Shown here: positions 1-64,000 of the stretch, piece by piece
How positions within the stretch are numbered: the stretch's first letter is position 1
Layout of the letters: each line of letters begins with the position of its first letter
Assembly: GCF_008728635.1 (NCBI RefSeq)
Contig: NZ_CP044285.1
Coordinates: 496,001 to 560,000 of the forward strand
Source of the DNA: Hymenobacter baengnokdamensis
GTDB lineage: Bacteria > Bacteroidota > Bacteroidia > Cytophagales > Hymenobacteraceae
Length of the DNA stretch: 64,000 nucleotides
Reading direction: 5' to 3'
Notes under the pieces: model-generated
Told to the model about the DNA's origin: nothing
Database searches by the model: none
The model's input: the letters and a program-made list of their open reading frames with translations, nothing else
Made by a program: the position numbers and the translations under genes

Positions 1-159
1 TTCCTGTCTCTATACCAATTGACTGAGCTCACTGCTAATATACTAAAAATACTCCGAATAATACCAGACAATGAGCTTACTTTTTAGTCAGCAGCCCGCT
101 CAAGTCTGATGAAAACTACTATAGCAGTTAAGCTCAGCGCGCTTTCAGAGTCGCTGAAC

Positions 160-226
160 AGTAGCGCGGACTTTTAGTCCGCCAATAGGCCAGCCGGAGG
201 CGGGCGGACCAGCAGTCCGCGCTACT
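160..226. repeat. Compound palindromic repeat (REP-like)
   Basis: The outer arms at 160-172 (AGTAGCGCGGACT) and 214-226 are perfect 13-bp reverse complements. Each half also folds alone: GCGGAC-TTTTA-GTCCGC on the left and GCGGAC-CAGCA-GTCCGC on the right. The element can therefore form one long hairpin or two short ones. It is GC-rich in a non-coding gap, which fits a dispersed extragenic palindrome, but no second copy is in this window. Confidence 0.6.
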
Positions 227-558
227 TGCTCGGCAGTACACTGACTTTGCAATTACGCCAGAACGGTTTTGTAAGTCTGCTAACAGACTGGCTGTGCTCG
301 AGTTGGGAACGGCTCCAGTGAGTAAGTTATCATTAAGTGAACCCGCTTATCGCTAAAAAGCGCTAAGCTGCCTTAAACAAACATTTTTTTGTATTTTTTC
401 AATAATACCGGTTTTCATGAAACCTTTTTTGACCTGCTAAATCCGGCTATTTCACTTTTTCGTACGTCCAAAAAGCTTGGTTTAAAGCACACTTATTTCG
501 TTCAGCCAGTAAAGAGAGCGTTTGGACGAAATAATAGCTCCATTTGTTGGCTGACAAA

Positions 559-566
559 TAATTTTG
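559..566 (+). promoter_or_regulatory. Candidate -7 box for the first adhesin
   Basis: TAATTTTG matches the Bacteroidota -7 consensus TAnnTTTG, 127 nt before the start codon at 693. No well-spaced TTTG -33 element was found, so this is a weak assignment. Confidence 0.3.
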
Positions 567-692
567 TGCAGTCTAAAGATTTAGTTAATTATTTTAGTTC
601 AGCTTAAGCGTTTTAGCTTACCCGTTAACTCACTACATACCAGACTTTTCTTTCTTTCATCTTCTATAATCCATACCACTATAAGCTGGCTT

Positions 693-3600
693 ATGAAAAT
701 TTCAAGTTTACTCATCTTTTTACTCGCGTGGGCAGCGGCGTTACTGCACCCTGGCGGGGCCCAGGCTCAAAGCGCGGGGGGGGCATTTTCCTGCGATGGC
801 ACCTTTTATCAGGTGCGCCAGTCGGGAAACGGTGCCACGGCATTTTCAGTGCTTTACCGCGTAGACCGCTCTACGAGCACATATACTACTAACCCAATTA
901 CGGGTGGTACTTATGGCACTACCGGCACGCTAAGCGTAAGCGGCACCAACATCGTAGTTAACGGCTTAGCTTACAATTCACAAGACGGCTTCTTATATGC
1001 CCTGACGTATCCGGCCGACAATGGTACGCCTACAGTAGTGCCGCACCTCTACAAGATGGGTTTGGGTGGAGTGCAGGACCTGGGCGCTACCAACCTGCCT
1101 ATCGCGCAGTTTGCTACCGGCTCGTTTGATAAAACCGGGCACTACTACGTAACTACCCGCAACTCAGCAGATGCCACTTATCGGGGTAACGTGTATCGCT
1201 TCGACCTTAATAGCTCGAATGCTACGCCCCTGAATGCGGCCACACTGCTCATGAAAAACGCTACGGGTGGCACGGTAACTACCACCGCTACCGAAGACTA
1301 CTTCGACATAGCGTACAACCCTAGCGACAACAAGCTCTACGGCACCTTTGCCGATAACGTTATTTACCGTCTCGACCTGCACGATGCGGCGGGCAACCCA
1401 ACCACCGGCAACACCTCGACCACTGTACCTACTACCGCGTGGATAACGCAGATAGGTACCACGGCGGGTACCCAAGCCATTGGCACGTCATTTTTCGATA
1501 TTTCCGGCCGCCTGTTTGCTTATGCCAACGGTACCGTTGGTACGGCTGGCTCCGGCAGCTTTTATATCGTTAACCTTGCCAGCGGAGCCTATACCAAGCT
1601 TAGCTCGATTGACCCGGTAAGTAACTCCGACGGGGCTAGTTGCATCAACCCCAACCAGCGCATAGATGTGACGAAAGAGCTGACAAACGTAGTAGCTGTT
1701 AGTGCTACTACGTTTGATGTCACTTATACCATTCGGGTGCGCAACACGGGGACGGTTACGGACGATAACGTACAGGTGAGTGACTTTCTCAGTGGCACTG
1801 GTGCTACTACAGCCAATACTACTTTCCCGACCGCTACCTCAACCACTATTACGTCGGCGCCAGTAGTAACCAACCTCGATGGCAGCAGCCTGGCTGCCAA
1901 TACTACGACTCCCTTCACCGGCAAAACCGGCGCCGCTTCGCTGCTCAGCGGCACCCAGCCCCTGACGGCAGGCCAGCGGGCAGTAATCACGTACACTGTG
2001 CGGGTAGTATTTCCGGCCGGTAATGTACCCTCTACTCCTCAGAACAATACTGCTTATGCTACCAGCACGAGTGGCACCAGTAACGACGGCTATACCCAAG
2101 CCGCAGCCGATGGCTCGCTAGTAACGCCGAATGCTTTAGAAGCCAACGATGCCTCGACAAACTCGTCGACTTTCCCGGCGCTACGGGCCGACCTCAATGA
2201 TGTAGGAGATACACCCTCGCCGACGCAGCTGGTATTTGCTCCCAGCATTTCAGGCACCGTATTTGAAGACCCAAACTATGGTGGAGGCCTGGGCCGCAGC
2301 CAGAATAATGCCGTAGGCATTGGCCGCAGCGGTGCCCGCGTAGAGCTGTACACTGTTAACGCAGGCATAGCTACTTATAATTCTTTCCAGACCACTACCG
2401 CTGATGGCAGCTACGCCTTTACGGGCCTCACGGCCGGGGCAAGCTACGTGGTGCGGGTAGTTAACAGCACCGTCACCAGCAGCCGCGGCACGGGTGGGCT
2501 GGCCGTTCAAACCTACCGGACGAAAGTAACCGCCGCTACTGGCACAACCCCCGACCCTAGCCGGGTGGGCGGTGAAGACCCCGCCCGGGGCGATGCCGCG
2601 CAAGGCAGTACCGGCTCCACCTTTACCTTACTCACTACCCCCACTGTCGGGGCTACCATAGGCACTATTCCTGAAAGCCAGGCGCCCATTACGCTTTCCG
2701 TCACCAGCTCACCGGCCGTCAACGTAGACTTTGGCTACAACTTCGACCTTGTGGTAAACACCAACGACGCGGGCCAGGGCTCCCTGCGTCAGTTTATTAC
2801 CAATAGCAATGCGCTAGGTGGCGAAAGCGCACTGGCTCAGGTATATACGGCTACCTCGGGTGCTACCACCCCCCTAACGAGCGGCGTGGAGACCAGTATT
2901 TTCATGCTTACTGATGGGCAGGCCCATGCTGGTCAGCTAGCTGGGTTTACCAGCCAACTCACTAGTGGGGTAGCCAAAATCACCCCCGCCACGGCTCTAC
3001 CGGCCATTAGCGGTCCTAATACAGCTATTGATGGCACCACGCAACTGCGTGATATCGGCAACACCAACACGGCCACCTTGGGCACGGGCGGCACAGTGGG
3101 CACCACCGGCACGGCGCTGGCGCAACTCAGCGGCCCGGAAGTGCAGCTGACCGGCACCTCGGCCGTTGCCTTTGGCCTCGATATTGCCAGCACGGGCACC
3201 GGCACCCTTGTACAGGGGCTGGCTATCTACGGCTTTGGCAACGCGCTCGACAGCAACAACGGCGCTAACATCCGCAGTGCAGCCAACAGCGTCACCATCA
3301 CCCAGAATGCGCTGGGCACCACGGCTACGGCATTTGCTGCCCCACCAACTGCCAACAACGCTGACAACGTACGCCTGACGGGCGGCACCAGCGGCGTAGT
3401 AGTGAGCAATAACCTGATTGGCTTCTCCAACAGCAAGGGTATTTCGATTAACGCAGGCGTTACCAACGTGAGTGTAACGGGCAACGAGGTACGCAGCAAC
3501 GGCCTGGGCGGTGCCAACTATGACGGCGTAGATATTCAGGGCAGCAGCGCCACGGTCACCAACAACCTGTTTACCGGCACTTCGGGCCAGGGTATCGACG

Positions 3601-6600
3601 GCTATCGCTCGCCAGGCAGCAACTCCATATCGGGCAATACCATCAGTGATAATGGTCGTGGCACGGCTACCCTGGCCCCCGGCGAAACACCCGGCGTACG
3701 CATCTACGGTGCGGGCAACACCATTACTCAGAACATTATCTCTGGTAACTACGGCGCCGGCATTATGCTGGAAGGGGCAACGAATGGTGGCGCAACCGCT
3801 GCCGCGAGTACAACGGCCATCAGCCAGAATGCCATTTACAATAACGGTAACGTGCTTGCCCGCAACGGGAACGCCGCCACCGGTCAGGTTGGTATCGACC
3901 TGGAAGCCACCGGCGACAACGAGCCAGCTGGTACTTCGCCATTTGTGACGCTGAACAGCACCACCACTACAGGTGCCAACGGCCTGCTCAACTACCCCAT
4001 TCTGCGCGGAGCCACCGTAACGGGCAGCAACCTCGTCGTAACGGGCTACTCGAAAGCCGGGGCTACCATCGAGCTTTTCATCGCGCAGCCTAACCCGAGC
4101 GCAGTTAATGCTACGGGCGCCAACTTCGGCCAGGGCAAAACCTACCTGCTTACCCTTACTGAAGGGGCTACCACGGGCATCGTGGATGCCAACGCGAGCA
4201 CCAGCAACTACTCGGGCAACATCAACGGATTTAACCAGGGCTCGGGCACGGGAGCCAGTGCGTTCACCTTCAGCATTCCGCTGAGCAGCCTGCCGGCCGG
4301 TGTACTTACCAATGGTACCCTGGCTCCGGGCACGCTGCTTACCAGCACAGCCACCCTTGCCAACGCTACCTCGGAGTTTTCGGGCAACGTAGCTTCGAGC
4401 CAGCTGGTAGCCAACAACGTAACCAACATAGCAGTGCTGGCTTCGAGCGGGGCAGCAGTACTCAACCCCAACCTATCGGCAGTGACCGACGGGGCCGGCG
4501 TGACTATCAGCAGCTACTCGGTAACCGACCAGACCAACCTCAACGGTACGCTGCGCTACAACGGCGTGGCAGTTACGGCAGCCACCGTTATTACTGACCT
4601 GACCAAGCTGACCTATCAGCCTACGGCCGGCTTCTCGGGTACTGCCACGTTCTCGTATAATGCTATAGACAGCAACGGGGCCACTTCGAATATCGCTACG
4701 TACACTATTCCGGTAACGCCGGTGGCCGACGTTGCTACGGTATTTGCGGCTGGTAATCCCACGAGCGCAACGGCCAGCACTGCCTTGGCCTTCACCGTCA
4801 ACTTTACTAACAATGGCCCGAGCACGGCGGCCGGCGTAACGCACTCGGTACAGCTACCAGCTGGCCTGGGCACCGTAACGGCCTCGAATGGTGGCAGCTA
4901 CAACAATGCCACCGGCCTGGTAACGTATAGCCCCAGCTCAACCACGCTGGCCAGCGCGGCCAACCTGAACTCTGTTATCACCATTAATTCGGTACCAGCC
5001 GGCTTGTCATCGCTCACGGCCGTGTCGACTATCGGCACCACGTCGGCTGAAACAGTGACGACCAACAATACGGCTACCACGACCATTCCGGTAGCTCCCT
5101 CGTTTGACCTGGCCACGACCATCACTGGTCCGACCACCCTCACGGTGGGTGCGCTGGCCACTTACACCGTAACGACCAAAAACAACGGCCCTTCGCCCAT
5201 TGGTATTCCGGCCGAAGGCAGCACCGCTGCTACCGGCGCGGTGCAAACCGTGAAGCTGCCAACTAACCTCATCGGCGTATTTGCCACCAATGGCGGCACG
5301 TATGATAAAACAACGGGCATCGTTACCTTCCCCGACGTGGCGCTGGCCAGCGGCCAGACCGTGGCCAACACGGTGAGCTTCAGCGTAGGGGCGGCTACTA
5401 CGTTTGCCGTGCAGGCTCTCGTGGCTAAAACCAGCACCCTTACCGGTACCGACACCAACGCGGCCAACGATTCGGCTTACCTGAATGGCAACGCCAGCGC
5501 TACCAACACGGTGGCTACCGGCACCGCCCCAGCTGCCCCAACTGCCGCTACTCCCAATACCAGCGCCAACGTGTATGTTACCATCGCGGGCCCAGCCCAG
5601 GTAACGGGCGGCGCCACCGCCACCTATACCGTAACGCAGGGCAACAGTGGCCCGCTCGATGCCAGTGGCGTGCAAACGCAGGTAGCGCTGCCTACGGGCC
5701 TCGCCGCCATGACTCTGACGGTCGATAACGGCACCCTCGTAAACGGCACTCTTTCGGCTGGAGTCATCAGCTTTGGTGCTGCCGGCACGTACACCCAGGC
5801 TACCGGCATTCTGCAGCTAGCCGCGCTCACGGCAGCGCAGGGCCCGGCTACTGCGGCGCAAAAAACCTACCAGATTGGCTTCCCGGCTCCCACTACGCTG
5901 CCCAACTACACGGCTGCTGCCAGTGTAAGCTCGACTACTGCCGATATCATGCCTTCGGACAACGTGGCAATGACCCAGACCGAGGTGAAGCCGGTTACCG
6001 ACGTGGTAATTGCCCTGAACAATGTGAGTCTGACTGCCAGCGGCACCGCCTACGTTGACGACGCAAGCCACAACCTGACGGCCGGCCAAACGATAAGCTA
6101 TGCGGTGCAGGCCACCAATGCTTCGACCGTAGCGGCCCGCAATGTGCAGCAGACTGTGGCGCTCGCGCCCACACTCGATGCCACTACGCTGCGCGTGAAT
6201 GGCGCAGCCGGCACACTCAGCGGCAGCCTGTACAGCTTCACGGGCGGGGCTACTTATAACGCTGGCACCGGCGTAGTGACTTTGCCAGCCATCCCAGAGC
6301 TGGTGGGCGGTGCCACCCAGGCTACTTCGGTCAGCTTTACCATTCCGGCTCCCAATACCTCGGGTATTTTCACTATGCCGGCGCAAGCCAGCATCTCGAC
6401 CAGTACGCCCGAATCGAACACGGCCAACAATGCGGCAGCGCTGTCGACGCGCATCGCCTCGGCGCAGGACGTAGCCGTGAACCTCAGTGGCCCGGCCCAG
6501 GCCACTATCGGCAACCCTGTGCTGTATACTGTAGCTACGACCAACAACGGCCCCGCAGCCAACGGGACGCAAACCACAACGGTAACGCTGCCCTTCGACC

Positions 6601-9014
6601 TCGACCCCACTACCCTGCTGCTTAACAATGCGGCCAGCACCAGCAACGCCTCGGGCACGTATACTTATGCTTCCGGAGCTACCTACAACTCGGCTACAGG
6701 GGTAGTGACCTTCCCGAGCGCCGCGCTGTACCTGCCCAAGCAGGGCCTGAGCACGGTAAACACCATCCAGTTTGTGGCTCCCGACGTCACCTTGCTCAAT
6801 GCCGTGGCTAACGTTACCACATCGGGCACTGACCTGAACCTGGCCAACAACTCGGCTCAGGTTATCACGCCGCTCAGCAACAACAGCAACCTGCCCACGC
6901 TCGACCTGATAACGACTATCGCCTCAACCGGCAGCACGACGGTTGGCGGCAGCCGCACCTATAGCGTCACGACTACCAACAGCACGGGGGCCAGCGTTAC
7001 GGCTACCAACGTAACGCAAACCCTGGTGCTGCCAGCCGGCCTTACCACCAACGGCGGTACGGTAGCAACGACCAATGGCGGCGTATACAACAACCTCACC
7101 GGCGTAGTTACCTTCACGGTAGGCAACCTGGGTGCCAGTGCCGTTACAAACTCGGCCACCTTCACGCTGCCGGCCGGCCCGTCGGGGTCCGACAACCCCA
7201 GCTACTCGCTGGTGGCTACGGCTTCTTCGTTCACCGCAAACCCGGAAACGAACGTGAACAACAATACGGCGACGAACTCTACCACTATTGGCGCTAAATA
7301 CGACCTGGCCGCTACCATCAGCGGTCCGGCTGCGGCCCCGGCCGGCTCCACGGTAAACTACGCCGTAACGCTGTCGAACAATGGTCCCTCGCAGGCTACC
7401 GCCGTTACGGGCTCCGTAACGCTGCCGGCCGGGGTAACCTCGTACACTCTTACCGGCCCCACCGGCACCGCTACCACTATCACTGGCAGCGGCACGGTTA
7501 ACATCCGGGCTTCGGCCAACCTGCTGGCGGGCGTAACCGAGCTGTATCAAATCAGCTTTACGGCCCCGGCTTCTACGTTCACGGTAAGCTCAGGCATCGC
7601 CACTACGGGCGGGGTAGCAGAAACGGATGTGGCCCCCAACACGGCCAGCGTAACTACCAGCGTTAACCTGGCCCCCGTGGCTTCGGACATCGTAAACACG
7701 CTGCAAGGCCCGCGCGGCAATACGGCCGGTGCACTGGCCCTGAGCCCGCTCAGCGCTGTTGATACAGACGCCGGCAGCATTGCCAGCTACACCATCACCA
7801 GCCTGCCCACGGCAGCTATGGGCGTGCTCTACTACAATGGCTCACCGGCTACCCTGGCGGCCGGCCTGGTTACGGATGCTACCAAGCTGAGCTTTGTCCC
7901 GGCCAGCGGCTTCGTAGGGGATGCTACGTTCACGTACACCGCGACCGACAATGGCAATGGCAACGCTACCTATGCGCTGACTTCGGCTCCCGCTCGCTAT
8001 ACCATTCCGGTAAGCCAGGACATCAACTCATTCTACGCTACTACGCCCACCAAAGGAGGCACCAACAAGTATGTAACTTCCGACGTGCTTGCGTATGTAA
8101 TTGACCCCAATGCTGCTGTTTACACGAGCAGCCGCACGGTGTACAATTCGGCTGGCGGTACTACGGCCACCATTCTGCAAGGCGTCAATGGTGTTGCCAG
8201 CGCGGTAGCGGCTACGTCGGGCAACGGCCCGGCCGCCAACGGCTCTTACCCGGCCAACCCCACCAACGTGCTGCCGGCCGGCGTAAGCCTTGACCCTGCT
8301 ACTGGCCTGATTTACGTGAGCAACGCCGCCCTGCTGGCCAACAACCCCACGGCGCGGTTCTACCAGATTAACGTAATCACGACTGACCTGAAAGGCGGCA
8401 TCAACACAGTAACGGCTCAGTTCACCATCGGGGCGTATCCGCTGCCGGTTGTGCTGACGGCCTTCACCGCCACTGCCGTGCAGAACCGCGATGCACTGCT
8501 GACCTGGACCACCGCCTCGGAGCAGAACAGCGACCACTTTGAGGTTGAGCGCAGCCTCGAAGGCACGAACTTCAGCAAAATAGCGGAGCTGGCTGCCCAG
8601 GGTACCACGGCCACTACCACCGGCTATACCTATACCGATGCCAGCATCGCGGCCCGTACGCACGGCACGGCTTATTATCGCCTGCGGCAGGTAGACCTCG
8701 ATGGCTCCGCCTCCTACTCACCGGTTCGGGCAGTGAGCTTCACCAAAGCTGCCACGGTGGCGCTGGCCCTGTACCCCAACCCGGCATCTGCCAGCACCAC
8801 CCTCGACCTGAGCCAGCTGCCCGCTACCGGTACCTACCAGGTATCGCTGCTGGACGCCACCGGGCGCCAGGTGCTGGCAGCCACGCTGGCTGGTGGCCAG
8901 CTTCAGCCCCTGAGCCTGGCAAGCCTCGCGACCGGTATCTACCATGTAGTAGTCACCGGTACCCTGGCCGATGGCTCCGTGTTGCGCCAGGTGCTGCAAT
9001 TGAGTAAAGAATAG
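693..9014 (+). CDS. Giant T9SS-secreted multi-domain adhesin, DUF11 repeats (first of three)
   Basis: A very large (2773 aa) exported surface protein, probably an adhesin or matrix component; the role is inferred from architecture. A signal peptide (about 1-26, ending AQA) leads into an N-terminal repeat region that may be propeller-like (to about 320). Then come a DUF11-like module (about 323-500), an SdrD B-like module (about 516-690, GTVFEDPNYGGG), a right-handed beta-helix region of short Asn/Gly-rich turns (about 690-1245), a cadherin-like module, seven DUF11 modules each opening with a D-x-x-x-x-I-x-G-P type strand and an NNGPS-type motif (about 1346-2325), and another cadherin-like module. 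The C-terminus (about 2690-2773) is a type A T9SS sorting domain (LYPNPA, LLDATGRQV, GIYHVVV). The protein is extremely rich in Thr, Ala, Gly, Ser and Asn and poor in Cys. It is followed by its own terminator. Confidence 0.9.
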   Translation: MKISSLLIFLLAWAAALLHPGGAQAQSAGGAFSCDGTFYQVRQSGNGATAFSVLYRVDRSTSTYTTNPITGGTYGTTGTLSVSGTNIVVNGLAYNSQDGFLYALTYPADNGTPTVVPHLYKMGLGGVQDLGATNLPIAQFATGSFDKTGHYYVTTRNSADATYRGNVYRFDLNSSNATPLNAATLLMKNATGGTVTTTATEDYFDIAYNPSDNKLYGTFADNVIYRLDLHDAAGNPTTGNTSTTVPTTAWITQIGTTAGTQAIGTSFFDISGRLFAYANGTVGTAGSGSFYIVNLASGAYTKLSSIDPVSNSDGASCINPNQRIDVTKELTNVVAVSATTFDVTYTIRVRNTGTVTDDNVQVSDFLSGTGATTANTTFPTATSTTITSAPVVTNLDGSSLAANTTTPFTGKTGAASLLSGTQPLTAGQRAVITYTVRVVFPAGNVPSTPQNNTAYATSTSGTSNDGYTQAAADGSLVTPNALEANDASTNSSTFPALRADLNDVGDTPSPTQLVFAPSISGTVFEDPNYGGGLGRSQNNAVGIGRSGARVELYTVNAGIATYNSFQTTTADGSYAFTGLTAGASYVVRVVNSTVTSSRGTGGLAVQTYRTKVTAATGTTPDPSRVGGEDPARGDAAQGSTGSTFTLLTTPTVGATIGTIPESQAPITLSVTSSPAVNVDFGYNFDLVVNTNDAGQGSLRQFITNSNALGGESALAQVYTATSGATTPLTSGVETSIFMLTDGQAHAGQLAGFTSQLTSGVAKITPATALPAISGPNTAIDGTTQLRDIGNTNTATLGTGGTVGTTGTALAQLSGPEVQLTGTSAVAFGLDIASTGTGTLVQGLAIYGFGNALDSNNGANIRSAANSVTITQNALGTTATAFAAPPTANNADNVRLTGGTSGVVVSNNLIGFSNSKGISINAGVTNVSVTGNEVRSNGLGGANYDGVDIQGSSATVTNNLFTGTSGQGIDGYRSPGSNSISGNTISDNGRGTATLAPGETPGVRIYGAGNTITQNIISGNYGAGIMLEGATNGGATAAASTTAISQNAIYNNGNVLARNGNAATGQVGIDLEATGDNEPAGTSPFVTLNSTTTTGANGLLNYPILRGATVTGSNLVVTGYSKAGATIELFIAQPNPSAVNATGANFGQGKTYLLTLTEGATTGIVDANASTSNYSGNINGFNQGSGTGASAFTFSIPLSSLPAGVLTNGTLAPGTLLTSTATLANATSEFSGNVASSQLVANNVTNIAVLASSGAAVLNPNLSAVTDGAGVTISSYSVTDQTNLNGTLRYNGVAVTAATVITDLTKLTYQPTAGFSGTATFSYNAIDSNGATSNIATYTIPVTPVADVATVFAAGNPTSATASTALAFTVNFTNNGPSTAAGVTHSVQLPAGLGTVTASNGGSYNNATGLVTYSPSSTTLASAANLNSVITINSVPAGLSSLTAVSTIGTTSAETVTTNNTATTTIPVAPSFDLATTITGPTTLTVGALATYTVTTKNNGPSPIGIPAEGSTAATGAVQTVKLPTNLIGVFATNGGTYDKTTGIVTFPDVALASGQTVANTVSFSVGAATTFAVQALVAKTSTLTGTDTNAANDSAYLNGNASATNTVATGTAPAAPTAATPNTSANVYVTIAGPAQVTGGATATYTVTQGNSGPLDASGVQTQVALPTGLAAMTLTVDNGTLVNGTLSAGVISFGAAGTYTQATGILQLAALTAAQGPATAAQKTYQIGFPAPTTLPNYTAAASVSSTTADIMPSDNVAMTQTEVKPVTDVVIALNNVSLTASGTAYVDDASHNLTAGQTISYAVQATNASTVAARNVQQTVALAPTLDATTLRVNGAAGTLSGSLYSFTGGATYNAGTGVVTLPAIPELVGGATQATSVSFTIPAPNTSGIFTMPAQASISTSTPESNTANNAAALSTRIASAQDVAVNLSGPAQATIGNPVLYTVATTNNGPAANGTQTTTVTLPFDLDPTTLLLNNAASTSNASGTYTYASGATYNSATGVVTFPSAALYLPKQGLSTVNTIQFVAPDVTLLNAVANVTTSGTDLNLANNSAQVITPLSNNSNLPTLDLITTIASTGSTTVGGSRTYSVTTTNSTGASVTATNVTQTLVLPAGLTTNGGTVATTNGGVYNNLTGVVTFTVGNLGASAVTNSATFTLPAGPSGSDNPSYSLVATASSFTANPETNVNNNTATNSTTIGAKYDLAATISGPAAAPAGSTVNYAVTLSNNGPSQATAVTGSVTLPAGVTSYTLTGPTGTATTITGSGTVNIRASANLLAGVTELYQISFTAPASTFTVSSGIATTGGVAETDVAPNTASVTTSVNLAPVASDIVNTLQGPRGNTAGALALSPLSAVDTDAGSIASYTITSLPTAAMGVLYYNGSPATLAAGLVTDATKLSFVPASGFVGDATFTYTATDNGNGNATYALTSAPARYTIPVSQDINSFYATTPTKGGTNKYVTSDVLAYVIDPNAAVYTSSRTVYNSAGGTTATILQGVNGVASAVAATSGNGPAANGSYPANPTNVLPAGVSLDPATGLIYVSNAALLANNPTARFYQINVITTDLKGGINTVTAQFTIGAYPLPVVLTAFTATAVQNRDALLTWTTASEQNSDHFEVERSLEGTNFSKIAELAAQGTTATTTGYTYTDASIAARTHGTAYYRLRQVDLDGSASYSPVRAVSFTKAATVALALYPNPASASTTLDLSQLPATGTYQVSLLDATGRQVLAATLAGGQLQPLSLASLATGIYHVVVTGTLADGSVLRQVLQLSKE

Positions 9015-9108
9015 CCCGCTCACACCAGCTGTCTTTCTGGAAAAAGCTCCTCTCAGATGAGAGGAGCTTTTTTGTTTTCCAGGGGATTAGCACAACTTTC
9101 AGGTCCGG
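8427..9108 (+). repeat. 682-bp direct repeat, copy A (3' end of first adhesin)
   Basis: This copy spans the last roughly 195 codons of the first adhesin, its stop codon, its terminator and 35 nt beyond. It aligns without gaps to 17459-18140, the end of the second adhesin. Differences are scattered and mostly synonymous, and the non-coding part is nearly identical, so recent duplication or gene conversion is likely. Confidence 0.85.
9041..9073 (+). terminator. Intrinsic terminator after the first adhesin
   Basis: A perfect 10-bp stem (GCTCCTCTCA with TGAGAGGAGC) and a GA loop are preceded by A5 and followed by T6, 27 nt after the stop codon. The A and T flanks make it work on either strand. 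The second adhesin has the same hairpin with the loop changed to TC. Confidence 0.92.
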
Positions 9109-9170
9109 ATACAGATTGGGGGGCGCACTGCCGGCTTTTTACTTGCTAATCAGATTGATAAATCACTATA

Positions 9171-9293
9171 AGTAGTCTACCAAAAGTAATTCAGCAGTAT
9201 CTTAGGAGGATGAAACTAGCTCCTATTGCGCGCTTCCCAAGTCCTCCACGCTATTAGTACCGCTGACTACTGGATTACTTTTACTTGACTACT
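9171..9293. repeat. Long imperfect inverted repeat in the gap after the first adhesin
   Basis: The arm at 9171-9198 reads AGTAGTC, 4 nt, AAAAGTAAT, then a CAG-AGT tail. The arm at 9266-9293 is its inverted counterpart, with the same blocks conserved and the mismatches confined to spacer positions (about 23 of 28 match). The arms are 67 nt apart. No coding frame lies between them. It may be a degenerate MITE-like element or a paired protein-binding site. Confidence 0.45.
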
Positions 9294-9320
9294 TAGGAAG
9301 TCTAGTTGGGCGGTATCGCG

Positions 9321-9353
9321 AGCGGACAGCCGGCAAAAAGCCGGCAGCCCGCT
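9321..9353. repeat. GC-rich hairpin GCCGGC-A5-GCCGGC
   Basis: A 6-bp perfect core stem with an AAAAA loop extends outward to about 11 of 13 paired bases (GCGG to CCGC). It is isolated in non-coding DNA between a plus-strand and a minus-strand gene. It lacks a T-run, so it is more like an extragenic palindrome than a terminator. Confidence 0.45.
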
Positions 9354-9393
9354 TCAGACCCGACTTCCTAAACCGCTTCAGCAGCTAAGAAGT

Positions 9394-9423
9394 AAAAAGG
9401 CCACCCAAACGGGTGGCCTTTTT
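9394..9423 (-). terminator. Terminator of the 128-aa exported protein gene
   Basis: GGCCACCC-AAAC-GGGTGGCC is a perfect 8-bp stem flanked by A5 and T5, so it is bidirectional. It sits 27 nt beyond the stop codon of the minus-strand gene at 9451-9837. Confidence 0.88.
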
Positions 9424-9450
9424 AGCTATCTACAGGAGTGTCGCCACTGT

Positions 9451-9837
9451 CTAATCGGCCAGCGACATCTCTTTAAGGTATTCGCGCATGCGAGGCGTGG
9501 CTTCCAGCTCGCGAAACTGGCGCAGCTGCCCCGGCGAAAGCAGGTGTCCCGCCACGCGCTGAAGCTGCTCGCGCTCGGCGGGCACTAGCTCGGCTACTTC
9601 GGCCGCCGAGTGGTTGGCCGCTTGCACGGCCATATAGTCTATCTCCTGCTCCAGATAGGCCCGCAGGCCGGTGCGCTGCTCATCAGTAAGGTCAAGGCGA
9701 GCATTGCAGGTCTGTATAAATTCCTCCTCGGCGGCCGGCGGGTCAATGCTAACCGATGGGCGGGTAGCGCCGGCGGCTAACGGCAATGCAGCAGCCAGCA
9801 GGCTGCCTAGAAGCCAGTGGGCAAAAGAAGCACGCAT
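9451..9837 (-). CDS. Small exported helical protein, Spy/CpxP-like character
   Basis: A 128-aa protein with a signal peptide (MRASFAHWLLGSLLAAALPLAAGA) and a mature part that is almost wholly helical. It contains LTDEQRTGLRAYLEQEI at about 49-65 and LSPGQLRQFRELE at about 98-110. Short periplasmic proteins with LT-x-EQ and LSPGQ repeats resemble the Spy/CpxP-like group common in Bacteroidota, but no diagnostic motif fixes the family. It stands alone between two adhesin genes on the opposite strand, with its own terminator. The ATG at 9837 puts a signal peptide at the N-terminus. Function is unknown; a periplasmic stress or chaperone role is a guess. Confidence 0.7.
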   Translation of the reverse strand: MRASFAHWLLGSLLAAALPLAAGATRPSVSIDPPAAEEEFIQTCNARLDLTDEQRTGLRAYLEQEIDYMAVQAANHSAAEVAELVPAEREQLQRVAGHLLSPGQLRQFRELEATPRMREYLKEMSLAD

Positions 9838-10090
9838 AAAATCAACGGTATAGTGAGCAGATGATTTTAAACCGGCAGACTGGCGAAGAGGTATCCTTAA
9901 CGGGTGTTTTTTTAGAAATAATTATCTGGCTATCAAACTTTTGAACAAAAATTTAACTCAGGAACCCTTCACCCGCACTACCCAGCCTAAAAGCATGGGC
10001 TACCTACCAATATACTCCATAACCTGCTATTTAGGCTAACTCCGTAGCGCCGGCTCCATAGTTCTTATAAGTAGAGCACATAACAGGCAC

Positions 10091-10139
10091 GAAGTAATCT
10101 AAAAATTATAACCTTATATTATAATTTTTAGATTACTTC
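10091..10139. repeat. Perfect 21-bp inverted repeat with 7-nt loop
   Basis: Arms 10091-10111 (begins GAAGTAATCT, ends AATTATAA) and 10119-10139 are exact reverse complements around CCTTATA. The stem is AT-rich and lies about 250 nt behind the start of the minus-strand gene and about 550 nt before the second adhesin, so it does not follow any gene. It could be a cruciform, a dimeric repressor site or a MITE remnant. Confidence 0.75.
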
Positions 10140-10322
10140 TATGCCCACTGAGGAAGTTTTCTGATATCAATAATGTTTTGCATTATTTTACCAAAGACTA
10201 TTTTGCGCAACTTTTTTCAACCTAACTAGAGTACTCTTACCTAAGCTTTTACCTAAGCATAAGAGATGGGCTTTGCAGAGCTAACCCCATTCAGATAGAA
10301 AATAGATTAGTTGAACGAAATC

Positions 10323-10355
10323 TTTACTTCACTTAGTACCCCCATCATAGCTTTG
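10323..10355 (+). promoter_or_regulatory. Candidate promoter of the second adhesin
   Basis: TAGCTTTG at 10348-10355 matches TAnnTTTG exactly. TTTA at 10323-10326 is one base from the TTTG -33 element, with a 21-bp spacer. The start codon is 331 nt further on. Confidence 0.4.
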
Positions 10356-10685
10356 TAAGTATTCAAGACAGCGTATGGTATTTCTATGGATATAAACCGA
10401 CTGTTTGCTTCTCTTCCCACAGTGCACCTTACTACTTTTCGCACACTTTTCGATAAGTGCCTGGCTACTCCAAAAGCTTATTTTTTACTCCGCTTTTGCG
10501 CTCTGAAAAATTTTGACAATAAGCGGTTTCGCATCACTTTTTATGTGGAGCCCCTACGCTACCCGGCATTTGCTGACTAGCTCTTTTACGCTAGTGGCAC
10601 TTCGCCCAGCCTTACTCAGTAGCGGCTCCTTACCTCACCACTCTTCCCTTCGCTCACCGCTTTTCCTGCTTAGCATCTGCTCTTT

Positions 10686-12785
10686 ATGAAATTAACTTTA
10701 CGATTACTCACTTTGCTGCTGCTTGTGCTGGGCGCGCGGGCGGGCTGGGCAAATAATACGCTCACACCGGGCATTACCGCCAATACTGCCTATTCTTCTG
10801 GTGGTAGCACTATTACCCTTAGCTTAACGTATACCAACACGTACAACTCAGGAACCGACAGGCCAACAGTAGCTACCCGTACTGTAACTGGTTTGCCAAC
10901 CGGGCTGACGGGTGTCACGTTTGCTGGGCCGGGCAGTGCAAATGCAACCTATAACTCGGGGGCGGGTACGGTTACATTTAGCTCTCTGGCTCCCGGCCTA
11001 GCCTCAGGAACCAATACCTTAGACTTTACTATTTCATTTGTAGTGCCAACGGGCGGTATCAGCACTTTTACGGCTACCTCTGCCCCTACCACAGCTACTA
11101 CAAACACCAACGTTAACCCGACTTCGGTTAGCGTGACGGTTACTCAAGGAACCGTTGACCTAGCCACTACTCTGAGTGGTGCCACTAGGGCAGTAGTGGG
11201 TCAAACAGTGTATTATCAGGCCACCACGACTAACAATGGAAACGCAACCGCGAACAGCTTGGTGGCTACTATCACCCTGGCTAATAAGCCAGCGGCCAAC
11301 ACGGTAACAGTAACCGGCGGCACCTATGATTCCGCTACGGGTATTGTTTCATTTACCAGCACAACGCTGGCGGCCGGAGCCTCGGTGGTAAATACTGTAA
11401 GCTTTGTTGCGCAAGCTTCTCCGGCTACGGTGAGCGGCAAGGCCGCCAGCACCTCGGCCACCACGGATGCGGCACCCGCTGATAATAATGGCTCGGCGGC
11501 TAGTGCGAACATAACTACTACCATTACTCCTACCGGCGCAGCCGGAACTGCCGCACCCTGCGCTACGGCTGGTAAGGATGGCGCAGCTACTGCGCTTTCG
11601 ACTACCCCCAATGCTTATTATCCCAGTACGGCTGCTCAAACGCTGACAGCCGGTACTACTACGACTATTGCGGTGGGCGCGGCCCGCGGCGCGGCCACTA
11701 CAATCGCCGCCGGCGACCTGCTGCTCATCATACAGATGCAGGGGGCCAACCTCAATACTACCAATACCGACAGCTACGGTGACGGCGTAGCTGGTGGCTC
11801 GGCCAATGGCACGACCAACTTCACGGCCGGCACCTACGAATATATCACGGCAGCCAGCGTCAATGGAGGCTTCTCGGCTGCGGCTGGCGGCACCATTACG
11901 TTGAGCACGGCCGTTAAGAACAGCTATGCCAACGCGGCAGCTACCTCTACCACGGGCCAGCGCATATTCCAGGTAATCCGGGTGCCACAGTATACCAACG
12001 TTACGCTGGCTGCTAATATCTTGCCGGTAGCCTGGAACGGTACTACGGGTGGTGTTGTAGCCATTGACGTAGACGGCCAGCTGAACCTGAACGGCTTTAC
12101 GATTGATGCCTCGGGCCTCGGCTTCCGCGGTGGCGCGGGCCGTCAGCTTGGAGGCGATAACTCGGGCACTACTACGGGTACTGACTATCTCTTGTCGGCG
12201 AGCCTGAACACTGGGGGTACGAAGGGCGAAGGCATTGCCGGCACGCCGCGCTATGTCAATGACCCAGCCTATGCTACGGCCAACAACGTACTTCTTGATA
12301 CACGTACGGCTACTACTGGCTACCCCACCCTGTTGCCAGCCACACTGACTGATGGCTATCCTGGCGGAGACAATGGCCGGGGCGCACCTGGCAATGCCGG
12401 GGGCGGGGGCACAGATGCTCATCCGACTTCCAATGACCAGAACACTGGGGGCGGTGGCGGTGCCAATGGGGGCCAGGGCGGCCGGGGTGGCAATTCCTGG
12501 AGCAGCAACAACCCCGTAGGAGGCGAGCCTGGCGCGGCATTCCCCGCATCTAGCAGTAGCCAGCTGGTCATGGGCGGTGGCGGCGGGGCGGGTACCACCA
12601 ACGATGGCACCGGCACGCCTGGCGCCGGTTTTGCCAGTAGCGGCGCAGCCGGTGGGGGAATAGTAATGGTACGAACGGGCACACTTACTGGTACAGGCAC
12701 CATCCTGGCCAATGGTGCCAATGCTAATAATACGGTAAACAATGATGGCGGTGGGGCGGCGGCTCTGGCGGCTCTATCCTCGTAA
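10686..12785 (+). CDS. Second giant adhesin, N-terminal part (reading frame broken)
   Basis: This is the first 699 codons of a roughly 2453-aa T9SS adhesin. A signal peptide (about 1-22) is followed by two DUF11-like modules (about 40-260, the second with VDLATTLSG and TTNNGN), then a region starting near 340 with DLLLIIQMQGANLNTTN and a glycine-rich stretch (about 560-690) dense in GGGGG and GGRGGN repeats. The frame runs into a stop at 12783-12785 just after a glycine-rich coding stretch. One extra G in the run at 12753-12756 would keep the frame open into the downstream part, giving a continuous Gly/Ser stretch and then ILVTVTNNQ. The segment has secretion information but no sorting domain of its own. 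Confidence 0.8.
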   Translation: MKLTLRLLTLLLLVLGARAGWANNTLTPGITANTAYSSGGSTITLSLTYTNTYNSGTDRPTVATRTVTGLPTGLTGVTFAGPGSANATYNSGAGTVTFSSLAPGLASGTNTLDFTISFVVPTGGISTFTATSAPTTATTNTNVNPTSVSVTVTQGTVDLATTLSGATRAVVGQTVYYQATTTNNGNATANSLVATITLANKPAANTVTVTGGTYDSATGIVSFTSTTLAAGASVVNTVSFVAQASPATVSGKAASTSATTDAAPADNNGSAASANITTTITPTGAAGTAAPCATAGKDGAATALSTTPNAYYPSTAAQTLTAGTTTTIAVGAARGAATTIAAGDLLLIIQMQGANLNTTNTDSYGDGVAGGSANGTTNFTAGTYEYITAASVNGGFSAAAGGTITLSTAVKNSYANAAATSTTGQRIFQVIRVPQYTNVTLAANILPVAWNGTTGGVVAIDVDGQLNLNGFTIDASGLGFRGGAGRQLGGDNSGTTTGTDYLLSASLNTGGTKGEGIAGTPRYVNDPAYATANNVLLDTRTATTGYPTLLPATLTDGYPGGDNGRGAPGNAGGGGTDAHPTSNDQNTGGGGGANGGQGGRGGNSWSSNNPVGGEPGAAFPASSSSQLVMGGGGGAGTTNDGTGTPGAGFASSGAAGGGIVMVRTGTLTGTGTILANGANANNTVNNDGGGAAALAALSS
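12753..12756 (+). other. Frameshift site: G4 run, one G missing
   Basis: Upstream the frame reads GGT GGG GCG GCG and stops 27 nt later. With five Gs it reads GGT GGG GGC GGC GGC TCT and continues through the next part to 18046. The full length 10686-18046 plus one base is exactly divisible by three. This may be a sequencing error, a true mutation or slippage. Confidence 0.8.
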
Positions 12786-12811
12786 CGGTAACCAACAATC
12801 AATCGGCTACC

Positions 12812-15800
12812 TTGACCCTCACTGCTAACGGTGGTACGGGCGGCAATAATGCCGGGGCAGGCACCTCGCACGGTCCCGGTGGCGGCGGCGGCGGCGGGGT
12901 TATCCTGACTAATAGCACTGTGACGGCTACCGCAACTGCTAACGGCGGCACTAATGGTACGACTGTGCCCGGTGCTATTGCCTACGGCTCAGCGCCCGGC
13001 ACTATCGGCATAAGCAACTCAGCTATTAGCAATAGCATTGCCAACAGTACGGCTGGCGCTAACTGCATCGCCGACGTAGCGACTACCATCACGGGCCCCG
13101 CCAATGCCAATGCCGGCTCGACGGTAACACTCAGTGCCACCTTCAGCAACATCGGGGCCCAGCCGGCGGCTGGCGTCACGCGCACGGTAAGCCTGCCGGC
13201 TGGCGTACTCAACCCTATCGCGGCTGGTGCCACCATCACCGGCAACGTGCTGTCGGGCTACACGGTAACCTACCCGGCTACTTCGCTGGCTTCGGGTGCT
13301 TCCAATACATATACCATTACCTACGTGGCGCCCGGCAGCGGGCCGGTAACGGCTACCTCGAACACCTCAACCACAACAACCGAAGGCGGCCTGACGTCCA
13401 ATAATACTTCCTCCGTCACGACGGCCATCGGCCCGATTGCCGACGTGACAACTGCCCTCACCGGTCCCTCGACCGTGAGCGCCGGCCAGCCAACGGGCAC
13501 GTACACGGCAACGTTTACCAACGAAGGCCCTTCGACGGCTACTGCCGTAACCCGGCAGGTAACGCTGCCCGCGGGCGCCACTAGCGTAGTACTGCCTACC
13601 GGGGCTACCCTCACCGGCAGCACGATTGACTTCGGCACGGCTTCTACGCTGGTCAGCGGTGCCAGCAACGCCTTCAGCTTCAGCTTCACACCGGCGACGA
13701 CGGCCACGGGTAGCGTGGCCATTACGAGCAACGTAACGACGACGACTCCGCAGGGCAGCGACACGGCGCCTAACAGCTCGACCATCAACGCTACGGTAGC
13801 GCCGACGGCCGATGTTTTCACGACCGTGACGGCTACTACTGCTTCGGTAGCGGCAGGTACGCTAGCCTCGGCCGGCACGCCGCCCAAGTTTACGGTGGTC
13901 TTCAACAACAACGGTCCTGCTACGGCAGCCGGCGTAGTAGCCGCCGTGCAGCTGCCTAAGGGCCTGACCAACGTAACGGCTACCAACGGTGGCGTATATA
14001 GCAGCGCAACAGGGGTGGTTACCTACGCGGGCCTGACGTCTATCGCCAGCAGCACCCCAACCACCTCCGTTATCACGTTCGATGCCCCGGCGACCGGTCC
14101 GGTCGTGGCCGCAGCCACCGTATCGACAACGACCAGCGAAGCCGGCCAGACGGCCAACAACACGGCCAATACGGCTATGACCATCACCCCGGCCTTCGAC
14201 CTGGCCACGACGCTGACGGGCCCAACCTCGGCCGTAGCCGGCGACCCAGTAACCCTGGCGGTGACCACGACCAACAACGGCCCGAGCGCCGTAGCTAACG
14301 CCGTGCAGACCCTACAGCTGGTAAGCGGCCTGACTAACGTGTACGTAAGCAACGGCGGGGTGTATAACTCCTCCACCTCGGCCCAGACCCTGGTAGCAAA
14401 CGGCGTGACCTACCCGGCCGTACCGGCCGGCGGGGTGGTTTTCCCCACGCTGCCCAACGTGCCCAGCGGCCAGACGGTCGCCAATACCGTGAGCTTTACC
14501 ATGCCCGGCACGGCTTTCGCCCCCACGGCCCTGGTAACACCCAACACCGCCTCGACTGCCACCACGGCCGGCGATACCAATACGGCCAACAACGCGGTTG
14601 GTATCAACGGCAGCACCAGCACCAGTCCGGCCTCGGTGGCCGTGAGCACCACAGCTGCCGGCACGGCCAACGCTTACACTAAAATCAGCTCGTCGGTAGC
14701 TACTACCACGGTGGGCAGTAACGTTACGCTAACCGTCATCACGGGCAACAACGGCCCCGGCCAGGCTACCGGCGTTTCGCAAACGGTGCAGATTCTGCCG
14801 GGCTTTACTACGAGTACCATTCAGGTAAACAGCACTACGGGTACGTTGAGCGGCAACGTTATCACCTTTGGCACCAACGGTCCCACATACAATACGCAGA
14901 CCGGCATCGTGACCTTCTCTACCCTGGCCAACGGCGTGAACGGCAGCACCAGCGGCACGAGCGTGAGCAACACGATTACGTTTGCGGCCCCGGCCTCCAC
15001 GGGCAGCAACGGCCCGCTGCTGGCGACGGCGATGGTAAGCACCTCCAACACCGACCCCGTACCGGCCGACAACGTGGCGGCAGTCGCCGTTACGCTGCTG
15101 CAATCGACCGACCTGGCCACGACCATCGCGGGCCCGGCCTCGGCTACGGCGGGCCAGTCGGTTCAGTACACGGCTACCTTCCTCAACAACGGCCCGATGG
15201 CTGCCACCGGCGTCACTGAGACGGCGCAGCTGCCGGCCGGCCTGGCCGGCGTCACCATCACCGATGGCGCGGGCAATGCGGTGAGCGGGGCTTCGTACAG
15301 CACCACCACCGGCCTGGTTACTTTCCCGACCCTGGCCACGGACCCCAACGGGACCACCCAGGTATACAAGCTGACCTTTGCCGCCCCGGCGCTGAGCTTC
15401 AGCCCGCGCAGCAGCGTTGGGTCGAGCAGCTCCGACGCCGTGGCGACCAACAACAATGCCAGCGTCGCTACTACGGTAGCCGCCTCGGCCGACCTGGCCA
15501 CCACGGTAGCCGGCCCGGCCACCGCCGTAGTGGGCAACGCGGTTACTTACTCGGTGAACACCACCAACAACGGCCCCTCGGTGGCTACCAGCACCGTAAC
15601 GACCTTGCAGCTGGCAACCGGCTTTACCCCGGCTACCCTGCAAGTGGGTGGCCAGACGGGTACGCTGAGCGGCAACGTCATCACCTACAGCAGCGGCGCT
15701 ACGTATAACACGAGCTCGGGCCTGGTTACCTTCCCGACCCTGGCCAGCCTGGCCAACGGCCAGACGGTGAGCAACTACGTGACCTACGTAATGCCCAATG

Positions 15801-18046
15801 CCACCGGTGGCCAGACCACCGGCGTTGCTTCGGCCAGCTCGGCGGCAGCCGACCCTATTGCCAGCAATAACACGAGCAGCGTTGCTACCAGCATCGCCCC
15901 GACTACTACAACCTCGGCTGATATCACGGCGACGGTAGCGGCTTCGGCCAGCCCCGTCAACGCCGGCGCGGCCGTAACCTTTACGGCGACCTACGGCAAC
16001 ATCGGCACCGACCCGGCCGTGAACGTACGGCCCACGCTGCAACTGGTACCGGGCCTGACGACGGCCAGTGTCCAGGTAGTAGGACAATCGGCGGGCACGC
16101 TGAGCGGTAACGTTATCACCTTCGGCAACGGCACTACCTACAACACGACCTCGGGCCTGGTTACCTTCCCGACCGTAGCCAGCCAGGTTACCGGCAGCAC
16201 CGGCAACGTCAGCTACCAGGTGCAGGTAACGGCCCCGACCAACGGGCCGCTGCTGGCTACCGCCGCCACGACTTCCGACACGAGCGAGCCGGCAACGGCC
16301 GCTGCTCAGGCCAACAACGTGAACAGCGCCAGTGTAACCATCACGCCCGTGTTCGATGAGGTAACGAGCATCAGCGGCCCGGCTACGGCGCTGGCCGGCA
16401 CGAGCCAGACGTATACCGTAACGACCACCAACAACGGCGCGTCGCTCACGGCCAACGCCACTACCCAGACGGTAACGCTGCCCAGTGGCCTCACGCCCAC
16501 CAACATCACGAATGGCGGAACGTATTCAGGCAACACCATCACCTGGACGGTAGCTGCTGGCCAGGCGGCTGGCAGCAACGGCGCCGTGGCCAACAGCTTT
16601 ACCGTGGTCCAGCCCGCAGGCGGCCTCACGCTCACGGCCAACGTAGCGGTAACCGGCGAAAGCAATACCGCTAACAACAGCGCGACCACCACCACTACGG
16701 CTACCAACCAGCCCCCGCTGGCCTACGCCGTGGTGAATACCCTGCAAAGCCCAATGGGCAACACCGCTGCTAATAACAGCTTGATGCCCAATGGCCTGCT
16801 CATCTCGCCGCTGGCCGCTTCTGACCCCGAGAACGCGCTCAGCACTACGACGCCGTTTACCATCGTGAGCATCCCGCCCACTTCGCAGGGCGTACTGTAC
16901 TACAGCAACAACGGCAGCAGCACGGGTACGTATGCCGCCGTGGCCGCCAACCAGACGCTGACTGCCGCGCAGGCCGCCACGCTGCGCTTCCTGCCCAGCA
17001 CGTCGTTCATGGGGAATGCCTCGTTCACCTACCTGGCTACCGATGCCGCCAGCAACCAGTCGCCAGTAGCAGGCTACACCATCCCGGTAGCGGCCGACCA
17101 GTCGACTTCCTACGTGAAATACAACGACTCGAAAACCAGCAAGTACGCCAACAACGATGTCCTGGCGCAGGTAACTGACCCCAACACGGCAGTGTACACC
17201 TCGGCCGGCACTATCTACGACACGACGACCGGCGTTCTGCAAGCCGGCGCGGCCAATGGCCTGCCCACTACCGGCACCAACGCCGTGCTGGCTTCGGGTA
17301 CCCTGCCGGCCGGGGTAAGCCTCAACCCCGCTACCGGAACTATCTACGTTAGCAATGCCAGCTTACTGGTTAACAATAAAACGGCCCAGACCTACACGGT
17401 GTCGGTTACGACTACCGATAGCAACGGCGGTACCAATACCGCACCCGTTACGTTTGGCATCGGGGCCTACCCGCTGCCGGTTGTGCTCACGGCCTTTACC
17501 GCCACTGCCGTGCAGAACCGTGACGCGCTACTGACCTGGACCACCGCCTCGGAGCAGAACAGCGACCACTTTGAGGTCGAGCGCAGTCTCGAAGGCACGA
17601 GCTTCAGCAAAATAGCGGAGCTGGCTGCCCAGGGTACCACGGCCACTACCAGCGGCTATACCTATACCGATGCCAACATTGCGGCCCGCACGCAAGGCAC
17701 GGCTTATTATCGCCTGCGGCAGGTAGACCTCGATGGCTCCGCCTCCTACTCGCCAGTTCGGGCAGTAAGCTTCACCAAGATTGCTACGGTAGCCCTGGCG
17801 CTGTACCCCAACCCAGCAACGATGACGACCACCCTGGACCTGAGCCAGCTGCCCGCCACCGGTTCTTACCAGGTAGCGCTGCTGGACGCCACCGGGCGCC
17901 AGGTACTGGCGGCCACGCTGGCCGGCGGCCAGCTTCAGTCCCTGAGCCTGGCAAGCCTCGCAACCGGCATCTACCATGTAGTAGTAACCGGTACCCTGGC
18001 CGATGGCTCGGTACTGCGCCAGGTGCTGCAATTGAGTAAAGAATAG
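12812..18046 (+). CDS. Second giant adhesin, C-terminal part with T9SS sorting domain
   Basis: This is the rest of the broken adhesin. Sequence in this frame is already protein-like from about 12757, so the ATG at 12812 is probably not a natural start. It continues the glycine-rich stretch (GPGGGGGGG), then has nine DUF11-like modules, most opening with DLATT or DVTTA and an NNGP motif, two cadherin-like modules (VLYYS, FTYLATD) and the same C-terminal block as the first adhesin. That block contains QNRDALLTWTTASEQNSDHF and the type A T9SS sorting domain (LYPNPAT to the terminal LSKE). Without the N-terminal part it has no signal peptide, so as read it could not be exported. Confidence 0.8.
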   Translation: MTLTANGGTGGNNAGAGTSHGPGGGGGGGVILTNSTVTATATANGGTNGTTVPGAIAYGSAPGTIGISNSAISNSIANSTAGANCIADVATTITGPANANAGSTVTLSATFSNIGAQPAAGVTRTVSLPAGVLNPIAAGATITGNVLSGYTVTYPATSLASGASNTYTITYVAPGSGPVTATSNTSTTTTEGGLTSNNTSSVTTAIGPIADVTTALTGPSTVSAGQPTGTYTATFTNEGPSTATAVTRQVTLPAGATSVVLPTGATLTGSTIDFGTASTLVSGASNAFSFSFTPATTATGSVAITSNVTTTTPQGSDTAPNSSTINATVAPTADVFTTVTATTASVAAGTLASAGTPPKFTVVFNNNGPATAAGVVAAVQLPKGLTNVTATNGGVYSSATGVVTYAGLTSIASSTPTTSVITFDAPATGPVVAAATVSTTTSEAGQTANNTANTAMTITPAFDLATTLTGPTSAVAGDPVTLAVTTTNNGPSAVANAVQTLQLVSGLTNVYVSNGGVYNSSTSAQTLVANGVTYPAVPAGGVVFPTLPNVPSGQTVANTVSFTMPGTAFAPTALVTPNTASTATTAGDTNTANNAVGINGSTSTSPASVAVSTTAAGTANAYTKISSSVATTTVGSNVTLTVITGNNGPGQATGVSQTVQILPGFTTSTIQVNSTTGTLSGNVITFGTNGPTYNTQTGIVTFSTLANGVNGSTSGTSVSNTITFAAPASTGSNGPLLATAMVSTSNTDPVPADNVAAVAVTLLQSTDLATTIAGPASATAGQSVQYTATFLNNGPMAATGVTETAQLPAGLAGVTITDGAGNAVSGASYSTTTGLVTFPTLATDPNGTTQVYKLTFAAPALSFSPRSSVGSSSSDAVATNNNASVATTVAASADLATTVAGPATAVVGNAVTYSVNTTNNGPSVATSTVTTLQLATGFTPATLQVGGQTGTLSGNVITYSSGATYNTSSGLVTFPTLASLANGQTVSNYVTYVMPNATGGQTTGVASASSAAADPIASNNTSSVATSIAPTTTTSADITATVAASASPVNAGAAVTFTATYGNIGTDPAVNVRPTLQLVPGLTTASVQVVGQSAGTLSGNVITFGNGTTYNTTSGLVTFPTVASQVTGSTGNVSYQVQVTAPTNGPLLATAATTSDTSEPATAAAQANNVNSASVTITPVFDEVTSISGPATALAGTSQTYTVTTTNNGASLTANATTQTVTLPSGLTPTNITNGGTYSGNTITWTVAAGQAAGSNGAVANSFTVVQPAGGLTLTANVAVTGESNTANNSATTTTTATNQPPLAYAVVNTLQSPMGNTAANNSLMPNGLLISPLAASDPENALSTTTPFTIVSIPPTSQGVLYYSNNGSSTGTYAAVAANQTLTAAQAATLRFLPSTSFMGNASFTYLATDAASNQSPVAGYTIPVAADQSTSYVKYNDSKTSKYANNDVLAQVTDPNTAVYTSAGTIYDTTTGVLQAGAANGLPTTGTNAVLASGTLPAGVSLNPATGTIYVSNASLLVNNKTAQTYTVSVTTTDSNGGTNTAPVTFGIGAYPLPVVLTAFTATAVQNRDALLTWTTASEQNSDHFEVERSLEGTSFSKIAELAAQGTTATTSGYTYTDANIAARTQGTAYYRLRQVDLDGSASYSPVRAVSFTKIATVALALYPNPATMTTTLDLSQLPATGSYQVALLDATGRQVLAATLAGGQLQSLSLASLATGIYHVVVTGTLADGSVLRQVLQLSKE

Positions 18047-18140
18047 CCCGCTCACACCAGCTGTCTTTCTGGAAAAAGCTCCTCTCATCTGAGAGGAGCT
18101 TTTTTGTTTTCCAGGGGATTAGCACAACTTTCAGGTCCGG
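17459..18140 (+). repeat. 682-bp direct repeat, copy B (3' end of second adhesin)
   Basis: This copy is collinear and gap-free with 8427-9108. It covers the sorting-domain block, stop codon, terminator and the following non-coding sequence up to AGGTCCGG, where similarity ends abruptly in both copies. Confidence 0.85.
18073..18105 (+). terminator. Intrinsic terminator after the second adhesin
   Basis: The same 10-bp stem as at 9041-9073 is flanked by A5 and T6, but the two loop bases are TC (18088-18089) instead of GA, i.e. the reverse complement. Confidence 0.92.
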
Positions 18141-18380
18141 GCACTGCTCGGTTGGGGTGGGCGGTCGGCTTTGGGCCTGGCACCCGAATTGGCAAGCACC
18201 TCTAATAGGCACTCTTATCGCATTCAGCTATTCGGCTCAAAAAAGTAGGTTTATATTATAAAGTTCTATTATTTAGAATTCTGCAATACGACTTTTTATC
18301 CCCCTCCCTTACCACACCAGCTATTTTTAACCAGTACCTTTGCGGCTCATCAGTAGTTCGCTTTTTAGCTCAATGTGCTT
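18141..18380. other. Gap before the third adhesin
   Basis: With the terminator segment before it, the non-coding stretch runs from 18047 to 18380. The second half is AT-rich, with a TAnnTTTG box at 18335. No coding frame or RNA gene was recognised. Confidence 0.5.
18335..18342 (+). promoter_or_regulatory. Candidate -7 box for the third adhesin
   Basis: TACCTTTG matches TAnnTTTG exactly, 39 nt before the ATG at 18381. No clear -33 element was found. Confidence 0.45.
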
Positions 18381-21300
18381 ATGAATAAACTTCTTCGCCT
18401 GACTTTGGCCCTAGGGCTGCTCTCTGCAAGCAGAGTATCAGGCCAGAATCTGGTAGCTAAACCAGACTTTGGGACGGCGACCAGCGTAGCCGCTGCCCCG
18501 GCTGATTTTACCACGCAGCTCACAATGGGTACCCTGGGCTCGTCGGCCGCCGGCCAATACCTGATACTGCCCGACGCCAGTAAATTCAACTCTGGGTTCA
18601 CCGCTACCGACCATACGGTGGGCAGCAGCCCCGGCGTGCTCATGGCCGTGGATGGACCCAGCAGTGCAACCACGATTGTCTGGCAGCAGACCATTACTGT
18701 ACAATCCAACCGCACCTATACCTTCTCCTATTGGCAACGTAATCTAAATGCTACTACCCCGGCCAACTTACAGCTCCAATACAAGGGCAATAACGACGCG
18801 GTGGCTACTACGGCCGGTACATTTTCCGCAACCGGTACTACCTGGCAGCAAAAGTCCTATACTATCACCACTGGCAGCACCAGCACACAGCTTACGCTGA
18901 CCCTAACCGACCTCATCACGTCTGCTAATGGCAACGACTTTGGTCTGGATGATATGGCGCTGGTGCAGACGAATACGGGCGGCATTGCCGGCACCGTGTT
19001 TGAAGACGTCAACTACGGTGGTGGCGCGGGCCGGCCATTGGCTACGGCTACCAGCTCGGCCGCTGCCTCAGGCTTTACGGCCGCTATTGGGCGGCCGGGT
19101 GCCAAAGTTGAGCTGTACAGCTCAACAGGAGTCTTTCTCTTCTCTACCACCACCGATGCAGCCGGCTTCTACAACTTTCCGTCGCCACAGGTAGTAGCCA
19201 ACACCTCTTACACGGTGCGCGTAGTAAGCGGCAGCGTATCGTCGGCCCGCGCTGGCTATGTCAGCACGCTGCTTCCCATCGTCACTTATTCGGGCGGTAT
19301 CGCCAACCGGGTGGGCGGCCCCAACCCCGCCCTGCCCGATGCCCCGGCCAACCCCGGTACCACCACGCTGGCTGCGCTTACCAGTTCCAGCCAGGCAGTT
19401 CAGGCGTTCAACAGTATAGCCGTGGGAAGCTCCGGCAACGCCACCGGCACCGACTTTGGCTTCAACTTCGACCTTGTTGTGAATACTAAAGCGAGCGGAC
19501 AAGGCTCGCTGGCTCAGTTTATTGTGAATTCCAATGCCTTAGGCAATGAGAGCACCCTGGCCCAGGCCGGTAGTTACTTCAACCAGGTAGTGGGGGCCGG
19601 CACCGTCATTACGCCGCTGCCCGCCGCCACTGAAAGCAGCATCTTTTCTATCCCCGACGGCGCAGCGCACGGCGGCCTGCGGGCCTACGATGGCACCAGC
19701 ACCGGAGGCCCCGCCAGCCAGCTTACTTCAGGAGTAGCTACTATTGCCCTTACCGCTGCCGCCAACATCCTGCCGGCTCTCACCGGGCCGGCCACCGTTA
19801 TCAACGGCTGGACGCAGGCAGCCAACACGAGCAATACTAATAATGTAACCCTGGGTGCCGGGACTACCGCCGGGGTAAATGCCGTGGTGCTGCCTCAGCT
19901 GAATGCACCGGAAATCCAGCTCAATGGCAATACGCTTATTACGGTTGGGCTCGACCTGACGGGGGCGGGCGAAGGCGTTACCGGGCTGGCCATCTATGGC
20001 TTTGGCAATGGGGTAAACTCCGATACTTACGCTAACCTGCGGGTGTCGGCCAATAATGTCACGCTGTTCGGCAATATTATCGGGGCTTCTGCCGCCAGCT
20101 TTTCGCTGCCCTCCGGCGGCAATTCGGCTGATGGCGTGCGGGTTACGGCCGGCACCGGCTTACAGGCTATCAACAACCTGATTGGCTTTCATAAGGGCAA
20201 GGGCCTCAATACGAGTAGCGGCGTTACGGGGGCTACCATCAGCCTGAACGAAATACGCGGTAACAATCTGCAAGGCAGTACCATTCTGGCCGGCGTGGAT
20301 GTGGAGGGCAGCAGCTCTACCATCCAAAATAATCTGGTCATCAACAATGCCGGAATCGGCCTGGATGGACTAAGCTCGGCGGGTAGCAACGTCTGGACCG
20401 GCAACACGGTGACCAACAACGGCATTGGGAACAGTAGCACAAGTACCACGACCAATGGCAATGCTGGCATACGCATTTATGGCACAGGCAATACCGTTAG
20501 TCAGAATTTGATATATAGCAACTATGGCGCAGGTGTTCGCCTCACGCCAAACGTGACGAACACAACAGTTAGTCAAAATTCCATATACAAAAATGGCTCA
20601 ATAACTTCAGCCAACGGCTCGGCGGCTACCGGAGATATTGGGATTGACCTGCAAATAGTGAATGACAACCAGAATATTGGTGCCACCGCCGGCAACGCCA
20701 ATGCGCCCTATGTAACCCTGAATGGCTCCGTCACGACGGGTACCAACGCCAACGGGCTCGTCAGGTACCCTATTCTGCAAACTGCCAAACTTAGCGGCAC
20801 CTCCCTCACAGTGACGGGTATCGCCACTACCGCAAGCACTGTGGAGCTGTTTATTGCTACCCCCAATGCCGTGAGCAGCCCAAGCATGGGCAATAATTTT
20901 GGGCAGGGCAGCTCTTATCTGGGCTCGATGGTGATTGGCTCGGGCACTACTACAAGCTACGGGGCAAGTGGCGCTACTATCAATGGCTTTGCGCAGGGCT
21001 CGGGCTCGGGCGTGGCGTTTACCCTGACTATTTCGCTCAATGGCCTGACGAGCGACCAGCGTACGGCGTTGAAAACGTCCGGGGGGCTACTTACCAGCAC
21101 TGCCACGCTCAACACGAGCACCTCGGAGTTTTCGGGTAATGTGCCCATCATGACCAGCCCCACGGCGTATGATGTCGCCAACCTCAAGATTGGGATGAAC
21201 GCGGCGGCCGCCGTCCTCAACCCCGGCCTGACCGTGCCGCAGGCGGCCGACGACCCCGGTAGCACCATTAGCTCATTTAAGGTGTTCCCGGCCACCAACG

Positions 21301-23249
21301 GCACCCTGCTTTATAACGGTGCAGCAATTCTATCCACTGGCCAGGTAGTGCTCACGGCTAATACCAACCTGCTGACTTTCCAGCCGACTACCAGCTTTAC
21401 GGGCACTGCCTCCTTCCCCTTCACCGCTACCAATGCGGCGGGCACTACCAGCACCAACACCGCGACCTACTCTATCCCGGTAGTAAACAGCAACGGCTTT
21501 GTAGCCAACGACGACGGCCTCGATGCGCCGCAGAATACCTCTACTGCCGGCAACGTTCTGCTCAACGATGGCAACGCGGGTAACGTAACCAGCTTTACCG
21601 TTACGAAATTGGTAGGACCTACCAATGGCACGCTGACCCTCAACGCCGACGGGTCGTACACCTATACACCCAACAACGGCTACCTGGGAGCCGACAGCTT
21701 TCAGTACCAGATTTGCCAGACCACCACTACGCCGGCCTGCTCCAACATAGCCACGGTCAGCATCAATGTATTTGACCCCTCGCGGGTATGCAATACGGCC
21801 AACGGTTCCAACCTGCTACAAAACCCTGGTTTCGAGACGGGCAACGATGGCTCTTTCACATCAGCCTACACCTTTGTCGCCCGGCCGGCCTCGGCCGTTA
21901 CGGGTGGCCCAGGCGGCTTGTATCCCGAAAGCACCTATGCCGTTGATGCCGATGCTCATTATTACCACGCCAGCTTTACTGGCCTAGGACGCGGGGGCAG
22001 CGGCAACTTTATGATAGTGAACGGCGATGCCAACCAGAGCAAGGTATATGCGCAGGTTGTGAATGTTATACCCAACCGCTACTACAACTTCTCGGGCTAT
22101 GCCCAGTCGGTAAACCCGCAAAGCCCGGCCGTGCTGGGCTTCGTGATAAACGGTAAGTCGGCCTCGGTTTCGACTACGCTTTCGACCACGGTGGGCCAAT
22201 ACCAGCAGTTTTCAGGAGTATGGTACTCGGGCGCCAACCGCACGGCCACCTTTGAGGTGCGCGATATCAACCGGGCGGCCGGTGGCAACGACTTTGGCCT
22301 CGACGACCTGTACTTCGGCACGTGCAGTGTGGATTTGCAGGCCGTAGATGTCAATAACTCGCCCGGCATCTCCTACACGGCCCCGCCCACCAGCATTGCG
22401 CCCTTGCAGGCTACGCTTTCCTCCAGCGGCGTATCTATTGCCTCGTTTGTCATGCAGACGGTGCCCACGCTGGGCAGCCTTCGCCTGGGCGGAGCCAATG
22501 GGACGACGGTTGTAGCCGGACAGATTATTCCTTATTCTCAGCGCGGGTCTCTGTACTACGTGCCCAACGGCAGCTCAGCCGGCACGGCCTCGTTTAAGTA
22601 CACGGCTACGGATAGCGAAGGCGCGGGCTCCAGCAACACGGCCACCTACACCATTCCGGTAAGCTCGGGCCCGCTGCCCGTTACGCTCACGGACTTTACG
22701 GCCCAGGCTAGTGGCACCAGCGCCCAGCTCTACTGGCACACTGCGAGCGAGCTCAACAATGCCTACTTTACCATTGAGCGCAGCACAACCGGCCTGGGCA
22801 CCGACTTCGTAGCCCTTGCCCAGGTAGCTGGGCAGGGCACGGTAGCAACAGGCACCAGCTACCAGTTTACCGACCGCAATGCGGCGGCCATGAGCAAGCT
22901 GGTCTACTACCGCCTGCGTCAGGTTGATGTAAATGGCACGGCGGCCTACTCGCCGGTGCGGGTGGTGTCATTTGTACCAGATGCCAGCAGCAACCTGACT
23001 CTTTATCCCAACCCGGTAGCCAGCCAGGGCACTGCCCTGGATTTGAGCTCCCTGCCTGCTATTACTACCTATCAGGTACGCCTACTCGATGCAACCGGCC
23101 GCACTATCCGCCAGTGGGCGCTGGCAGGCGGGCAGCCCCGCCCGCTTGCTGTCAACGACCTGGCCAGTGGCTCCTACCTGGTGCTGGTAAGCGGAACCAA
23201 GGCCGATGGCAGTCAACTGCGCCAGGTATTGCACCTGACCAAAGAATAG
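18381..23249 (+). CDS. Giant T9SS-secreted multi-domain protein (third of three)
   Basis: A 1622-aa exported surface protein. The ATG at 18381 is preferred over a GTG two codons earlier because it opens a clean signal peptide (MNKLLRLTLALGLLSASRVSGQ). Next come a carbohydrate-binding-like jelly-roll module (about 23-195, closing with GNDFGLDDMAL), an SdrD B-like module (about 200-370, GTVFEDVNYGGG), a beta-helix region (about 370-930), a cadherin/Ig-like module with the VLLNDGN and DGSYTYTPNNGYLG motifs (about 1055-1130), a second jelly-roll module (about 1143-1315, LLQNPGFETGNDG to GNDFGLDDLYFG) and a type A T9SS sorting domain (about 1540-1622, LYPNPV, LLDATGRTI). Unlike its neighbours it has no DUF11 array, and its 3' end is diverged. 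Ligand unknown; the paired jelly-rolls suggest glycan binding. Confidence 0.88.
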   Translation: MNKLLRLTLALGLLSASRVSGQNLVAKPDFGTATSVAAAPADFTTQLTMGTLGSSAAGQYLILPDASKFNSGFTATDHTVGSSPGVLMAVDGPSSATTIVWQQTITVQSNRTYTFSYWQRNLNATTPANLQLQYKGNNDAVATTAGTFSATGTTWQQKSYTITTGSTSTQLTLTLTDLITSANGNDFGLDDMALVQTNTGGIAGTVFEDVNYGGGAGRPLATATSSAAASGFTAAIGRPGAKVELYSSTGVFLFSTTTDAAGFYNFPSPQVVANTSYTVRVVSGSVSSARAGYVSTLLPIVTYSGGIANRVGGPNPALPDAPANPGTTTLAALTSSSQAVQAFNSIAVGSSGNATGTDFGFNFDLVVNTKASGQGSLAQFIVNSNALGNESTLAQAGSYFNQVVGAGTVITPLPAATESSIFSIPDGAAHGGLRAYDGTSTGGPASQLTSGVATIALTAAANILPALTGPATVINGWTQAANTSNTNNVTLGAGTTAGVNAVVLPQLNAPEIQLNGNTLITVGLDLTGAGEGVTGLAIYGFGNGVNSDTYANLRVSANNVTLFGNIIGASAASFSLPSGGNSADGVRVTAGTGLQAINNLIGFHKGKGLNTSSGVTGATISLNEIRGNNLQGSTILAGVDVEGSSSTIQNNLVINNAGIGLDGLSSAGSNVWTGNTVTNNGIGNSSTSTTTNGNAGIRIYGTGNTVSQNLIYSNYGAGVRLTPNVTNTTVSQNSIYKNGSITSANGSAATGDIGIDLQIVNDNQNIGATAGNANAPYVTLNGSVTTGTNANGLVRYPILQTAKLSGTSLTVTGIATTASTVELFIATPNAVSSPSMGNNFGQGSSYLGSMVIGSGTTTSYGASGATINGFAQGSGSGVAFTLTISLNGLTSDQRTALKTSGGLLTSTATLNTSTSEFSGNVPIMTSPTAYDVANLKIGMNAAAAVLNPGLTVPQAADDPGSTISSFKVFPATNGTLLYNGAAILSTGQVVLTANTNLLTFQPTTSFTGTASFPFTATNAAGTTSTNTATYSIPVVNSNGFVANDDGLDAPQNTSTAGNVLLNDGNAGNVTSFTVTKLVGPTNGTLTLNADGSYTYTPNNGYLGADSFQYQICQTTTTPACSNIATVSINVFDPSRVCNTANGSNLLQNPGFETGNDGSFTSAYTFVARPASAVTGGPGGLYPESTYAVDADAHYYHASFTGLGRGGSGNFMIVNGDANQSKVYAQVVNVIPNRYYNFSGYAQSVNPQSPAVLGFVINGKSASVSTTLSTTVGQYQQFSGVWYSGANRTATFEVRDINRAAGGNDFGLDDLYFGTCSVDLQAVDVNNSPGISYTAPPTSIAPLQATLSSSGVSIASFVMQTVPTLGSLRLGGANGTTVVAGQIIPYSQRGSLYYVPNGSSAGTASFKYTATDSEGAGSSNTATYTIPVSSGPLPVTLTDFTAQASGTSAQLYWHTASELNNAYFTIERSTTGLGTDFVALAQVAGQGTVATGTSYQFTDRNAAAMSKLVYYRLRQVDVNGTAAYSPVRVVSFVPDASSNLTLYPNPVASQGTALDLSSLPAITTYQVRLLDATGRTIRQWALAGGQPRPLAVNDLASGSYLVLVSGTKADGSQLRQVLHLTKE

Positions 23250-23272
23250 CCTGCACTGTCTTTTTCCTCCTG

Positions 23273-23307
23273 AAAAGCCTTCCTGCCGAATGCAGGAAGG
23301 CTTTTTT
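23273..23307 (+). terminator. Intrinsic terminator after the third adhesin
   Basis: AAAAGCCTTCCTGC, loop CGAAT, GCAGGAAGGC and T6: a 12-bp class stem starting 24 nt after the stop codon. Confidence 0.9.
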
Positions 23308-23389
23308 ATATTTTTACCAACTTAGTCTGAAGGCTCTGACCAGTTACCAACCCGGCCGGCAACCCGTACTTTGTGCTTTCGCTTTTCTT

Positions 23390-23884
23390 ATGCCTGATTC
23401 GGTTTCTTCTTCGCTCACCCACATCAACCCAGCCGGCCAGCCGGCCATGGTCAACGTCGGCGGCAAGGCCATCACGGCCCGCCTGGCCCGCGCCCGCGCC
23501 CGGGTGCGCCTCGGGGCCGATATTCTGGCGCTGGTGCAGGCCGGCGATTTGCCCACCCGCAAAGGACCGGTGTTTCAAACGGCCATCCTGGCCGGCGTAA
23601 TGGCGGCCAAGAAAACCGCTGACCTTATTCCGCTCTGCCACCCGCTCGGGCTCGACGACTGCCAGCTCACTATCGAAGTAGTGCTGCCCGACTCGGTACT
23701 GATTGAATGCTCGGCTCGCGTTACGGGCAAGACCGGCGTCGAGATGGAAGCGCTCACCGGCGCCTCCGTGGCGGCCCTTACTATCTATGACATGTGTAAG
23801 GCGATGTCGCACGACATCGTGATTGAGCAGGTGCGGCTGGTGGAGAAAACCGGCGGCAAGTCCGACTTTCACCATCTAGGCTAA
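23390..23884 (+). CDS. moaC: Cyclic pyranopterin monophosphate synthase MoaC
   Basis: With MoaA, this enzyme turns GTP into cyclic pyranopterin monophosphate, the first step of molybdenum cofactor synthesis in the cytoplasm. The 164-aa product has the family hallmarks in order: HINPAGQPAMVNVGGKA near the N-terminus, MAAKKTADLIPLCHPL (about 69-84), and the C-terminal block GVEMEALTGASVAALTIYDM followed by KAMSHDI and EKTGGKSDF, which carries the conserved Asp and Lys of the active site. The frame stays open far upstream into the adhesin and its terminator, but the ATG at 23390 gives the normal family length. It converges on moaE, 17 bp away, and is separated from moaA-D-E by strand. Confidence 0.95.
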   Translation: MPDSVSSSLTHINPAGQPAMVNVGGKAITARLARARARVRLGADILALVQAGDLPTRKGPVFQTAILAGVMAAKKTADLIPLCHPLGLDDCQLTIEVVLPDSVLIECSARVTGKTGVEMEALTGASVAALTIYDMCKAMSHDIVIEQVRLVEKTGGKSDFHHLG

Positions 23885-23901
23885 GGGTAGCGCCCCGCTG
23901 G

Positions 23902-24342
23902 CTACGGGTGAGCGGCTACCCACACGGTACCATCCTCGTACTCCTCTTTTTTCCAGATAGGCACTACCTCTTTCAAGGTATCGATAATGTACTCGCAGGC
24001 GGCAAACGAATCGGCGCGGTGCGGCGTCGATACCGCCACCACTACGGCCACATCACCGATTTCGAGGGTGCCGTGGCGGTGCGATACAGCTACCTTGCGC
24101 AGCATAGGCCACTTTTCGAGGGCCATTTCGGCCACACGGCGCAGCTGGTGCAGGGCCATGGGTGGGTAGGCTTCGTAGTGCAGGCGCATCACGCGGCGCC
24201 CTTCACTGCGGTTGCGCACCGTACCAATGAAGGCGTTAACCGCCCCCGCCTCGTCCGACTCGGCCGCGTGCAGCACCGCCGCCACGTCGATGGGCTGGTC
24301 GGTGAGGTCGATAAGTAAAGGAGCAGCAGACTGGTCAGCCAT
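23902..24342 (-). CDS. moaE: Molybdopterin synthase catalytic subunit MoaE
   Basis: This large subunit of molybdopterin synthase, with thiocarboxylated MoaD, inserts two sulfurs into cPMP to make molybdopterin. The start at 24342 (MADQSAAPLL) is chosen over an in-frame ATG ten codons upstream because the family begins with the ITDQPID-type strand; this gives 146 aa. Visible motifs are GAVNAFIGTVRN, LHYEAYPPMA, SHRHGTLEIGD and the C-terminal active-site stretch VPIWKKEEYEDG with its paired lysines. It is the last gene of moaA-moaD-moaE. Confidence 0.94.
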   Translation of the reverse strand: MADQSAAPLLIDLTDQPIDVAAVLHAAESDEAGAVNAFIGTVRNRSEGRRVMRLHYEAYPPMALHQLRRVAEMALEKWPMLRKVAVSHRHGTLEIGDVAVVVAVSTPHRADSFAACEYIIDTLKEVVPIWKKEEYEDGTVWVAAHP

Positions 24343-24412
24343 GGCAGAGCGAAGAGCACATGGGCTACTCAATGCAGTAGCGCCACGCTCAAAACATTAA
24401 ATAAATACTATA

Positions 24413-24655
24413 TTATCCGCCGCTTACGGGCGGAATCAGCGCAATTTCATCGCGCTCGTGCAGCTCCACATTGGCAGCAGCGTATTCATTATTAACCGCT
24501 ACGGCCAGGCTGCGCAAGCCAGCCAGCGCGGGGTAGGCGGTGCGTAGCTCGGCCAGCAGCCCGGCGGCCGACTGCCCGGCGGGCGCAGTAAGCGTCAGCG
24601 ACGGCTGCCCCACGATTTCGCGGGCAATTCCAAACAGAGAAACGGTCAGATTCAT
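24413..24655 (-). CDS. moaD: Molybdopterin synthase sulfur carrier subunit MoaD
   Basis: A ubiquitin-like sulfur carrier whose C-terminal glycine is adenylated by a MoeB-type enzyme and converted to a thiocarboxylate that feeds MoaE. The 80-aa product begins MNLTVSLFGIAREI (start 24655, preferred over a leaderless upstream ATG) and ends in IPPVSGG, the required double glycine. It lies between moaA and moaE with short gaps. A MoeB-rhodanese gene that could charge it lies about 5 kb away at 29109-30191. Confidence 0.93.
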   Translation of the reverse strand: MNLTVSLFGIAREIVGQPSLTLTAPAGQSAAGLLAELRTAYPALAGLRSLAVAVNNEYAAANVELHERDEIALIPPVSGG

Positions 24656-24708
24656 CGTATCAGTGCGCAATAAGCAGTTTTCCAGCAATTATTTATTGCT
24701 CACTAAGG

Positions 24709-25728
24709 TTATCCGCCAATGGTTGCCATGCTCTCGAAATTGAGCTGGTGCACGGGGCGCAGGCGCTCGGCCTCGAAGCCGTTGGCGGCGCGGTGATAAA
24801 AAGCCTGGGCCAGGGCTTCGGCCAGGTCGTTATCGGTTGCGCCGTTGCGCAGCAGCGCCCGCAGGTCGAGCACACCCTGGTCATAGAGGCAGGTTTTGAT
24901 GCCGCCTTCGGCGGTGAGACGCAGGCGGTTGCAGCTGCCGCAGAACGTGCGCGAGTAAGCCGCGATGATGCCCACGCTGCCCCGGTGGCCGGCAATAGTA
25001 TACTCGCTGGCCGTGGCTCCCACGGGCATGGGCACCGGCGCCAGCTCCCCCAAATGCGCCTCCAGATGCTGCCGGATGCGGCGGTGGTTCCAGGGCAGCG
25101 ACTCGGGCGTGGCAATATGGCTGCCGCCGTTAAAGGGCATTTCTTCAATGAACCGCACGTCAACCGGCAGCTCGCGGCTTAGCTCGGCCAGCGGCACCAG
25201 GTCCTGGATATTACGCCCATCCATTACTACCGCATTGATTTTCAGCTGAATACCCGCCTCAAGCAGCGCATGCAGCGTGCGCAGCACCTGCGGCAGCTCA
25301 TCGCGGCGGGTTATCTCAAAAAAGCGCTGGCGGTCGAGGGTGTCGAGGCTTAGGTTAACCGCTTTTATGCCCAGGCGGGCCAGGGCCGGCACGTGGGGTG
25401 CCGTAAGCACACCATTGGTAGTCAGGCTGATATCACTGAGACCCGGCAGGGCCGCCAGGCGCTCCATAAACGGCACCAGGTCGCGGCGCACGAAGGGCTC
25501 ACCGCCGGTAAGGCGCACCTTGCGCACGCCCAGCTGCGTCATTACGCCTACCAGGCGCAGCATTTCCTCATAGCTAAGCAGCTCGTGCTTAGGCAAATAA
25601 GTAATACCCTCTTCGGGCATACAGTAAAAACAGCGCAGGTTGCAGCGGTCCGTAACTGCCAGCCGCAGGTATTCAAGCGGCCGGCCGTGGGCGTCGTACA
25701 ACTGAGGGAAGGATAAGGGTGGCATCAA
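24709..25728 (-). CDS. moaA: GTP 3',8-cyclase MoaA (radical SAM)
   Basis: A radical SAM enzyme that rearranges GTP to 3',8-cyclo-GTP for MoaC. In 339 aa it shows the N-terminal cluster motif CNLRCFYC (about 29-36), the GGEPF SAM-binding segment (about 74-78), the second cluster cysteines near the C-terminus (FCGSCNRLRLTAEG and KTCLYDQG, about 262-290) and the C-terminal GG that many MoaA proteins need. Length is normal. It heads a moaA-moaD-moaE operon on the minus strand. No ModE-like site was found in the gap upstream, unlike the second molybdenum locus. Confidence 0.96.
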   Translation of the reverse strand: MMPPLSFPQLYDAHGRPLEYLRLAVTDRCNLRCFYCMPEEGITYLPKHELLSYEEMLRLVGVMTQLGVRKVRLTGGEPFVRRDLVPFMERLAALPGLSDISLTTNGVLTAPHVPALARLGIKAVNLSLDTLDRQRFFEITRRDELPQVLRTLHALLEAGIQLKINAVVMDGRNIQDLVPLAELSRELPVDVRFIEEMPFNGGSHIATPESLPWNHRRIRQHLEAHLGELAPVPMPVGATASEYTIAGHRGSVGIIAAYSRTFCGSCNRLRLTAEGGIKTCLYDQGVLDLRALLRNGATDNDLAEALAQAFYHRAANGFEAERLRPVHQLNFESMATIGG

Positions 25729-25856
25729 CTCAAATTTACAGCAGTGGAGGGCAGTATACCCAAAGCCTGTACTTGTATCAACAAGCCAGCGCAGCTTCTT
25801 GTAGGGCTAATACGAAAATTTGTTGCGTGCCTGCCGCGAATAGTTTGGTAATGCAA

Positions 25857-25896
25857 ACAGCAGGGTCTTACTGGTCAACCAGCAAAACCCTGCTGT
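25857..25896 (-). terminator. Terminator-like nested hairpin after the T9SS protein gene
   Basis: A 10-bp perfect outer stem (ACAGCAGGGT with ACCCTGCTGT) encloses an inner CTGGT-CA-ACCAG stem, 45 nt past the stop codon of the minus-strand gene at 25941. The T-run after it is short (TTTG), so efficiency is uncertain. Confidence 0.6.
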
Positions 25897-25940
25897 CCTC
25901 AGGTCTGAGAGCACAGGTCGTAAACTACCTATTGCACAAC

Positions 25941-28037
25941 TTACGGTGCCACTACTAGCTTCCGGACTACTTTGCCAGCAGCAGTTTGCATTGTGCAGTA
26001 GTAAATACCCGGCGGTAGGTCAGCAACCGAGACCGACGTTTCGAAGCTGCCAGCCATCGCCCGGTTATCTTCTACTACTTGCTTGACTTCTCGGCCCATA
26101 GCATTACTCAAAAACACGCGCACATATCCGGGGGTCGTGGTGGTTATAGCAAAGCGCATGTTGCTCGTAGCCGGATTGGGATACATTAAAAAGGCTTTTT
26201 CAGGCAGCCCAACGGCGCTCACTACTACGGGGTCGTTTTTCTTGAGAAGTGTTACGGCCATTACGTATTTAGAGCTGCTGCACGTAGCCTGTACGTCGTT
26301 ATCAGATGCTTGCGCTAATACCCCGCAGGCAGCCGTCGGAATGCTGCTGAAGGCCGTTACGGTGTTGAGGGTAACCGGGTAGCGTGCTACCAGCAGGACG
26401 TTTTGTCGATTAGTTGTTGGCATGCCCGCCACCGGGTTGGGCTTCAGGTTAACCATCAGCTTGACGTACATATTCGTGACGGCGGACGTAAGCGGGGTAG
26501 CTGGGTTGTCTGACTGATAGGTGCTGGAGTAGGTAAATACGGAGTTCTTCACGCACGCGGCATCAACGTACTGATTGCGATAAAGCTGCCGTAGCGTACT
26601 GCTACCAGTAGTTGGGTCAACGTGTACAGTGTTGCCTTCGTAAGTGCTAAAGTCGCCACTACCGACCGTTGTTGTTTCGTCGCCCTCTGCCACCAGGGTC
26701 ACCTGGAAATCCTGCACGGTCATACCAGCCGCCGGATTAATTACGTAAGAGATATTCTGCGTCAGCCTGAATTTCTGCACTATTTGCCGCAAGGTATTAC
26801 CCCGCGTCCCTGATATTACATTTTGGGAGGTAACATCTACTACGGGGCGGTGCAATACGCTGATTACCCCTAGCGCCTCGTTGTAATTGGGAATATCTGA
26901 CGGACGCGTAACAGTAGAACGATTACCTGGATTAAAAAAATAAGGCGTAACGTATAAATTAGTATCCTGAATGGTACCTGTGGTTTTGGTACTCATCTGG
27001 ATTGCCAGCGGCTGTAGGGCTATGGGCTGTGGCGTGCTGTCTTCGCCGCCGCCTATAAAAAAATCAAGCAGCCCCACAGCAGCCCCAATATATGGCAATG
27101 ATGCCAGTCCATTTTGCAGAAAAGTATTTGTCTTTATTACTTTAGCAAAATCATCAATTGCACTTGATGCCCCATCGGCTTTGAGTTTACCTGTAAGCTT
27201 ATCAACGCTGTCAAAGGATGTGCCCGCCGCATTGATAGCCTTATTCGCGACGTTGAAGAAAGAAGGTCCATTCGCGGTACCCGCTGTAGCGTCCTGTGAG
27301 GTAACAATACTGCCGGTAGAAGTTGCCTGCAAAGTGACCGTAGCTTTTTTGATAAGATTTACCTCTATTTGCAAGCGTGAGTCAAACTGACAGATACATG
27401 GGTCATAATCCATCGGAAAGTCCGCGACCAGCCATTTCCGGCCATCGTTAAGGTAGCGTGCAACAACCGAGGGCTGACTAATCATTCCCTTTGGGGTTTC
27501 GTCTAATGGCACCCCGAGGGCCGACATCCGATTCAGCGTAGCAGCTTTATAATTACCGGCATCACTAAAATTCAGTTTCACTTCGGAAAACTGGAAAGGG
27601 GCAAGCTGATTCTGAATAGTAACGAAAACCCTCAATATGCCAAGGTATTTATTATATATGATAACAAAAGGGTTTGACGTAACCAAAGGGTAGCCTGCGT
27701 CAGTATAGCCGAGGTCGCGTTTAATTAATTCCCAGCCGTTAATCCCGATATCATTCTTGCCCTGAAACCTGACCATATTAATATTATTAGGCTGCTGCCA
27801 CGGCAAGTCGAGGTAGGGCGTAGTGTCGACTGAGCTATTCAGCTTATAGAGCGTGCCATTATTGACGCTCGGCTGATAATCGCCCGAGTACCAATTAAAC
27901 GTGTTGGGGTTGCCATTTGGGTTAGTGGCTCGTGGTGGGTCGGTTTCAATGCCCGCTTGTGGGCACACTTGAGCGGCAGCACGATACCAGACGCACGTAG
28001 CTGCTAGCCCCACTGCTAACAGTAGAGAAAAGCGCAT
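25941..28037 (-). CDS. T9SS-secreted protein of unknown function
   Basis: A 698-aa exported protein. A signal peptide (about 1-22, ending AAAQ) precedes a mature part not assigned to a known family. Residues about 265-335 form a helical segment with KLTGKLKADGASSAIDDFAK and a hydrophobic glycine-rich stretch LASLPYIGAAVGLLDFFIGG, which looks like a membrane-interacting hairpin. The C-terminal roughly 80 residues are a type A T9SS sorting domain (LMYPNPAT, NAMGREVKQVV, LPPGIYYCTM). The gene is clearly AT-richer than its neighbours. A lipoprotein gene lies 26 nt upstream, so the two are probably co-transcribed. It separates the two molybdenum loci without an obvious link to them. Confidence 0.8.
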   Translation of the reverse strand: MRFSLLLAVGLAATCVWYRAAAQVCPQAGIETDPPRATNPNGNPNTFNWYSGDYQPSVNNGTLYKLNSSVDTTPYLDLPWQQPNNINMVRFQGKNDIGINGWELIKRDLGYTDAGYPLVTSNPFVIIYNKYLGILRVFVTIQNQLAPFQFSEVKLNFSDAGNYKAATLNRMSALGVPLDETPKGMISQPSVVARYLNDGRKWLVADFPMDYDPCICQFDSRLQIEVNLIKKATVTLQATSTGSIVTSQDATAGTANGPSFFNVANKAINAAGTSFDSVDKLTGKLKADGASSAIDDFAKVIKTNTFLQNGLASLPYIGAAVGLLDFFIGGGEDSTPQPIALQPLAIQMSTKTTGTIQDTNLYVTPYFFNPGNRSTVTRPSDIPNYNEALGVISVLHRPVVDVTSQNVISGTRGNTLRQIVQKFRLTQNISYVINPAAGMTVQDFQVTLVAEGDETTTVGSGDFSTYEGNTVHVDPTTGSSTLRQLYRNQYVDAACVKNSVFTYSSTYQSDNPATPLTSAVTNMYVKLMVNLKPNPVAGMPTTNRQNVLLVARYPVTLNTVTAFSSIPTAACGVLAQASDNDVQATCSSSKYVMAVTLLKKNDPVVVSAVGLPEKAFLMYPNPATSNMRFAITTTTPGYVRVFLSNAMGREVKQVVEDNRAMAGSFETSVSVADLPPGIYYCTMQTAAGKVVRKLVVAP

Positions 28038-28063
28038 ATAAAAGAAAAAGAAGGATGAAACGG

Positions 28064-28831
28064 CTAGCGAATCCGCTTGCCTAAGAAAAATTTATTAACA
28101 CGTGCCGTACTACCCTGCACGAAATAGCTAATCCGAATGCTGTCACGGCTAGTCAGGTAACCAACCCCATCATCATCTGTACAAAAATTTGGGTTCATAT
28201 GGATGCTCCGCCAAGCCAAATAGTTACTAAAATTGGCGCGTGTACAACCTTTAGGAATATTACTGATGTAATCGCTGGGTGGGGCTGTAGGGTCTTTCGG
28301 ATAGAAATAATTCGCTCCCTGGTAAATACGCACCGTGAAGGTGTCGCGCGGCGCATCGGTAGTAGCCCCCTGAAACTTGCCATAAATAGGCGCACGCGGG
28401 TCGCGGATTGGCGCCCGCGAATCCTTGAAGGGCACCAGCGTCAGCACTTTCGTCAGCGTATCCACCCCGTCGTCGTGCGGAAAGCAGGCCGTGTTGGGCG
28501 GCCGGTGCGCAATCAGGCGCACGCGGATAGGCCCGGTCGTGACGTCGTCGAAACTCAGCGAAAATTGCTGCACGTTGCGCGTGTTGAGCGACGAGCCCAC
28601 CTGCCAGTCCCAGGCCGTGTAGGGGGCACCTGGTCCGGCAAACGTAACGACTTGATTGTTATAGGTAGTATCGGGGGTGGGGGTGCCCGGGTATTCTAAA
28701 AACTGGAACGTGAGCGGCTTCAACTGCATCCCCTGGCACGGATTGGGCGGGTTATCGTGGTGTCGGCAACTGCTTACTGCCAGCAAACAGCCACCGCTCA
28801 CTAGCAGCAACTTAACGCAAGAGTTTAACAT
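28064..28831 (-). CDS. Predicted lipoprotein of unknown function
   Basis: A 255-aa protein with a lipoprotein signal sequence: MLNSCVKLLLVSGGCLLAVSSC, with lipobox LAVSSC placing the lipidated Cys at about 22. The mature part has PKD-like beta strands (YTAWDWQVGS, VRLIAHRPP) and several cysteines, but no family was recognised. It is first of a two-gene unit with the T9SS protein at 25941-28037. As a probable outer-membrane lipoprotein it may anchor or accompany that secreted partner; this is inferred only from adjacency. Composition is AT-richer than the flanking molybdenum genes. Confidence 0.72.
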   Translation of the reverse strand: MLNSCVKLLLVSGGCLLAVSSCRHHDNPPNPCQGMQLKPLTFQFLEYPGTPTPDTTYNNQVVTFAGPGAPYTAWDWQVGSSLNTRNVQQFSLSFDDVTTGPIRVRLIAHRPPNTACFPHDDGVDTLTKVLTLVPFKDSRAPIRDPRAPIYGKFQGATTDAPRDTFTVRIYQGANYFYPKDPTAPPSDYISNIPKGCTRANFSNYLAWRSIHMNPNFCTDDDGVGYLTSRDSIRISYFVQGSTARVNKFFLGKRIR

Positions 28832-29108
28832 AGTTTACAGCGTGGAAAAAGGAAGTTTTACTAGCTTATCTAATGCGCAGCAACTATTAGTACGCAACAC
28901 AGTAAAAAAGCATATTATATTCCAAATATCATTTCCCCCTCATGACGCTCGCATGAATTTTCACTAAGTGACCGTGTTAGCAGTAAAATAACCTCTTTGC
29001 ACTACCAGACCAATGCAGGGGTTCCGCCCCTAGCTGGCCGCTGGCGACTGGTAACGATGATGCACTCCCCCGGCTTTGCACACAATGCCCAACTGGCTTT
29101 GGCAGACG

Positions 29109-30191
29109 TTAATAGCCCTCCAGGCCGCCACTCAGGGTTTGCACGTTGGCGTAGCCCAACTCCTGCAGTAGCGCCACGGCCTGGGCGCTGCGTATCCCGC
29201 TCTGGCAATACACTACTACCGGGCGCTGGCGCGGCACCTCGGCAGCGCGGGCGGCCAGCTCGGGCAGGGGCAGCAGCACAGCACCGGGCAGGTGGCGGCG
29301 CTGAAACTCCAGCGGCCCGCGCACATCGAGTAGCAGCGGCGGCTCGGCGGCGGCCAGCTGCTGCCGTAGCTCGCTGGCGCTCAGGCTAGCAACAACTTGT
29401 GCCGGAGCGCAGCTGGCGTCAATGTAATCAGCCGGGTTAGCCGTGTCGAGATTAAGCTGGCTTTGCACAGGGTCGCGCTGAAAGCGCAGCGTGCGAGTCT
29501 GAAAGCTGAGCGTATCCAATAGCCAGAGACGGCCGCTGAGCACGTCGCCCAGGCCCAGCACTACTTTCAGCGCCTCGGTAGCCTGTACCGTGCCGATGAG
29601 GCCGGGCAGCACATTGAGCACGCCGGTCGTGTTGCAGTCGGGCGCTTCGGCCGCGCTGGGCGGCTCGGGAAAAAGGCAGCGGTAAGTAGGGCCGCCTGCA
29701 TAGTTAAACACCGATACCTGCCCCTCAAACTTGTAGATGGCCCCCGACACCAGCGGCCGGCCCAGACTCACGCAGGCATCGTTGAGCAGGTAGCGGGTCG
29801 GGAAGTTATCGGAGCCGTCGACTACCACATCGTACTGCGCCACCAGGTCGCGCACGTTGGCCGGACTTACGCGCACGGGATGCAACACATAGGTATTCAG
29901 CTCATTAATCCGACGCAGGGCGCGGACCGCGGCTTCTACTTTGAGCTGGCCTACGTCGTTGGGGCCGTAGAGAATCTGGCGCGGCAGGTTGGTTAGCTCC
30001 ACCTGGTCGGCGTCGGCCAGGCCCAGCGTGCCTACGCCCGCCGCCGCCAGGTATTGCAGCACAGGGCAGCCCAGGCCGCCCGCGCCTACCACCAAGACCC
30101 GCGCCTGGCGCAGGCGCGCCTGCCCGGCTTCGCCGATTTCGGCTAGCTGGAGGTGGCGGCGGTAGCGCTGGCGCTCGGCAGGAGAAAACAT
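29109..30191 (-). CDS. moeB: MoeB/ThiF-type adenylyltransferase fused to rhodanese
   Basis: This enzyme activates the C-terminal glycine of a sulfur carrier (MoaD or ThiS) and the fused rhodanese delivers sulfur. The E1-like domain (about 1-245) shows the ATP-binding GAGGLG (about 36-41), LPRQILYG, the DGSDNFPTRYLLND block, and DCNTTGVLNVLPG, which holds the candidate catalytic Cys. The rhodanese domain (about 265-360) has DVRGPLEFQ and the active loop YCQSGIRSAQ. The CxxC pairs that bind zinc in E. coli MoeB are not seen (only YRCLFP). It lies 75 nt downstream of the TonB-dependent receptor on the same strand and could be the last gene of the molybdenum-regulated run. It may also serve thiamine synthesis. 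Confidence 0.88.
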   Translation of the reverse strand: MFSPAERQRYRRHLQLAEIGEAGQARLRQARVLVVGAGGLGCPVLQYLAAAGVGTLGLADADQVELTNLPRQILYGPNDVGQLKVEAAVRALRRINELNTYVLHPVRVSPANVRDLVAQYDVVVDGSDNFPTRYLLNDACVSLGRPLVSGAIYKFEGQVSVFNYAGGPTYRCLFPEPPSAAEAPDCNTTGVLNVLPGLIGTVQATEALKVVLGLGDVLSGRLWLLDTLSFQTRTLRFQRDPVQSQLNLDTANPADYIDASCAPAQVVASLSASELRQQLAAAEPPLLLDVRGPLEFQRRHLPGAVLLPLPELAARAAEVPRQRPVVVYCQSGIRSAQAVALLQELGYANVQTLSGGLEGY

Positions 30192-30266
30192 AGCGAGGAA
30201 GTATAGAATAAAAAATCGCGCCTTAACTATCGGTGGTCTGCCTTCCCGCCGGTCAGGGCGCAGTAG

Positions 30267-32918
30267 TTACAGGCCGTACATCACCGTTAGGTAATACAGC
30301 CCGCCCACGCTCGGGCCGCCCAGGTACGATACATAGTATTTATTCAATACATTACTCGCGCCTAGTTTTAGCCGCACCTGAGCGGTCGGAATATAGTAGC
30401 TCACCTGCGCATCAAGGGTACTGTAGGCGGGTACGTCGCCATTGACAAGGAAGGTTTGGGAATAATACCCGACCTGGTGCCGAAAGTTCAGCCCGAAGCC
30501 GGCATTTTGATAAGCGTTCTCGTTGGCGAAGCTCAGGTTATACATCCAGCGCGGGGTATTGAAGCCGTCTTCGAGGCCATCGCCGTTTTCGGTGCGGTCG
30601 AGGCGGGTGTAGGTTGTGTTAGCTCCGGCCAGGTAGCCGGCGCCCAGCTCGTAGCGCAGCCCGGCCGAGCCACCGTAGTTGTACACCTGGCTTTGGGAGT
30701 TGGTCCAGAGCCGGTAGCGCGCCTGCGTGGCGCTGCTGCTGAGCGCCGTAGCAATGGTAGTAAGGTCGGTGCCGGTAGTGAGCGCTGTGCCGCTGGCCGT
30801 AAGCGGCACGTAGGCTTCGACCTGAGCGATGAAATCGCGGTACGAATTATAGTAAAAATCGACATCCACCAGTAGCCTGCCACCCGGCCCTAAGGCCGCC
30901 TTGTAGCCCATTTCGAGCGAGCGGATATACTCGGGCCGCAGGTAGGTGTAGGGGTTTTTCACCAGTAAGCTTTGATTGGCGGCAATGGCCTGAGCCCGCG
31001 TCTGGGCCGGCGTACCGTTGATGCCGGCCGTCACTTTCGCATTAAACGCGTCGATGCTGCTGCGCAGGTAGCTGTTCTCAAATACGCCGTCCGACATCAC
31101 GCGCAAGCCGCCAATGCGCTTTACCTGGCCGCTGTTCACGTTCGAGAACCCCTCAAACAAGCTTGGAAAGCGGTAGCCGCTCTGGTAGCTGAGCCGGAAA
31201 TTCTGGCGCGGCGTGGGCGAGTACACCGCCGTGAAGCGCGGGTTGAATTTTACGTCAAAATCGTCGTTTTTATCGACCCGCAGCGTGGCCGTAAGGCGCA
31301 GCTTTTCCTGCAAAAGCCGGCCGCCAACCTGCACGAAGCCCCCGGTTTTGGAATATAGCAAATCGTCGTGCAGCGGGTCTTTGCCGGGGTTCGGATTAAT
31401 GAAATAGTTGCCATCGGGCACTACGATGTAGGTACGGTGGTCGGCCCCGGCCAGCAGGTCGAGGTTAGCCGGCAGGGCCGTGCCGCCGCGCCGGATGGCC
31501 TCGGCAATGTTTACCTGCGCTTCGGCGTGGGCCAGGCTGGCCCGCACGCGCAGGGCCGCCCCCACGTCCCAGTTATTGATATCCTGAAGCTGGGCCAGCT
31601 TTTGATTAAAGGCGTCGGTGCCGGGCTGAAGGCGGCCGGCATCGGCCGCGGCCCGGGCAGCCGCGTGCGCGGCGGCTACCGACTGCCCACCCGCCACGGC
31701 CGCGTTCCAGGCGTTGGTATAGTCGGCATACCAGGGCGTATCGGCCTTGTAGCTGCGGTCGAGGTTCTCGCCCATCGAGCGCAGGTTGTAGCTCTGGCCA
31801 GTATTTTCTTCGGTGAGGTAGGCGCGGGCCTGCACCACGGGCGTGGTCAGGGTGAGGGCGTGCTGCTGCAGGCGGTAGCCTTGCAGCCGGAAGCGGTTCG
31901 AGCGCTGATACACGTTGTCGAAACCCGCCACGCGGTAGGTATAAGCCAGCTCCACGCCCGGCCGGAAGCGGTAGTGCACCGCGGCGTCGGCCTTGAGCGT
32001 CTTGAGATTGTAGTCGACGAGGTCGCGCTCGTCGTAGCCGGTGCGGGCCACCGAATAGCTTTTGCCGCCCAGCGTAATGCTCTTGCGGTCCGACGACTCG
32101 TTGCCGTAGCGGTTCACCTGGTCCTGGGCCGGGTTATCGGCCCCAAACAGGCCCGTCGTGGCATTGCCGTTGGGGTTGATGTCGGTCTGGTCGTTGGCTA
32201 CCCAGTCGTAGCCGCGCAGGTAAGTGCCATTTACTTTAAAAGCCAGCTTGTCGGGTATCAGCACTTTGGCGTAGCGCAAGCTGGTTTCCGAATACAGCTT
32301 TTCGGTGGTTGCGCCCTGCCCAAACGTTTTGACATTCGGGTCGCTGAGGTGGTTGAGACCCGTTTGCTGGCGCAGGCTCAGGCCCTCCGAGTTAAATGGA
32401 CTTTTGGTTTGAAAATTTGCCAGGCCGTTAATCGCATTCAGCCCATACAGGGCGGCGGCCGTGCCGGGCACCACCTCCACGCTCTGAATATCGAGGTCGC
32501 TCGGCCCCAGCACGTTGCCAATTGGCCCGCCGATGTGCGGCGCCTGGTTATCCACCCCATCCACGAGCTGGGCAAAGCGCACGTTGGTGGTGTTGGTGAA
32601 GCCCCGCGCATTTATCACCTTGAAGCCCAGGCTGGGGGTAATGACCTGCACGCCCTTCAGATTTTCGATGGCATCGAAAAACGAGGGGGCCGCCGACAGC
32701 CGAATGGCGCGGGCGTTGAGCTTTTCTACCGTCACGGGCGACTGCAAAAAGCTTTCCTCCACCCGGGAAGCCGAGACCACGACCTCGTTGAGGCTGGTGC
32801 GCAGCGTATCGGCAGGGGCCGGGTGGCGCGGCGGCTTCGGCGCCTGGGCGGCCGCCGGATGGGCCAGGGCCGCAGCACAGGCCCCCAAGCCGCACAGGAT
32901 GCGTAGCTTTTGTTTCAT
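30267..32918 (-). CDS. TonB-dependent outer-membrane receptor, candidate molybdate/Mo-complex importer
   Basis: An 883-aa TonB-dependent receptor. It has a signal peptide (about 1-24), a TonB-box-like EVVVSA (about 45-50), a plug domain (about 50-165, with VINARGFTN, QLVDGVDNQAP and VEVVPGTAAALYGLNAINGLAN) and a 22-strand-type beta-barrel to the C-terminus. No N-terminal carboxypeptidase-D-like or FecR-signalling domain is present and there is no SusD partner, so a glycan role is unlikely. It is the second gene after a ModE-like operator and promoter, 26 nt behind a SUOX-fold protein, and is followed by moeB. From this context I infer transport of molybdate, tungstate or a metallophore complex; the protein itself gives no substrate signature. 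Confidence 0.85.
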   Translation of the reverse strand: MKQKLRILCGLGACAAALAHPAAAQAPKPPRHPAPADTLRTSLNEVVVSASRVEESFLQSPVTVEKLNARAIRLSAAPSFFDAIENLKGVQVITPSLGFKVINARGFTNTTNVRFAQLVDGVDNQAPHIGGPIGNVLGPSDLDIQSVEVVPGTAAALYGLNAINGLANFQTKSPFNSEGLSLRQQTGLNHLSDPNVKTFGQGATTEKLYSETSLRYAKVLIPDKLAFKVNGTYLRGYDWVANDQTDINPNGNATTGLFGADNPAQDQVNRYGNESSDRKSITLGGKSYSVARTGYDERDLVDYNLKTLKADAAVHYRFRPGVELAYTYRVAGFDNVYQRSNRFRLQGYRLQQHALTLTTPVVQARAYLTEENTGQSYNLRSMGENLDRSYKADTPWYADYTNAWNAAVAGGQSVAAAHAAARAAADAGRLQPGTDAFNQKLAQLQDINNWDVGAALRVRASLAHAEAQVNIAEAIRRGGTALPANLDLLAGADHRTYIVVPDGNYFINPNPGKDPLHDDLLYSKTGGFVQVGGRLLQEKLRLTATLRVDKNDDFDVKFNPRFTAVYSPTPRQNFRLSYQSGYRFPSLFEGFSNVNSGQVKRIGGLRVMSDGVFENSYLRSSIDAFNAKVTAGINGTPAQTRAQAIAANQSLLVKNPYTYLRPEYIRSLEMGYKAALGPGGRLLVDVDFYYNSYRDFIAQVEAYVPLTASGTALTTGTDLTTIATALSSSATQARYRLWTNSQSQVYNYGGSAGLRYELGAGYLAGANTTYTRLDRTENGDGLEDGFNTPRWMYNLSFANENAYQNAGFGLNFRHQVGYYSQTFLVNGDVPAYSTLDAQVSYYIPTAQVRLKLGASNVLNKYYVSYLGGPSVGGLYYLTVMYGL

Positions 32919-32944
32919 TTATTGTATTTAGTTTTAACTATATC

Positions 32945-33466
32945 TTACTGGACACTCACTACGCGCAGGCCAGTGAGCTGGCGCACCCAGCGGGCGGGCT
33001 TTTTTTCCAGCGGCACAATGAGCTGGTAGGGGCCATCGGGCGCGGGCAGGGGCTGGCCATCGCGCTGGTCGGCCAGCAGAATAGTCTGGGGCGAGAAATC
33101 GGCGTCGATTTCCGGCAGGGCAAATACCGCCCGGTAGCCGTCGGCAGCAGTAGCCAGCACGGCCTCGGCCAGCACCGCCCCGTGAATGGCCTTGCCGGCC
33201 GGCGCGCCCGCCAGGTGCAGCACGTCGGCCAGCGCCACCCCGCGGTACAGGTGCTTTTTACCATCCTTATCGGTAGTAGCCTGCTCGTGGCGGGGCAGCG
33301 CGGCCAGGTCGGCGGCGCTGAAGGTGCGGGGCGTAGCCACCAGCCCCTCGACCCGAAGCGTAGCGGGCCCGGCCTGCGCGCAAGCGGCCGGGTGCAAGCC
33401 AGCAACGCTCATTGCTAATACTGCTGTGGGCAGCCAGCAGCGGCGGCCAATAGAAAAAAGTAGCAT
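32945..33466 (-). CDS. Exported small molybdopterin-binding-fold (SUOX-like) protein
   Basis: A 173-aa protein with a signal peptide (MLLFSIGRRCWLPTAVLAMS to AACAQAG) and a single oxidoreductase molybdopterin-binding-like domain: LRVEGLVATPRTFSAADLAALP, YRGVALADVLHLAGAP, GYRAVFALPEID and a closing VRQLTGLRVV strand. The start at 33466 is chosen for the signal peptide and lies 25 nt after the expected transcription start; an open frame upstream crosses the operator. The mature part contains no cysteine, so it lacks the Mo-ligating Cys of sulfite oxidase and MsrP and is unlikely to be a normal redox enzyme. It is first in the run with the TonB-dependent receptor. A periplasmic molybdate or cofactor-binding role is inference. 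Confidence 0.8.
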   Translation of the reverse strand: MLLFSIGRRCWLPTAVLAMSVAGLHPAACAQAGPATLRVEGLVATPRTFSAADLAALPRHEQATTDKDGKKHLYRGVALADVLHLAGAPAGKAIHGAVLAEAVLATAADGYRAVFALPEIDADFSPQTILLADQRDGQPLPAPDGPYQLIVPLEKKPARWVRQLTGLRVVSVQ

Positions 33467-33484
33467 GTGCCGAATAGTCGAAAG

Positions 33485-33508
33485 CGTTATATTTTGACAA
33501 ATATAACG
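33485..33508. promoter_or_regulatory. Predicted ModE operator
   Basis: CGTTATAT, 8 nt, ATATAACG: a perfect 8-bp dyad that extends to 10 bp (CGTTATATTT-TGAC-AAATATAACG). This is the form described for ModE boxes of enterobacterial mod operons (CGTTATAT, short spacer, ATAACG). It lies between the ModE-type gene and the SUOX-fold/receptor run and covers the -7 box of that run, so bound regulator should repress. No other such dyad was noticed in non-coding parts of the window. Confidence 0.8.
33498..33505 (-). promoter_or_regulatory. -7 box inside the ModE operator
   Basis: Read on the minus strand, TATATTTG matches TAnnTTTG exactly. It ends 31 nt before the start codon at 33466, predicting a leader of about 25 nt. 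The box is embedded in the operator dyad. The -33 region is weak (TTTC at 33521-33524). Confidence 0.6.
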
Positions 33509-33545
33509 GCGACCCCGGCTGAAAGTTCGGGCTCTTAACGGGTCT

Positions 33546-33905
33546 TTAATGGTAGAGGCGAGCGGTTTCGTCGGCCAGAAACTGCGCAAACCGCGCCTGC
33601 ATAGCCCGAAACCCGGCGATGGCCTGCTCGCCGGCCGGCGTGAGGCTGGCGCCGCCGCCGTGGGCCCCGCCCGCGTGCGCACCCACCAGCGGCTGTCGGG
33701 CCTGGGCATTCATCGAACTCACTAAGTCCCAGGCTTTTTTGTACGACATGCCCATTTCCTTGGCCGCCTTCGAGATGGAGCCGGTGGCTTGAATGCGCTC
33801 CAGCAGCTCAAGCCGGCCAATGCCGAGGAAACGGTCGGCCGGGCCCTCTATCCAGAGGCGGCCGCTGGCGCGGAAGGCTTGATTTTCAGCAAAAAGCTCG
33901 TGCAT
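33546..33905 (-). CDS. modE: ModE-type winged-helix regulator, DNA-binding domain only
   Basis: A 119-aa protein matching the N-terminal DNA-binding half of ModE. It has FLGIGRLELLERIQATGSIS (about 27-46), the recognition-helix region KAAKEMGMSYKKAWDLVSSMN (about 47-67) and the glycine-rich wing GGAHGGGASLTPAGEQ (about 79-94), then a helix for dimerisation. E. coli ModE is about 262 aa because two molbindin domains that bind molybdate follow; here the protein ends after the DNA-binding part, so molybdate sensing must be indirect or done by a partner. It is directly upstream of the predicted operator, on the same strand as the run it should control. Confidence 0.85.
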   Translation of the reverse strand: MHELFAENQAFRASGRLWIEGPADRFLGIGRLELLERIQATGSISKAAKEMGMSYKKAWDLVSSMNAQARQPLVGAHAGGAHGGGASLTPAGEQAIAGFRAMQARFAQFLADETARLYH

Positions 33906-34058
33906 AGAAAAATTCAGAAGGCGCGTGGCAGGTACCAGCGATGCCTTAAAAATAGCTCATCCACTGCCAAGCCGCCGCGAACATAACCTTCGGTATGCGT
34001 TGGGCAGTATAGGGGGCAGCGCCTGACCTGGCAAACTATCTTTTTAGGGTAATCTTCT

Positions 34059-34994
34059 ATGGAATATGATGTGTTGGTAGTGGGCGCGGGCAGCGCCGGA
34101 CTGAGTGCGGCCCTCACCCTGGCGCGCTGCCGCCGCCGGGTGCTGGTAGCCGATGGCGGTGCGCCGCGCAATGCGCCCTCGGGCGGCGTACATGGCTTTC
34201 TCACCCACGACGGCATCCGGCCGGCCGAGCTGCTACGCATTGCGCGCGCGCAGCTTACTCCCTACCCTAGTGTGGAGCTGCGGGAGCTGAAGATAACGTC
34301 GGTTGTACGCGAAGGGCCGGTTTTTCGGGCGGCGGGCACCACTGGCCAGGGCCACGCCTGGGCCGGCACTGCCCGGCGCGTGCTGCTGGCCACCGGCGTC
34401 GAGGATTTGCTGCCGCCGCTGCCCGGCTTTCGGGAGCTTTGGGGCACGAGCGTATTACACTGCCCCTACTGCCACGGCTACGAAGTGCGCGACCAGCCGC
34501 TGGCCGTGTATGGCCAGGGCAAAACGGTACTGGGGCTGGCCCTGCTACTCACCAACTGGAGCCGCGATTTGGTAGTTGTTACCGACGGGCCCAGCCGCAT
34601 CACGGAGCACGGGCGGCGGCGGCTGCTGCGCCAGGGCATCAGCGTGCGCGAAGAGCCGCTGGCCCGGCTGGTGGGCGGGCCCAGGGGGTCGCTCCGCTGC
34701 GTTGAGTTTGCCGACGGCTCTTTTCTCGAGCGTACGGCTCTGTTTATGCACGCTCCTCAGGAGCAGCGCAGCCCGCTGGCGGCCGAGCTGGGCGCACGCC
34801 TCACCAGCAAAGGCGCCGTATGGGTCGATAAAAATGCCCAGACTACCGTGCCGGGCGTGTACGCGGCCGGCGATATGGTGCCCGGCCAGCAGCAGGCGAT
34901 GCTGGCCGCCGCCGAAGGCAACAAAGCGGGCATTTGCCTCAACGAGGCACTCACCCGCGAAGATGTACACCGCCCCAAACCGACCCGATGCTAG
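34059..34994 (+). CDS. FAD-dependent dithiol oxidoreductase (thioredoxin reductase-like)
   Basis: A 311-aa flavoprotein of the two-dinucleotide-fold type. The N-terminal FAD motif is VVGAGSAGLSAALTLAR (about 7-23), the active-site motif CPYCHGYEVRD is at about 137-147, and the C-terminal FAD motif GVYAAGDMVPGQQQAMLAAAEG is at about 267-288. The length equals classical thioredoxin reductase, but CPYC and the weak NAD(P)-binding segment (VYGQGKTVLG) resemble the group containing the small-molecule dithiol oxidases GliT and HlmI. It is divergent from the ModE-type gene with a 153-bp gap. A TATCTTTT element 14 nt before the ATG is a poor promoter match. Substrate unknown. Confidence 0.82.
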   Translation: MEYDVLVVGAGSAGLSAALTLARCRRRVLVADGGAPRNAPSGGVHGFLTHDGIRPAELLRIARAQLTPYPSVELRELKITSVVREGPVFRAAGTTGQGHAWAGTARRVLLATGVEDLLPPLPGFRELWGTSVLHCPYCHGYEVRDQPLAVYGQGKTVLGLALLLTNWSRDLVVVTDGPSRITEHGRRRLLRQGISVREEPLARLVGGPRGSLRCVEFADGSFLERTALFMHAPQEQRSPLAAELGARLTSKGAVWVDKNAQTTVPGVYAAGDMVPGQQQAMLAAAEGNKAGICLNEALTREDVHRPKPTRC

Positions 34995-35002
34995 TAGCCT
35001 GC

Positions 35003-35386
35003 TCAGCCGGCCAGCCAGGCGTAGGCCGCGGCTTCATCGGTGAAGGTCGCAATCTGGCAGTCGGTGGTAGTGGCCGATACAATGGCCATCACCGGCTGAG
35101 CCGCCCGCAGCGGCGATACCAGGAAGGCCAGGCGCACGGCTTCGCCGTAACGGCCGCGCAGCCCCGGCGCAAACTCGGTGCTGAACCAGGTATTGACCGT
35201 GGGCTCGGTGAGGTCTTCGCGGCGGCGCAGGTCGAGCAGCCAGCGGCCGCAGCTCACTGCGTCGGCGGTAGCCAGCAGCGACTCGTACCCGGCCCGCAGC
35301 TCGGTGGGCGTTACGGCGCGCTGCCAGCGGGCAATAACCACTGGCAGGTCGGGGCGGTGCAGCAGGTCGAGGCCGTGGTTGGTCAT
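35003..35386 (-). CDS. Hypothetical small protein, STAS/SpoIIAA-like character
   Basis: A 127-aa soluble protein from the ATG at 35386 (an earlier in-frame ATG adds seven residues). It has a repeated alpha/beta pattern: VVIARWQRAVTPTELRAGYESLL, then RWLLDLRRREDLTEP, then VRLAFLVSP and a final TDEAAAYAWLAG helix. This layout recurs in short Hymenobacter proteins resembling STAS or SpoIIAA-like domains, but no catalytic or binding motif was recognised. It converges on the flavoprotein gene (8 bp apart). Function unknown. Confidence 0.6.
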   Translation of the reverse strand: MTNHGLDLLHRPDLPVVIARWQRAVTPTELRAGYESLLATADAVSCGRWLLDLRRREDLTEPTVNTWFSTEFAPGLRGRYGEAVRLAFLVSPLRAAQPVMAIVSATTTDCQIATFTDEAAAYAWLAG

Positions 35387-35453
35387 AAGGTGGCAGGCAG
35401 CCGGCAAGCCCGGCCTGCCTGCAAGATAAGCTACTTTCCTCTACCCTGAACCA

Positions 35454-35461
35454 TACTTTTG
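35454..35461 (+). promoter_or_regulatory. Candidate -7 box of the MFS transporter gene
   Basis: TACTTTTG matches TAnnTTTG, 47 nt before the ATG at 35509. Confidence 0.5.
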
Positions 35462-35508
35462 TGCCATGCAGTAGTTAATACTGCTTCTATTTTAGACGTA
35501 AGTTGCCC

Positions 35509-36813
35509 ATGAGCCCTAGTGTGCCCCCCGCGGCCCCGCACGACCCGTACGCCGCCCTGCGCATCCCCGATTTTCGGCGCCTGATTACAGCCCGCATCCT
35601 GTTTACCATCGCCACCCAGATTCAGGGCGTAGTAGTAAGCTGGCAGATTTTTCAGCTCACCAAAGACCCGCTCGCCCTGGGCCTGGTAGGGCTGGCCGAA
35701 GCTATTCCAAGCATAGGGGTTTCACTATATGCCGGGCACGTAGTCGATTCGGTGCGGCGCAAGCGCATTATTGTGCCGGCCGTGGCAGTGCTGTTTCTAT
35801 GCGCCGTCACGCTGTTCTGGCTTTCGCACCCGGCGCAGGCCAGCGTGCTCAACCACGGGCGGCTGCACCTGACGGCCTTCGATGCTACGGTAGTGTGGCC
35901 GCTGTACCTGGTTATTTTCGTGAGTGGCATTGCCCGCGGCTTCCTGGGGCCGGCCGTGTTTTCGTTTATGCCCCAGCTGCTGCCCGACCGTGGCCTGCTG
36001 GCCAATGCCGTTACGTGGAACTCTACTACCTGGCAGGCCGGCGCGGTGCTGGGCCCAGCTATTGGCGGCCTGCTGTTTGCGCACCTGGGTATCGAGTTTG
36101 CCTACGGCGTCGATACAGTAATGGAAGGCCTGGCCCTATTATTCTTTATCAGCATCGGCAGCCGCGAGCTGCCCGTTATTGAGGGCGTGCGCCTGCGCCT
36201 AAGCGAGAGCATTATGAGCGGTATCAAGTTCATTTTCAGCAATCAGATTGTGCTATCGGCCTTGTCGCTGGATATGTTTGCGGTACTTTTCGGCGGGGCA
36301 GTGGCGCTGCTACCCATTTTCGCTTCCGAAATACTGAAAGCTGGTCCCGATGCCCTGGGCTATCTGCGGGCGGCTCCCTCGGTTGGCTCGGTGCTGATGG
36401 CGGTGTGGCTCACTTTTTCGCCGCTCAAAAAGAATGCGGGCCGCAAGCTGCTGTGGGCCGTGGGCGGCTTCGGGCTGGCAACCATCGGCTTTGCCTTATC
36501 AAAAAATCTGTATTTATCGCTTTTCCTGCTGTTCCTGACGGGCGTCTTCGATTCGGTTTCGGTAATCGTGCGCTCCACGCTTATCCATACTTACACGCCG
36601 GAATATATGAAAGGCCGGGTGTCGGCAGTAAACAACATCTTTATCGGCTCCAGCAACGAAATTGGCAGCTTCGAGAGCGGAGCGGCGGCCAAGCTCATGG
36701 GAACGGTGCCCAGCGTAATATTCGGCGGAATGATGACCATGCTGGTGGTTGGCGTTACGGCCTGGCGCGCCGATAAGCTCCGCAACCTGGAAATGGGCGC
36801 CGGTAAGAAGTAG
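35509..36813 (+). CDS. MFS transporter (MFS_3 / enterobactin-exporter-like)
   Basis: A 434-aa inner-membrane protein with about 12 predicted transmembrane helices. The N-terminal LRIPDFRRLITARILFTIATQ, the loop GHVVDSVRRKRIIV between helices 2 and 3 (a variant of the MFS G-x-x-x-D-R-x-G-R-R signature) and VTWNSTTWQAGAVLGPAIGG in the middle place it in the MFS_3 group of exporters. ATG 35509 is preferred over a TTG two codons upstream. It converges on the PepSY gene with only 11 bp between. The cargo is not predictable from sequence. Confidence 0.85.
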   Translation: MSPSVPPAAPHDPYAALRIPDFRRLITARILFTIATQIQGVVVSWQIFQLTKDPLALGLVGLAEAIPSIGVSLYAGHVVDSVRRKRIIVPAVAVLFLCAVTLFWLSHPAQASVLNHGRLHLTAFDATVVWPLYLVIFVSGIARGFLGPAVFSFMPQLLPDRGLLANAVTWNSTTWQAGAVLGPAIGGLLFAHLGIEFAYGVDTVMEGLALLFFISIGSRELPVIEGVRLRLSESIMSGIKFIFSNQIVLSALSLDMFAVLFGGAVALLPIFASEILKAGPDALGYLRAAPSVGSVLMAVWLTFSPLKKNAGRKLLWAVGGFGLATIGFALSKNLYLSLFLLFLTGVFDSVSVIVRSTLIHTYTPEYMKGRVSAVNNIFIGSSNEIGSFESGAAAKLMGTVPSVIFGGMMTMLVVGVTAWRADKLRNLEMGAGKK

Positions 36814-36824
36814 GCCCGGTCCGC

Positions 36825-38048
36825 CTATACTGTCACTGGTGTGCGGGTCTTTTTCGGCTGCTTGCGGCGCGTGCGGTTCAGCCACAGCAGCACGCCCGTT
36901 ATCGGAAACGTGAGGCTGCACAAGACCACAACCAGCGCGAGGGCTTTGGTCCAAGCGCCCCCGATTTCGCCGGTGTGCAGGAGCTTGGCCAGCCGCCGCA
37001 GCTGGGCACCGGCCGACTGCCGGCTGTAGAGGTGCTGCCCCAGCGCGGCCCCGGTAGTGCGGTCTGCAAACAAGGTATCGAGGCCCGCCGCACGCCAGGG
37101 CAAGGTGCTCGGCGCGCTTATGCAGATAGCGGCTGCCGAATCTTTGGGAGCACCCACGCGCCAGAATTCGGCGGTGCGATATACTTGCTGGCCCGTGCGC
37201 AGCGCCGCATCATAAGCCAGCGTGCGCGGGCGGCCCGGCAAGGCCGACCGGGGAGCGGCAATACCGACCGTGGGCCGGGTGCCCGTGAGGCGAAATAAAC
37301 CCTCCGCTGCCCAGCGATACGACATAATAACCCCGGTCAGCGCCAGGCCAAACAAAAACGGCGCGCAGTAAAAGCCCAGCACTACGTGCAGGTCGTGCGT
37401 GATGCGCTTGCCGCTGCCGCTCCACCTGATGCGCAGGCGGCCCGTGAGCAAAGCCCAGGTTTTGGGCCACCACAGCACTACGCCCGTAGCCGTAATAACC
37501 AGGATAAATAGTGCCGAGAGGCCCGTTACGGTCTTCCCTACCTCGCCCGCCAGCAGGCGGCGGTGCAGGTCTTCTGCTACTTTAAATATGCCGCGGTCCT
37601 GCCTGTCGAGCAGGCCTACTACCTGGCCGGTGTACGGATTCAGAAAGGCCGTATTACCCCGCTCGGGGCGGCCCTTGGGCTTGTCGACTCCAGCGCTGCG
37701 TGGGGCAGCGCTTTTGTGGCGGAAGCCACGCCCTTCGGCCGGCTGCGTATCATCAGGCCGGGCGGGTGTTTCCCGATAAGTCAGCTCGACAGTACGGGCC
37801 GGGTCGGCATACACCCTGAAGCCCAATAGCTTACTCTTTGGCTTGAGCTGCCGAAGGTGGTCGGCCAGCACGGCCAGCGACTGGCGCGGCTGGGCAGCCG
37901 GCACCGCCACTGTATAGCGACCCGCATAAAGGGCATGGGTTAGCTCGTCCTCAAAAACCAGAACTGCCCCCGTAAGACACTGCACCAAAAAGACCAGCCC
38001 CGCCGCAAAAGCCAGGTACAAGTGCACCCGCCGAAAAAATACTTTCAT
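36825..38048 (-). CDS. PepSY-associated transmembrane protein
   Basis: A 407-aa inner-membrane protein of the PepSY_TM family. The first helix starts VHLYLAFAAGLVFLVQCLTGAVLVFEDEL. A long periplasmic PepSY region is followed by further helices (LSALFILVITATGVVLWW and YCAPFLFGLALTGVIMSY) and a final helix near 370-395. In Bacteroidota and Proteobacteria these proteins often accompany iron or siderophore uptake and are thought to act as ferric-siderophore reductases. No receptor gene is adjacent here. An AT-rich dyad 32-57 bp upstream could be a Fur-like site. There is no terminator before the convergent MFS gene. Confidence 0.85.
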   Translation of the reverse strand: MKVFFRRVHLYLAFAAGLVFLVQCLTGAVLVFEDELTHALYAGRYTVAVPAAQPRQSLAVLADHLRQLKPKSKLLGFRVYADPARTVELTYRETPARPDDTQPAEGRGFRHKSAAPRSAGVDKPKGRPERGNTAFLNPYTGQVVGLLDRQDRGIFKVAEDLHRRLLAGEVGKTVTGLSALFILVITATGVVLWWPKTWALLTGRLRIRWSGSGKRITHDLHVVLGFYCAPFLFGLALTGVIMSYRWAAEGLFRLTGTRPTVGIAAPRSALPGRPRTLAYDAALRTGQQVYRTAEFWRVGAPKDSAAAICISAPSTLPWRAAGLDTLFADRTTGAALGQHLYSRQSAGAQLRRLAKLLHTGEIGGAWTKALALVVVLCSLTFPITGVLLWLNRTRRKQPKKTRTPVTV

Positions 38049-38079
38049 GATGGTAAAAACGAATTCGGCCGCAATTTAG

Positions 38080-38105
38080 AATGATTTTAAATAAAAATTA
38101 TCATT
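38080..38105. promoter_or_regulatory. Possible Fur-like operator upstream of the PepSY gene
   Basis: AATGAT at 38080-38085 and ATCATT at 38100-38105 form a 6-bp dyad in an AT-rich block 32 nt upstream of the start codon. It loosely resembles the GATAATGATAATCATTATC Fur consensus. The match is weak and the call leans on the family's known iron link. Confidence 0.3.
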
Positions 38106-38146
38106 AAGCTCCCTATTCGTTTGAAGCAGCTACTCTCAGCTGCCTA

Positions 38147-39109
38147 TCAGTCGCAGTGCACGTAGGGCCGCAGCTTTACAAAGCTTTCTTCCTTTAGAAT
38201 CTTGATTTGCCTTAGGTCATCGGGAGTACCGAAAGCGCCGTGCTGCTTGCGATAGGCCACAATGAGCCGGGCCAGCGGCTTGCCTACGTAAGGGTGCGGC
38301 CATAGCTCATCGAAGGTGCCCGAGTTGATATGAACCGGCCGGGGCACAAAGCCAGCGGCTACGAAGGTGTACTTGCGCAGACTATCCACCAGGTCGGGCG
38401 CGTCACGCAGCACGAATACTTCATCCAGCTGGCTTGCCGTCAGGTAGCCGCCCAGCTCGTCGCGGCGCTTTACTATCCACCGGGCGCGGCCGGGGCCGAT
38501 GCCTTTTATCTGCATCAGCTGAGTGGTATCGGCCAGGTTGAGGTCGAAGGGCTGCAGATGCGCCGGCTTGCGCGCAAACCGGCTCGGAAATCCGGTCTTA
38601 TCACTAAACGCCGATGAGCGGGCGGCGTAGCCGGCAGGAGCCGGCAGTTCGGCCGGTAGCTGCATAAACGGCTGCAGCCGCTGATACACCGAATCGGGCA
38701 GCCCATAGATGCGTTGTATCTGGGCTTTGGCGCGAAAGCCGCCGGCTTTCTGCCCGTACGCAACGATGCGACCAGCCACGAAATGCGGGACGCCCCGCGC
38801 CTCCCAGCCTTCCGCCGTGAGCGCGTTGGGGTCGAAAGGAGCTAGCGCTACCTGCGGCACGGCCGGGTAGCGCGCACTCCGCGCCGGATAGCGGGCCGCA
38901 TACGTACGCGCACTGGCCGCCCGGCCCGAATCGAGCCGGGTCGCCAGTGCGCGTCCCCACTCATCGAGCTGGCGCTGGTCGGCGGCCGGCAGGTAAATGG
39001 GGGCGGTAGGGCGTAGTAATACGGGCAGCACCGCCACCGCCAGCGCCCCCAACAGCAGCAGCACAAAACCGCGGGTTTCAGCCCGCGAAAAGCCGAAGTA
39101 GCGCCGCAT
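38147..39109 (-). CDS. Helix-hairpin-helix domain membrane protein (ComEA-like)
   Basis: A 320-aa protein with an N-terminal anchor helix (about 15-33, GFVLLLLGALAVAVLPVLL) and several helix-hairpin-helix DNA-binding motifs: RAKAQIQRIYGLPDSVYQRL (about 125-145), LMQIKGIGPGRARWIVKRRDELGGY (about 197-222, the clearest, with GIGPGRA) and VGKPLARLIVAYRKQHGAF near the end. The Bacteroidota relatives are annotated as ComEA-type proteins. The anchored HhH layout fits DNA binding at the membrane, possibly uptake, but no com genes are nearby. Confidence 0.8.
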   Translation of the reverse strand: MRRYFGFSRAETRGFVLLLLGALAVAVLPVLLRPTAPIYLPAADQRQLDEWGRALATRLDSGRAASARTYAARYPARSARYPAVPQVALAPFDPNALTAEGWEARGVPHFVAGRIVAYGQKAGGFRAKAQIQRIYGLPDSVYQRLQPFMQLPAELPAPAGYAARSSAFSDKTGFPSRFARKPAHLQPFDLNLADTTQLMQIKGIGPGRARWIVKRRDELGGYLTASQLDEVFVLRDAPDLVDSLRKYTFVAAGFVPRPVHINSGTFDELWPHPYVGKPLARLIVAYRKQHGAFGTPDDLRQIKILKEESFVKLRPYVHCD

Positions 39110-39212
39110 CCAGCGCCAGAAAATGAACTGCTTGATTATAGATGAAGAGCTGATGATGAGAAATCAGCGCAATGATACTTGCCCCTCATCAAATATTCAT
39201 CCGAAGGCAGTC

Positions 39213-40355
39213 TTACACCAGCGCGGGCTGGTACAGCTTCACCAGCTGGGCGGCTGCGTAGTCAATCTCCTCCTCGGTATTGAGCTTGCTCATCGACAGG
39301 CGAACAGTCGCTCTATTGGCATCACCCCCGAGGGCTTCGAGTACGTGCGAGCCGAGCTGGGCGCCGCTCGTGCAGGCAGAGCCGCCCGAGGCAGCTATCT
39401 TGTTAATATCGAGGCTGAAAAGCAGCATCTCGCTGATGCTGGACGGCGGCAGACTCACGCTGAGCACGGTGTAGAGGCTCTGGTCAGCCGCAGCCGACAG
39501 GCCATTAAACTGCACATCGGCAATACCCGCCTGTAGGCGGCCGATGAGCCGGTCTTTCAGGCGCTGAATGTAGTACTGGTGCGCGGCCATATCGCGGCAG
39601 GCAATTTCCAGGGCCTTGGCCAAGCCCACAATGCCGTACACGTTTTCGGTACCCGAGCGCACGTTGCGCTCCTGCGCGCCGCCGTGGATAAGCGGCCCTA
39701 CTTCCAGCCCGCCGCGCCGGTACAGAAACCCTACCCCTTTCGGCCCATGAAACTTATGCGCCGACCCCACCAGAAAGTGGTTTTTGAGCTGCTGCACATC
39801 GTGGCGGTAGTGGCCCATCGTCTGCACCGTATCGGTGTGGAACACGGCGTCGTGCCGGGCGCAAATATCACCTATTTCCGATATATCATTCAGGTTGCCC
39901 AGCTCATTGTTGCCGTGCATCAGGCTCACCAGGGAGCGCGGATGGGTGGCCAGCAGCTCCTCCAGCTGGCCGAGGTCGAGCCGGCCCTGCGCATCGTGGC
40001 GCAGGTAGCTCAGCTCCGTTTCGCCGTTTTTGGCCAGGGCCTGCAACGGATGCAGCACGGCGTGGTGCTCAAGCGGTGAGGTAATGGCGTGGCGCAGACC
40101 CAGCGTGCGCACACTGCCGAAAATGGCGTAGTTATCGGCCTCCGTGCCGCCCGAGGTAAACGTGATTTCGCTGGGGGCCGCATTAATAAGCTGCGCCACC
40201 GTTTTGCGCGCCACCTCAATTGCCGAGCGCACCTGTCGCCCCGGCCCGTGCAGGCTGCTGGGGTTGCCGTAATGCTGGCTCAGGTAGGGCAGCATGGCAT
40301 CCAGCACTTCGGGGTCGAGCGGCGTCGTCGCGGCATTGTCGAGGTAAACGTGCAT
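39213..40355 (-). CDS. Cysteine desulfurase (IscS/NifS family)
   Basis: A PLP enzyme that removes sulfur from cysteine as an enzyme persulfide for Fe-S clusters, tRNA thiolation or cofactors. The 380-aa product shows the N-terminal YLDNAATTPLDPEVLDAM, TSGGTEADNYAI, the PLP contact region HTDTVQTMGH, the PLP lysine in GSAHKFHGPKG (about 200-210) and the catalytic loop cysteine in SGGSACTSGA (about 320-330). Length is normal. It follows the mutase gene by 99 bp on the same strand, with an inverted repeat between. It could supply sulfur to the MoeB-rhodanese/MoaD system, though it is not adjacent. Confidence 0.93.
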   Translation of the reverse strand: MHVYLDNAATTPLDPEVLDAMLPYLSQHYGNPSSLHGPGRQVRSAIEVARKTVAQLINAAPSEITFTSGGTEADNYAIFGSVRTLGLRHAITSPLEHHAVLHPLQALAKNGETELSYLRHDAQGRLDLGQLEELLATHPRSLVSLMHGNNELGNLNDISEIGDICARHDAVFHTDTVQTMGHYRHDVQQLKNHFLVGSAHKFHGPKGVGFLYRRGGLEVGPLIHGGAQERNVRSGTENVYGIVGLAKALEIACRDMAAHQYYIQRLKDRLIGRLQAGIADVQFNGLSAAADQSLYTVLSVSLPPSSISEMLLFSLDINKIAASGGSACTSGAQLGSHVLEALGGDANRATVRLSMSKLNTEEEIDYAAAQLVKLYQPALV

Positions 40356-40380
40356 CTACTTAGTGGTTAACTTCTTAATG

Positions 40381-40445
40381 GGTAATTGGGTAATGAGCAT
40401 TGGGTACTGATTAACAGCTTAGCCGCTACTTATTACCCAATTACC
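40381..40445. repeat. 14-bp inverted repeat between mutase and desulfurase genes
   Basis: GGTAATTGGGTAAT at 40381-40394 and its exact complement at 40432-40445 are separated by 37 nt. Shorter GGGTA/TACCC copies lie around them, so alternative pairings are possible. The element is AT-rich and non-coding. There is no T-run, so attenuation or mRNA processing is only a possibility. Confidence 0.5.
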
Positions 40446-40454
40446 TAGTACTCA

Positions 40455-41846
40455 CTACCCATTGATAATCTCCTTTATATCGGCAATAATTTTCTGGGCC
40501 AGATGGTCGGCCGTGGCGTTCGAGTCCGACTCGGCATAGATGCGAATAATGGGCTCGGTATTCGACTTCCGCAGGTGCACCCACTCTTTGTCGAACTCAA
40601 TTTTCACCCCATCAATGGTATTTACCGGCTGTTTGGCGTAGCGCTTCTCCATCTGCACCAGCACCTGGTCGGTATTGATTTCGGGCGTGAGCTCAATTTT
40701 ATTTTTGGAGATAAAATAGCTTGGGTAGGAGTTGCGCAGGCGGCTCATGGCTAGGCCCGACTTAGCCAGGTGCGTCAGAAACAGGGCGATGCCTACCAAC
40801 GCATCGCGGCCGTAGTGCAGCTCGGGGAATATGATGCCGCCGTTGCCCTCGCCGCCGATGATGGCGTTGGTTTCTTTCATCTTGGTCACCACGTTTACCT
40901 CGCCCACGGCGGCGGCCGTGTAGGTGCCGCCGTGCTTTTCGGTCACATCGCGCAGGGCACGGGTACTGCTGAGGTTACTCACTGTGTTGCCGCCGCCGTG
41001 GTAGCCCAGCACGTAATCGGCTACCGCTACCAGCGTGTATTCTTCGCCAAACATTTCCCCGTTTTCGCTCACCAGCGCCAGGCGGTCTACGTCGGGGTCT
41101 ACCACGATGCCCAGGTCGAAGCCCCCTTTCTCAAGCACTTTGGCAATATCGCGCAGGTGTTCGGGCAGGGGCTCGGGGTTATGGGCAAAATCGCCGGTGG
41201 GCTCGCAGTGTACTTTCTCAATGGTTGCAACGCCCAGGGCCGTTAGCAGCTGCGGCACGGCAAAGCCGCCGCTACTGTTTACCGCATCGACTACTACCCG
41301 GAATTTTTTGGCCCTGATAGCCGCCACGTCAACCAGGGGCGAGGCCAGGATAGCGGCAATGTGCTCACTCAGAAAAGTATCGTCGGTGGCGTAGCTGCCC
41401 AGCTTGGTAACGGGCGCAAAATCGAAGCTTTCGCTTTCGGCCAGCTCCAGCACGCGCTCGCCGGCCGCCGCCGACAAAAACTCACCCTGCGCGTCGAGCA
41501 GCTTCAGGGCATTCCACTGCTTGGGGTTGTGCGAGGCGGTGAGAATGATGCCTCCCGCGGCCTGCCGGGCCGGCACCGCCATCTCCACCGTAGGCGTAGT
41601 GCTGAGGCCCAGGTCGAGCACATCGAAGCCCAGGCCTTGCAGCGTGGCGGCTACCAGGCGGCTCACCATCTCGCCCGAAAGGCGGGCGTCGCGGCCAATC
41701 ACTATCAGCTTGCTGGTAGTGGCCTGAGCGGCCGCCCAGGTGCCGTAGGCAGCCGCATATTTTACCACATCGAGGGGGGTAAGTCCTTGTCCGGCCGGGC
41801 CACCAATGGTGCCGCGAATACCGGAAATAGATTTTATGAGCGTCAC
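40455..41846 (-). CDS. glmM: Phosphoglucosamine mutase / phosphohexomutase
   Basis: This alpha-phosphohexomutase probably converts glucosamine-6-phosphate to glucosamine-1-phosphate for peptidoglycan and LPS precursors. The 463-aa product has the N-terminal SISGIRGTIGG, the phosphoserine loop TASHNPKQWNALK (about 104-116), the magnesium loop DPDVDRLALV (about 244-253), the sugar-specificity loop GEGNGGIIFPELHYGRDA (about 324-341) and the phosphate-binding RKSNTEPIIRIYAES near the end. The GEGNGG loop supports GlmM-type over a phosphoglucomutase, but phosphomannomutase activity cannot be excluded. It is divergent from mazG and first of a pair with the cysteine desulfurase. Confidence 0.88.
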   Translation of the reverse strand: MTLIKSISGIRGTIGGPAGQGLTPLDVVKYAAAYGTWAAAQATTSKLIVIGRDARLSGEMVSRLVAATLQGLGFDVLDLGLSTTPTVEMAVPARQAAGGIILTASHNPKQWNALKLLDAQGEFLSAAAGERVLELAESESFDFAPVTKLGSYATDDTFLSEHIAAILASPLVDVAAIRAKKFRVVVDAVNSSGGFAVPQLLTALGVATIEKVHCEPTGDFAHNPEPLPEHLRDIAKVLEKGGFDLGIVVDPDVDRLALVSENGEMFGEEYTLVAVADYVLGYHGGGNTVSNLSSTRALRDVTEKHGGTYTAAAVGEVNVVTKMKETNAIIGGEGNGGIIFPELHYGRDALVGIALFLTHLAKSGLAMSRLRNSYPSYFISKNKIELTPEINTDQVLVQMEKRYAKQPVNTIDGVKIEFDKEWVHLRKSNTEPIIRIYAESDSNATADHLAQKIIADIKEIING

Positions 41847-41866
41847 TGGTTATCTCTTTAGCTTTG

Positions 41867-41874
41867 CAAAAGTA
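41867..41874 (-). promoter_or_regulatory. -7 box of the glmM gene
   Basis: TACTTTTG on the minus strand matches TAnnTTTG and lies 20 nt before the start codon at 41846, implying a short leader. No clear -33 box was found. Confidence 0.55.
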
Positions 41875-42027
41875 GGCGCTTTGCCCGTTTGTAGGCCCGC
41901 TATCTATACCTTGGGGTAATTGGCAGCAACCTCCCCTTATTTCTAGCAATCGGCTATCTAGTTACGCTGCCAACTGTATCTACGGCCTTCTTTAGCCAAA
42001 CAAAATTATTCGGCCTGCTTCTTTTTT

Positions 42028-42855
42028 ATGGAAAATCCGCTGCTTACCGCTGCCCGCCGGCCCGCCCAGCTTGAGGCATTCGGCCGCCTGCTCGATGTGC
42101 TCGACCGCTTGCGGCTGGAATGCCCCTGGGACAAAAAACAGACGCTCGAAAGCCTGCGCCACCTCACCATCGAGGAAACCTATGAGCTGAGTGATGCCAT
42201 TCTGCGGCATGACCTGCCCGACCTCAAAAAGGAGTTGGGCGATGTGCTGCTGCACCTGCTGTTTTATGCCCGTATCGCGGCCGAGCAGGGCGCTTTTGAC
42301 ATTGCCGACGCGCTGAACGCACAATGCGAAAAGCTAATATACAGACACCCCCATATTTATGGCGATGCACGCGCCGACGATGAGGCGGCCGTAAAGCGCA
42401 ACTGGGAGCAGCTGAAGCTAAAGGAAAAAGGCAACACCGGCGGCGTGCTCGGGGGCGTGCCTGCCTCCCTGCCAGCACTGGTAAAGGCCATGCGCATTCA
42501 GGAAAAAGCCCGGGGCGCCGGCTTTGATTTTGAAGAGCCAATCCAGGTGTGGCAAAAAGTGCAGGAAGAGCTGGCCGAGTTCGGGGCCGAGTACGGCAGC
42601 GGCCAGCCGCTGGCCGACGCGGGCCGGGCCGAGCGGGCCGCCCAGGAGTTTGGCGACCTGCTGTTTTCGCTCGTCAACTTTGCCCGCTTTGCGGGTATTA
42701 ACCCCGAAGAAGCGCTGGAACGCACGAATCGGAAATTTATCAGCCGCTTTCAGTACCTGGAAGCTTCTGCGGCCCAGGACGGACAAAATTTGTCGGAAAT
42801 GACGCTGGCCCAGATGGATGTTTACTGGAACGCCGCCAAAGCTGCCGGCAACTAA
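42028..42855 (+). CDS. mazG: Nucleoside triphosphate pyrophosphohydrolase MazG
   Basis: A 275-aa house-cleaning enzyme that hydrolyses NTPs and dNTPs to monophosphates and pyrophosphate. It has two MazG repeats. The first (about 10-120) has LRLECPWDKKQTLESLRHLTIEETYELSDAI, with the E-x-x-E-x(12)-E-x-x-D metal motif, and KKELGDVLLHLLFYA. The second (about 150-270) has EPIQVWQKVQEELAEFGAEY and EFGDLLFSLVNFARFAGINPEEAL. Length matches the two-domain E. coli type. It is divergent from glmM and transcribed alone. Confidence 0.94.
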   Translation: MENPLLTAARRPAQLEAFGRLLDVLDRLRLECPWDKKQTLESLRHLTIEETYELSDAILRHDLPDLKKELGDVLLHLLFYARIAAEQGAFDIADALNAQCEKLIYRHPHIYGDARADDEAAVKRNWEQLKLKEKGNTGGVLGGVPASLPALVKAMRIQEKARGAGFDFEEPIQVWQKVQEELAEFGAEYGSGQPLADAGRAERAAQEFGDLLFSLVNFARFAGINPEEALERTNRKFISRFQYLEASAAQDGQNLSEMTLAQMDVYWNAAKAAGN

Positions 42856-43230
42856 GCAAGCGCAAGCAGCCAGGCGGCTAAACGACTGAGCCAGGGGAGG
42901 CTGCGTATACTAGTAGCCGACGCCTGTTTTAACGCCCGCCTGGGCAATTAACCTTCGTGCAGCTTCCTGCGTTGGGGCCTCACCCAAAATTCAGTGACTG
43001 GTTAAGTAACTCATCAGGCCGGTTCAGCGAGTACTTTCGGCCTTTTACCGAATAGTATTCGGCACAAAAAAAAATTTAGCAGGCCGGATTTTTCCTTCCT
43101 TCGGCGTAGATTCGGCCCCGAAACCCCTGTTTGCGCCAGTGTCTTGGGTCCTGTGCCCTGGTTAACTCGCACCTATAGCCTTCTTTTTTACCCTTCAACC
43201 AACCCCCCACCTCCTACACTTACTGGACAC
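42856..43230. other. Intergenic region before exbB
   Basis: This 375-bp gap has no coding frame of note. A short hairpin CCGAATA-G-TATTCGG (43048-43062) precedes an A9 run. Several TAnnTTCG-like boxes (for example TACTTTCG near 43032) are one base from the promoter consensus. The exbB promoter is presumably here but cannot be fixed. Confidence 0.5.
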
Positions 43231-44118
43231 ATGGAACAGAAAAATGCTGTAAACCCGGGCGCTCGGCCCGCTGCGCCAGCCGCCCCCAAAGCTGCTGCCG
43301 CACCCGCCAAAAGCAGCGGTGGCGCCTCGCTGTTTTCGGTCATCGTTATCGTTCTCGCCTTCATCGCCAGCGTCATTATCTTTATGTTCGTACTGGGCGA
43401 CCCGAGCCACTACTTGGGCAACAACCCGGAGAACAACCCGAAGCCGGGTGACTACCTCGGCATTGTGCACAAGGGCGGGGTTATCGTACCGCTCCTGATG
43501 ACGATGCTACTCTGCGTTATTACCTTCTCTATCGAGCGTGCCCTTACTATCTCGAAAGCTAAAGGCAGCCAGAGCATCGAAGCGTTTGTGCGCTCGGTAC
43601 GCCAGAAGCTGAACGTGAACGATATCAACGGCGCCATCGCCCTCTGCGACCAGCAGAAAGGCTCGGTTGCCAACGTAGTACGCGCCGGCCTGAAGAAATA
43701 CCAGGAAATGGGCCGCGAAACCACGATGAACACCGACCAGCGTGTGCTCGCTATCCAGAAAGAAATCGAGGAAAGCACCGCCCTGGAGCTGCCAATGCTC
43801 GAAAAGAACCTGGTTATCATCTCGACCCTGGCTTCTATCGCTACGCTGGTAGGTCTGCTCGGTACGGTATTCGGTATGATTAAGGCCTTCTCGGCACTGG
43901 CCCAGGCTGGTAACCCCGACGCTACGGCTCTGGCAACCGGTATCTCGGAAGCTCTTATCAACACGGCACTCGGTATCGGTACGTCGGCTCTGGCCATCGT
44001 AGCCTACAACTTCTTTACCAGCAAGATTGACGAGCTGACTTACAGCATCGATGAGGCTGGCTTCAGCATCATTCAGACCTTCGCTGCCCAGCACGGCAAC
44101 GCAGGTCAGGAGTCGTAA
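43231..44118 (+). CDS. exbB: ExbB/TolQ/MotA-type proton channel subunit
   Basis: The inner-membrane channel of the energy complex that uses proton motive force to power TonB-dependent receptors. The ATG at 43231 gives 295 aa: a short Ala/Pro-rich cytoplasmic tail, a first helix (about 33-53, LFSVIVIVLAFIASVIIFMFV), a second (about 86-106), the conserved stretch STLASIATLVGLLGTVFGMIKAFSALAQAGNPDATALATGISEAL (about 204-248, quoted only as a landmark by its ends STLAS and ISEAL), and the last helix with NTALGIGTSALAIVAYNFF. It is first of exbB-exbD-exbD-tonB. A terminator-like hairpin lies between it and the first exbD. Confidence 0.93.
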   Translation: MEQKNAVNPGARPAAPAAPKAAAAPAKSSGGASLFSVIVIVLAFIASVIIFMFVLGDPSHYLGNNPENNPKPGDYLGIVHKGGVIVPLLMTMLLCVITFSIERALTISKAKGSQSIEAFVRSVRQKLNVNDINGAIALCDQQKGSVANVVRAGLKKYQEMGRETTMNTDQRVLAIQKEIEESTALELPMLEKNLVIISTLASIATLVGLLGTVFGMIKAFSALAQAGNPDATALATGISEALINTALGIGTSALAIVAYNFFTSKIDELTYSIDEAGFSIIQTFAAQHGNAGQES

Positions 44119-44137
44119 TCCTGCTGGCACGAAAAGA

Positions 44138-44178
44138 GGGGCGGAGGCGTTTTGCCGTCCCCGCCCCAACTTTTTTTT
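44138..44178 (+). terminator. Terminator-like hairpin between exbB and exbD
   Basis: GGGGCGG pairs with CCGCCCC (44138-44144 with 44161-44167), with an inner GGC-GTTTT-GCC step, followed by T8 at 44171-44178. It lies in a 196-bp gap within an otherwise tight operon, so it may attenuate and give more exbB than exbD message. Confidence 0.65.
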
Positions 44179-44314
44179 CGGGCTTCGTGTGCAATCTGAA
44201 TACAGTCGGCATCAGTACTTCTGAGCGGCTCCCGCCTGGCGGCCCGCTGATGGTACTACCCGCTAATCTTCCGGCACCGTGGGCCCGGCCCAGTCATTTT
44301 AACTTCTCCCGGCA

Positions 44315-44947
44315 ATGCCTAAAGTAAAACCGCACCGCACCTCGCCGTCGCTCGACATGACGCCGATGGTTGACCTGGCGTTTCTGCTGGTAACATTCTT
44401 TATGTTGACCACGCAGTTTCGCCCCGATGAAGCTGTGGTAGTAGACCCTCCGTCCTCGACGTCGGACCTGCACGCTCCCGACAGCGACATTCTGACCCTG
44501 ACCGTTGATAAAAACAAGCGCGTTTTCTTCGGCTACGACAAAGCACCCGTGAAAGAAGCTGCCCTGAAGGCTGTTGGCGCCAAGTACGGCGTTACGTTCA
44601 CGCCTACGCAGGTTAAGCAATTTTCCCTGATGCCGAACTTCGGCGTGCCGATTACGCAGCTTGGCAGCTACCTCGACAAGGATACCGAACAGCGCAAGGC
44701 CCTTAACCCGACCCTGCCCGGCATCCCGTACGACTCGCTCAACAACCAGATGATTGACTGGGTAATCGAGGCCCGCAAAGCCAACGCTGCCCTGTTCAAA
44801 AAGCCGACCTTCCTGGTTATCAAGGGCGATGGCAACGCTGATGTAAAAACCGTGCAAACGGTAATCAAAGACCTGCAGGAAAAGGATATCAACCGCTTCA
44901 ACCTGCTCACCAGCCTGGAAATGAAGCCTTCGTACATCGGACAATAA
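44315..44947 (+). CDS. exbD: ExbD/TolR-type protein (first copy)
   Basis: A 210-aa single-span inner-membrane protein that couples proton flow through ExbB to TonB. The N-terminal SLDMTPMVDLAFLLVTFFMLTTQF (residues about 12-35, with the essential Asp in the MVDLAFLL helix) is diagnostic. The rest is periplasmic and longer than E. coli ExbD (141 aa), with an insert (about 75-140) before the closing KGDGNADVKTVQTVIKDLQE. The second copy follows after 12 bp; the two are only about as similar as expected for the paired ExbD proteins of Bacteroidota. Confidence 0.93.
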   Translation: MPKVKPHRTSPSLDMTPMVDLAFLLVTFFMLTTQFRPDEAVVVDPPSSTSDLHAPDSDILTLTVDKNKRVFFGYDKAPVKEAALKAVGAKYGVTFTPTQVKQFSLMPNFGVPITQLGSYLDKDTEQRKALNPTLPGIPYDSLNNQMIDWVIEARKANAALFKKPTFLVIKGDGNADVKTVQTVIKDLQEKDINRFNLLTSLEMKPSYIGQ

Positions 44948-44959
44948 TTCTGAGAAATC

Positions 44960-45517
44960 ATGGCAGAAATCCAACAACAGAGTAAAGACTCTGGCAAAGG
45001 CGGTAAAAAGCGGGCCAAGAAAATGTCGACCAAAATCGACATGACGCCCATGGTTGACCTGGCCTTCCTGCTGCTGACATTCTTTATGCTCACCACCACC
45101 TTCGCCAAGCCCAACGTGATGCAGCTCACGATGCCGGTGAAGGATAAGAACCTCAAGGACGACGAACAAACCAAAATCAAGGCGTCGCAGGCGGTTACTA
45201 TTATTCTGGCCCCTGACAACAAGGTTTTTTACTTCTTCGGCCTGAACGAGCCCACCGACCCTTCGGTACCCAAGCCCGAGATTAAGGTAACCGACTTCTC
45301 GGCCAATGGCATCCGCAAGGTGCTGCTGGAGCGTCAGCACCAACAGCCCGAACCCATTATTCTGATTGAGCCCTACGTGTACGAAGGCAAAGAGGCGAAA
45401 TATAAGAATATGGTTGACATTCTGGATGAGATGAACATCACCAATCAGAAGAAATACGCGCTGATTGACATCCCGAAAAAAGACATTGACCTCATTAAAA
45501 CTCAGAAATTGCTATGA
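44960..45517 (+). CDS. exbD: ExbD/TolR-type protein (second copy)
   Basis: A 185-aa ExbD paralogue. A lysine-rich cytoplasmic tail (GKGGKKRAKKMSTK) is followed by IDMTPMVDLAFLLLTFFMLTTTF, with the proton-carrying Asp in the membrane helix, then a periplasmic domain ending in VDILDEMNITNQKKYALIDI. It overlaps the tonB start by four bases (ATGA), which suggests translational coupling. Two different ExbD subunits beside one ExbB are usual in Bacteroidota and may form a mixed dimer. Confidence 0.93.
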   Translation: MAEIQQQSKDSGKGGKKRAKKMSTKIDMTPMVDLAFLLLTFFMLTTTFAKPNVMQLTMPVKDKNLKDDEQTKIKASQAVTIILAPDNKVFYFFGLNEPTDPSVPKPEIKVTDFSANGIRKVLLERQHQQPEPIILIEPYVYEGKEAKYKNMVDILDEMNITNQKKYALIDIPKKDIDLIKTQKLL

Positions 45518-45828
45518 TGGACAATGCGCAGCTGGCCAGTGCCAGCTTGAACGACATCGTATTTGAGGGGCGCAACAAGGAGTACGGCGCTTTTCAACTG
45601 CGTCGCATGTATGGGCGGCACGTAACCCGGGCGCTTATCATCGGCACGGCTTTGCTGGCGCTGCTGGTATTCATTCCGGCCTTGGCTAAGATGCTCGAAG
45701 AGCGTAAGCCCAAGGAAGTGCTGAACCTGAAAGAAAACGTGCTGATGGACGCGCCGCCCCTGGATGAAACCAAGCCGCCGCCCCCGCCGCCGCCCCCCGA
45801 GGCTCCGCCGCCCCCCCGCCCAAGCTGA
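45514..45828 (+). CDS. tonB: TonB, N-terminal part (reading frame broken)
   Basis: The first 104 codons of a roughly 274-aa TonB. It has IVFEGRNKEYGAFQLRRMYGRHV (about 14-36), typical of Bacteroidota TonB, one transmembrane helix (about 39-60, ALIIGTALLALLVFIPALA) and the start of the proline-rich spacer (PPPPPPPPEAPPPP). The frame then meets TGA at 45826-45828. One extra C in the run 45811-45817 continues it as PKLTTVKFTPPVIKK, straight into the next frame. The full length 45514-46337 plus one base is divisible by three. As read, no C-terminal receptor-binding domain would be made. Confidence 0.82.
   Translation: MMDNAQLASASLNDIVFEGRNKEYGAFQLRRMYGRHVTRALIIGTALLALLVFIPALAKMLEERKPKEVLNLKENVLMDAPPLDETKPPPPPPPPEAPPPPRPS
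45811..45817 (+). other. Frameshift site: C7 run in tonB, one C missing
   Basis: CCG CCG CCC CCC CGC CCA AGC TGA as given; with C8 it reads CCG CCC AAG CTG ACG. The run lies in proline codons. It could be a homopolymer sequencing error or a slippage (phase-variable) tract. Confidence 0.8.
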
Positions 45829-45833
45829 CGACC

Positions 45834-46337
45834 GTGAAGTTCACGCCGCCGGTAATTAAAAAGGACGAGGAAGTGAAAAAGGAGGAAGTACCCGACCAGG
45901 AGGAGCTGAAGGATAAAACGGTAGCGACCGTAACCGTAAAAGGTAACACGGATGCCCCCGACCTGAGCGACCTGAGCGGCGAAGGCAATAAAGTGGTCGA
46001 AGAAGTTGTAGAAAATAAAGTCTACACCTACGTCGAGCAAATGCCGGCCCTCCCCGGTGGTGGTGGCATGGGTGCCATCGTGGCAGCCATCCAGAAAAAC
46101 TTCCGCTACCCGGCCGTTGACCTGCGCAACCAGGTAGAAGGCCGTGTGTTTGCCAGCTTCACCGTAGATGAGAATGGCGACGTATCGGACGTGAAAATCG
46201 TGAAAGGCCTGACTGGCACGGTTGACGCCGAAACTATCCGCTCTATCAAGGCGCTGCCGAAGTTTATCCCCGGTAAGCAGAATGGCCGGGCAGTGAAAGT
46301 ATCGTTTACGGTACCAGTAACGCTGAAAATTCAATAA
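45834..46337 (+). CDS. tonB: TonB, C-terminal part
   Basis: The periplasmic remainder of the broken TonB. A Lys/Glu-rich spacer (VIKKDEEVKKEEVPDQEELK) leads to the TonB C-terminal domain that contacts the TonB boxes of receptors: YTYVEQMPALPGGGG, IQKNFRYPAVDLRNQVEGRVFASF and VDAETIRSIKALPKFIPGKQNG, ending KVSFTVPVTLKIQ. In-frame protein-like sequence begins just after 45818, so the ATG at 45834 is not the natural start. Alone it has no membrane anchor. Confidence 0.82.
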   Translation: MKFTPPVIKKDEEVKKEEVPDQEELKDKTVATVTVKGNTDAPDLSDLSGEGNKVVEEVVENKVYTYVEQMPALPGGGGMGAIVAAIQKNFRYPAVDLRNQVEGRVFASFTVDENGDVSDVKIVKGLTGTVDAETIRSIKALPKFIPGKQNGRAVKVSFTVPVTLKIQ

Positions 46338-46356
46338 GCTACCTTTTGCTTGTCTT

Positions 46357-46391
46357 AAAGGCCCTGACTGCTTCGCAGCCAGGGCCTTTTT
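46357..46391 (+). terminator. Intrinsic terminator after tonB
   Basis: AAAGGCCCTG-A-CTGC, TTC loop, GCAG-C-CAGGGCC and T5, 20 nt after the tonB stop codon. Confidence 0.88.
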
Positions 46392-46519
46392 GCTTTTGGA
46401 GTATTGCTATGCTGCCTGGAAAATATTCTTGGCACGGTGTGGAAAAAGCATAAGCCCGGCATCAGCTTGGTAGCCGGGTGCCTCCGGTGAATATCCCTTC
46501 ACTTTTCCCCTACTCTGCT

Positions 46520-47344
46520 ATGTCTCTGCTTCCTGCATTTTTGACTGACAGCCTCGACGAGGTAGTATTTGAGGGCCGTAACCGGGCGTATGGCGCTTAC
46601 CAGCTGCGGCAAGACTATCAGCAGCACCTGACCTCGGCGGGCGGCCTGACGGTGGTGCTGCTGGCGGGCCTGGTGCTGGGCTGGAATATCTGGCAGGCGC
46701 TGGCTCCGGCCCCGGTGGTAATGGTACCGCATATAGTAGCTCTTGACCCCATCATTCCGCCCATGCAGGCAACAGTGGAAAAGGCCAAGCCAGCCGTGGT
46801 AGCGCCACCCCGCCCCCATAGCATTGTGGCGCATCGGGCCCTTACGCAGCCGACGCAAGTGACCAAAGATGAGCTGGCTCCTCCCCGCCCTGCTACTACC
46901 CCGGTCGAAGCGGTAGCTGATGGCCTCACCGGGCCAGTGGTACCAGGGATAGCGGCCGACGATGCCGGTGTGGCCGGTACCGCGGGCCCGGCAAGCAGTA
47001 CCACTGCCGTTGCTACTCCCGCGCCCACCGAGCCGTTTCGCTACGTCGAAAAAATGCCGGAGTTTGCCGGTGGGCAGGAAGCCTTACTGCGCTACTTGCG
47101 CAGCCACCTGCGCTACCCCGGCGCTGCCCTGGCGGCTGGCATCAGCGGGCGGGTATTTATGAGCTTCGTGGTAGGAGCTGATGGCCAGATTTCGGACGTT
47201 ACCATTTTGAAAGGCTTAGGCTATGGCCTCGACGAGGAAGCCCTGCGGGTAATCTGCCAGATGCCCGCCTGGACGCCCGGCTACCAAAGCAAGCACGCTG
47301 TGCCGGTGCGCTTTACCCTGCCTATTACGTTTCAGTACCAGTAG
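46520..47344 (+). CDS. tonB: Second TonB-family protein
   Basis: A complete 274-aa TonB paralogue. From the ATG at 46520 it reads MSLLPAFLTDSLDEVVFEGRNRAYGAYQLR, then a membrane helix (about 41-60, GGLTVVLLAGLVLGWNIWQAL), a Pro/Ala-rich spacer (about 70-170) and a C-terminal TonB domain (EPFRYVEKMPEFAGGQEALLRYLRSHLRYPGAALAAGIS, cited by its ends, to FTLPITFQYQ). A GTG 14 codons earlier would spoil the N-terminus. It is separated from the first tonB by a terminator, so it can be expressed on its own and could replace a truncated first TonB. Confidence 0.9.
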   Translation: MSLLPAFLTDSLDEVVFEGRNRAYGAYQLRQDYQQHLTSAGGLTVVLLAGLVLGWNIWQALAPAPVVMVPHIVALDPIIPPMQATVEKAKPAVVAPPRPHSIVAHRALTQPTQVTKDELAPPRPATTPVEAVADGLTGPVVPGIAADDAGVAGTAGPASSTTAVATPAPTEPFRYVEKMPEFAGGQEALLRYLRSHLRYPGAALAAGISGRVFMSFVVGADGQISDVTILKGLGYGLDEEALRVICQMPAWTPGYQSKHAVPVRFTLPITFQYQ

Positions 47345-47416
47345 GCGCGGCTGGTCGCCGGTACCCATAGTTAGGAGAAGCGGGGTTTTGTGCCCTTTTT
47401 TGCATTCGGAATAAGC

Positions 47417-47459
47417 AACCCGCGCCGGGCACCGAACAAATCGGAGCCGGGCGCGGGTT
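47417..47459 (+). terminator. Hairpin after the second tonB
   Basis: A perfect 10-bp stem (AACCCGCGCC with GGCGCGGGTT) and a 23-nt loop, 72 nt after the stop codon. There is no T-run, so it may be an mRNA end or a structural element. It ends exactly at the ATG at 47460, which argues against that ATG as a start for the next gene. Confidence 0.5.
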
Positions 47460-47486
47460 ATGGTATTCTCCCACTTTCGCTACACC

Positions 47487-47753
47487 ATGCCCCTCCCCAC
47501 CACCGAAGAGCGCCTGGGCTCCCCCCAGCGAATAGTTCGCTACTTCACCCTCATCATGTCGCTGGTGTATACCGCGCTGGGCATCTGGCTTTGGCTTACT
47601 GCCCACCGGCCCACTGCGGCGGGCGCTTTGCTACCCCTGGGCCCTAAAACCCGTATGGTGCTAGGCTCCGTATTCATTCTTTATGGCCTCATTCGCTTCG
47701 TGCGCACCATTCGCACGCAGTTTCGCAAGCCCACGCCCGATGATTTTAGCTAA
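47487..47753 (+). CDS. Small two-span membrane protein
   Basis: An 88-aa protein from the ATG at 47487 (an in-frame ATG at 47460 abuts a hairpin stem and is less likely). It has two hydrophobic helices: about 21-38 (LIMSLVYTALGIWLWLTA) and about 55-75 (TRMVLGSVFILYGLIRFV), with a basic C-terminal tail RTIRTQFRKP. No family name is known to me, but small membrane genes at this spot between tonB and a PstS-like gene fit the operon. It overlaps the next gene by 14 bp, so the two are co-transcribed. Confidence 0.72.
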   Translation: MPLPTTEERLGSPQRIVRYFTLIMSLVYTALGIWLWLTAHRPTAAGALLPLGPKTRMVLGSVFILYGLIRFVRTIRTQFRKPTPDDFS

Positions 47754-48759
47754 ACCAACCTGGCGGCCCGGCCGCGCTATACTGGGAGCCCTGCTGCTCA
47801 CAAGCTGCCTGCTGCCCGCCTGCCACCCCGACCGCTCGGCCGGCACCAGCGAGGACGCTACCGATACCCCTACCAGCGGCCACGTAGGCATCAGCGTCGA
47901 TGAAACCTTTGCGCCCGTAATGGAATCGCAGGTCGATACATTTCAAAAACTCTATGTTGATGCGCACCTGAAAGTGACGTATCAACCCGAAGACAGCGTT
48001 TTTCTCGACCTGCTGAATGACAAGGTAAAGGCCATTGTAGTGTCGCGCGAGCTCAATGCGGACGAGAAAAAGGAGTTGGACAAGCAAAATATGCTGCCCC
48101 GCGCTACCAAAGTGGGCATTGATGGTCTGGCCATTATTTTGCACCCATCCAACCCCGACACGCTGCTCACAGTAGCCCAGTTGCGGAGCATCTTCAGCGG
48201 CCAGACGGCCCAGTGGAGTGAAGTGAGCGGCCAAAAGAAGCTAGGGGGCATCAACGTAGTATTTGATGCCAACCGCAGCAGCACCAGCCGCTTCGTGCGC
48301 GATACGCTGCTGCGCGGGGGCGCCCTGAGCCCCAAGGCTGCGGCTACGCAATCGAACCGCAAGCTTATTGAGTACGTGGCCACGCACCCAAGCGCGATTG
48401 GCATAGTGGGCGTCAACTGGATTTCGGACTTTGATGACCCCAACGTGCGCGGCTTTCTGCGGCGCATTCGGGTGGCCAGTATCACGGCCCGCCCCCACCC
48501 TACCAAAGATGACTACATCCAGCCCTACCAGGTGTACCTGGCTCCTAAACCGGCCGCGTTGCTGAAGGAACACCCGGAGCTGCAGAACTATCCGCTGCGC
48601 CGTGATATCTACGCTATCAGCCGGGAAGCGCGGGCCGGGCTTGGCTCAGGTTTTGTGTCGTTTGTAGCCGGGCAAAAGGGGCAGCTCATCTTCCAGAAAT
48701 CGGGTCTGATGCCTGCGAATATGCAAGCCCGCATCGTTACCACCAACAAACGCCAGTGA
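47740..48759 (+). CDS. PstS-like phosphate-binding-family lipoprotein
   Basis: A 339-aa protein of the PstS-type solute-binding family (PBP-like). The start at 47740 gives a lipoprotein signal (MILAKPTWRPGRAILGALLL, lipobox LLPAC). The mature part shows GHVGISVDETFAPVM, VVSRELNADEKKELD, GIDGLAIILHPSNPDTLLTVAQLRSIFSGQ and FVRDTLL, which line up with the fold; the SGQTAQWSE block is typical. No pstCAB permease genes follow. In Bacteroidota this gene commonly lies between the TonB and TPR genes, so its role may be at the outer membrane or with the TonB complex. Confidence 0.85.
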   Translation: MILAKPTWRPGRAILGALLLTSCLLPACHPDRSAGTSEDATDTPTSGHVGISVDETFAPVMESQVDTFQKLYVDAHLKVTYQPEDSVFLDLLNDKVKAIVVSRELNADEKKELDKQNMLPRATKVGIDGLAIILHPSNPDTLLTVAQLRSIFSGQTAQWSEVSGQKKLGGINVVFDANRSSTSRFVRDTLLRGGALSPKAAATQSNRKLIEYVATHPSAIGIVGVNWISDFDDPNVRGFLRRIRVASITARPHPTKDDYIQPYQVYLAPKPAALLKEHPELQNYPLRRDIYAISREARAGLGSGFVSFVAGQKGQLIFQKSGLMPANMQARIVTTNKRQ

Positions 48760-48830
48760 ACTACCTTCGCTCACTAAGCGTAGTATAAGCACCAATCTTT
48801 CACCCTAAGTTTACTTTCCCCTTCCTCCTT

Positions 48831-50468
48831 ATGCCTTTCAAGCCCTGGAAACCGCTGCTGCTGACCGCCCTCACCGTAGGGGCCGGCGCTACGGCCGCCA
48901 CCGCCCAAACTGTAGCCAGCGCTCAAAAAGCCATTGAGCTTGGCCGCTATAACGAGGCTCGTGCCGACCTGCGTGGCAACAGCAGCCCCGAAGCCAACTT
49001 CGAGCTGGGCCGCATCTACCAGATGCGCGACCTGCCCGATTCTGCTTCCTATTACTTTAACCGCGCCGCTGGCCCTACGCCCTTTGGCATGGTTGCCGAA
49101 GGCCGGGCATTGCTGGCCAAAGGCAAAGCCGGAGAGGCCGACGCCAAGTTTGATGCCGCTGCTAAAGCCACCAAAAATAAAGACGCCCGGGTGCTGACCA
49201 TGATTGCGCAGGCCTACGGCGAGTCTGACGTAAAGGATATTACCAAGCCGCTTACGTACGTTAAGACGGCCGAAGCCCTCGGCAAGGGGAAAGACGACCC
49301 GGCTCTGATGGTAGCCCGCGGTGATATCTACCTCAAAACTGACCAGGGTGGCGGCGAAGCCATGAGTAGCTACGACCGGGCTATCGCAGCCAATCCCAAT
49401 TACACGGAGGCTTACCTGAAGAAGGGTATCCTGAGTGTGCGCAGTCGCAACGGTGCTACTGCCAAGGAAAGCCTTGACAAAGCTATTGCTGTTGACCCCA
49501 AGTACGCCCCTGCTTACAAGGAGCTGGCCGAGATGTATTACTCAGCAGGACAGTATGATAAGGCCGTTAGCACCTTCCAGCAGTACAGGGATATGGCCGA
49601 GAAGTCGCCTAAAACCGATGCCGAATATGCTTCCTTCCTCTATCTGAGCAAGAAGTATCCGGAGTCGCTGGCAGAAGTGAATAAAGTGCTGGCCGCTGAG
49701 CCCAACAACTTTACCATGAATCGCCTCAAGGCTTTTGACCTGTATGAGACGGGCGATTATAATGGTGCGCTGGCCGCGATGGACAACTTCCTGAAAATTG
49801 CGCCACCGGAGAAGATTCTTCCCGAAGACAATGCTTACCGGAGCAAAATTCTGGTTAAGACGGGCAAGGGGAGCGATGCAATTGATGTAATGCAAAAATC
49901 CATTGCCAGCATTACCGACCCTATCAAGAAAAATGAGGCGCTGCACGAACTGGCCACGACTTATAACTCCCAGAAGCAGTATGCTAACGCTATCCGGACC
50001 TACAAGCAGATAATGGCTACGCCTTACGGCGACCTGAGCGACCAGTTCCGCCTGGGTGCTGCCTACAGCGGCAATAAGCAGTATGCGCAGGCCGACAGCG
50101 TGTATAACATCATTACCACGGCCAAGCCTACTTATGCCCCCGCTTATCAGGCCCGTGCGCAGGCCAACTTCAACCTCGACCCCGACTCGAAGAAAGGGCT
50201 GGCCAAGCCTTATTATGAGAAGTATATCGAGCTGACCAGCGCCGACCCAACCAAGTACAAGAACGGCCTGGTGGAGGCTAACAACTACCTGGGCTACTAC
50301 AACCTGCAAAAGGGTGATAAGGCTGCCGCCACTCCCTACTACCAGAAGGTACTGGAGCTGGACCCAACCAACTCGGATGCAATAGGGGCCATGAAGATTA
50401 TCAAAGGCGTACCGTCCCGTACTACCGCCACGAAAAAGACCACTACAACTACCGTTAAGAAGAAATAA
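48831..50468 (+). CDS. Exported tetratricopeptide-repeat protein
   Basis: A 545-aa protein with a signal peptide (about 1-26, ending TAATAQ). At least eight TPR-type helix pairs run from about 30 to 520, with typical spacings such as YTEAYLKKGILSVRSRNGATAKESLDKAIAVDPKYAPAYKELAEMYYSAGQYDKAVSTFQQY (about 187-250, given by its ends) and ALAAMDNFLKIAPPE. A basic Lys/Thr-rich tail (TTATKKTTTTTVKKK) closes it. It ends the TonB-linked gene run and is followed by a perfect palindromic terminator. It is likely a periplasmic scaffold; the partner is unknown. Confidence 0.87.
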   Translation: MPFKPWKPLLLTALTVGAGATAATAQTVASAQKAIELGRYNEARADLRGNSSPEANFELGRIYQMRDLPDSASYYFNRAAGPTPFGMVAEGRALLAKGKAGEADAKFDAAAKATKNKDARVLTMIAQAYGESDVKDITKPLTYVKTAEALGKGKDDPALMVARGDIYLKTDQGGGEAMSSYDRAIAANPNYTEAYLKKGILSVRSRNGATAKESLDKAIAVDPKYAPAYKELAEMYYSAGQYDKAVSTFQQYRDMAEKSPKTDAEYASFLYLSKKYPESLAEVNKVLAAEPNNFTMNRLKAFDLYETGDYNGALAAMDNFLKIAPPEKILPEDNAYRSKILVKTGKGSDAIDVMQKSIASITDPIKKNEALHELATTYNSQKQYANAIRTYKQIMATPYGDLSDQFRLGAAYSGNKQYAQADSVYNIITTAKPTYAPAYQARAQANFNLDPDSKKGLAKPYYEKYIELTSADPTKYKNGLVEANNYLGYYNLQKGDKAAATPYYQKVLELDPTNSDAIGAMKIIKGVPSRTTATKKTTTTTVKKK

Positions 50469-50475
50469 CGCGTAG

Positions 50476-50529
50476 CTAACCAACAAAAAGCCCGGTCACT
50501 ATATAGTGACCGGGCTTTTTGTTGGTTAG
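50476..50529. terminator. 54-bp perfect palindrome, bidirectional terminator
   Basis: Every base from 50476 to 50529 pairs symmetrically about 50502/50503, with no spacer: CTAACCAACAAAAAGCCCGG on the left and its complement on the right, around CACTATATAGTG. The A5 and T5 runs serve transcripts from both sides. It lies between the convergent TPR and rluD genes, 7 and 4 nt from their stop codons. Confidence 0.92.
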
Positions 50530-50533
50530 GCTT

Positions 50534-51613
50534 TCAAACTCCTTGCGTGGCGGCCCAGCTTTCCCAGCGGGCCAGCACTGCCGTGAAGTCTTCGGGCAGC
50601 TCAGCCTCAAAGAACAGGCGCTCGCCGGTGCTGGGATGCACGAAGCCTAGTGAGCGGGCGTGCAGCGCCTGCCGGGGCATAAGGGCAAAGCAGTTCTCTA
50701 CAAACGCCTTGTAGGTGCCGGTAGACTGTCCCACCCGGATGCGGTCGCCCCCGTAAATAGCGTCGCTGAATAGCGGGTGGCCGATGTGCTGCATATGCGC
50801 CCGAATCTGGTGGGTGCGCCCGGTTTCGAGGCGGCACTCCAGCAGGGTCACCGGCCCGTAGCGCTGGAGTACCCGGTAGTGGGTCACGGCGTGTTTGCCC
50901 TGGCTGCCGTCGGGGTACACGGCCTGCACTTTGCGGTCGCGCAGGCTGCGCCCGATGTGGCCGCGTACGGTGCCGGCGTCTTCATCGAACCGGCCCCAGG
51001 CCAGGGCTAGGTAGCTGCGCTCGATGGTGTGATGAAAAAACTGCTGCGACAAGTGCGTCATCGCCCACTCGGTTTTACCGATGACGAGCAGGCCGGATGT
51101 ATCCTTATCGATGCGATGCACCAGACCCGGCCTTATTTCACCATTGCGGCCCGTAGGCAGGTTCTGGAGGTGGTACGCCAGCCCATTTACCAATGTTCCC
51201 TCCCAATTGCCGTACGCGGGGTGTACGACCATCCCGGCCGGCTTATTTACGATGAGCAGGTCGGCATCCTCATAGCGAATATCAAGCGCCATCTCCTGCG
51301 GCACCACTTTGCCCGTGCGCGGGGGCTCGGGCAGGGTAATAGTAATGATATCAGCCGGGCGCACCCGGTAGTTGGGCTTGGTTACCTTCCCATTTACCTG
51401 TACTGCCTCCGCCCGAATAGCATCCTGAATCTTGGTGCGCGAGGCATTCGCCAGGCGGTTGAGCAGGAACTTATCGAGGCGCAGCAGTTCCTGCCCCCGG
51501 TCAGCCACGATGCGGTGGTGCTCATACAGCTCATCGCCCTCTCCTACTTCATCTGCTTCCAGGTCGGGCTCGTTGCGCACAGGGTCGAGCGAAGATTCAG
51601 GAAAATATTCCAT
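50534..51613 (-). CDS. rluD: 23S rRNA pseudouridine synthase RluD family
   Basis: This enzyme makes pseudouridines in 23S rRNA helix 69. The 359-aa product has an N-terminal S4 RNA-binding domain (about 44-105, LLRLDKFLLNRLANASRTKIQDAIRAE then VNGKVTKPNYRVRPAD) and the RluA-type catalytic domain with VHRIDKDTSGLLVIGK (about 164-179; the Asp in RIDKDTSG is the catalytic residue), LETGRTHQIRAHMQHIGHPL and DAIYGGD. Residues 1-40 are an acidic Bacteroidota extension. RluA/C paralogues cannot be excluded, but the S4 domain supports RluD or RluC. Confidence 0.92.
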   Translation of the reverse strand: MEYFPESSLDPVRNEPDLEADEVGEGDELYEHHRIVADRGQELLRLDKFLLNRLANASRTKIQDAIRAEAVQVNGKVTKPNYRVRPADIITITLPEPPRTGKVVPQEMALDIRYEDADLLIVNKPAGMVVHPAYGNWEGTLVNGLAYHLQNLPTGRNGEIRPGLVHRIDKDTSGLLVIGKTEWAMTHLSQQFFHHTIERSYLALAWGRFDEDAGTVRGHIGRSLRDRKVQAVYPDGSQGKHAVTHYRVLQRYGPVTLLECRLETGRTHQIRAHMQHIGHPLFSDAIYGGDRIRVGQSTGTYKAFVENCFALMPRQALHARSLGFVHPSTGERLFFEAELPEDFTAVLARWESWAATQGV

Positions 51614-51666
51614 AAATATTATATATCACAAACAAACCCCATTTTACCACCCCAATAGGCAGCACG

Positions 51667-51697
51667 AAAAAAGCCGGAGCCAAAGGCCCCGGCTTCT
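51667..51697 (-). terminator. Terminator after the first ompH gene
   Basis: On the minus strand, GAAGCCGGGGCC, TTT, GGCTCCGGC and T6, 21 nt beyond the stop codon at 51718. Confidence 0.85.
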
Positions 51698-51717
51698 TAG
51701 CCAATTGCTGGCAATAC

Positions 51718-52350
51718 TTATTTGGTCTTGGTCTTGGTTTTGCCGGCCGGTGCAGCCGGGATGCCCGAGCCGGTAGCCTTGGGCGCCTGGGTGGCCGGGG
51801 CTGGGGCCGCCGCGGTAGGCGTAATACCCATCTTTTTCAGGATGATATCCGACACGTCGCCATCTTTCGGGCCGTGCAGCAGAATGGGATTGCTGCCCGA
51901 ATCTGAGTTCAGGATATACGTGTAGCCATTTTCCTCAGCCACCGCGTCAATGTTCTTTTGAATCTTATCGAGCACCGGGCGCAGCAGGGTCTGCTGCTTC
52001 TGCTGCATCGACTGCTGGGCGGTCTGCTGGAATTCCTGGAGGCCCTGCTGCATGGTTTGCAGCTCTTTTTCCGTATCAGCTTTCACAACGGGCGTCATAG
52101 CCGCGCCGCCCTTCTGGTACGCGTCCAGCTTGGTCTGGAAAGCCGTCTGCTTGCTTTTGAGCTGGGCTTCCAGCTGGGTGCCATACGTTTTCAGGTCCGA
52201 CTCAATCTGCTTGCTTTCGGGCATCTGACTCAGTACGTACTCCACGCTGGTAAAGCCAATCTTAAGCGGGGCCTGGGCCTGGGCATTCGGAGCGAAAAAC
52301 GAACCGGCTACGAGTAGCGCGGCGGCGAAGGTCAGGTGAAGTTTTTTCAC
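51718..52350 (-). CDS. OmpH/Skp-family periplasmic chaperone (first copy)
   Basis: A Skp-like chaperone that holds unfolded outer-membrane proteins in transit to BamA. The proposed start is GTG at 52350 (VKKLHLTFAAALLVAGS, a proper signal peptide); a TTG seven codons upstream is the only alternative and no ATG is nearby. The mature part (QAPLKIGFTSVEYVLSQMPESKQI) begins as the family does. A long charged coiled coil (about 40-115, QLKSKQTAFQTKLDAYQKGG and QTMQQGLQEFQQTAQQSM) and YTYILNSDSGSNPILLHGPKDGDVS near the end also match. A Pro/Ala/Lys tail closes the 210 aa. A second copy lies 57 bp away. Confidence 0.87.
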   Translation of the reverse strand: MKKLHLTFAAALLVAGSFFAPNAQAQAPLKIGFTSVEYVLSQMPESKQIESDLKTYGTQLEAQLKSKQTAFQTKLDAYQKGGAAMTPVVKADTEKELQTMQQGLQEFQQTAQQSMQQKQQTLLRPVLDKIQKNIDAVAEENGYTYILNSDSGSNPILLHGPKDGDVSDIILKKMGITPTAAAPAPATQAPKATGSGIPAAPAGKTKTKTK

Positions 52351-52407
52351 GCGGTTTACGAAGAAAGTCAAGGGTCTAAAAAATTCTGGTCTGCAAAGTT
52401 AACTAGT

Positions 52408-53103
52408 TTAAGGCTTTCCGCCAGCGTCTGCCTTGCCAGCCTTAGCCGCCCGGGTTTTGGAGCCGGTTACAGGGTCGGGCGTGCCCGAATCGGACTCAAA
52501 TGCCGGGTCAGCGCTGGCATTGGGGGTTTTGGGCGGCTTCACGGTTTTCACGGGGCCTTTAGTACCCGGCTGGTTGCGGGTAGGCGAGCCGAGGCCCAAC
52601 TCCTCCAACACAAACTCGGTGTAATCGTGCGTGGGGCTGGCATAGAGCATGGTCAGGTCGCCGTTGCGGTCAAACATGAAATCGAGCTTACGGGCCTTCA
52701 CCACTTTCTCTACGGCATCAAAAATCTTATCCTGCGCCGGCTTGTTGAGCTCAACGCGTTTCTTAAAGAGCTGCCCCTCGTAGCCAAACTGCTTAGCTTC
52801 GTAGGCTTTGATATCCTGCTCTTTTTTCAGAATCTCGTCCTGGCGCTTCTTTTTCATCGCCTCCGTCAGCACCACTTCTTCGGCCTGGTAGGTCCGATAA
52901 AGCTTATCGAGGTCTTTTTTCTGCGCCTCAATCTCCCGTTGCCAGGTTTCGGTGAGCCTGCCCAGCTCTAGCTGGGCTTGCGCGTATTCCGGCATTTTTC
53001 CCATAATAAACTCGGTATCTATATAACCGAATTTCTGACCCCACGCAGGAACAAAGGCTCCCAGCAGCAGCAGCGCCAGCAAATAACGAGCAACGAGGGT
53101 CAT
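52408..53103 (-). CDS. OmpH/Skp-family periplasmic chaperone (second copy)
   Basis: A 231-aa OmpH paralogue. From the ATG at 53103 (MTLVARYLLALLLLGAFVPAWGQ) it has a signal peptide, then KFGYIDTEFIMGKMPEYAQAQ and a coiled coil (about 45-125, TWQREIEAQKKDLDKLYRTY and AMKKKRQDEILKKEQDIKAY). It closes with AVEKVVKARKLDFMFDRNGDLTMLYASPTHD. A low-complexity tail (about 170-231, Lys/Pro/Ala) follows. It lies between the first ompH gene and bamA, as in many Bacteroidota. Confidence 0.88.
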   Translation of the reverse strand: MTLVARYLLALLLLGAFVPAWGQKFGYIDTEFIMGKMPEYAQAQLELGRLTETWQREIEAQKKDLDKLYRTYQAEEVVLTEAMKKKRQDEILKKEQDIKAYEAKQFGYEGQLFKKRVELNKPAQDKIFDAVEKVVKARKLDFMFDRNGDLTMLYASPTHDYTEFVLEELGLGSPTRNQPGTKGPVKTVKPPKTPNASADPAFESDSGTPDPVTGSKTRAAKAGKADAGGKP

Positions 53104-53250
53104 GCGAGACAAAGAGAAATAGGAGCTGAAGCCGGCACCAGTGCCGCTCATTCAACGAGCAAACCGGGCATTTTAGTCTGAGTTACGAGAGGACGGCCGC
53201 CCTCCCGCAAACCACTGGCCACTGCCTAAACGTTCAGCTCAGGGCGCAAA

Positions 53251-55764
53251 TTAGCGAATCTGCTGGCCGATGATAAAGTGAAAGTGGTTGAAGTCCTGCT
53301 TGCTGGTAGTGCCGGCGGGTGGTATGACGGTGTCAAAGGCCCGGCCGTAGTCGAAGCCCAGCAGGCCGAAGGCCGACATGAAGATACGGGCACCAAAACC
53401 AGCCGAGCGGTAGAGCTTAAAGGGGTTGTACTGGCTATATACATCCACTGCGTTGCCAGCTTCGGCAAAGCTCAGGATATATACCGTAGCAGCCGGGTTG
53501 AGGCTGATTGGATAACGCAGCTCGGCCACGTACTTATTATAAGCAACGCCGCCACTCTTACCGCTTTGGGCTGTCGGGATAGCAAAAGCGCCGTTGGGGT
53601 CGTCGTAGCCACGCAGACCGATGTAGTCGGTACCCACCAGGAATGAGCCGCCGCCGCCGTAGCCCAGGCCGGCCCCACCCATCTTAAACCGCTCAAAAGG
53701 ACCGGGCTCCCGGTCTTTGTTGTAGGTACCGATAAAGCCAAAGTGGGCACGCGTATTCAGCACCAGCTTGCCCACGATAGGCGTAAACCACGACGCGTCA
53801 AACATCCACTTGTGGAACTCTACCCACTCATACGTATTGGGGTGCGCCCCGGGGAATACCGAGTACGGCGGCGTCAGGCTCAGGCTCAGGCTGATGGATG
53901 AGCCACGGCGCGTGTACGTGGGGTTGTCGATGCTATTGCGCGAAAGCGTAGTATTAAACGTAAAGTTGTTGGCCCGGCCCGTGTTGAAATCCGAGAAAAT
54001 CGAATAGTTCTGCAGGGTGTACTGGCTGTACGAGATGGAGTTGCTCAGCGAGAAGTAGTCGTCGGGCACACGCAGCTGGCGGCCGAGGCCGATAGTTGCG
54101 CTATTGACCTTAATAAAACTGCCCGTGGTAGGATTGAAGTTAATCCCTAAGCGCGAAATACTGCGGTTTAAGCTGAAGGAGAACGAGTTAGGCTTGCGCC
54201 CACCCAGCCAGGGCTCCGTAAAGCTGAACGAGTACGCCTGGTACTGCAAGCCGTTGGCCTGCACGTTAAGGGCTACGCGCTGGCCATCGCCCGCCGGCAC
54301 CGGCGTCCAGTTATGAAAATCGCTGGCTTTGCGTAGCGAGAAGTTGTTGAACACCAGGCCTACCGTGCCGATAAAGCCGGCGTAGCCGCCCCAGCCGCCC
54401 GAAAGGGTAATCTGGTCCGAAGGCTTTTCAACTACGGTATAATTGATATCCACGGTGCCATCGGCTTGGTTTGGCACTGGGTTAATGCCGATTTTTTCGG
54501 GGTCGAAGTAGCCCAGCGTGGCAATCTCGCGCTGCGAGCGAATAAGCAGCTCCCGGTTAAACTTATCGCCGGGCAGGGTACGCAGCGTCCGGCGCAGCAC
54601 ATGGTCCGACGTCTTGGTATTGCCCGCGATGTTGATGTCTTTTACCCGCGCCTGCACGCCTTCGGTAATGCGCATCTCAATGTCGATAGAATCGCCTTCT
54701 ACTTTTGTTTCGACCGGGTCGATGGTAAAAAACAGGTAGCCGTCGTTCATATAGAGCGAGGTTACGTCCTGCCCGGTAGGGTTGTAGCTCAGGCGCTTAT
54801 CCAGGATTTCCTTGCTGTAGGGGCTGCCGGCCTTAATGCCCAGCACCGAGCCCAGGGTTTTGCTATCGTAGAGATAGTTGCCGTTCCAGGTGATTTTCCG
54901 GAAGAAGTAGCGGGGACCTTCATCTACTTTCACCTTCACAATCAGGCCTTTCTCATCACGCTCAATAGTATCCGATACGATAGCGGCATCGCGATAGCCC
55001 TCGTTATTGTAGAAATCGACCAGCTTACGCTTGTCGTCCTCAAAGTCGGAGCGCTGAAACTTACCCGGAGTCAGAAATTTATAGGAGTTGCGCGCTTTAG
55101 TTTTTTTAAACTGCTTGGCCAGCTTCCCATCCTTAAAGGCCTTATTGCCTTCAAAATCAATATCATGAATGCGGACTTTAGCCCCTTTATCCACGTCAAT
55201 CTTCAGGGCCACGCTATTGGAGAGCGCCGAGTCGGCCACCTGCCGGATGACTACCTTGGCATCCAGGAAACCCTTGTTATTGTAGAACTTACGGACCTGC
55301 GTCCGGGTATTAGCCAATAGGGCATCAGTCACCACCTTACCGCGAATGAGCTTGATTTTCTTATCAATCTCCTCAGCCTGGCCCTTGCTGATGCCTTCGA
55401 AGGTAAATTTGGAGAGGCGGGGCCGCTCCCGAACGTTAAAGTCCAGGAAAATCTTGTTGCCTTCGGTACGGGCAATACTTACCGAGATATCCGCCAGGAT
55501 ACCTTGGGCCCATATTTTACGAATTGCCTTGCCAATGTCATCGCCGGGCACATTGACGGCATCCCCGATGCGCAGGCCCGACAGGCCAATCAGGGTATTA
55601 GGGTCGAGGTAGCGGGAGCCGCTTACTGTAATACCGCCCAGTTCGTATTTATGCGGCTCGTCGGCCGAAGTCCCAGCTACCTGAGCATGCGCCAGTCGGG
55701 CCGACAGCAGGCCGGTCAGCAGTAAAAAACTTAATAGTCCACTACGTAAGTAGGTGCGCATCAT
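53251..55764 (-). CDS. bamA: Outer-membrane protein assembly factor BamA
   Basis: The core Omp85 protein that folds and inserts beta-barrels in the outer membrane. From the ATG at 55764 (MMRTYLRSGLLSFLLLTGLL, signal peptide ending AHAQ) the 837-aa product has five POTRA-type repeats (about 35-445, for example YELGGITVSGSRYLDPNTL, PRLSKFTFEGISKGQAEEI, VRIHDIDFEGNKAF, ARVKDINIAGNTKTSDHVLR) and a 16-strand Omp85 barrel (about 455-837) with the L6 motif LRGYDDPNG in place of VRGF. An in-frame upstream extension would overlap uppS, so the later start is chosen. It is preceded by uppS and followed by two OmpH chaperone genes that would deliver its substrates. Confidence 0.93.
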   Translation of the reverse strand: MMRTYLRSGLLSFLLLTGLLSARLAHAQVAGTSADEPHKYELGGITVSGSRYLDPNTLIGLSGLRIGDAVNVPGDDIGKAIRKIWAQGILADISVSIARTEGNKIFLDFNVRERPRLSKFTFEGISKGQAEEIDKKIKLIRGKVVTDALLANTRTQVRKFYNNKGFLDAKVVIRQVADSALSNSVALKIDVDKGAKVRIHDIDFEGNKAFKDGKLAKQFKKTKARNSYKFLTPGKFQRSDFEDDKRKLVDFYNNEGYRDAAIVSDTIERDEKGLIVKVKVDEGPRYFFRKITWNGNYLYDSKTLGSVLGIKAGSPYSKEILDKRLSYNPTGQDVTSLYMNDGYLFFTIDPVETKVEGDSIDIEMRITEGVQARVKDINIAGNTKTSDHVLRRTLRTLPGDKFNRELLIRSQREIATLGYFDPEKIGINPVPNQADGTVDINYTVVEKPSDQITLSGGWGGYAGFIGTVGLVFNNFSLRKASDFHNWTPVPAGDGQRVALNVQANGLQYQAYSFSFTEPWLGGRKPNSFSFSLNRSISRLGINFNPTTGSFIKVNSATIGLGRQLRVPDDYFSLSNSISYSQYTLQNYSIFSDFNTGRANNFTFNTTLSRNSIDNPTYTRRGSSISLSLSLTPPYSVFPGAHPNTYEWVEFHKWMFDASWFTPIVGKLVLNTRAHFGFIGTYNKDREPGPFERFKMGGAGLGYGGGGSFLVGTDYIGLRGYDDPNGAFAIPTAQSGKSGGVAYNKYVAELRYPISLNPAATVYILSFAEAGNAVDVYSQYNPFKLYRSAGFGARIFMSAFGLLGFDYGRAFDTVIPPAGTTSKQDFNHFHFIIGQQIR

Positions 55765-55778
55765 CAACATAAATAAAA

Positions 55779-56522
55779 TCAGGAAGCCAGCTGCTCGCTG
55801 GTTTTGCCAAAGCGCCGTTCCCGGCTTTGGTAGGCTCGCAGAGCATCGCGAAAGTGACTGCGGCGGAAATCTGGCCACAGCAACGGAGTGATATAAAGTT
55901 CAGTATAGGCCAGCTGCCAGAGCAGAAAGTTGCTAATGCGCTGCTCGCCGCTTGTGCGAATAAGTAATTCGGGGTCGGGAATACCAGCCGTAGCCAAATA
56001 GCCCGTAATAGTCGCTTCCGTTACCGCGGCTGGCAGCAGGCGGCCAGCCGCTACATCAGCCGCAAGCCGCCGGGAGGCCTGGGTGATGTCCCAACGCCCG
56101 CTGTAGCTCAGCGCCAACACCAGGGTCATGCGCATGCCGGCCTTGGTCAGTTCAATTGCCTCGGCAAGCTCCCGCTGGCAATTACCCGGCAGGCTGCTTA
56201 TCTCACCAATGGCTTGGAGCCGCACGCTGTTTTTAAGCAGCGTACTGGTTTCCTGGCGAATGGTATGCACAAGCAGCTGCATGAGCGCCGTTACTTCCAT
56301 AGCCGGGCGATTCCAGTTCTCGGTTGAGAAGGCATACAGGGTCAGGTACTTAACTCCAATTTCGGCTGCCTCTTCCACGGTGTCGCGCACCGCCGTAATA
56401 GCGCTTTGATGCCCAAACACGCGCAGGCCTCCCCGCTGTTTGGCCCAGCGCCCGTTACCATCCATGATAACGGCGACATGGGCTGGAATATTAGAGAGGT
56501 CTATTTCGGACCGTTCGGCCAT
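55779..56522 (-). CDS. uppS: Undecaprenyl diphosphate synthase UppS
   Basis: A cis-prenyltransferase that makes the C55 carrier lipid for peptidoglycan and O-antigen. The 247-aa product shows VAVIMDGNGRWAKQRG (about 15-30, catalytic Asp), the GHQSAITAVRDTVEEA helix, TLYAFSTENWNRP (about 66-78) and the C-terminal DPELLIRTSGEQRISNFLLWQLAYTELYITPLLWPDF region (given by its ends DPELLIRTSGE and LWPDF). Length is normal. It lies immediately upstream of bamA, a conserved pairing. Confidence 0.95.
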   Translation of the reverse strand: MAERSEIDLSNIPAHVAVIMDGNGRWAKQRGGLRVFGHQSAITAVRDTVEEAAEIGVKYLTLYAFSTENWNRPAMEVTALMQLLVHTIRQETSTLLKNSVRLQAIGEISSLPGNCQRELAEAIELTKAGMRMTLVLALSYSGRWDITQASRRLAADVAAGRLLPAAVTEATITGYLATAGIPDPELLIRTSGEQRISNFLLWQLAYTELYITPLLWPDFRRSHFRDALRAYQSRERRFGKTSEQLAS

Positions 56523-56675
56523 TGTTGCGGTTTGCGTATAAGAGGCCGCAAGTTACGCAAAGGGTTGCAGTCAGGCCGCAGCTCTCGCTTCAGGGCAGGA
56601 AAACCGCTGCCTGTTTTTATCCTCAACAAGCTGGCTATCAACGAATGATTTGCCAGACCTCCAACTTTTTATTGC

Positions 56676-57440
56676 TTACCTCAACAGGGTTTTATCTTTT
56701 CCGTAGGGCTTCGGGCAAAGAATTTGGTAAAAGGTATACGACACGCTGATACCAGAATAATAATACCAGTCCTGGTCGTGGCTATTAACGAGCAGGGGAC
56801 TCTGGTCGCCGGTATGGTCTAGCATATCGGTAAAGGTTTTGCGGGCTCCCATCTCCAACCCTACATTAAAGTGCTCGGTGAGGGCCACCTTTATCCCGGC
56901 CCCGGCCGGGATAGCAATTCCCACCCGACTGCCCTGCCGGTCGAAGGCGGGCTTCAGGGCGAGGTTATCGGTCGTGACGGTTGTGCTGGCATAATATAAC
57001 GCCAGGCCGGCAAATAAGTAGGGCGAAAAATGCACCCGGTGTTGGTCTTTGCGATTATGGTAGTCAAGAAAATTATACTCTACCACGCCAGATGCCTCCA
57101 CCAGCCCACCGCTAAGGTGCAGCTGGCGATAGTTTTGTAGCGGTGGCACGCCACCATTGGCACCCTCTACATTGGCATCAGTGGCGCGCAGGAAGCCCGC
57201 CGTAATGCCCCCGCGTAGCGTAACCGGCACTGATACATCGCGACGGTAGAATATAGTAAGGGCGGGGCGACTATTCTGCCACTGAAACTGCGGGGAAACT
57301 TCCCCCTTATAATTCATCACCCCTACCCCGGCCCCTATTTCGCTGGTATGCTGGGCCAGGGCCGGGCTAGCCCAAAAAAAGGCACTCCCCGCCAGCACAA
57401 AGCCAGCGAGGAGTGATAAAGGAAACCGGAAGACGGTCAT
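56676..57440 (-). CDS. DUF6089-family outer-membrane barrel protein (first copy)
   Basis: A 254-aa exported protein with a signal peptide (about 1-29, ending ALAQ). It is predicted to form a small outer-membrane beta-barrel: EIGAGVGVMNYKGEVSP, YRRDVSVPVTLRGGITAGF, VHFSPYLFAGLALYYAS and the near C-terminal WYYYSGISVSYTFYQILC. These match the DUF6089 family of Bacteroidota. It is paired with a second copy 42 bp upstream. The two lie between nadK and uppS in an envelope operon; function unknown, possibly envelope integrity. Confidence 0.85.
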   Translation of the reverse strand: MTVFRFPLSLLAGFVLAGSAFFWASPALAQHTSEIGAGVGVMNYKGEVSPQFQWQNSRPALTIFYRRDVSVPVTLRGGITAGFLRATDANVEGANGGVPPLQNYRQLHLSGGLVEASGVVEYNFLDYHNRKDQHRVHFSPYLFAGLALYYASTTVTTDNLALKPAFDRQGSRVGIAIPAGAGIKVALTEHFNVGLEMGARKTFTDMLDHTGDQSPLLVNSHDQDWYYYSGISVSYTFYQILCPKPYGKDKTLLR

Positions 57441-57482
57441 GCAGCAGACTGTGAGGTGAAAGTCCAGCCGGCCAGCAAGGGC

Positions 57483-58355
57483 CTAGCGGAACTTGGGGTT
57501 TTTGATTTTCGGGTTCAGGATGTAGTTCAGCGAGATGCCAGTAACGGTGTACCAGTCATCTTTACCCTGCCCACGCTTATTACCTACATTATCGAGCCCG
57601 GGAATTTTAGCGGTACCTTGGTTCGTTATACCATGCGCAAAATACAGAGCATCTGGAGCTGTATTAGTAGGCGTTACATAATTGCCGCTTACGTCGTCCA
57701 AATAACCGGTGAAAGTCTTACGCAAACCAATTTCGAGCGAGACATCCATGTTACGGTTAACACGATAACGTACGCCGCCACCAAATGGTATGGATACCTG
57801 CCACAAGCTGTAGCTTACGTTCTCAGTCATCAACGGCTGTAAAGGGGTGTATGTGCCATCGGCACGCATACCCTCCGGATTGTGATGGAACCCGGCTACG
57901 CCTAAAAACAGATAGGGTACAAAGTCCGGACGCTTGAGGTAGTTATTCCGGTTTTCGATGAGGTCGACTACTATTTCAGCAGAAGCTTCAGTAATTCGAT
58001 TCCGGAAGTTCATGTTCCGGGCATTACGGAAGCGTGCGTTCTGGTCGTTCGCGTCAGCGTTGGTATTGTCGTTGGCGTGAATGGCACCGTAGGCAAGCGA
58101 AAAACGCCCGGAAACGCGCGGGAAGAAACGATGCGTAATGTTCAACCCTATGTTTGGCCGTGTATCACCTGGATGAAACGAGGCAAAGTTGGTCGCTGGG
58201 TTCAGGTCGCCAAAATAGTTCATGGCGTTCAGGCTAATCCCGATAGAGGTATACTGCTTGCGCTTGCTGAATTGCTGCGCATCAGCATGCTGCGTTGAAC
58301 CAAGCAGCGTAAGCCCGGCAAGCAGGGCAGTGGAATACGTGAAAAACTTAGTCAT
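57483..58355 (-). CDS. DUF6089-family outer-membrane barrel protein (second copy)
   Basis: A 290-aa exported protein with a signal peptide (about 1-27, ending DAQ). Family motifs include SIGISLNAMNYFGDLNP (about 37-53), TRPNIGLNITHRFFPRVSGRFSLAYG, FVPYLFLGVAGFHHNPEG and VSLEIGLRKTFTGYLDDVSGNYV, the last parallel to MGARKTFTDMLDHTG in the first copy. It ends WYTVTGISLNYILNPK. The paralogues probably arose from an old tandem duplication. Confidence 0.86.
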   Translation of the reverse strand: MTKFFTYSTALLAGLTLLGSTQHADAQQFSKRKQYTSIGISLNAMNYFGDLNPATNFASFHPGDTRPNIGLNITHRFFPRVSGRFSLAYGAIHANDNTNADANDQNARFRNARNMNFRNRITEASAEIVVDLIENRNNYLKRPDFVPYLFLGVAGFHHNPEGMRADGTYTPLQPLMTENVSYSLWQVSIPFGGGVRYRVNRNMDVSLEIGLRKTFTGYLDDVSGNYVTPTNTAPDALYFAHGITNQGTAKIPGLDNVGNKRGQGKDDWYTVTGISLNYILNPKIKNPKFR

Positions 58356-58496
58356 AAGGCGCAGAGTAGAGAATTAACCAGGCAAGGGAAGGCGCAAACC
58401 TAACGGGACGTGGCTTACAGCGAATGCAAAAGTAAGAGTTAAAGGGAACTAAAAAAATTTATGCTGTTTTTTTATAAAAGATTTAGGCTGTTTCAG

Positions 58497-59387
58497 CTAA
58501 ATCATAGTCGTGGGGTTACGTCGGTCGAGGCCCCAATTTAGCTTGTTACGCAGGGTACTTAAGAAATTGACATGATTCAGCTTAACTAATCGGGCATTAA
58601 AACTTTCTCGGCGAACGGCCATTTGAACGCTGGCTTCGATAGGCACGGAGCGGGAGTCGAGGGCTAGCAGGTAGCTGGTGGCCCGGCCTTCTATCTCAAA
58701 CGAGATAACGCTTTGGTCGGATACAATAAGTGGGCGAACGTTTAAATTGTGGGGGCATACGGGAGCAATGATAAAATTGTTGGTTTGCGGGAGCATAACC
58801 GGCCCGCCACAACTGAGCGAATAGCCCGTAGAGCCGGTTGGTGTTGATACGACCAGTCCATCGGCCCAATATGAATTCAGGTATTCGCCATTGATATACG
58901 TATGAACGGCAATCATTGAGGACGAGTCGCGCTTCAGAATACTGAACTCGTTGAGGCCGAAATTTAATTGCCCGAATACATCGGGGTCGGTATCGACGCG
59001 CAGCAAGCTACGGTCTTCGAGCGTGAAGTGGCCTTTAAAGAGGGCATCGACGGCCTGTACAATCTGGTCGGGGTTAACAGGAGCCAGGAAACCCAGCCTA
59101 CCGGTGTTAATACCCAGGATGGGAAGCTGCTGGGCACCCACGTAGGTAACCGTATCGAGCAGCGTGCCATCGCCCCCAATGCTGAGGACGAACTGCACTC
59201 CGCGGAGTGAGTCGCCACGGCGGAAGGTGGTGGTGCCAGCGGGCAGGCGCAGGCGCGGCTTCATAAACTCGTGAAAAGCCTCTACAATCAGAATTTCGGT
59301 TTGGCGGGCGGCCAGCTCATCCAGAAGGGTTTGGATAAAGGGGGCGGCGGCCTCGTCGAACGGCTTGCCCAGAATAGCGATTTTCAT
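58497..59387 (-). CDS. nadK: NAD kinase
   Basis: This enzyme phosphorylates NAD to NADP. The 296-aa product has the ATP-grasp-like GGDGTLLDTVTYVG (about 72-85), NTGRLGFLAPV (about 96-106), the NAD-binding GSTGYSLSCGGPVM (about 183-196, catalytic Asp in the GGDG motif) and a C-terminal all-beta domain (VPIEASVQMAVRRESF). Length is usual. It lies upstream of the DUF6089 pair on the same strand. Confidence 0.94.
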   Translation of the reverse strand: MKIAILGKPFDEAAAPFIQTLLDELAARQTEILIVEAFHEFMKPRLRLPAGTTTFRRGDSLRGVQFVLSIGGDGTLLDTVTYVGAQQLPILGINTGRLGFLAPVNPDQIVQAVDALFKGHFTLEDRSLLRVDTDPDVFGQLNFGLNEFSILKRDSSSMIAVHTYINGEYLNSYWADGLVVSTPTGSTGYSLSCGGPVMLPQTNNFIIAPVCPHNLNVRPLIVSDQSVISFEIEGRATSYLLALDSRSVPIEASVQMAVRRESFNARLVKLNHVNFLSTLRNKLNWGLDRRNPTTMI

Positions 59388-59412
59388 AACAAAAACGTAA
59401 TACGACGCTGGC

Positions 59413-60978
59413 CTAGATTGGGAAAGAGGTGCGTAGAAAAAACCCTGTGCTGCGATACACCGTGAGCGTACGAATCAGCTCGAAGCAAAATACGCGGTCG
59501 TAATACGTTACCAAATGTAGGCCCAGGCCCACCGACGCCAGCAGCTGGTCGGGCAGCAGGTTGGGCAGCGGCTGGGCCCGGTGCAGGCTGCCGCCGGTGA
59601 GCCCGGCATCGGTAAAGGCGTTGATATACACAGCCAGCGGAAGGGTATTAACCTTAGGATTGCCAACAAACGGAATACGGAGCGGCGGCGGCGCCCAGGC
59701 GCGCAAGCTCAGCCCCTGCTGCACCAGGCCGGAATAGCGGCCTTCGGCTACGTAGTAGTCGTAGCCCCGCACCAATACGCTGTAACCCAGGCCCCGGGCA
59801 TCGGCATAAGCCAGCTCAGGAGCAAAGAGCCGCGTTTGGGCTCCCATTCCAATGGCGTAGTACAGCCCATGCCCAAGGCTGAGGTAGCGCGAATAATGCA
59901 GGCGTAGCGTAGCGTAGCTGGGCGAACGCTCGGCCCCGACAAACTGCCGGAAAGTGAGCGCGCCCTGCAAAAACTGCCCGGTGAGCGGATACGCAAAGGT
60001 ATTTCGCTGATTATGCGTGGTAATCAGGCTGGCTTCCAGGTACTGACGCTGCTGCAAGCCCAGCAGATAATCCGGATTCAGCCCGTAGATGAGGTCGCTT
60101 ATCTGCTCGCGGTGGTAAGAAAAGTCGAGGGCCGAAACCAGCTGCACGGTATGCCGCAGGCGCAGCCCCCCCGTGGCATAAAAGCGCTGAATAGCAAATA
60201 CATCTTCCTCAGGATGGTCACCGAGGTCAACCAGGCGGTCGTTGAGCGTTATATAGTCGAGGTTGCGGCTTTGGTAATACGAGATGCCAAACCCCACGCC
60301 TACCCGTCGGCGGCGGCCCAGGCCAGGGGCTTCATAGAATAATTCGAATTTTCTATTAAATCCAAACTGTATGTTTGCCGTGACCTGCTCGGCGCGGCCC
60401 CGGAAGTTGGTATCGGTGAGGTGCAGGCCATAATCGAGGCGCTGCCAGCGGTTGGTGCGACTATACCAGGCATTGAGATTGCCGGGCGTGGTCGAAAAAA
60501 TTGGCGTTGGCAGGATATACCAGCGCTCCTGCACACTGAACAGAATGGTAAGCTGGCCGGTACCGCCGCAGCTGGCCTGCGCCAGCACCGCATGAAACAG
60601 CTGCAGATTGAACAGGCGGCGGCGGTTGGCTTCGAGCCGGGCAGGCAGCTCGGCCACGTTCAGCGAGTCGCCTTCGTGAAAATCGAGCTCAGCCCGCAGC
60701 GTCCGCTCGCGGGTCCGCACATTGCCCGCAAACAGAATGGCGGCCACCCGTATGCGTTGCGCAGGGCACACGCCCACCCGCACCAGCGTATCGGTAGGGG
60801 CTACTACCGGCGCCAGGGGCGGCGGATGGCGTTCGCGGCTCAGGGCACGCAGGCTGTCGGCTGAAGCTGGTGGCAGCGGCACCTGGGCCAGCGCAGCGCT
60901 GGCAAACAAGAGCCCCATGCCGGCTGCCAGCAGCCACGGTACCGCGTAAAAAAAAGAAAGCCAGGCGCGGTACTTCAC
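59413..60978 (-). CDS. Omp85/TamA-family outer-membrane protein
   Basis: A 521-aa exported protein with one POTRA-type module and a surface-antigen-type barrel. A signal peptide (about 1-31) precedes IRVAAILFAGNVRTRERTLRAELDFHEGD (about 75-103) and FNLQLFHAVLAQ. The barrel (about 195-521) includes the L6-like VLVRGYDYYVAEGRYSG (about 405-421) and an aromatic C-terminus (STGFFLRTSFPI). It is much shorter than BamA, so it may be a specialised insertase or a metal/lipid transport barrel; the substrate is not predictable. It lies upstream of nadK with a 25-bp gap. Confidence 0.85.
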   Translation of the reverse strand: MKYRAWLSFFYAVPWLLAAGMGLLFASAALAQVPLPPASADSLRALSRERHPPPLAPVVAPTDTLVRVGVCPAQRIRVAAILFAGNVRTRERTLRAELDFHEGDSLNVAELPARLEANRRRLFNLQLFHAVLAQASCGGTGQLTILFSVQERWYILPTPIFSTTPGNLNAWYSRTNRWQRLDYGLHLTDTNFRGRAEQVTANIQFGFNRKFELFYEAPGLGRRRRVGVGFGISYYQSRNLDYITLNDRLVDLGDHPEEDVFAIQRFYATGGLRLRHTVQLVSALDFSYHREQISDLIYGLNPDYLLGLQQRQYLEASLITTHNQRNTFAYPLTGQFLQGALTFRQFVGAERSPSYATLRLHYSRYLSLGHGLYYAIGMGAQTRLFAPELAYADARGLGYSVLVRGYDYYVAEGRYSGLVQQGLSLRAWAPPPLRIPFVGNPKVNTLPLAVYINAFTDAGLTGGSLHRAQPLPNLLPDQLLASVGLGLHLVTYYDRVFCFELIRTLTVYRSTGFFLRTSFPI

Positions 60979-60987
60979 CGTGTAAAG

Positions 60988-61665
60988 TTAGACGCTGAGA
61001 TAGCGCAGGAGCGCGTCAAAGCGTTCCTGCTCATCTTCGCCTACCGCCGCAGCCCCGCTAAACTGGGCCGATACTATATAGCCAAAACGCTCTAAAGTAG
61101 CCGTAATACGCGCCAGGTTGTCCGTATTGAGGCGCAGGGTAAGCCGAATGCGGAAGGGGTCGTGCTCATCGGCAATAACGTGGGCTGAGAGAATCTTGGC
61201 ATTATTCTCTTCCACATAGCGGCTGATTTGCGAGAGCGAGTAGTCGCGCTCTTCCATGGTGAGCACCAGAATGCTGCCCTGCCCGGCAATGCCGGGCACC
61301 GGGCCAAATGCAGCCAGCGCGTCGCTCACCGTCACTACGCCGGCATACTCCTGCTGCTCATCGAGCACGGGCACCAGCTGAATCTTGTTTTCGATGGCCA
61401 GCTCCATTACGCGATAAAAGTGCTGGTCGTGCTGCACATGCGCGTTGGCGTAGCCCAGGGCCAGGTCGGCCAGCTGCGTATCCGGATTTTCGTAGTCGGC
61501 CAGGTCGTGCTCGGTAATAAGGCCCCGGTAGTGGCGGCCAGCCAGCACGGGCAGCTGGCCCACGTGAAACTCTTCGAGCCAGCGGGCAGCTTTGGCCGTG
61601 GTATCAGTGCCTTTGAGAGGCGGAATCATCTGGTTGAGTAAGTCTTCGGCGAGTAGAGCAGGCAT
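60988..61665 (-). CDS. CBS-domain protein with C-terminal ACT-like region
   Basis: A 225-aa soluble protein from the ATG at 61665 (the open frame extends 21 codons upstream without a plausible N-terminus). Two CBS modules are at about 5-60 (LLNQMIPPLKGTDTTAKAARWLEEFHVGQLPVL, with GLITEHDL) and about 70-130 (VMELAIENKIQLVPVLDEQQEYAGVVTVSDAL). A C-terminal ACT-like part has SILVLTMEERDYSLSQISRYVEENNAKILS (about 139-168). It would bind an adenosine ligand. It lies upstream of the Omp85 gene by 9 bp and is part of the same run. Confidence 0.85.
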   Translation of the reverse strand: MPALLAEDLLNQMIPPLKGTDTTAKAARWLEEFHVGQLPVLAGRHYRGLITEHDLADYENPDTQLADLALGYANAHVQHDQHFYRVMELAIENKIQLVPVLDEQQEYAGVVTVSDALAAFGPVPGIAGQGSILVLTMEERDYSLSQISRYVEENNAKILSAHVIADEHDPFRIRLTLRLNTDNLARITATLERFGYIVSAQFSGAAAVGEDEQERFDALLRYLSV

Positions 61666-61908
61666 AAGGGTAGCATCTAAAAAGCAGGCGACTAACAAAC
61701 AGCCAAGCGGCTCAACAAAAGCCGGCACCAGCGAAGCTTACGCGCAACAGGTGTTTTTCCGCGGAAAGCTACCCAACAGACGGCATAGGCCGGTGCGTAA
61801 GCCCACAAAATACTTAGGACTACTAACGTGGCAGAAAGGTTGTTGCTAAAAGGCAAAAATTACGCCGGTCTTCGCCCGACGGCTATTGCGGCTCGCCAGG
61901 CGCGCTCA

Positions 61909-62688
61909 TCAAGCCGGCGAAGCCACGGGCACTACCCGCCGCAGAAAGTCAGCCAGGTAGCGGTTGAAGCCGGCCGAACGCTCCATCATGGGCGCGTGGC
62001 CGCAATGGTCGAGAAAGCGCAGCTCGGCACGGGGCAGCAGACGCTCAAAGTCGTGGGCTACCGGGGGCGGCGTGATGGTATCGTTCAGGCCCCACACCAG
62101 TAGCGTCGGGGCCTGAATCCGGTGCAGGTCGCCGGCGAGGTTATGGTGCTGCGCCGAGCGGGCAAGGCTAATCATCCGCAGGCACTTGGCATTGGAGTTG
62201 GTAACGGCGAATACCTCATCCACCAGCTCCCTGGTAGCCACGGCAGGGTCATAAAACGTATACCCAACACGCTCACGCACAAAGTTGTAGTCACCCCGCT
62301 TCGGAAACGAGCCACCCATTCCGTCTTCAAACAGGCCGCTGCTGCCCGTGAGCACCAGGCTGCTTACGCGGCCAGGATGGCGCAGAGTGTACACCAGGGC
62401 TACGTGGCCGCCCAGTGAGTTGCCAAGCAGGGTAAACGAAGCCGGCAGCCGGAGCTTTTCCACAAAGTTTTCGACATACTCGACCAGGCCCGGCACCGTT
62501 GCCTGCAGCAGCGGCATATCGTAAACAGGCAGCACCGGAATAATGACGCGGTAGGCAGGCACAAACTCAGCTACTACATCCTGCCAGTTGCTAAGCGCCC
62601 CGAAAAGCCCATGCAGCAGCAGCAAAACGGGCCCCTGGCCTTCATCGACATAGTCAAACCCGTGTTGTTGCTGGCGGCGAAGCTCCAT
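61909..62688 (-). CDS. Alpha/beta hydrolase
   Basis: A 259-aa alpha/beta-hydrolase fold enzyme from the ATG at 62688. The oxyanion loop is LLLLHGLFGALSNWQDVV (about 22-39), the nucleophile elbow is LLGNSLGGHVAL (about 88-99, catalytic Ser), the acid is in VWGLNDTITPP (about 199-209) and the base is in FLDHCGHAPMMER (about 226-238). It resembles esterases and meta-cleavage hydrolases; the substrate is not known. The gap to the CBS gene is 243 bp and holds no gene. Confidence 0.87.
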   Translation of the reverse strand: MELRRQQQHGFDYVDEGQGPVLLLLHGLFGALSNWQDVVAEFVPAYRVIIPVLPVYDMPLLQATVPGLVEYVENFVEKLRLPASFTLLGNSLGGHVALVYTLRHPGRVSSLVLTGSSGLFEDGMGGSFPKRGDYNFVRERVGYTFYDPAVATRELVDEVFAVTNSNAKCLRMISLARSAQHHNLAGDLHRIQAPTLLVWGLNDTITPPPVAHDFERLLPRAELRFLDHCGHAPMMERSAGFNRYLADFLRRVVPVASPA

Positions 62689-62834
62689 ATTACTTTTACT
62701 ATACAACTGATATTCAACAAACAAGCCCGCTAGTGCCGCAGGCTGCTTGCTTTGCTGGCGTGTGCTGTCTTTTCGGCCTACCGCTCAGGCTGTTTTAGAG
62801 GGCACGCCACAATAAGTAGCACGCCATAGCTGGT

Positions 62835-63419
62835 CTATGCAATGTTACAACAGGCTATCCAATTTGCCAGCCACTGTCGGCCATAGGTGGTAAGCAGGGC
62901 TTCGGGATGAAACTGCACGCCAAACAGCGGCAGGCTGACATGGCGCAGCGCCATTAGCTCGTGGTCGGCATCGGCCGTAAAAGCCAGCGGGCGCAGGCAA
63001 GCCGGCAAGGTACTGGCTTCCAGCACCAGCGAATGGTAGCGCGTTACGGGCTGGCGGCGGGGCATTTCGGCCAGCCAGGCATCGTTGCCGAGCAGCTCAA
63101 TGTCGGATACCTTGCCGTGCACCGGGCGGGCGGCCCGGCACAGCGTAGCGCCAAAAAATTCGCCCAGTGCTTGGTGGCCCAGGCACACGCCCAATATGGG
63201 CAGGCGCTGGTGATAAGCCTCGATAACCGCCAGCAGGTTGCCGGCCGCGGCAGGAGTGCCCGGACCGGGCGATAGTACAATGCCCGCAAACTTCAGCTCA
63301 TGAAGCGCCGCCAGGGGCACATCGTTGCGGCGCACCAGCACCTGGGCTCCAAGCTGGCGCAGGTAATCGGCCAGGGTGTAGGTAAAGGAGTCGAAGCTAT
63401 CGAGGAGAAGCAGGGTCAA
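62835..63419 (-). CDS. pabA: Anthranilate / aminodeoxychorismate synthase glutamine amidotransferase
   Basis: A class I glutamine amidotransferase subunit that supplies ammonia for anthranilate or 4-amino-4-deoxychorismate. The 194-aa product starts at a TTG (63419): LTLLLLDSFDSFTYTLADYLRQLG, the normal N-terminus of the family; no ATG is available, and the long upstream frame is not protein-like. It has LSPGPGTP (about 51-58), the catalytic Cys in PILGVCLGHQALGEFFG (about 76-92) and the His/Glu pair in FGVQFHPEALLT (about 168-179). No partner chorismate-binding subunit is in the window, so PabA and TrpG cannot be told apart. Confidence 0.88.
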   Translation of the reverse strand: MTLLLLDSFDSFTYTLADYLRQLGAQVLVRRNDVPLAALHELKFAGIVLSPGPGTPAAAGNLLAVIEAYHQRLPILGVCLGHQALGEFFGATLCRAARPVHGKVSDIELLGNDAWLAEMPRRQPVTRYHSLVLEASTLPACLRPLAFTADADHELMALRHVSLPLFGVQFHPEALLTTYGRQWLANWIACCNIA

Positions 63420-63559
63420 GGCTGCGCGAGAAATTTGAAAGGAATAATTGCCGGGGCAGTTCCCAGGCTCGGGCTCAGCAGGCAAACTCCACACGCCAGG
63501 TGGGCCGGGGGCAACAGTAACTAATCTACGCCAGCAATTAGCCAGTCTAACTCGGGCCA

Positions 63560-64000
63560 TCACATGGCGGCTTTCAGCCGGCCGAGCAGGTTGTGGCCGA
63601 TTGGCAGCACGTAGCTGGTTACCTGCAAAGCCAGGGGAGTAGCTTTTTGTACCCAGGGCAGCACAACTGAGCCAGCAGTGAGGCCGGGAGCCAGCAGGGG
63701 CAGGCCCGCCAACGCGGTCCCGTGCAGCAGCAGGCTCAACCCAAGCAGCCATTTCAGGCCGCCTGCTACGGCTCCGAGCAGGTTGTCGAGTATGCCGAGC
63801 GGCGTGAGGTGAACAGCCGTTTTGACGAGTCCGCCCAGCAGGTGTACGCCCCACATAATAGCCACCAGCACCAGTAGAAAAGCCACCAGGGGCAGCATCC
63901 CAAACAGCTCGCCCAGGTACCCGCGCACTACCGGAATAGCAGCGCTCAGCAAGCTCAATCCACCTATCACGCCCAGCACAAAGGCCAGCAGCGACACCAC
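63560..64000 (-). CDS. cvpA: CvpA-family membrane protein (partial, cut by window end)
   Basis: The C-terminal 146 residues of a CvpA-type protein; the start lies beyond the window. Three strongly hydrophobic helices are visible (about 2-20, 35-57 and 80-105). LTPLGILDNLLGAVAGGLKWLLGLSLLLH is the typical CvpA/colicin V production core. It ends LGRLKAAM. It lies 140 bp upstream of the amidotransferase gene on the same strand. Confidence 0.85.
   Translation of the reverse strand: MVSLLAFVLGVIGGLSLLSAAIPVVRGYLGELFGMLPLVAFLLVLVAIMWGVHLLGGLVKTAVHLTPLGILDNLLGAVAGGLKWLLGLSLLLHGTALAGLPLLAPGLTAGSVVLPWVQKATPLALQVTSYVLPIGHNLLGRLKAAM

What the first reader, a model, noticed from the sequence alone, without database searches (positions are those of the whole stretch)
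33485..33508. ModE-type operator and promoter in front of a TonB-dependent receptor operon: a candidate outer-membrane molybdenum importer
The sequence shows a perfect dyad CGTTATAT-N8-ATATAACG, 24 bp long, in the gap between a ModE-type DNA-binding protein gene and a minus-strand run: SUOX-fold protein, TonB-dependent receptor, MoeB-rhodanese. A minus-strand -7 box (TATATTTG) lies inside the dyad. Established: ModE binds CGTTATAT...ATAACG sites and represses mod genes when molybdate is plentiful. Inference: the receptor is made when Mo is scarce and imports molybdate, tungstate or a Mo-metallophore complex, a role not normally assigned to TonB-dependent receptors. Nearby moa genes strengthen the link.
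Basis: partly seen in the sequence, partly recalled or inferred. Interest (0 to 1): 0.8.

Follow-up and report, generated by a model that had tools for sequence, protein, structure and literature searches.

The report
Molybdenum-controlled outer-membrane receptor in Hymenobacter
A perfect ModE-type DNA switch sits in front of an outer-membrane TonB-dependent receptor gene, and the same switch precedes this receptor in most relatives examined across the Bacteroidota, so the receptor very probably belongs to the cell's molybdenum-supply system, a role not usually given to such receptors.

Summary
The 24-bp dyad is real and the only perfect copy in the 4.43-Mb genome. It fits the published E. coli ModE consensus. 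It lies within 900 bp upstream of the orthologous receptor in 59 of 69 loci; shuffled half-sites average 0.35. The genome's second-best copy lies in front of modA. Among 67 Hymenobacter genomes, 53 have receptor and ModE, 4 receptor only, 1 ModE only, 9 neither; all 4 receptor-only genomes lack the dyad. Membership of the ModE regulon is therefore well supported. That the receptor imports molybdate or a Mo chelate, and is repressed when Mo is plentiful, is inference. Corrections: this ModE is the DNA-binding domain alone and no TOBE domain was found in the genome, so the sensor is unknown; 57 of 67 Hymenobacter genomes have the receptor but only 19 a modA hit. Ten searches of an open-licence library showed no ModE-controlled TonB receptor.

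The parts
33485..33508 (.). ModE-type operator, perfect 24-bp dyad CGTTATAT-N8-ATATAACG
   Evidence: conserved before orthologous receptors in 59 of 69 loci; arms 90.5% identical and centre 44%, against 27-35% for flanks, among the 40 of 41 Hymenobacter/Solirubrum loci that have it
33498..33505 (-). putative -7 box TATATTTG inside the dyad
   Evidence: TAnnTTTG lies in the dyad on the receptor's strand in 21 of 59 loci, 3 of 59 on the other strand, mean 1.2 (max 6) with shuffled centres
33546..33905 (-). short ModE-type regulator: DNA-binding domain only, 119 aa
   Evidence: PF00126; TIGR00637 84.0 bits, below cut-off 98.5; PDB 2ijl E=4.6e-19, ModE 1b9m E=1.8e-12
32945..33466 (-). small probably secreted SUOX-fold protein (PF00174); cysteines only at residues 10 and 29, in what looks like its leader; first gene after the operator
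   Evidence: PF00174 39.9 bits; Cys positions; homologues next to modABC or CCP_MauG under ModE-type dyads in relatives
30267..32918 (-). TonB-dependent receptor, 883 aa, candidate Mo importer
   Evidence: PF07715 plug + PF00593 barrel; clade at 1290 bits or more, next full-length paralogues at about 941 or less; AF2 model pLDDT 83.5
29109..30191 (-). MoeB/ThiF-rhodanese (molybdopterin synthase sulfurylation)
   Evidence: PF00899 + PF00581; NCBIfam MoeB models, PRK05690 over its cut-off
24709..25728 (-). moaA
   Evidence: TIGR02666 347.4 bits, over cut-off 284.05
24413..24688 (-). moaD
   Evidence: TIGR01682 62.2 bits, just under cut-off 66.15
23902..24372 (-). moaE
   Evidence: PRK10678 MoaE 99.8 bits, below cut-off 175

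Best explanation
The dyad is the operator of the neighbouring short ModE. It covers the promoter of an operon for a SUOX-fold, probably periplasmic protein and a TonB-dependent receptor, with MoeB close downstream. Together with modABC elsewhere in the genome this operon forms a molybdenum regulon (supported by comparative evidence). Most likely ModE blocks the promoter when the cell has enough Mo and frees it when Mo is scarce (inferred from the -7 box inside the dyad). The receptor then pulls molybdate, tungstate or a Mo chelate through the outer membrane with TonB energy (inferred). The SUOX-fold protein may handle the cargo in the periplasm before ModABC or another permease (speculative). 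How a ModE without a Mo-binding domain senses Mo is not known.
For: Dyad upstream of the orthologous receptor in 59 of 69 loci: 40 of 41 in Hymenobacter/Solirubrum, 19 of 28 in other genera; other spacings 0-4 of 69. Taking dyads first, 27 of the 30 dyad loci held from a family-wide scan carry this receptor within 1.5 kb. The own genome's second-best dyad is in front of modA; across Hymenobacter 15 of 19 modA hits have it with up to 3 mismatches, shuffled mean 0.03, max 3. ModE and receptor co-occur in one genus, p=1.6e-7; in 51 of 53 genomes with both, ModE lies within 5 kb upstream on the same strand. Receptor without ModE hit means no dyad, 4 of 4, while G016, G446 and G337, with ModE elsewhere, keep it. 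Phylum draw: 9 of 9 receptor genomes have ModE (79 of 296 overall) and moaA (172 of 296 overall). Among 21 paralogue loci one has a dyad with 3 mismatches, inside the gene. One Flavobacteriaceae locus puts the receptor in a Moco gene run: XdhC, MobA-like, MoaA, ModE, dyad, receptor, MoeA, TauE, MoeB-like ThiF, MoaE. In 4 of 4 cases a ModE with helix AYRQAW goes with a TCAGTAT-N12-ATACTGA dyad, and one genome (G349) holds both ModE types, each beside its own dyad.
Against: No binding, expression or transport data. ModE lacks the molybdate-binding domains and PF03459 finds none in the genome. Nine of 28 loci outside Hymenobacter/Solirubrum lack the dyad. In the phylum draw 70 of 79 ModE genomes have no member of the receptor clade, so ModE does without it in many lineages. 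The fold is generic: nearest solved structures are siderophore and cobalamin receptors. The dyad also stands before molybdenum hydroxylase-type operons, so a dyad alone does not prove Mo import. In 48 of 67 Hymenobacter genomes no modA was found, so the inner-membrane step is unexplained there. The tests across genomes count related genomes as independent.
Confidence: 0.65

Rival explanations
1. The receptor is in the ModE regulon but imports the substrate of a molybdoenzyme (for example a purine or an aromatic), so that uptake is matched to cofactor supply.
For: The same dyad stands before molybdenum hydroxylase-type operons in some relatives, in L111, L113 and L114 within a few kb of the receptor gene.
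Against: At those operons the dyad lies roughly 160-270 bp before the first gene (start codons not verified; coordinates), whereas at the receptor a -7 box lies inside it in 21 of 59 loci, which suggests different modes of control. The receptor's recurrent partners are ModE (50 of 69 loci) and, in 9 Hymenobacter-type loci and L052, Moco genes, not one enzyme type.
Confidence: 0.15
2. It is an iron-siderophore or heme receptor brought under Mo control, for instance because catechol siderophores also bind molybdate.
For: Closest folds are Cir, PirA and PfeA, including a PfeA-protochelin complex. Weak sub-cut-off matches to heme and siderophore receptor models. In close relatives an EntS-like MFS and a PepSY_TM gene lie nearby.
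Against: The fold match is generic (11-15% identity). The MFS and PepSY genes are seen in the closest relatives and hardly elsewhere. Fur sites were not tested. If the cargo is a Mo-siderophore this merges with the main reading.
Confidence: 0.15
3. The dyad serves ModE autoregulation or another regulator and its place before the receptor is incidental.
For: ModE is the upstream neighbour in 50 of 69 loci.
Against: In the window the dyad lies downstream of modE and upstream of the operon. Of 59 dyad loci 11 have no ModE upstream on the same strand, 10 of them none in the locus. Three genomes with ModE elsewhere keep it. The same dyad is before modA.
Confidence: 0.03

Closest known systems
E. 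coli ModE-modABC regulon
   Same: 24-bp dyad in the same register as the published consensus ATCGNTATATA-N6-TATATANCGAT (PMC545781, passages); dyad before modA in the same genome
   Different: ModE is the DNA-binding domain alone and no TOBE domain was found in the genome; the regulon includes an outer-membrane receptor
Single-domain ModE proteins of Desulfovibrio
   Same: ModE DNA-binding domain alone, Mo sensing called unclear (PMC545781, passages)
   Different: their predicted site is CGGTCACG-N14-CGTGACCG (same source), unlike this E. coli-type dyad
P. aeruginosa T6SS-secreted ModA with outer-membrane IcmP (molybdate uptake)
   Same: an outer-membrane route for molybdate (review PMC8602904, passages)
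   Different: IcmP is described there as a metalloproteinase outer-membrane protein, not a TonB-dependent receptor, and the route uses T6SS
Metal-specific TonB-dependent transporters (OprC for Cu, MnoT for Mn)
   Same: TonB-dependent transporters induced when their metal is scarce (PMC8602904, passages)
   Different: cation cargo; here the cargo would be an oxyanion or its chelate
Catecholate siderophore receptors Cir, PfeA, PirA
   Same: overall plug-barrel fold
   Different: about 12-14% identity; by sequence only Cir matches, over the plug

Membership tests
ModE operator (E. coli type) | CGNTATATA-N6-TATATANCG dyad | tested here: met
   Window dyad CGTTATATT-TTGACA-AATATAACG: one difference per arm from the consensus in PMC545781
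ModE operator (E. coli type) | stands before molybdate uptake genes of the same genome | tested here: met
   2-mismatch copy in front of modA; 15 of 19 Hymenobacter modA hits with up to 3 mismatches, the other 4 with 4
ModE operator (E. coli type) | bound by ModE in a Mo-dependent way | not testable with these tools
   needs EMSA or footprint
ModE regulator (full length) | ModE N-terminal winged-helix domain | tested here: met
   TIGR00637 E=5.9e-24, though below its cut-off; PDB ModE hits
ModE regulator (full length) | C-terminal molybdate-binding Mop/TOBE domains | tested here: not met
   119 aa, no such domain; PF03459 0 hits in the genome at E<=0.001, 12 of 14 control genomes ring
TonB-dependent receptor | plug plus beta-barrel domains | tested here: met
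   PF07715 and PF00593 over cut-off; AF2 model and Foldseek
TonB-dependent receptor | TonB box and TonB-driven transport | not tested
   -
Sulfite-oxidase-fold molybdoenzyme | Mo-ligating cysteine | tested here: not met
   window protein has Cys only at residues 10 and 29, in its apparent leader; five of 13 relatives have Cys further on, not shown to be the ligand

The most novel reading that the evidence does not exclude
A family of TonB-dependent receptors dedicated to molybdenum, spread over Bacteroidota, is a core uptake part of the ModE regulon, in Hymenobacter more widespread than modA (57 against 19 of 67 genomes). It works with a SUOX-fold periplasmic carrier and is controlled by a ModE that senses Mo without any Mop domain, perhaps through the state of Moco or an unknown partner.
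Probability: 0.45. Interest if true: 0.82.

Novelty: new variant of a known kind. Interest (0 to 1): 0.72.

Why it matters
Molybdate is usually taken to cross the outer membrane by diffusion through porins (recalled). A conserved, ModE-controlled TonB receptor would make Mo one more nutrient that is actively pulled in and would give a function to a receptor clade that several source annotations call an Fe-transport receptor. It raises two testable questions: how a ModE without a Mo-binding domain senses Mo, and what carries Mo across the inner membrane in the 38 of 57 receptor-bearing Hymenobacter genomes without a modA hit (tables compared).

Tried and rejected
Chance match: rejected, although at up to 3 mismatches the reversed control pattern has more sites in the genome (13) than the dyad (4). 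Shared ancestry of unconstrained DNA: rejected, arms 90.5% identical against 27-35% for flanks among 40 loci (these loci had been picked for a dyad with up to 3 mismatches, 40 of 41). Presence of moaA as a contrast within Hymenobacter: uninformative, 67 of 67 have it. Second receptor gene next to modA as another regulon member: no dyad of its own within 4 mismatches in L106. An operator before moaA in the window: none found, although 6 of 9 relatives with moeB and moaA behind the receptor show dyads with 1-3 mismatches between the two genes (L008, L013, L017, L029, L032, L040). Structure hits do not identify the cargo. A -33 box was not tested. Paper searches (listings, plus the passages seen) showed no TonB receptor under ModE; the library holds only open-licence papers, and the Studholme and Pau ModE-site paper was not held.

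Full report
OBSERVATION. The dyad CGTTATAT-N8-ATATAACG is at 33485-33508. It is the only perfect match in the window (2 matches with up to 3 mismatches, 0.14 expected) and in the 4,428,884-base genome (4 matches with up to 3 mismatches; the reversed control pattern has 13, so loose matches as such mean little). The closest named relative found is Hymenobacter sp. BRD67, receptor 98% identical. The dyad lies 37 bp beyond the stop of a ModE-type gene and 18 bp before the start of a SUOX-fold gene, followed by the TonB-dependent receptor and MoeB-rhodanese, all on the minus strand. The minus strand carries TATATTTG inside the dyad.

WHAT THE REGULATOR IS. The 119-aa protein matches the ModE DNA-binding domain (TIGR00637 84.0 bits, cut-off 98.5) and solved ModE structures (2ijl, 1b9m). 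It has no Mop/TOBE part. PF03459 finds no TOBE domain in the genome at E<=0.001 while 12 of 14 control genomes ring; the end of the own ModC looks TOBE-like by eye only. So a molybdate-binding domain is not part of this ModE and none was found elsewhere in the genome. Single-domain ModE proteins were noted before in Desulfovibrio, with Mo sensing called unclear (PMC545781, passages).

CONSERVATION OF THE OPERATOR. One genome-contig scan gave 69 loci with relatives of the receptor (49-98% identity). Within 900 bp upstream, 59 of 69 have the dyad with up to 3 mismatches (16 perfect). Shuffled half-sites gave a mean of 0.35 of 69 (maximum 8, for a half-site close to the real one), and other spacings from 0 to 15 gave 0-4 of 69. 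By group it is 40 of 41 in Hymenobacter and Solirubrum and 19 of 28 elsewhere, among them Dyadobacter, Runella, Larkinella, Spirosoma, Ferruginibacter, Niastella and a Flavobacteriaceae. The ten misses are L026, L044, L046, L053, L055, L056, L058, L063, L069 and L073 (best 4-7 mismatches; L073 is truncated). Among the 40 Hymenobacter/Solirubrum loci the arms are 90.5% identical, the centre 44% and flanks 27-35%. The -7 form TAnnTTTG lies within the dyad on the receptor's strand in 21 of 59, against 1.2 with shuffled centres and 3 of 59 on the other strand; the consensus is recalled.

UNBIASED LOOK. Scanning 150 genomes of the family for the dyad (up to 1 mismatch) gave hits in 56. By my count of that table these are 52 of the 66 listed as own genome or same genus plus 4 of one other genus, while the reversed control pattern hit 5 of 150 and none of the 66. 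The scan gave 30 dyad loci to hold; 27 of the 30 carry this receptor within 1.5 kb and 25 carry ModE. Of the three others, L080 lies before a CCP_MauG gene, a different TonB-receptor-like gene (two overlapping frames, named by eye and by weak profile hits) and a SUOX-fold gene; L094 lies before a molybdenum hydroxylase-type operon; L078 was not annotated (of the hydroxylase-type loci Pfam was run only on three genes of L111, the others are alike by sequence). A further perfect dyad in G009 stands before SUOX-fold, modA-, modB- and modC-type genes (L109).

THE DYAD AND MOLYBDATE UPTAKE. In the own genome the second-best dyad (2 mismatches, 319461-319484) lies directly upstream of modA (domain 318676-319329, minus; about 30 bp before its first ATG). 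Of 19 modA hits in 67 Hymenobacter genomes (E<=1e-20), 15 have the dyad with up to 3 mismatches and the other four have 4 mismatches in much the same position; the shuffled mean is 0.03, maximum 3.

THE DYAD FOLLOWS ModE. In the 67-genome genus draw 57 genomes have a member of the receptor clade (above 1300 bits; paralogues at most about 941). Among these G041 has one in-frame stop and the G453 match is incomplete; in a further genome, G458, the gene is split into two frames and is not counted. ModE is present in 54 (E<=1e-8). Both are in 53, receptor only in 4, ModE only in 1 (G458), neither in 9 (Fisher p=1.6e-7, genomes not independent). ModE lies within 5 kb upstream and codirectional in 51 of 53. 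The 4 receptor genomes without ModE hit have no dyad (best 6-7 mismatches), whereas G016 and G446 (Hymenobacter) and G337 (another genus), with ModE at another place, keep it (0, 2 and 1 mismatches). Three of the four may be one lineage. Decay of ModE sites after loss of ModE was described for Geobacter metallireducens (PMC2700814, passages). In the phylum draw of 296 genomes 9 have the clade (above 1290 bits); all 9 have ModE (79 of 296 overall, p=4.8e-6) and moaA (172 of 296 overall, p=0.007). Conversely 70 of the 79 ModE genomes have no clade member, so ModE is not tied to the receptor everywhere. Of the 9, six have a dyad with up to 3 mismatches; of 21 paralogue loci one has, inside the gene; of 30 loci held around the best-scoring ModE genes of that draw (frames of 270 aa or more), 10 have one.

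A CHANGED PAIR. The three remaining genomes (G170, G349, G369; unnamed, all family label f7, genus label g17) have ModE next to the receptor but another dyad of the same geometry: TCAGTAT-N12-ATACTGA (0-1 mismatches) instead of CGTTAT-N12-ATAACG. Their ModE has AYRQAW where the others have SY[KRQ]xAW. A fourth genome of that label (G317) has the same helix and a perfect TCAGTAT dyad, in a cluster modA, TOBE protein, modB, modC, ModE, dyad, CCP_MauG, SUOX-fold (modB and modC by sequence only). G349 carries both ModE types, the SY type beside a perfect CGTTAT dyad before a Moco gene run. In the 69 named loci all 51 ModE helices that the motif found are of the SY type, and 49 of 51 go with CGTTAT. 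I take this as the strongest sign that ModE itself reads the dyad; that this motif is the DNA-recognition helix is recalled.

GENE CONTEXT. In JASCOH010000003.1 (Flavobacteriaceae PS02334) the order is XdhC, MobA-like, MoaA, ModE, dyad, receptor, MoeA, TauE, ThiF/MoeB-like, MoaE (Pfam gave no hit for its ModE, which rests on similarity). In 9 of 69 loci, all close relatives, moeB and moaA, moaD, moaE follow the receptor, 6 of the 9 with a second weaker dyad (1-3 mismatches) between moeB and moaA; in the window no such dyad is seen. The SUOX-fold gene lies between dyad and receptor in 13 of 69 loci; the window protein has no cysteine beyond its apparent leader, while five of the 13 do (L060 has a disturbed frame).

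THE RECEPTOR. It is a distinct, well conserved clade: 34 orthologues of the 69 were aligned, mean column identity 62%. The model (pLDDT 83.5) resembles Cir, PirA, PfeA and BtuB in general fold. By sequence only Cir (2hdf, 9nn6) matches, over the plug. These results do not name the cargo.

HOW IT MOST LIKELY WORKS. Supported by comparison: receptor operon, modA and ModE form one regulon through this dyad. Inferred: repression when Mo is sufficient, from the overlap with the -7 box. Inferred: the cargo is molybdate, tungstate or a Mo chelate, from the company it keeps (modA, Moco genes). Unknown: sensor, cargo form, inner-membrane partner. Only 19 of 67 Hymenobacter genomes have a modA hit, and by comparing the tables all 19 have the receptor (p=0.026).

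NOVELTY. ModE regulons, short ModE proteins and metal-specific TonB receptors are known kinds. A TonB receptor as a core member of a ModE regulon was not found in ten paper searches of an open-licence library (listings and some passages). Outer-membrane molybdate uptake is known in another form, T6SS-ModA-IcmP of P. aeruginosa (PMC8602904, passages).

Noticed in passing
L207-L209, L214 against L210, L211, L213: ModE recognition-helix change (SY..AW to AYRQAW) goes with a dyad change (CGTTAT to TCAGTAT); one genome (G349) has both pairs.
   Followed up: partly
L106:7566-10019 (own genome, G000:C1): A second TonB-dependent receptor gene, which gave no hit to the receptor-clade profile, lies directly upstream of modA; similar receptor C-termini stand upstream in 14 of 19 Hymenobacter modA loci by reading; no dyad of its own.
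   Followed up: partly
window 25941-28831: Two genes (698 and 255 aa) lie between moeB and moaA; in Hymenobacter sp. BRD67 (L005) the same gap is about 180 bp, so this looks like an insertion.
   Followed up: no
L111-L117: ModE-type dyads roughly 160-270 bp before molybdenum hydroxylase-type operons, some with a cNMP-binding regulator gene beside them (Pfam on L111 only); possibly activation.
   Followed up: partly
L052, L211, L212: A TauE/SafE-family membrane protein gene sits in Moco gene runs with a ModE-type dyad; candidate inner-membrane partner.
   Followed up: no
L108, L109, L214, window 32945-33466: Small SUOX-fold proteins recur under ModE-type dyads next to modABC, CCP_MauG or TonB receptors.
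   Followed up: partly
G458:C1:3353288-3355482: The receptor gene is split into two frames in one Hymenobacter genome that still has ModE and the dyad.
   Followed up: no
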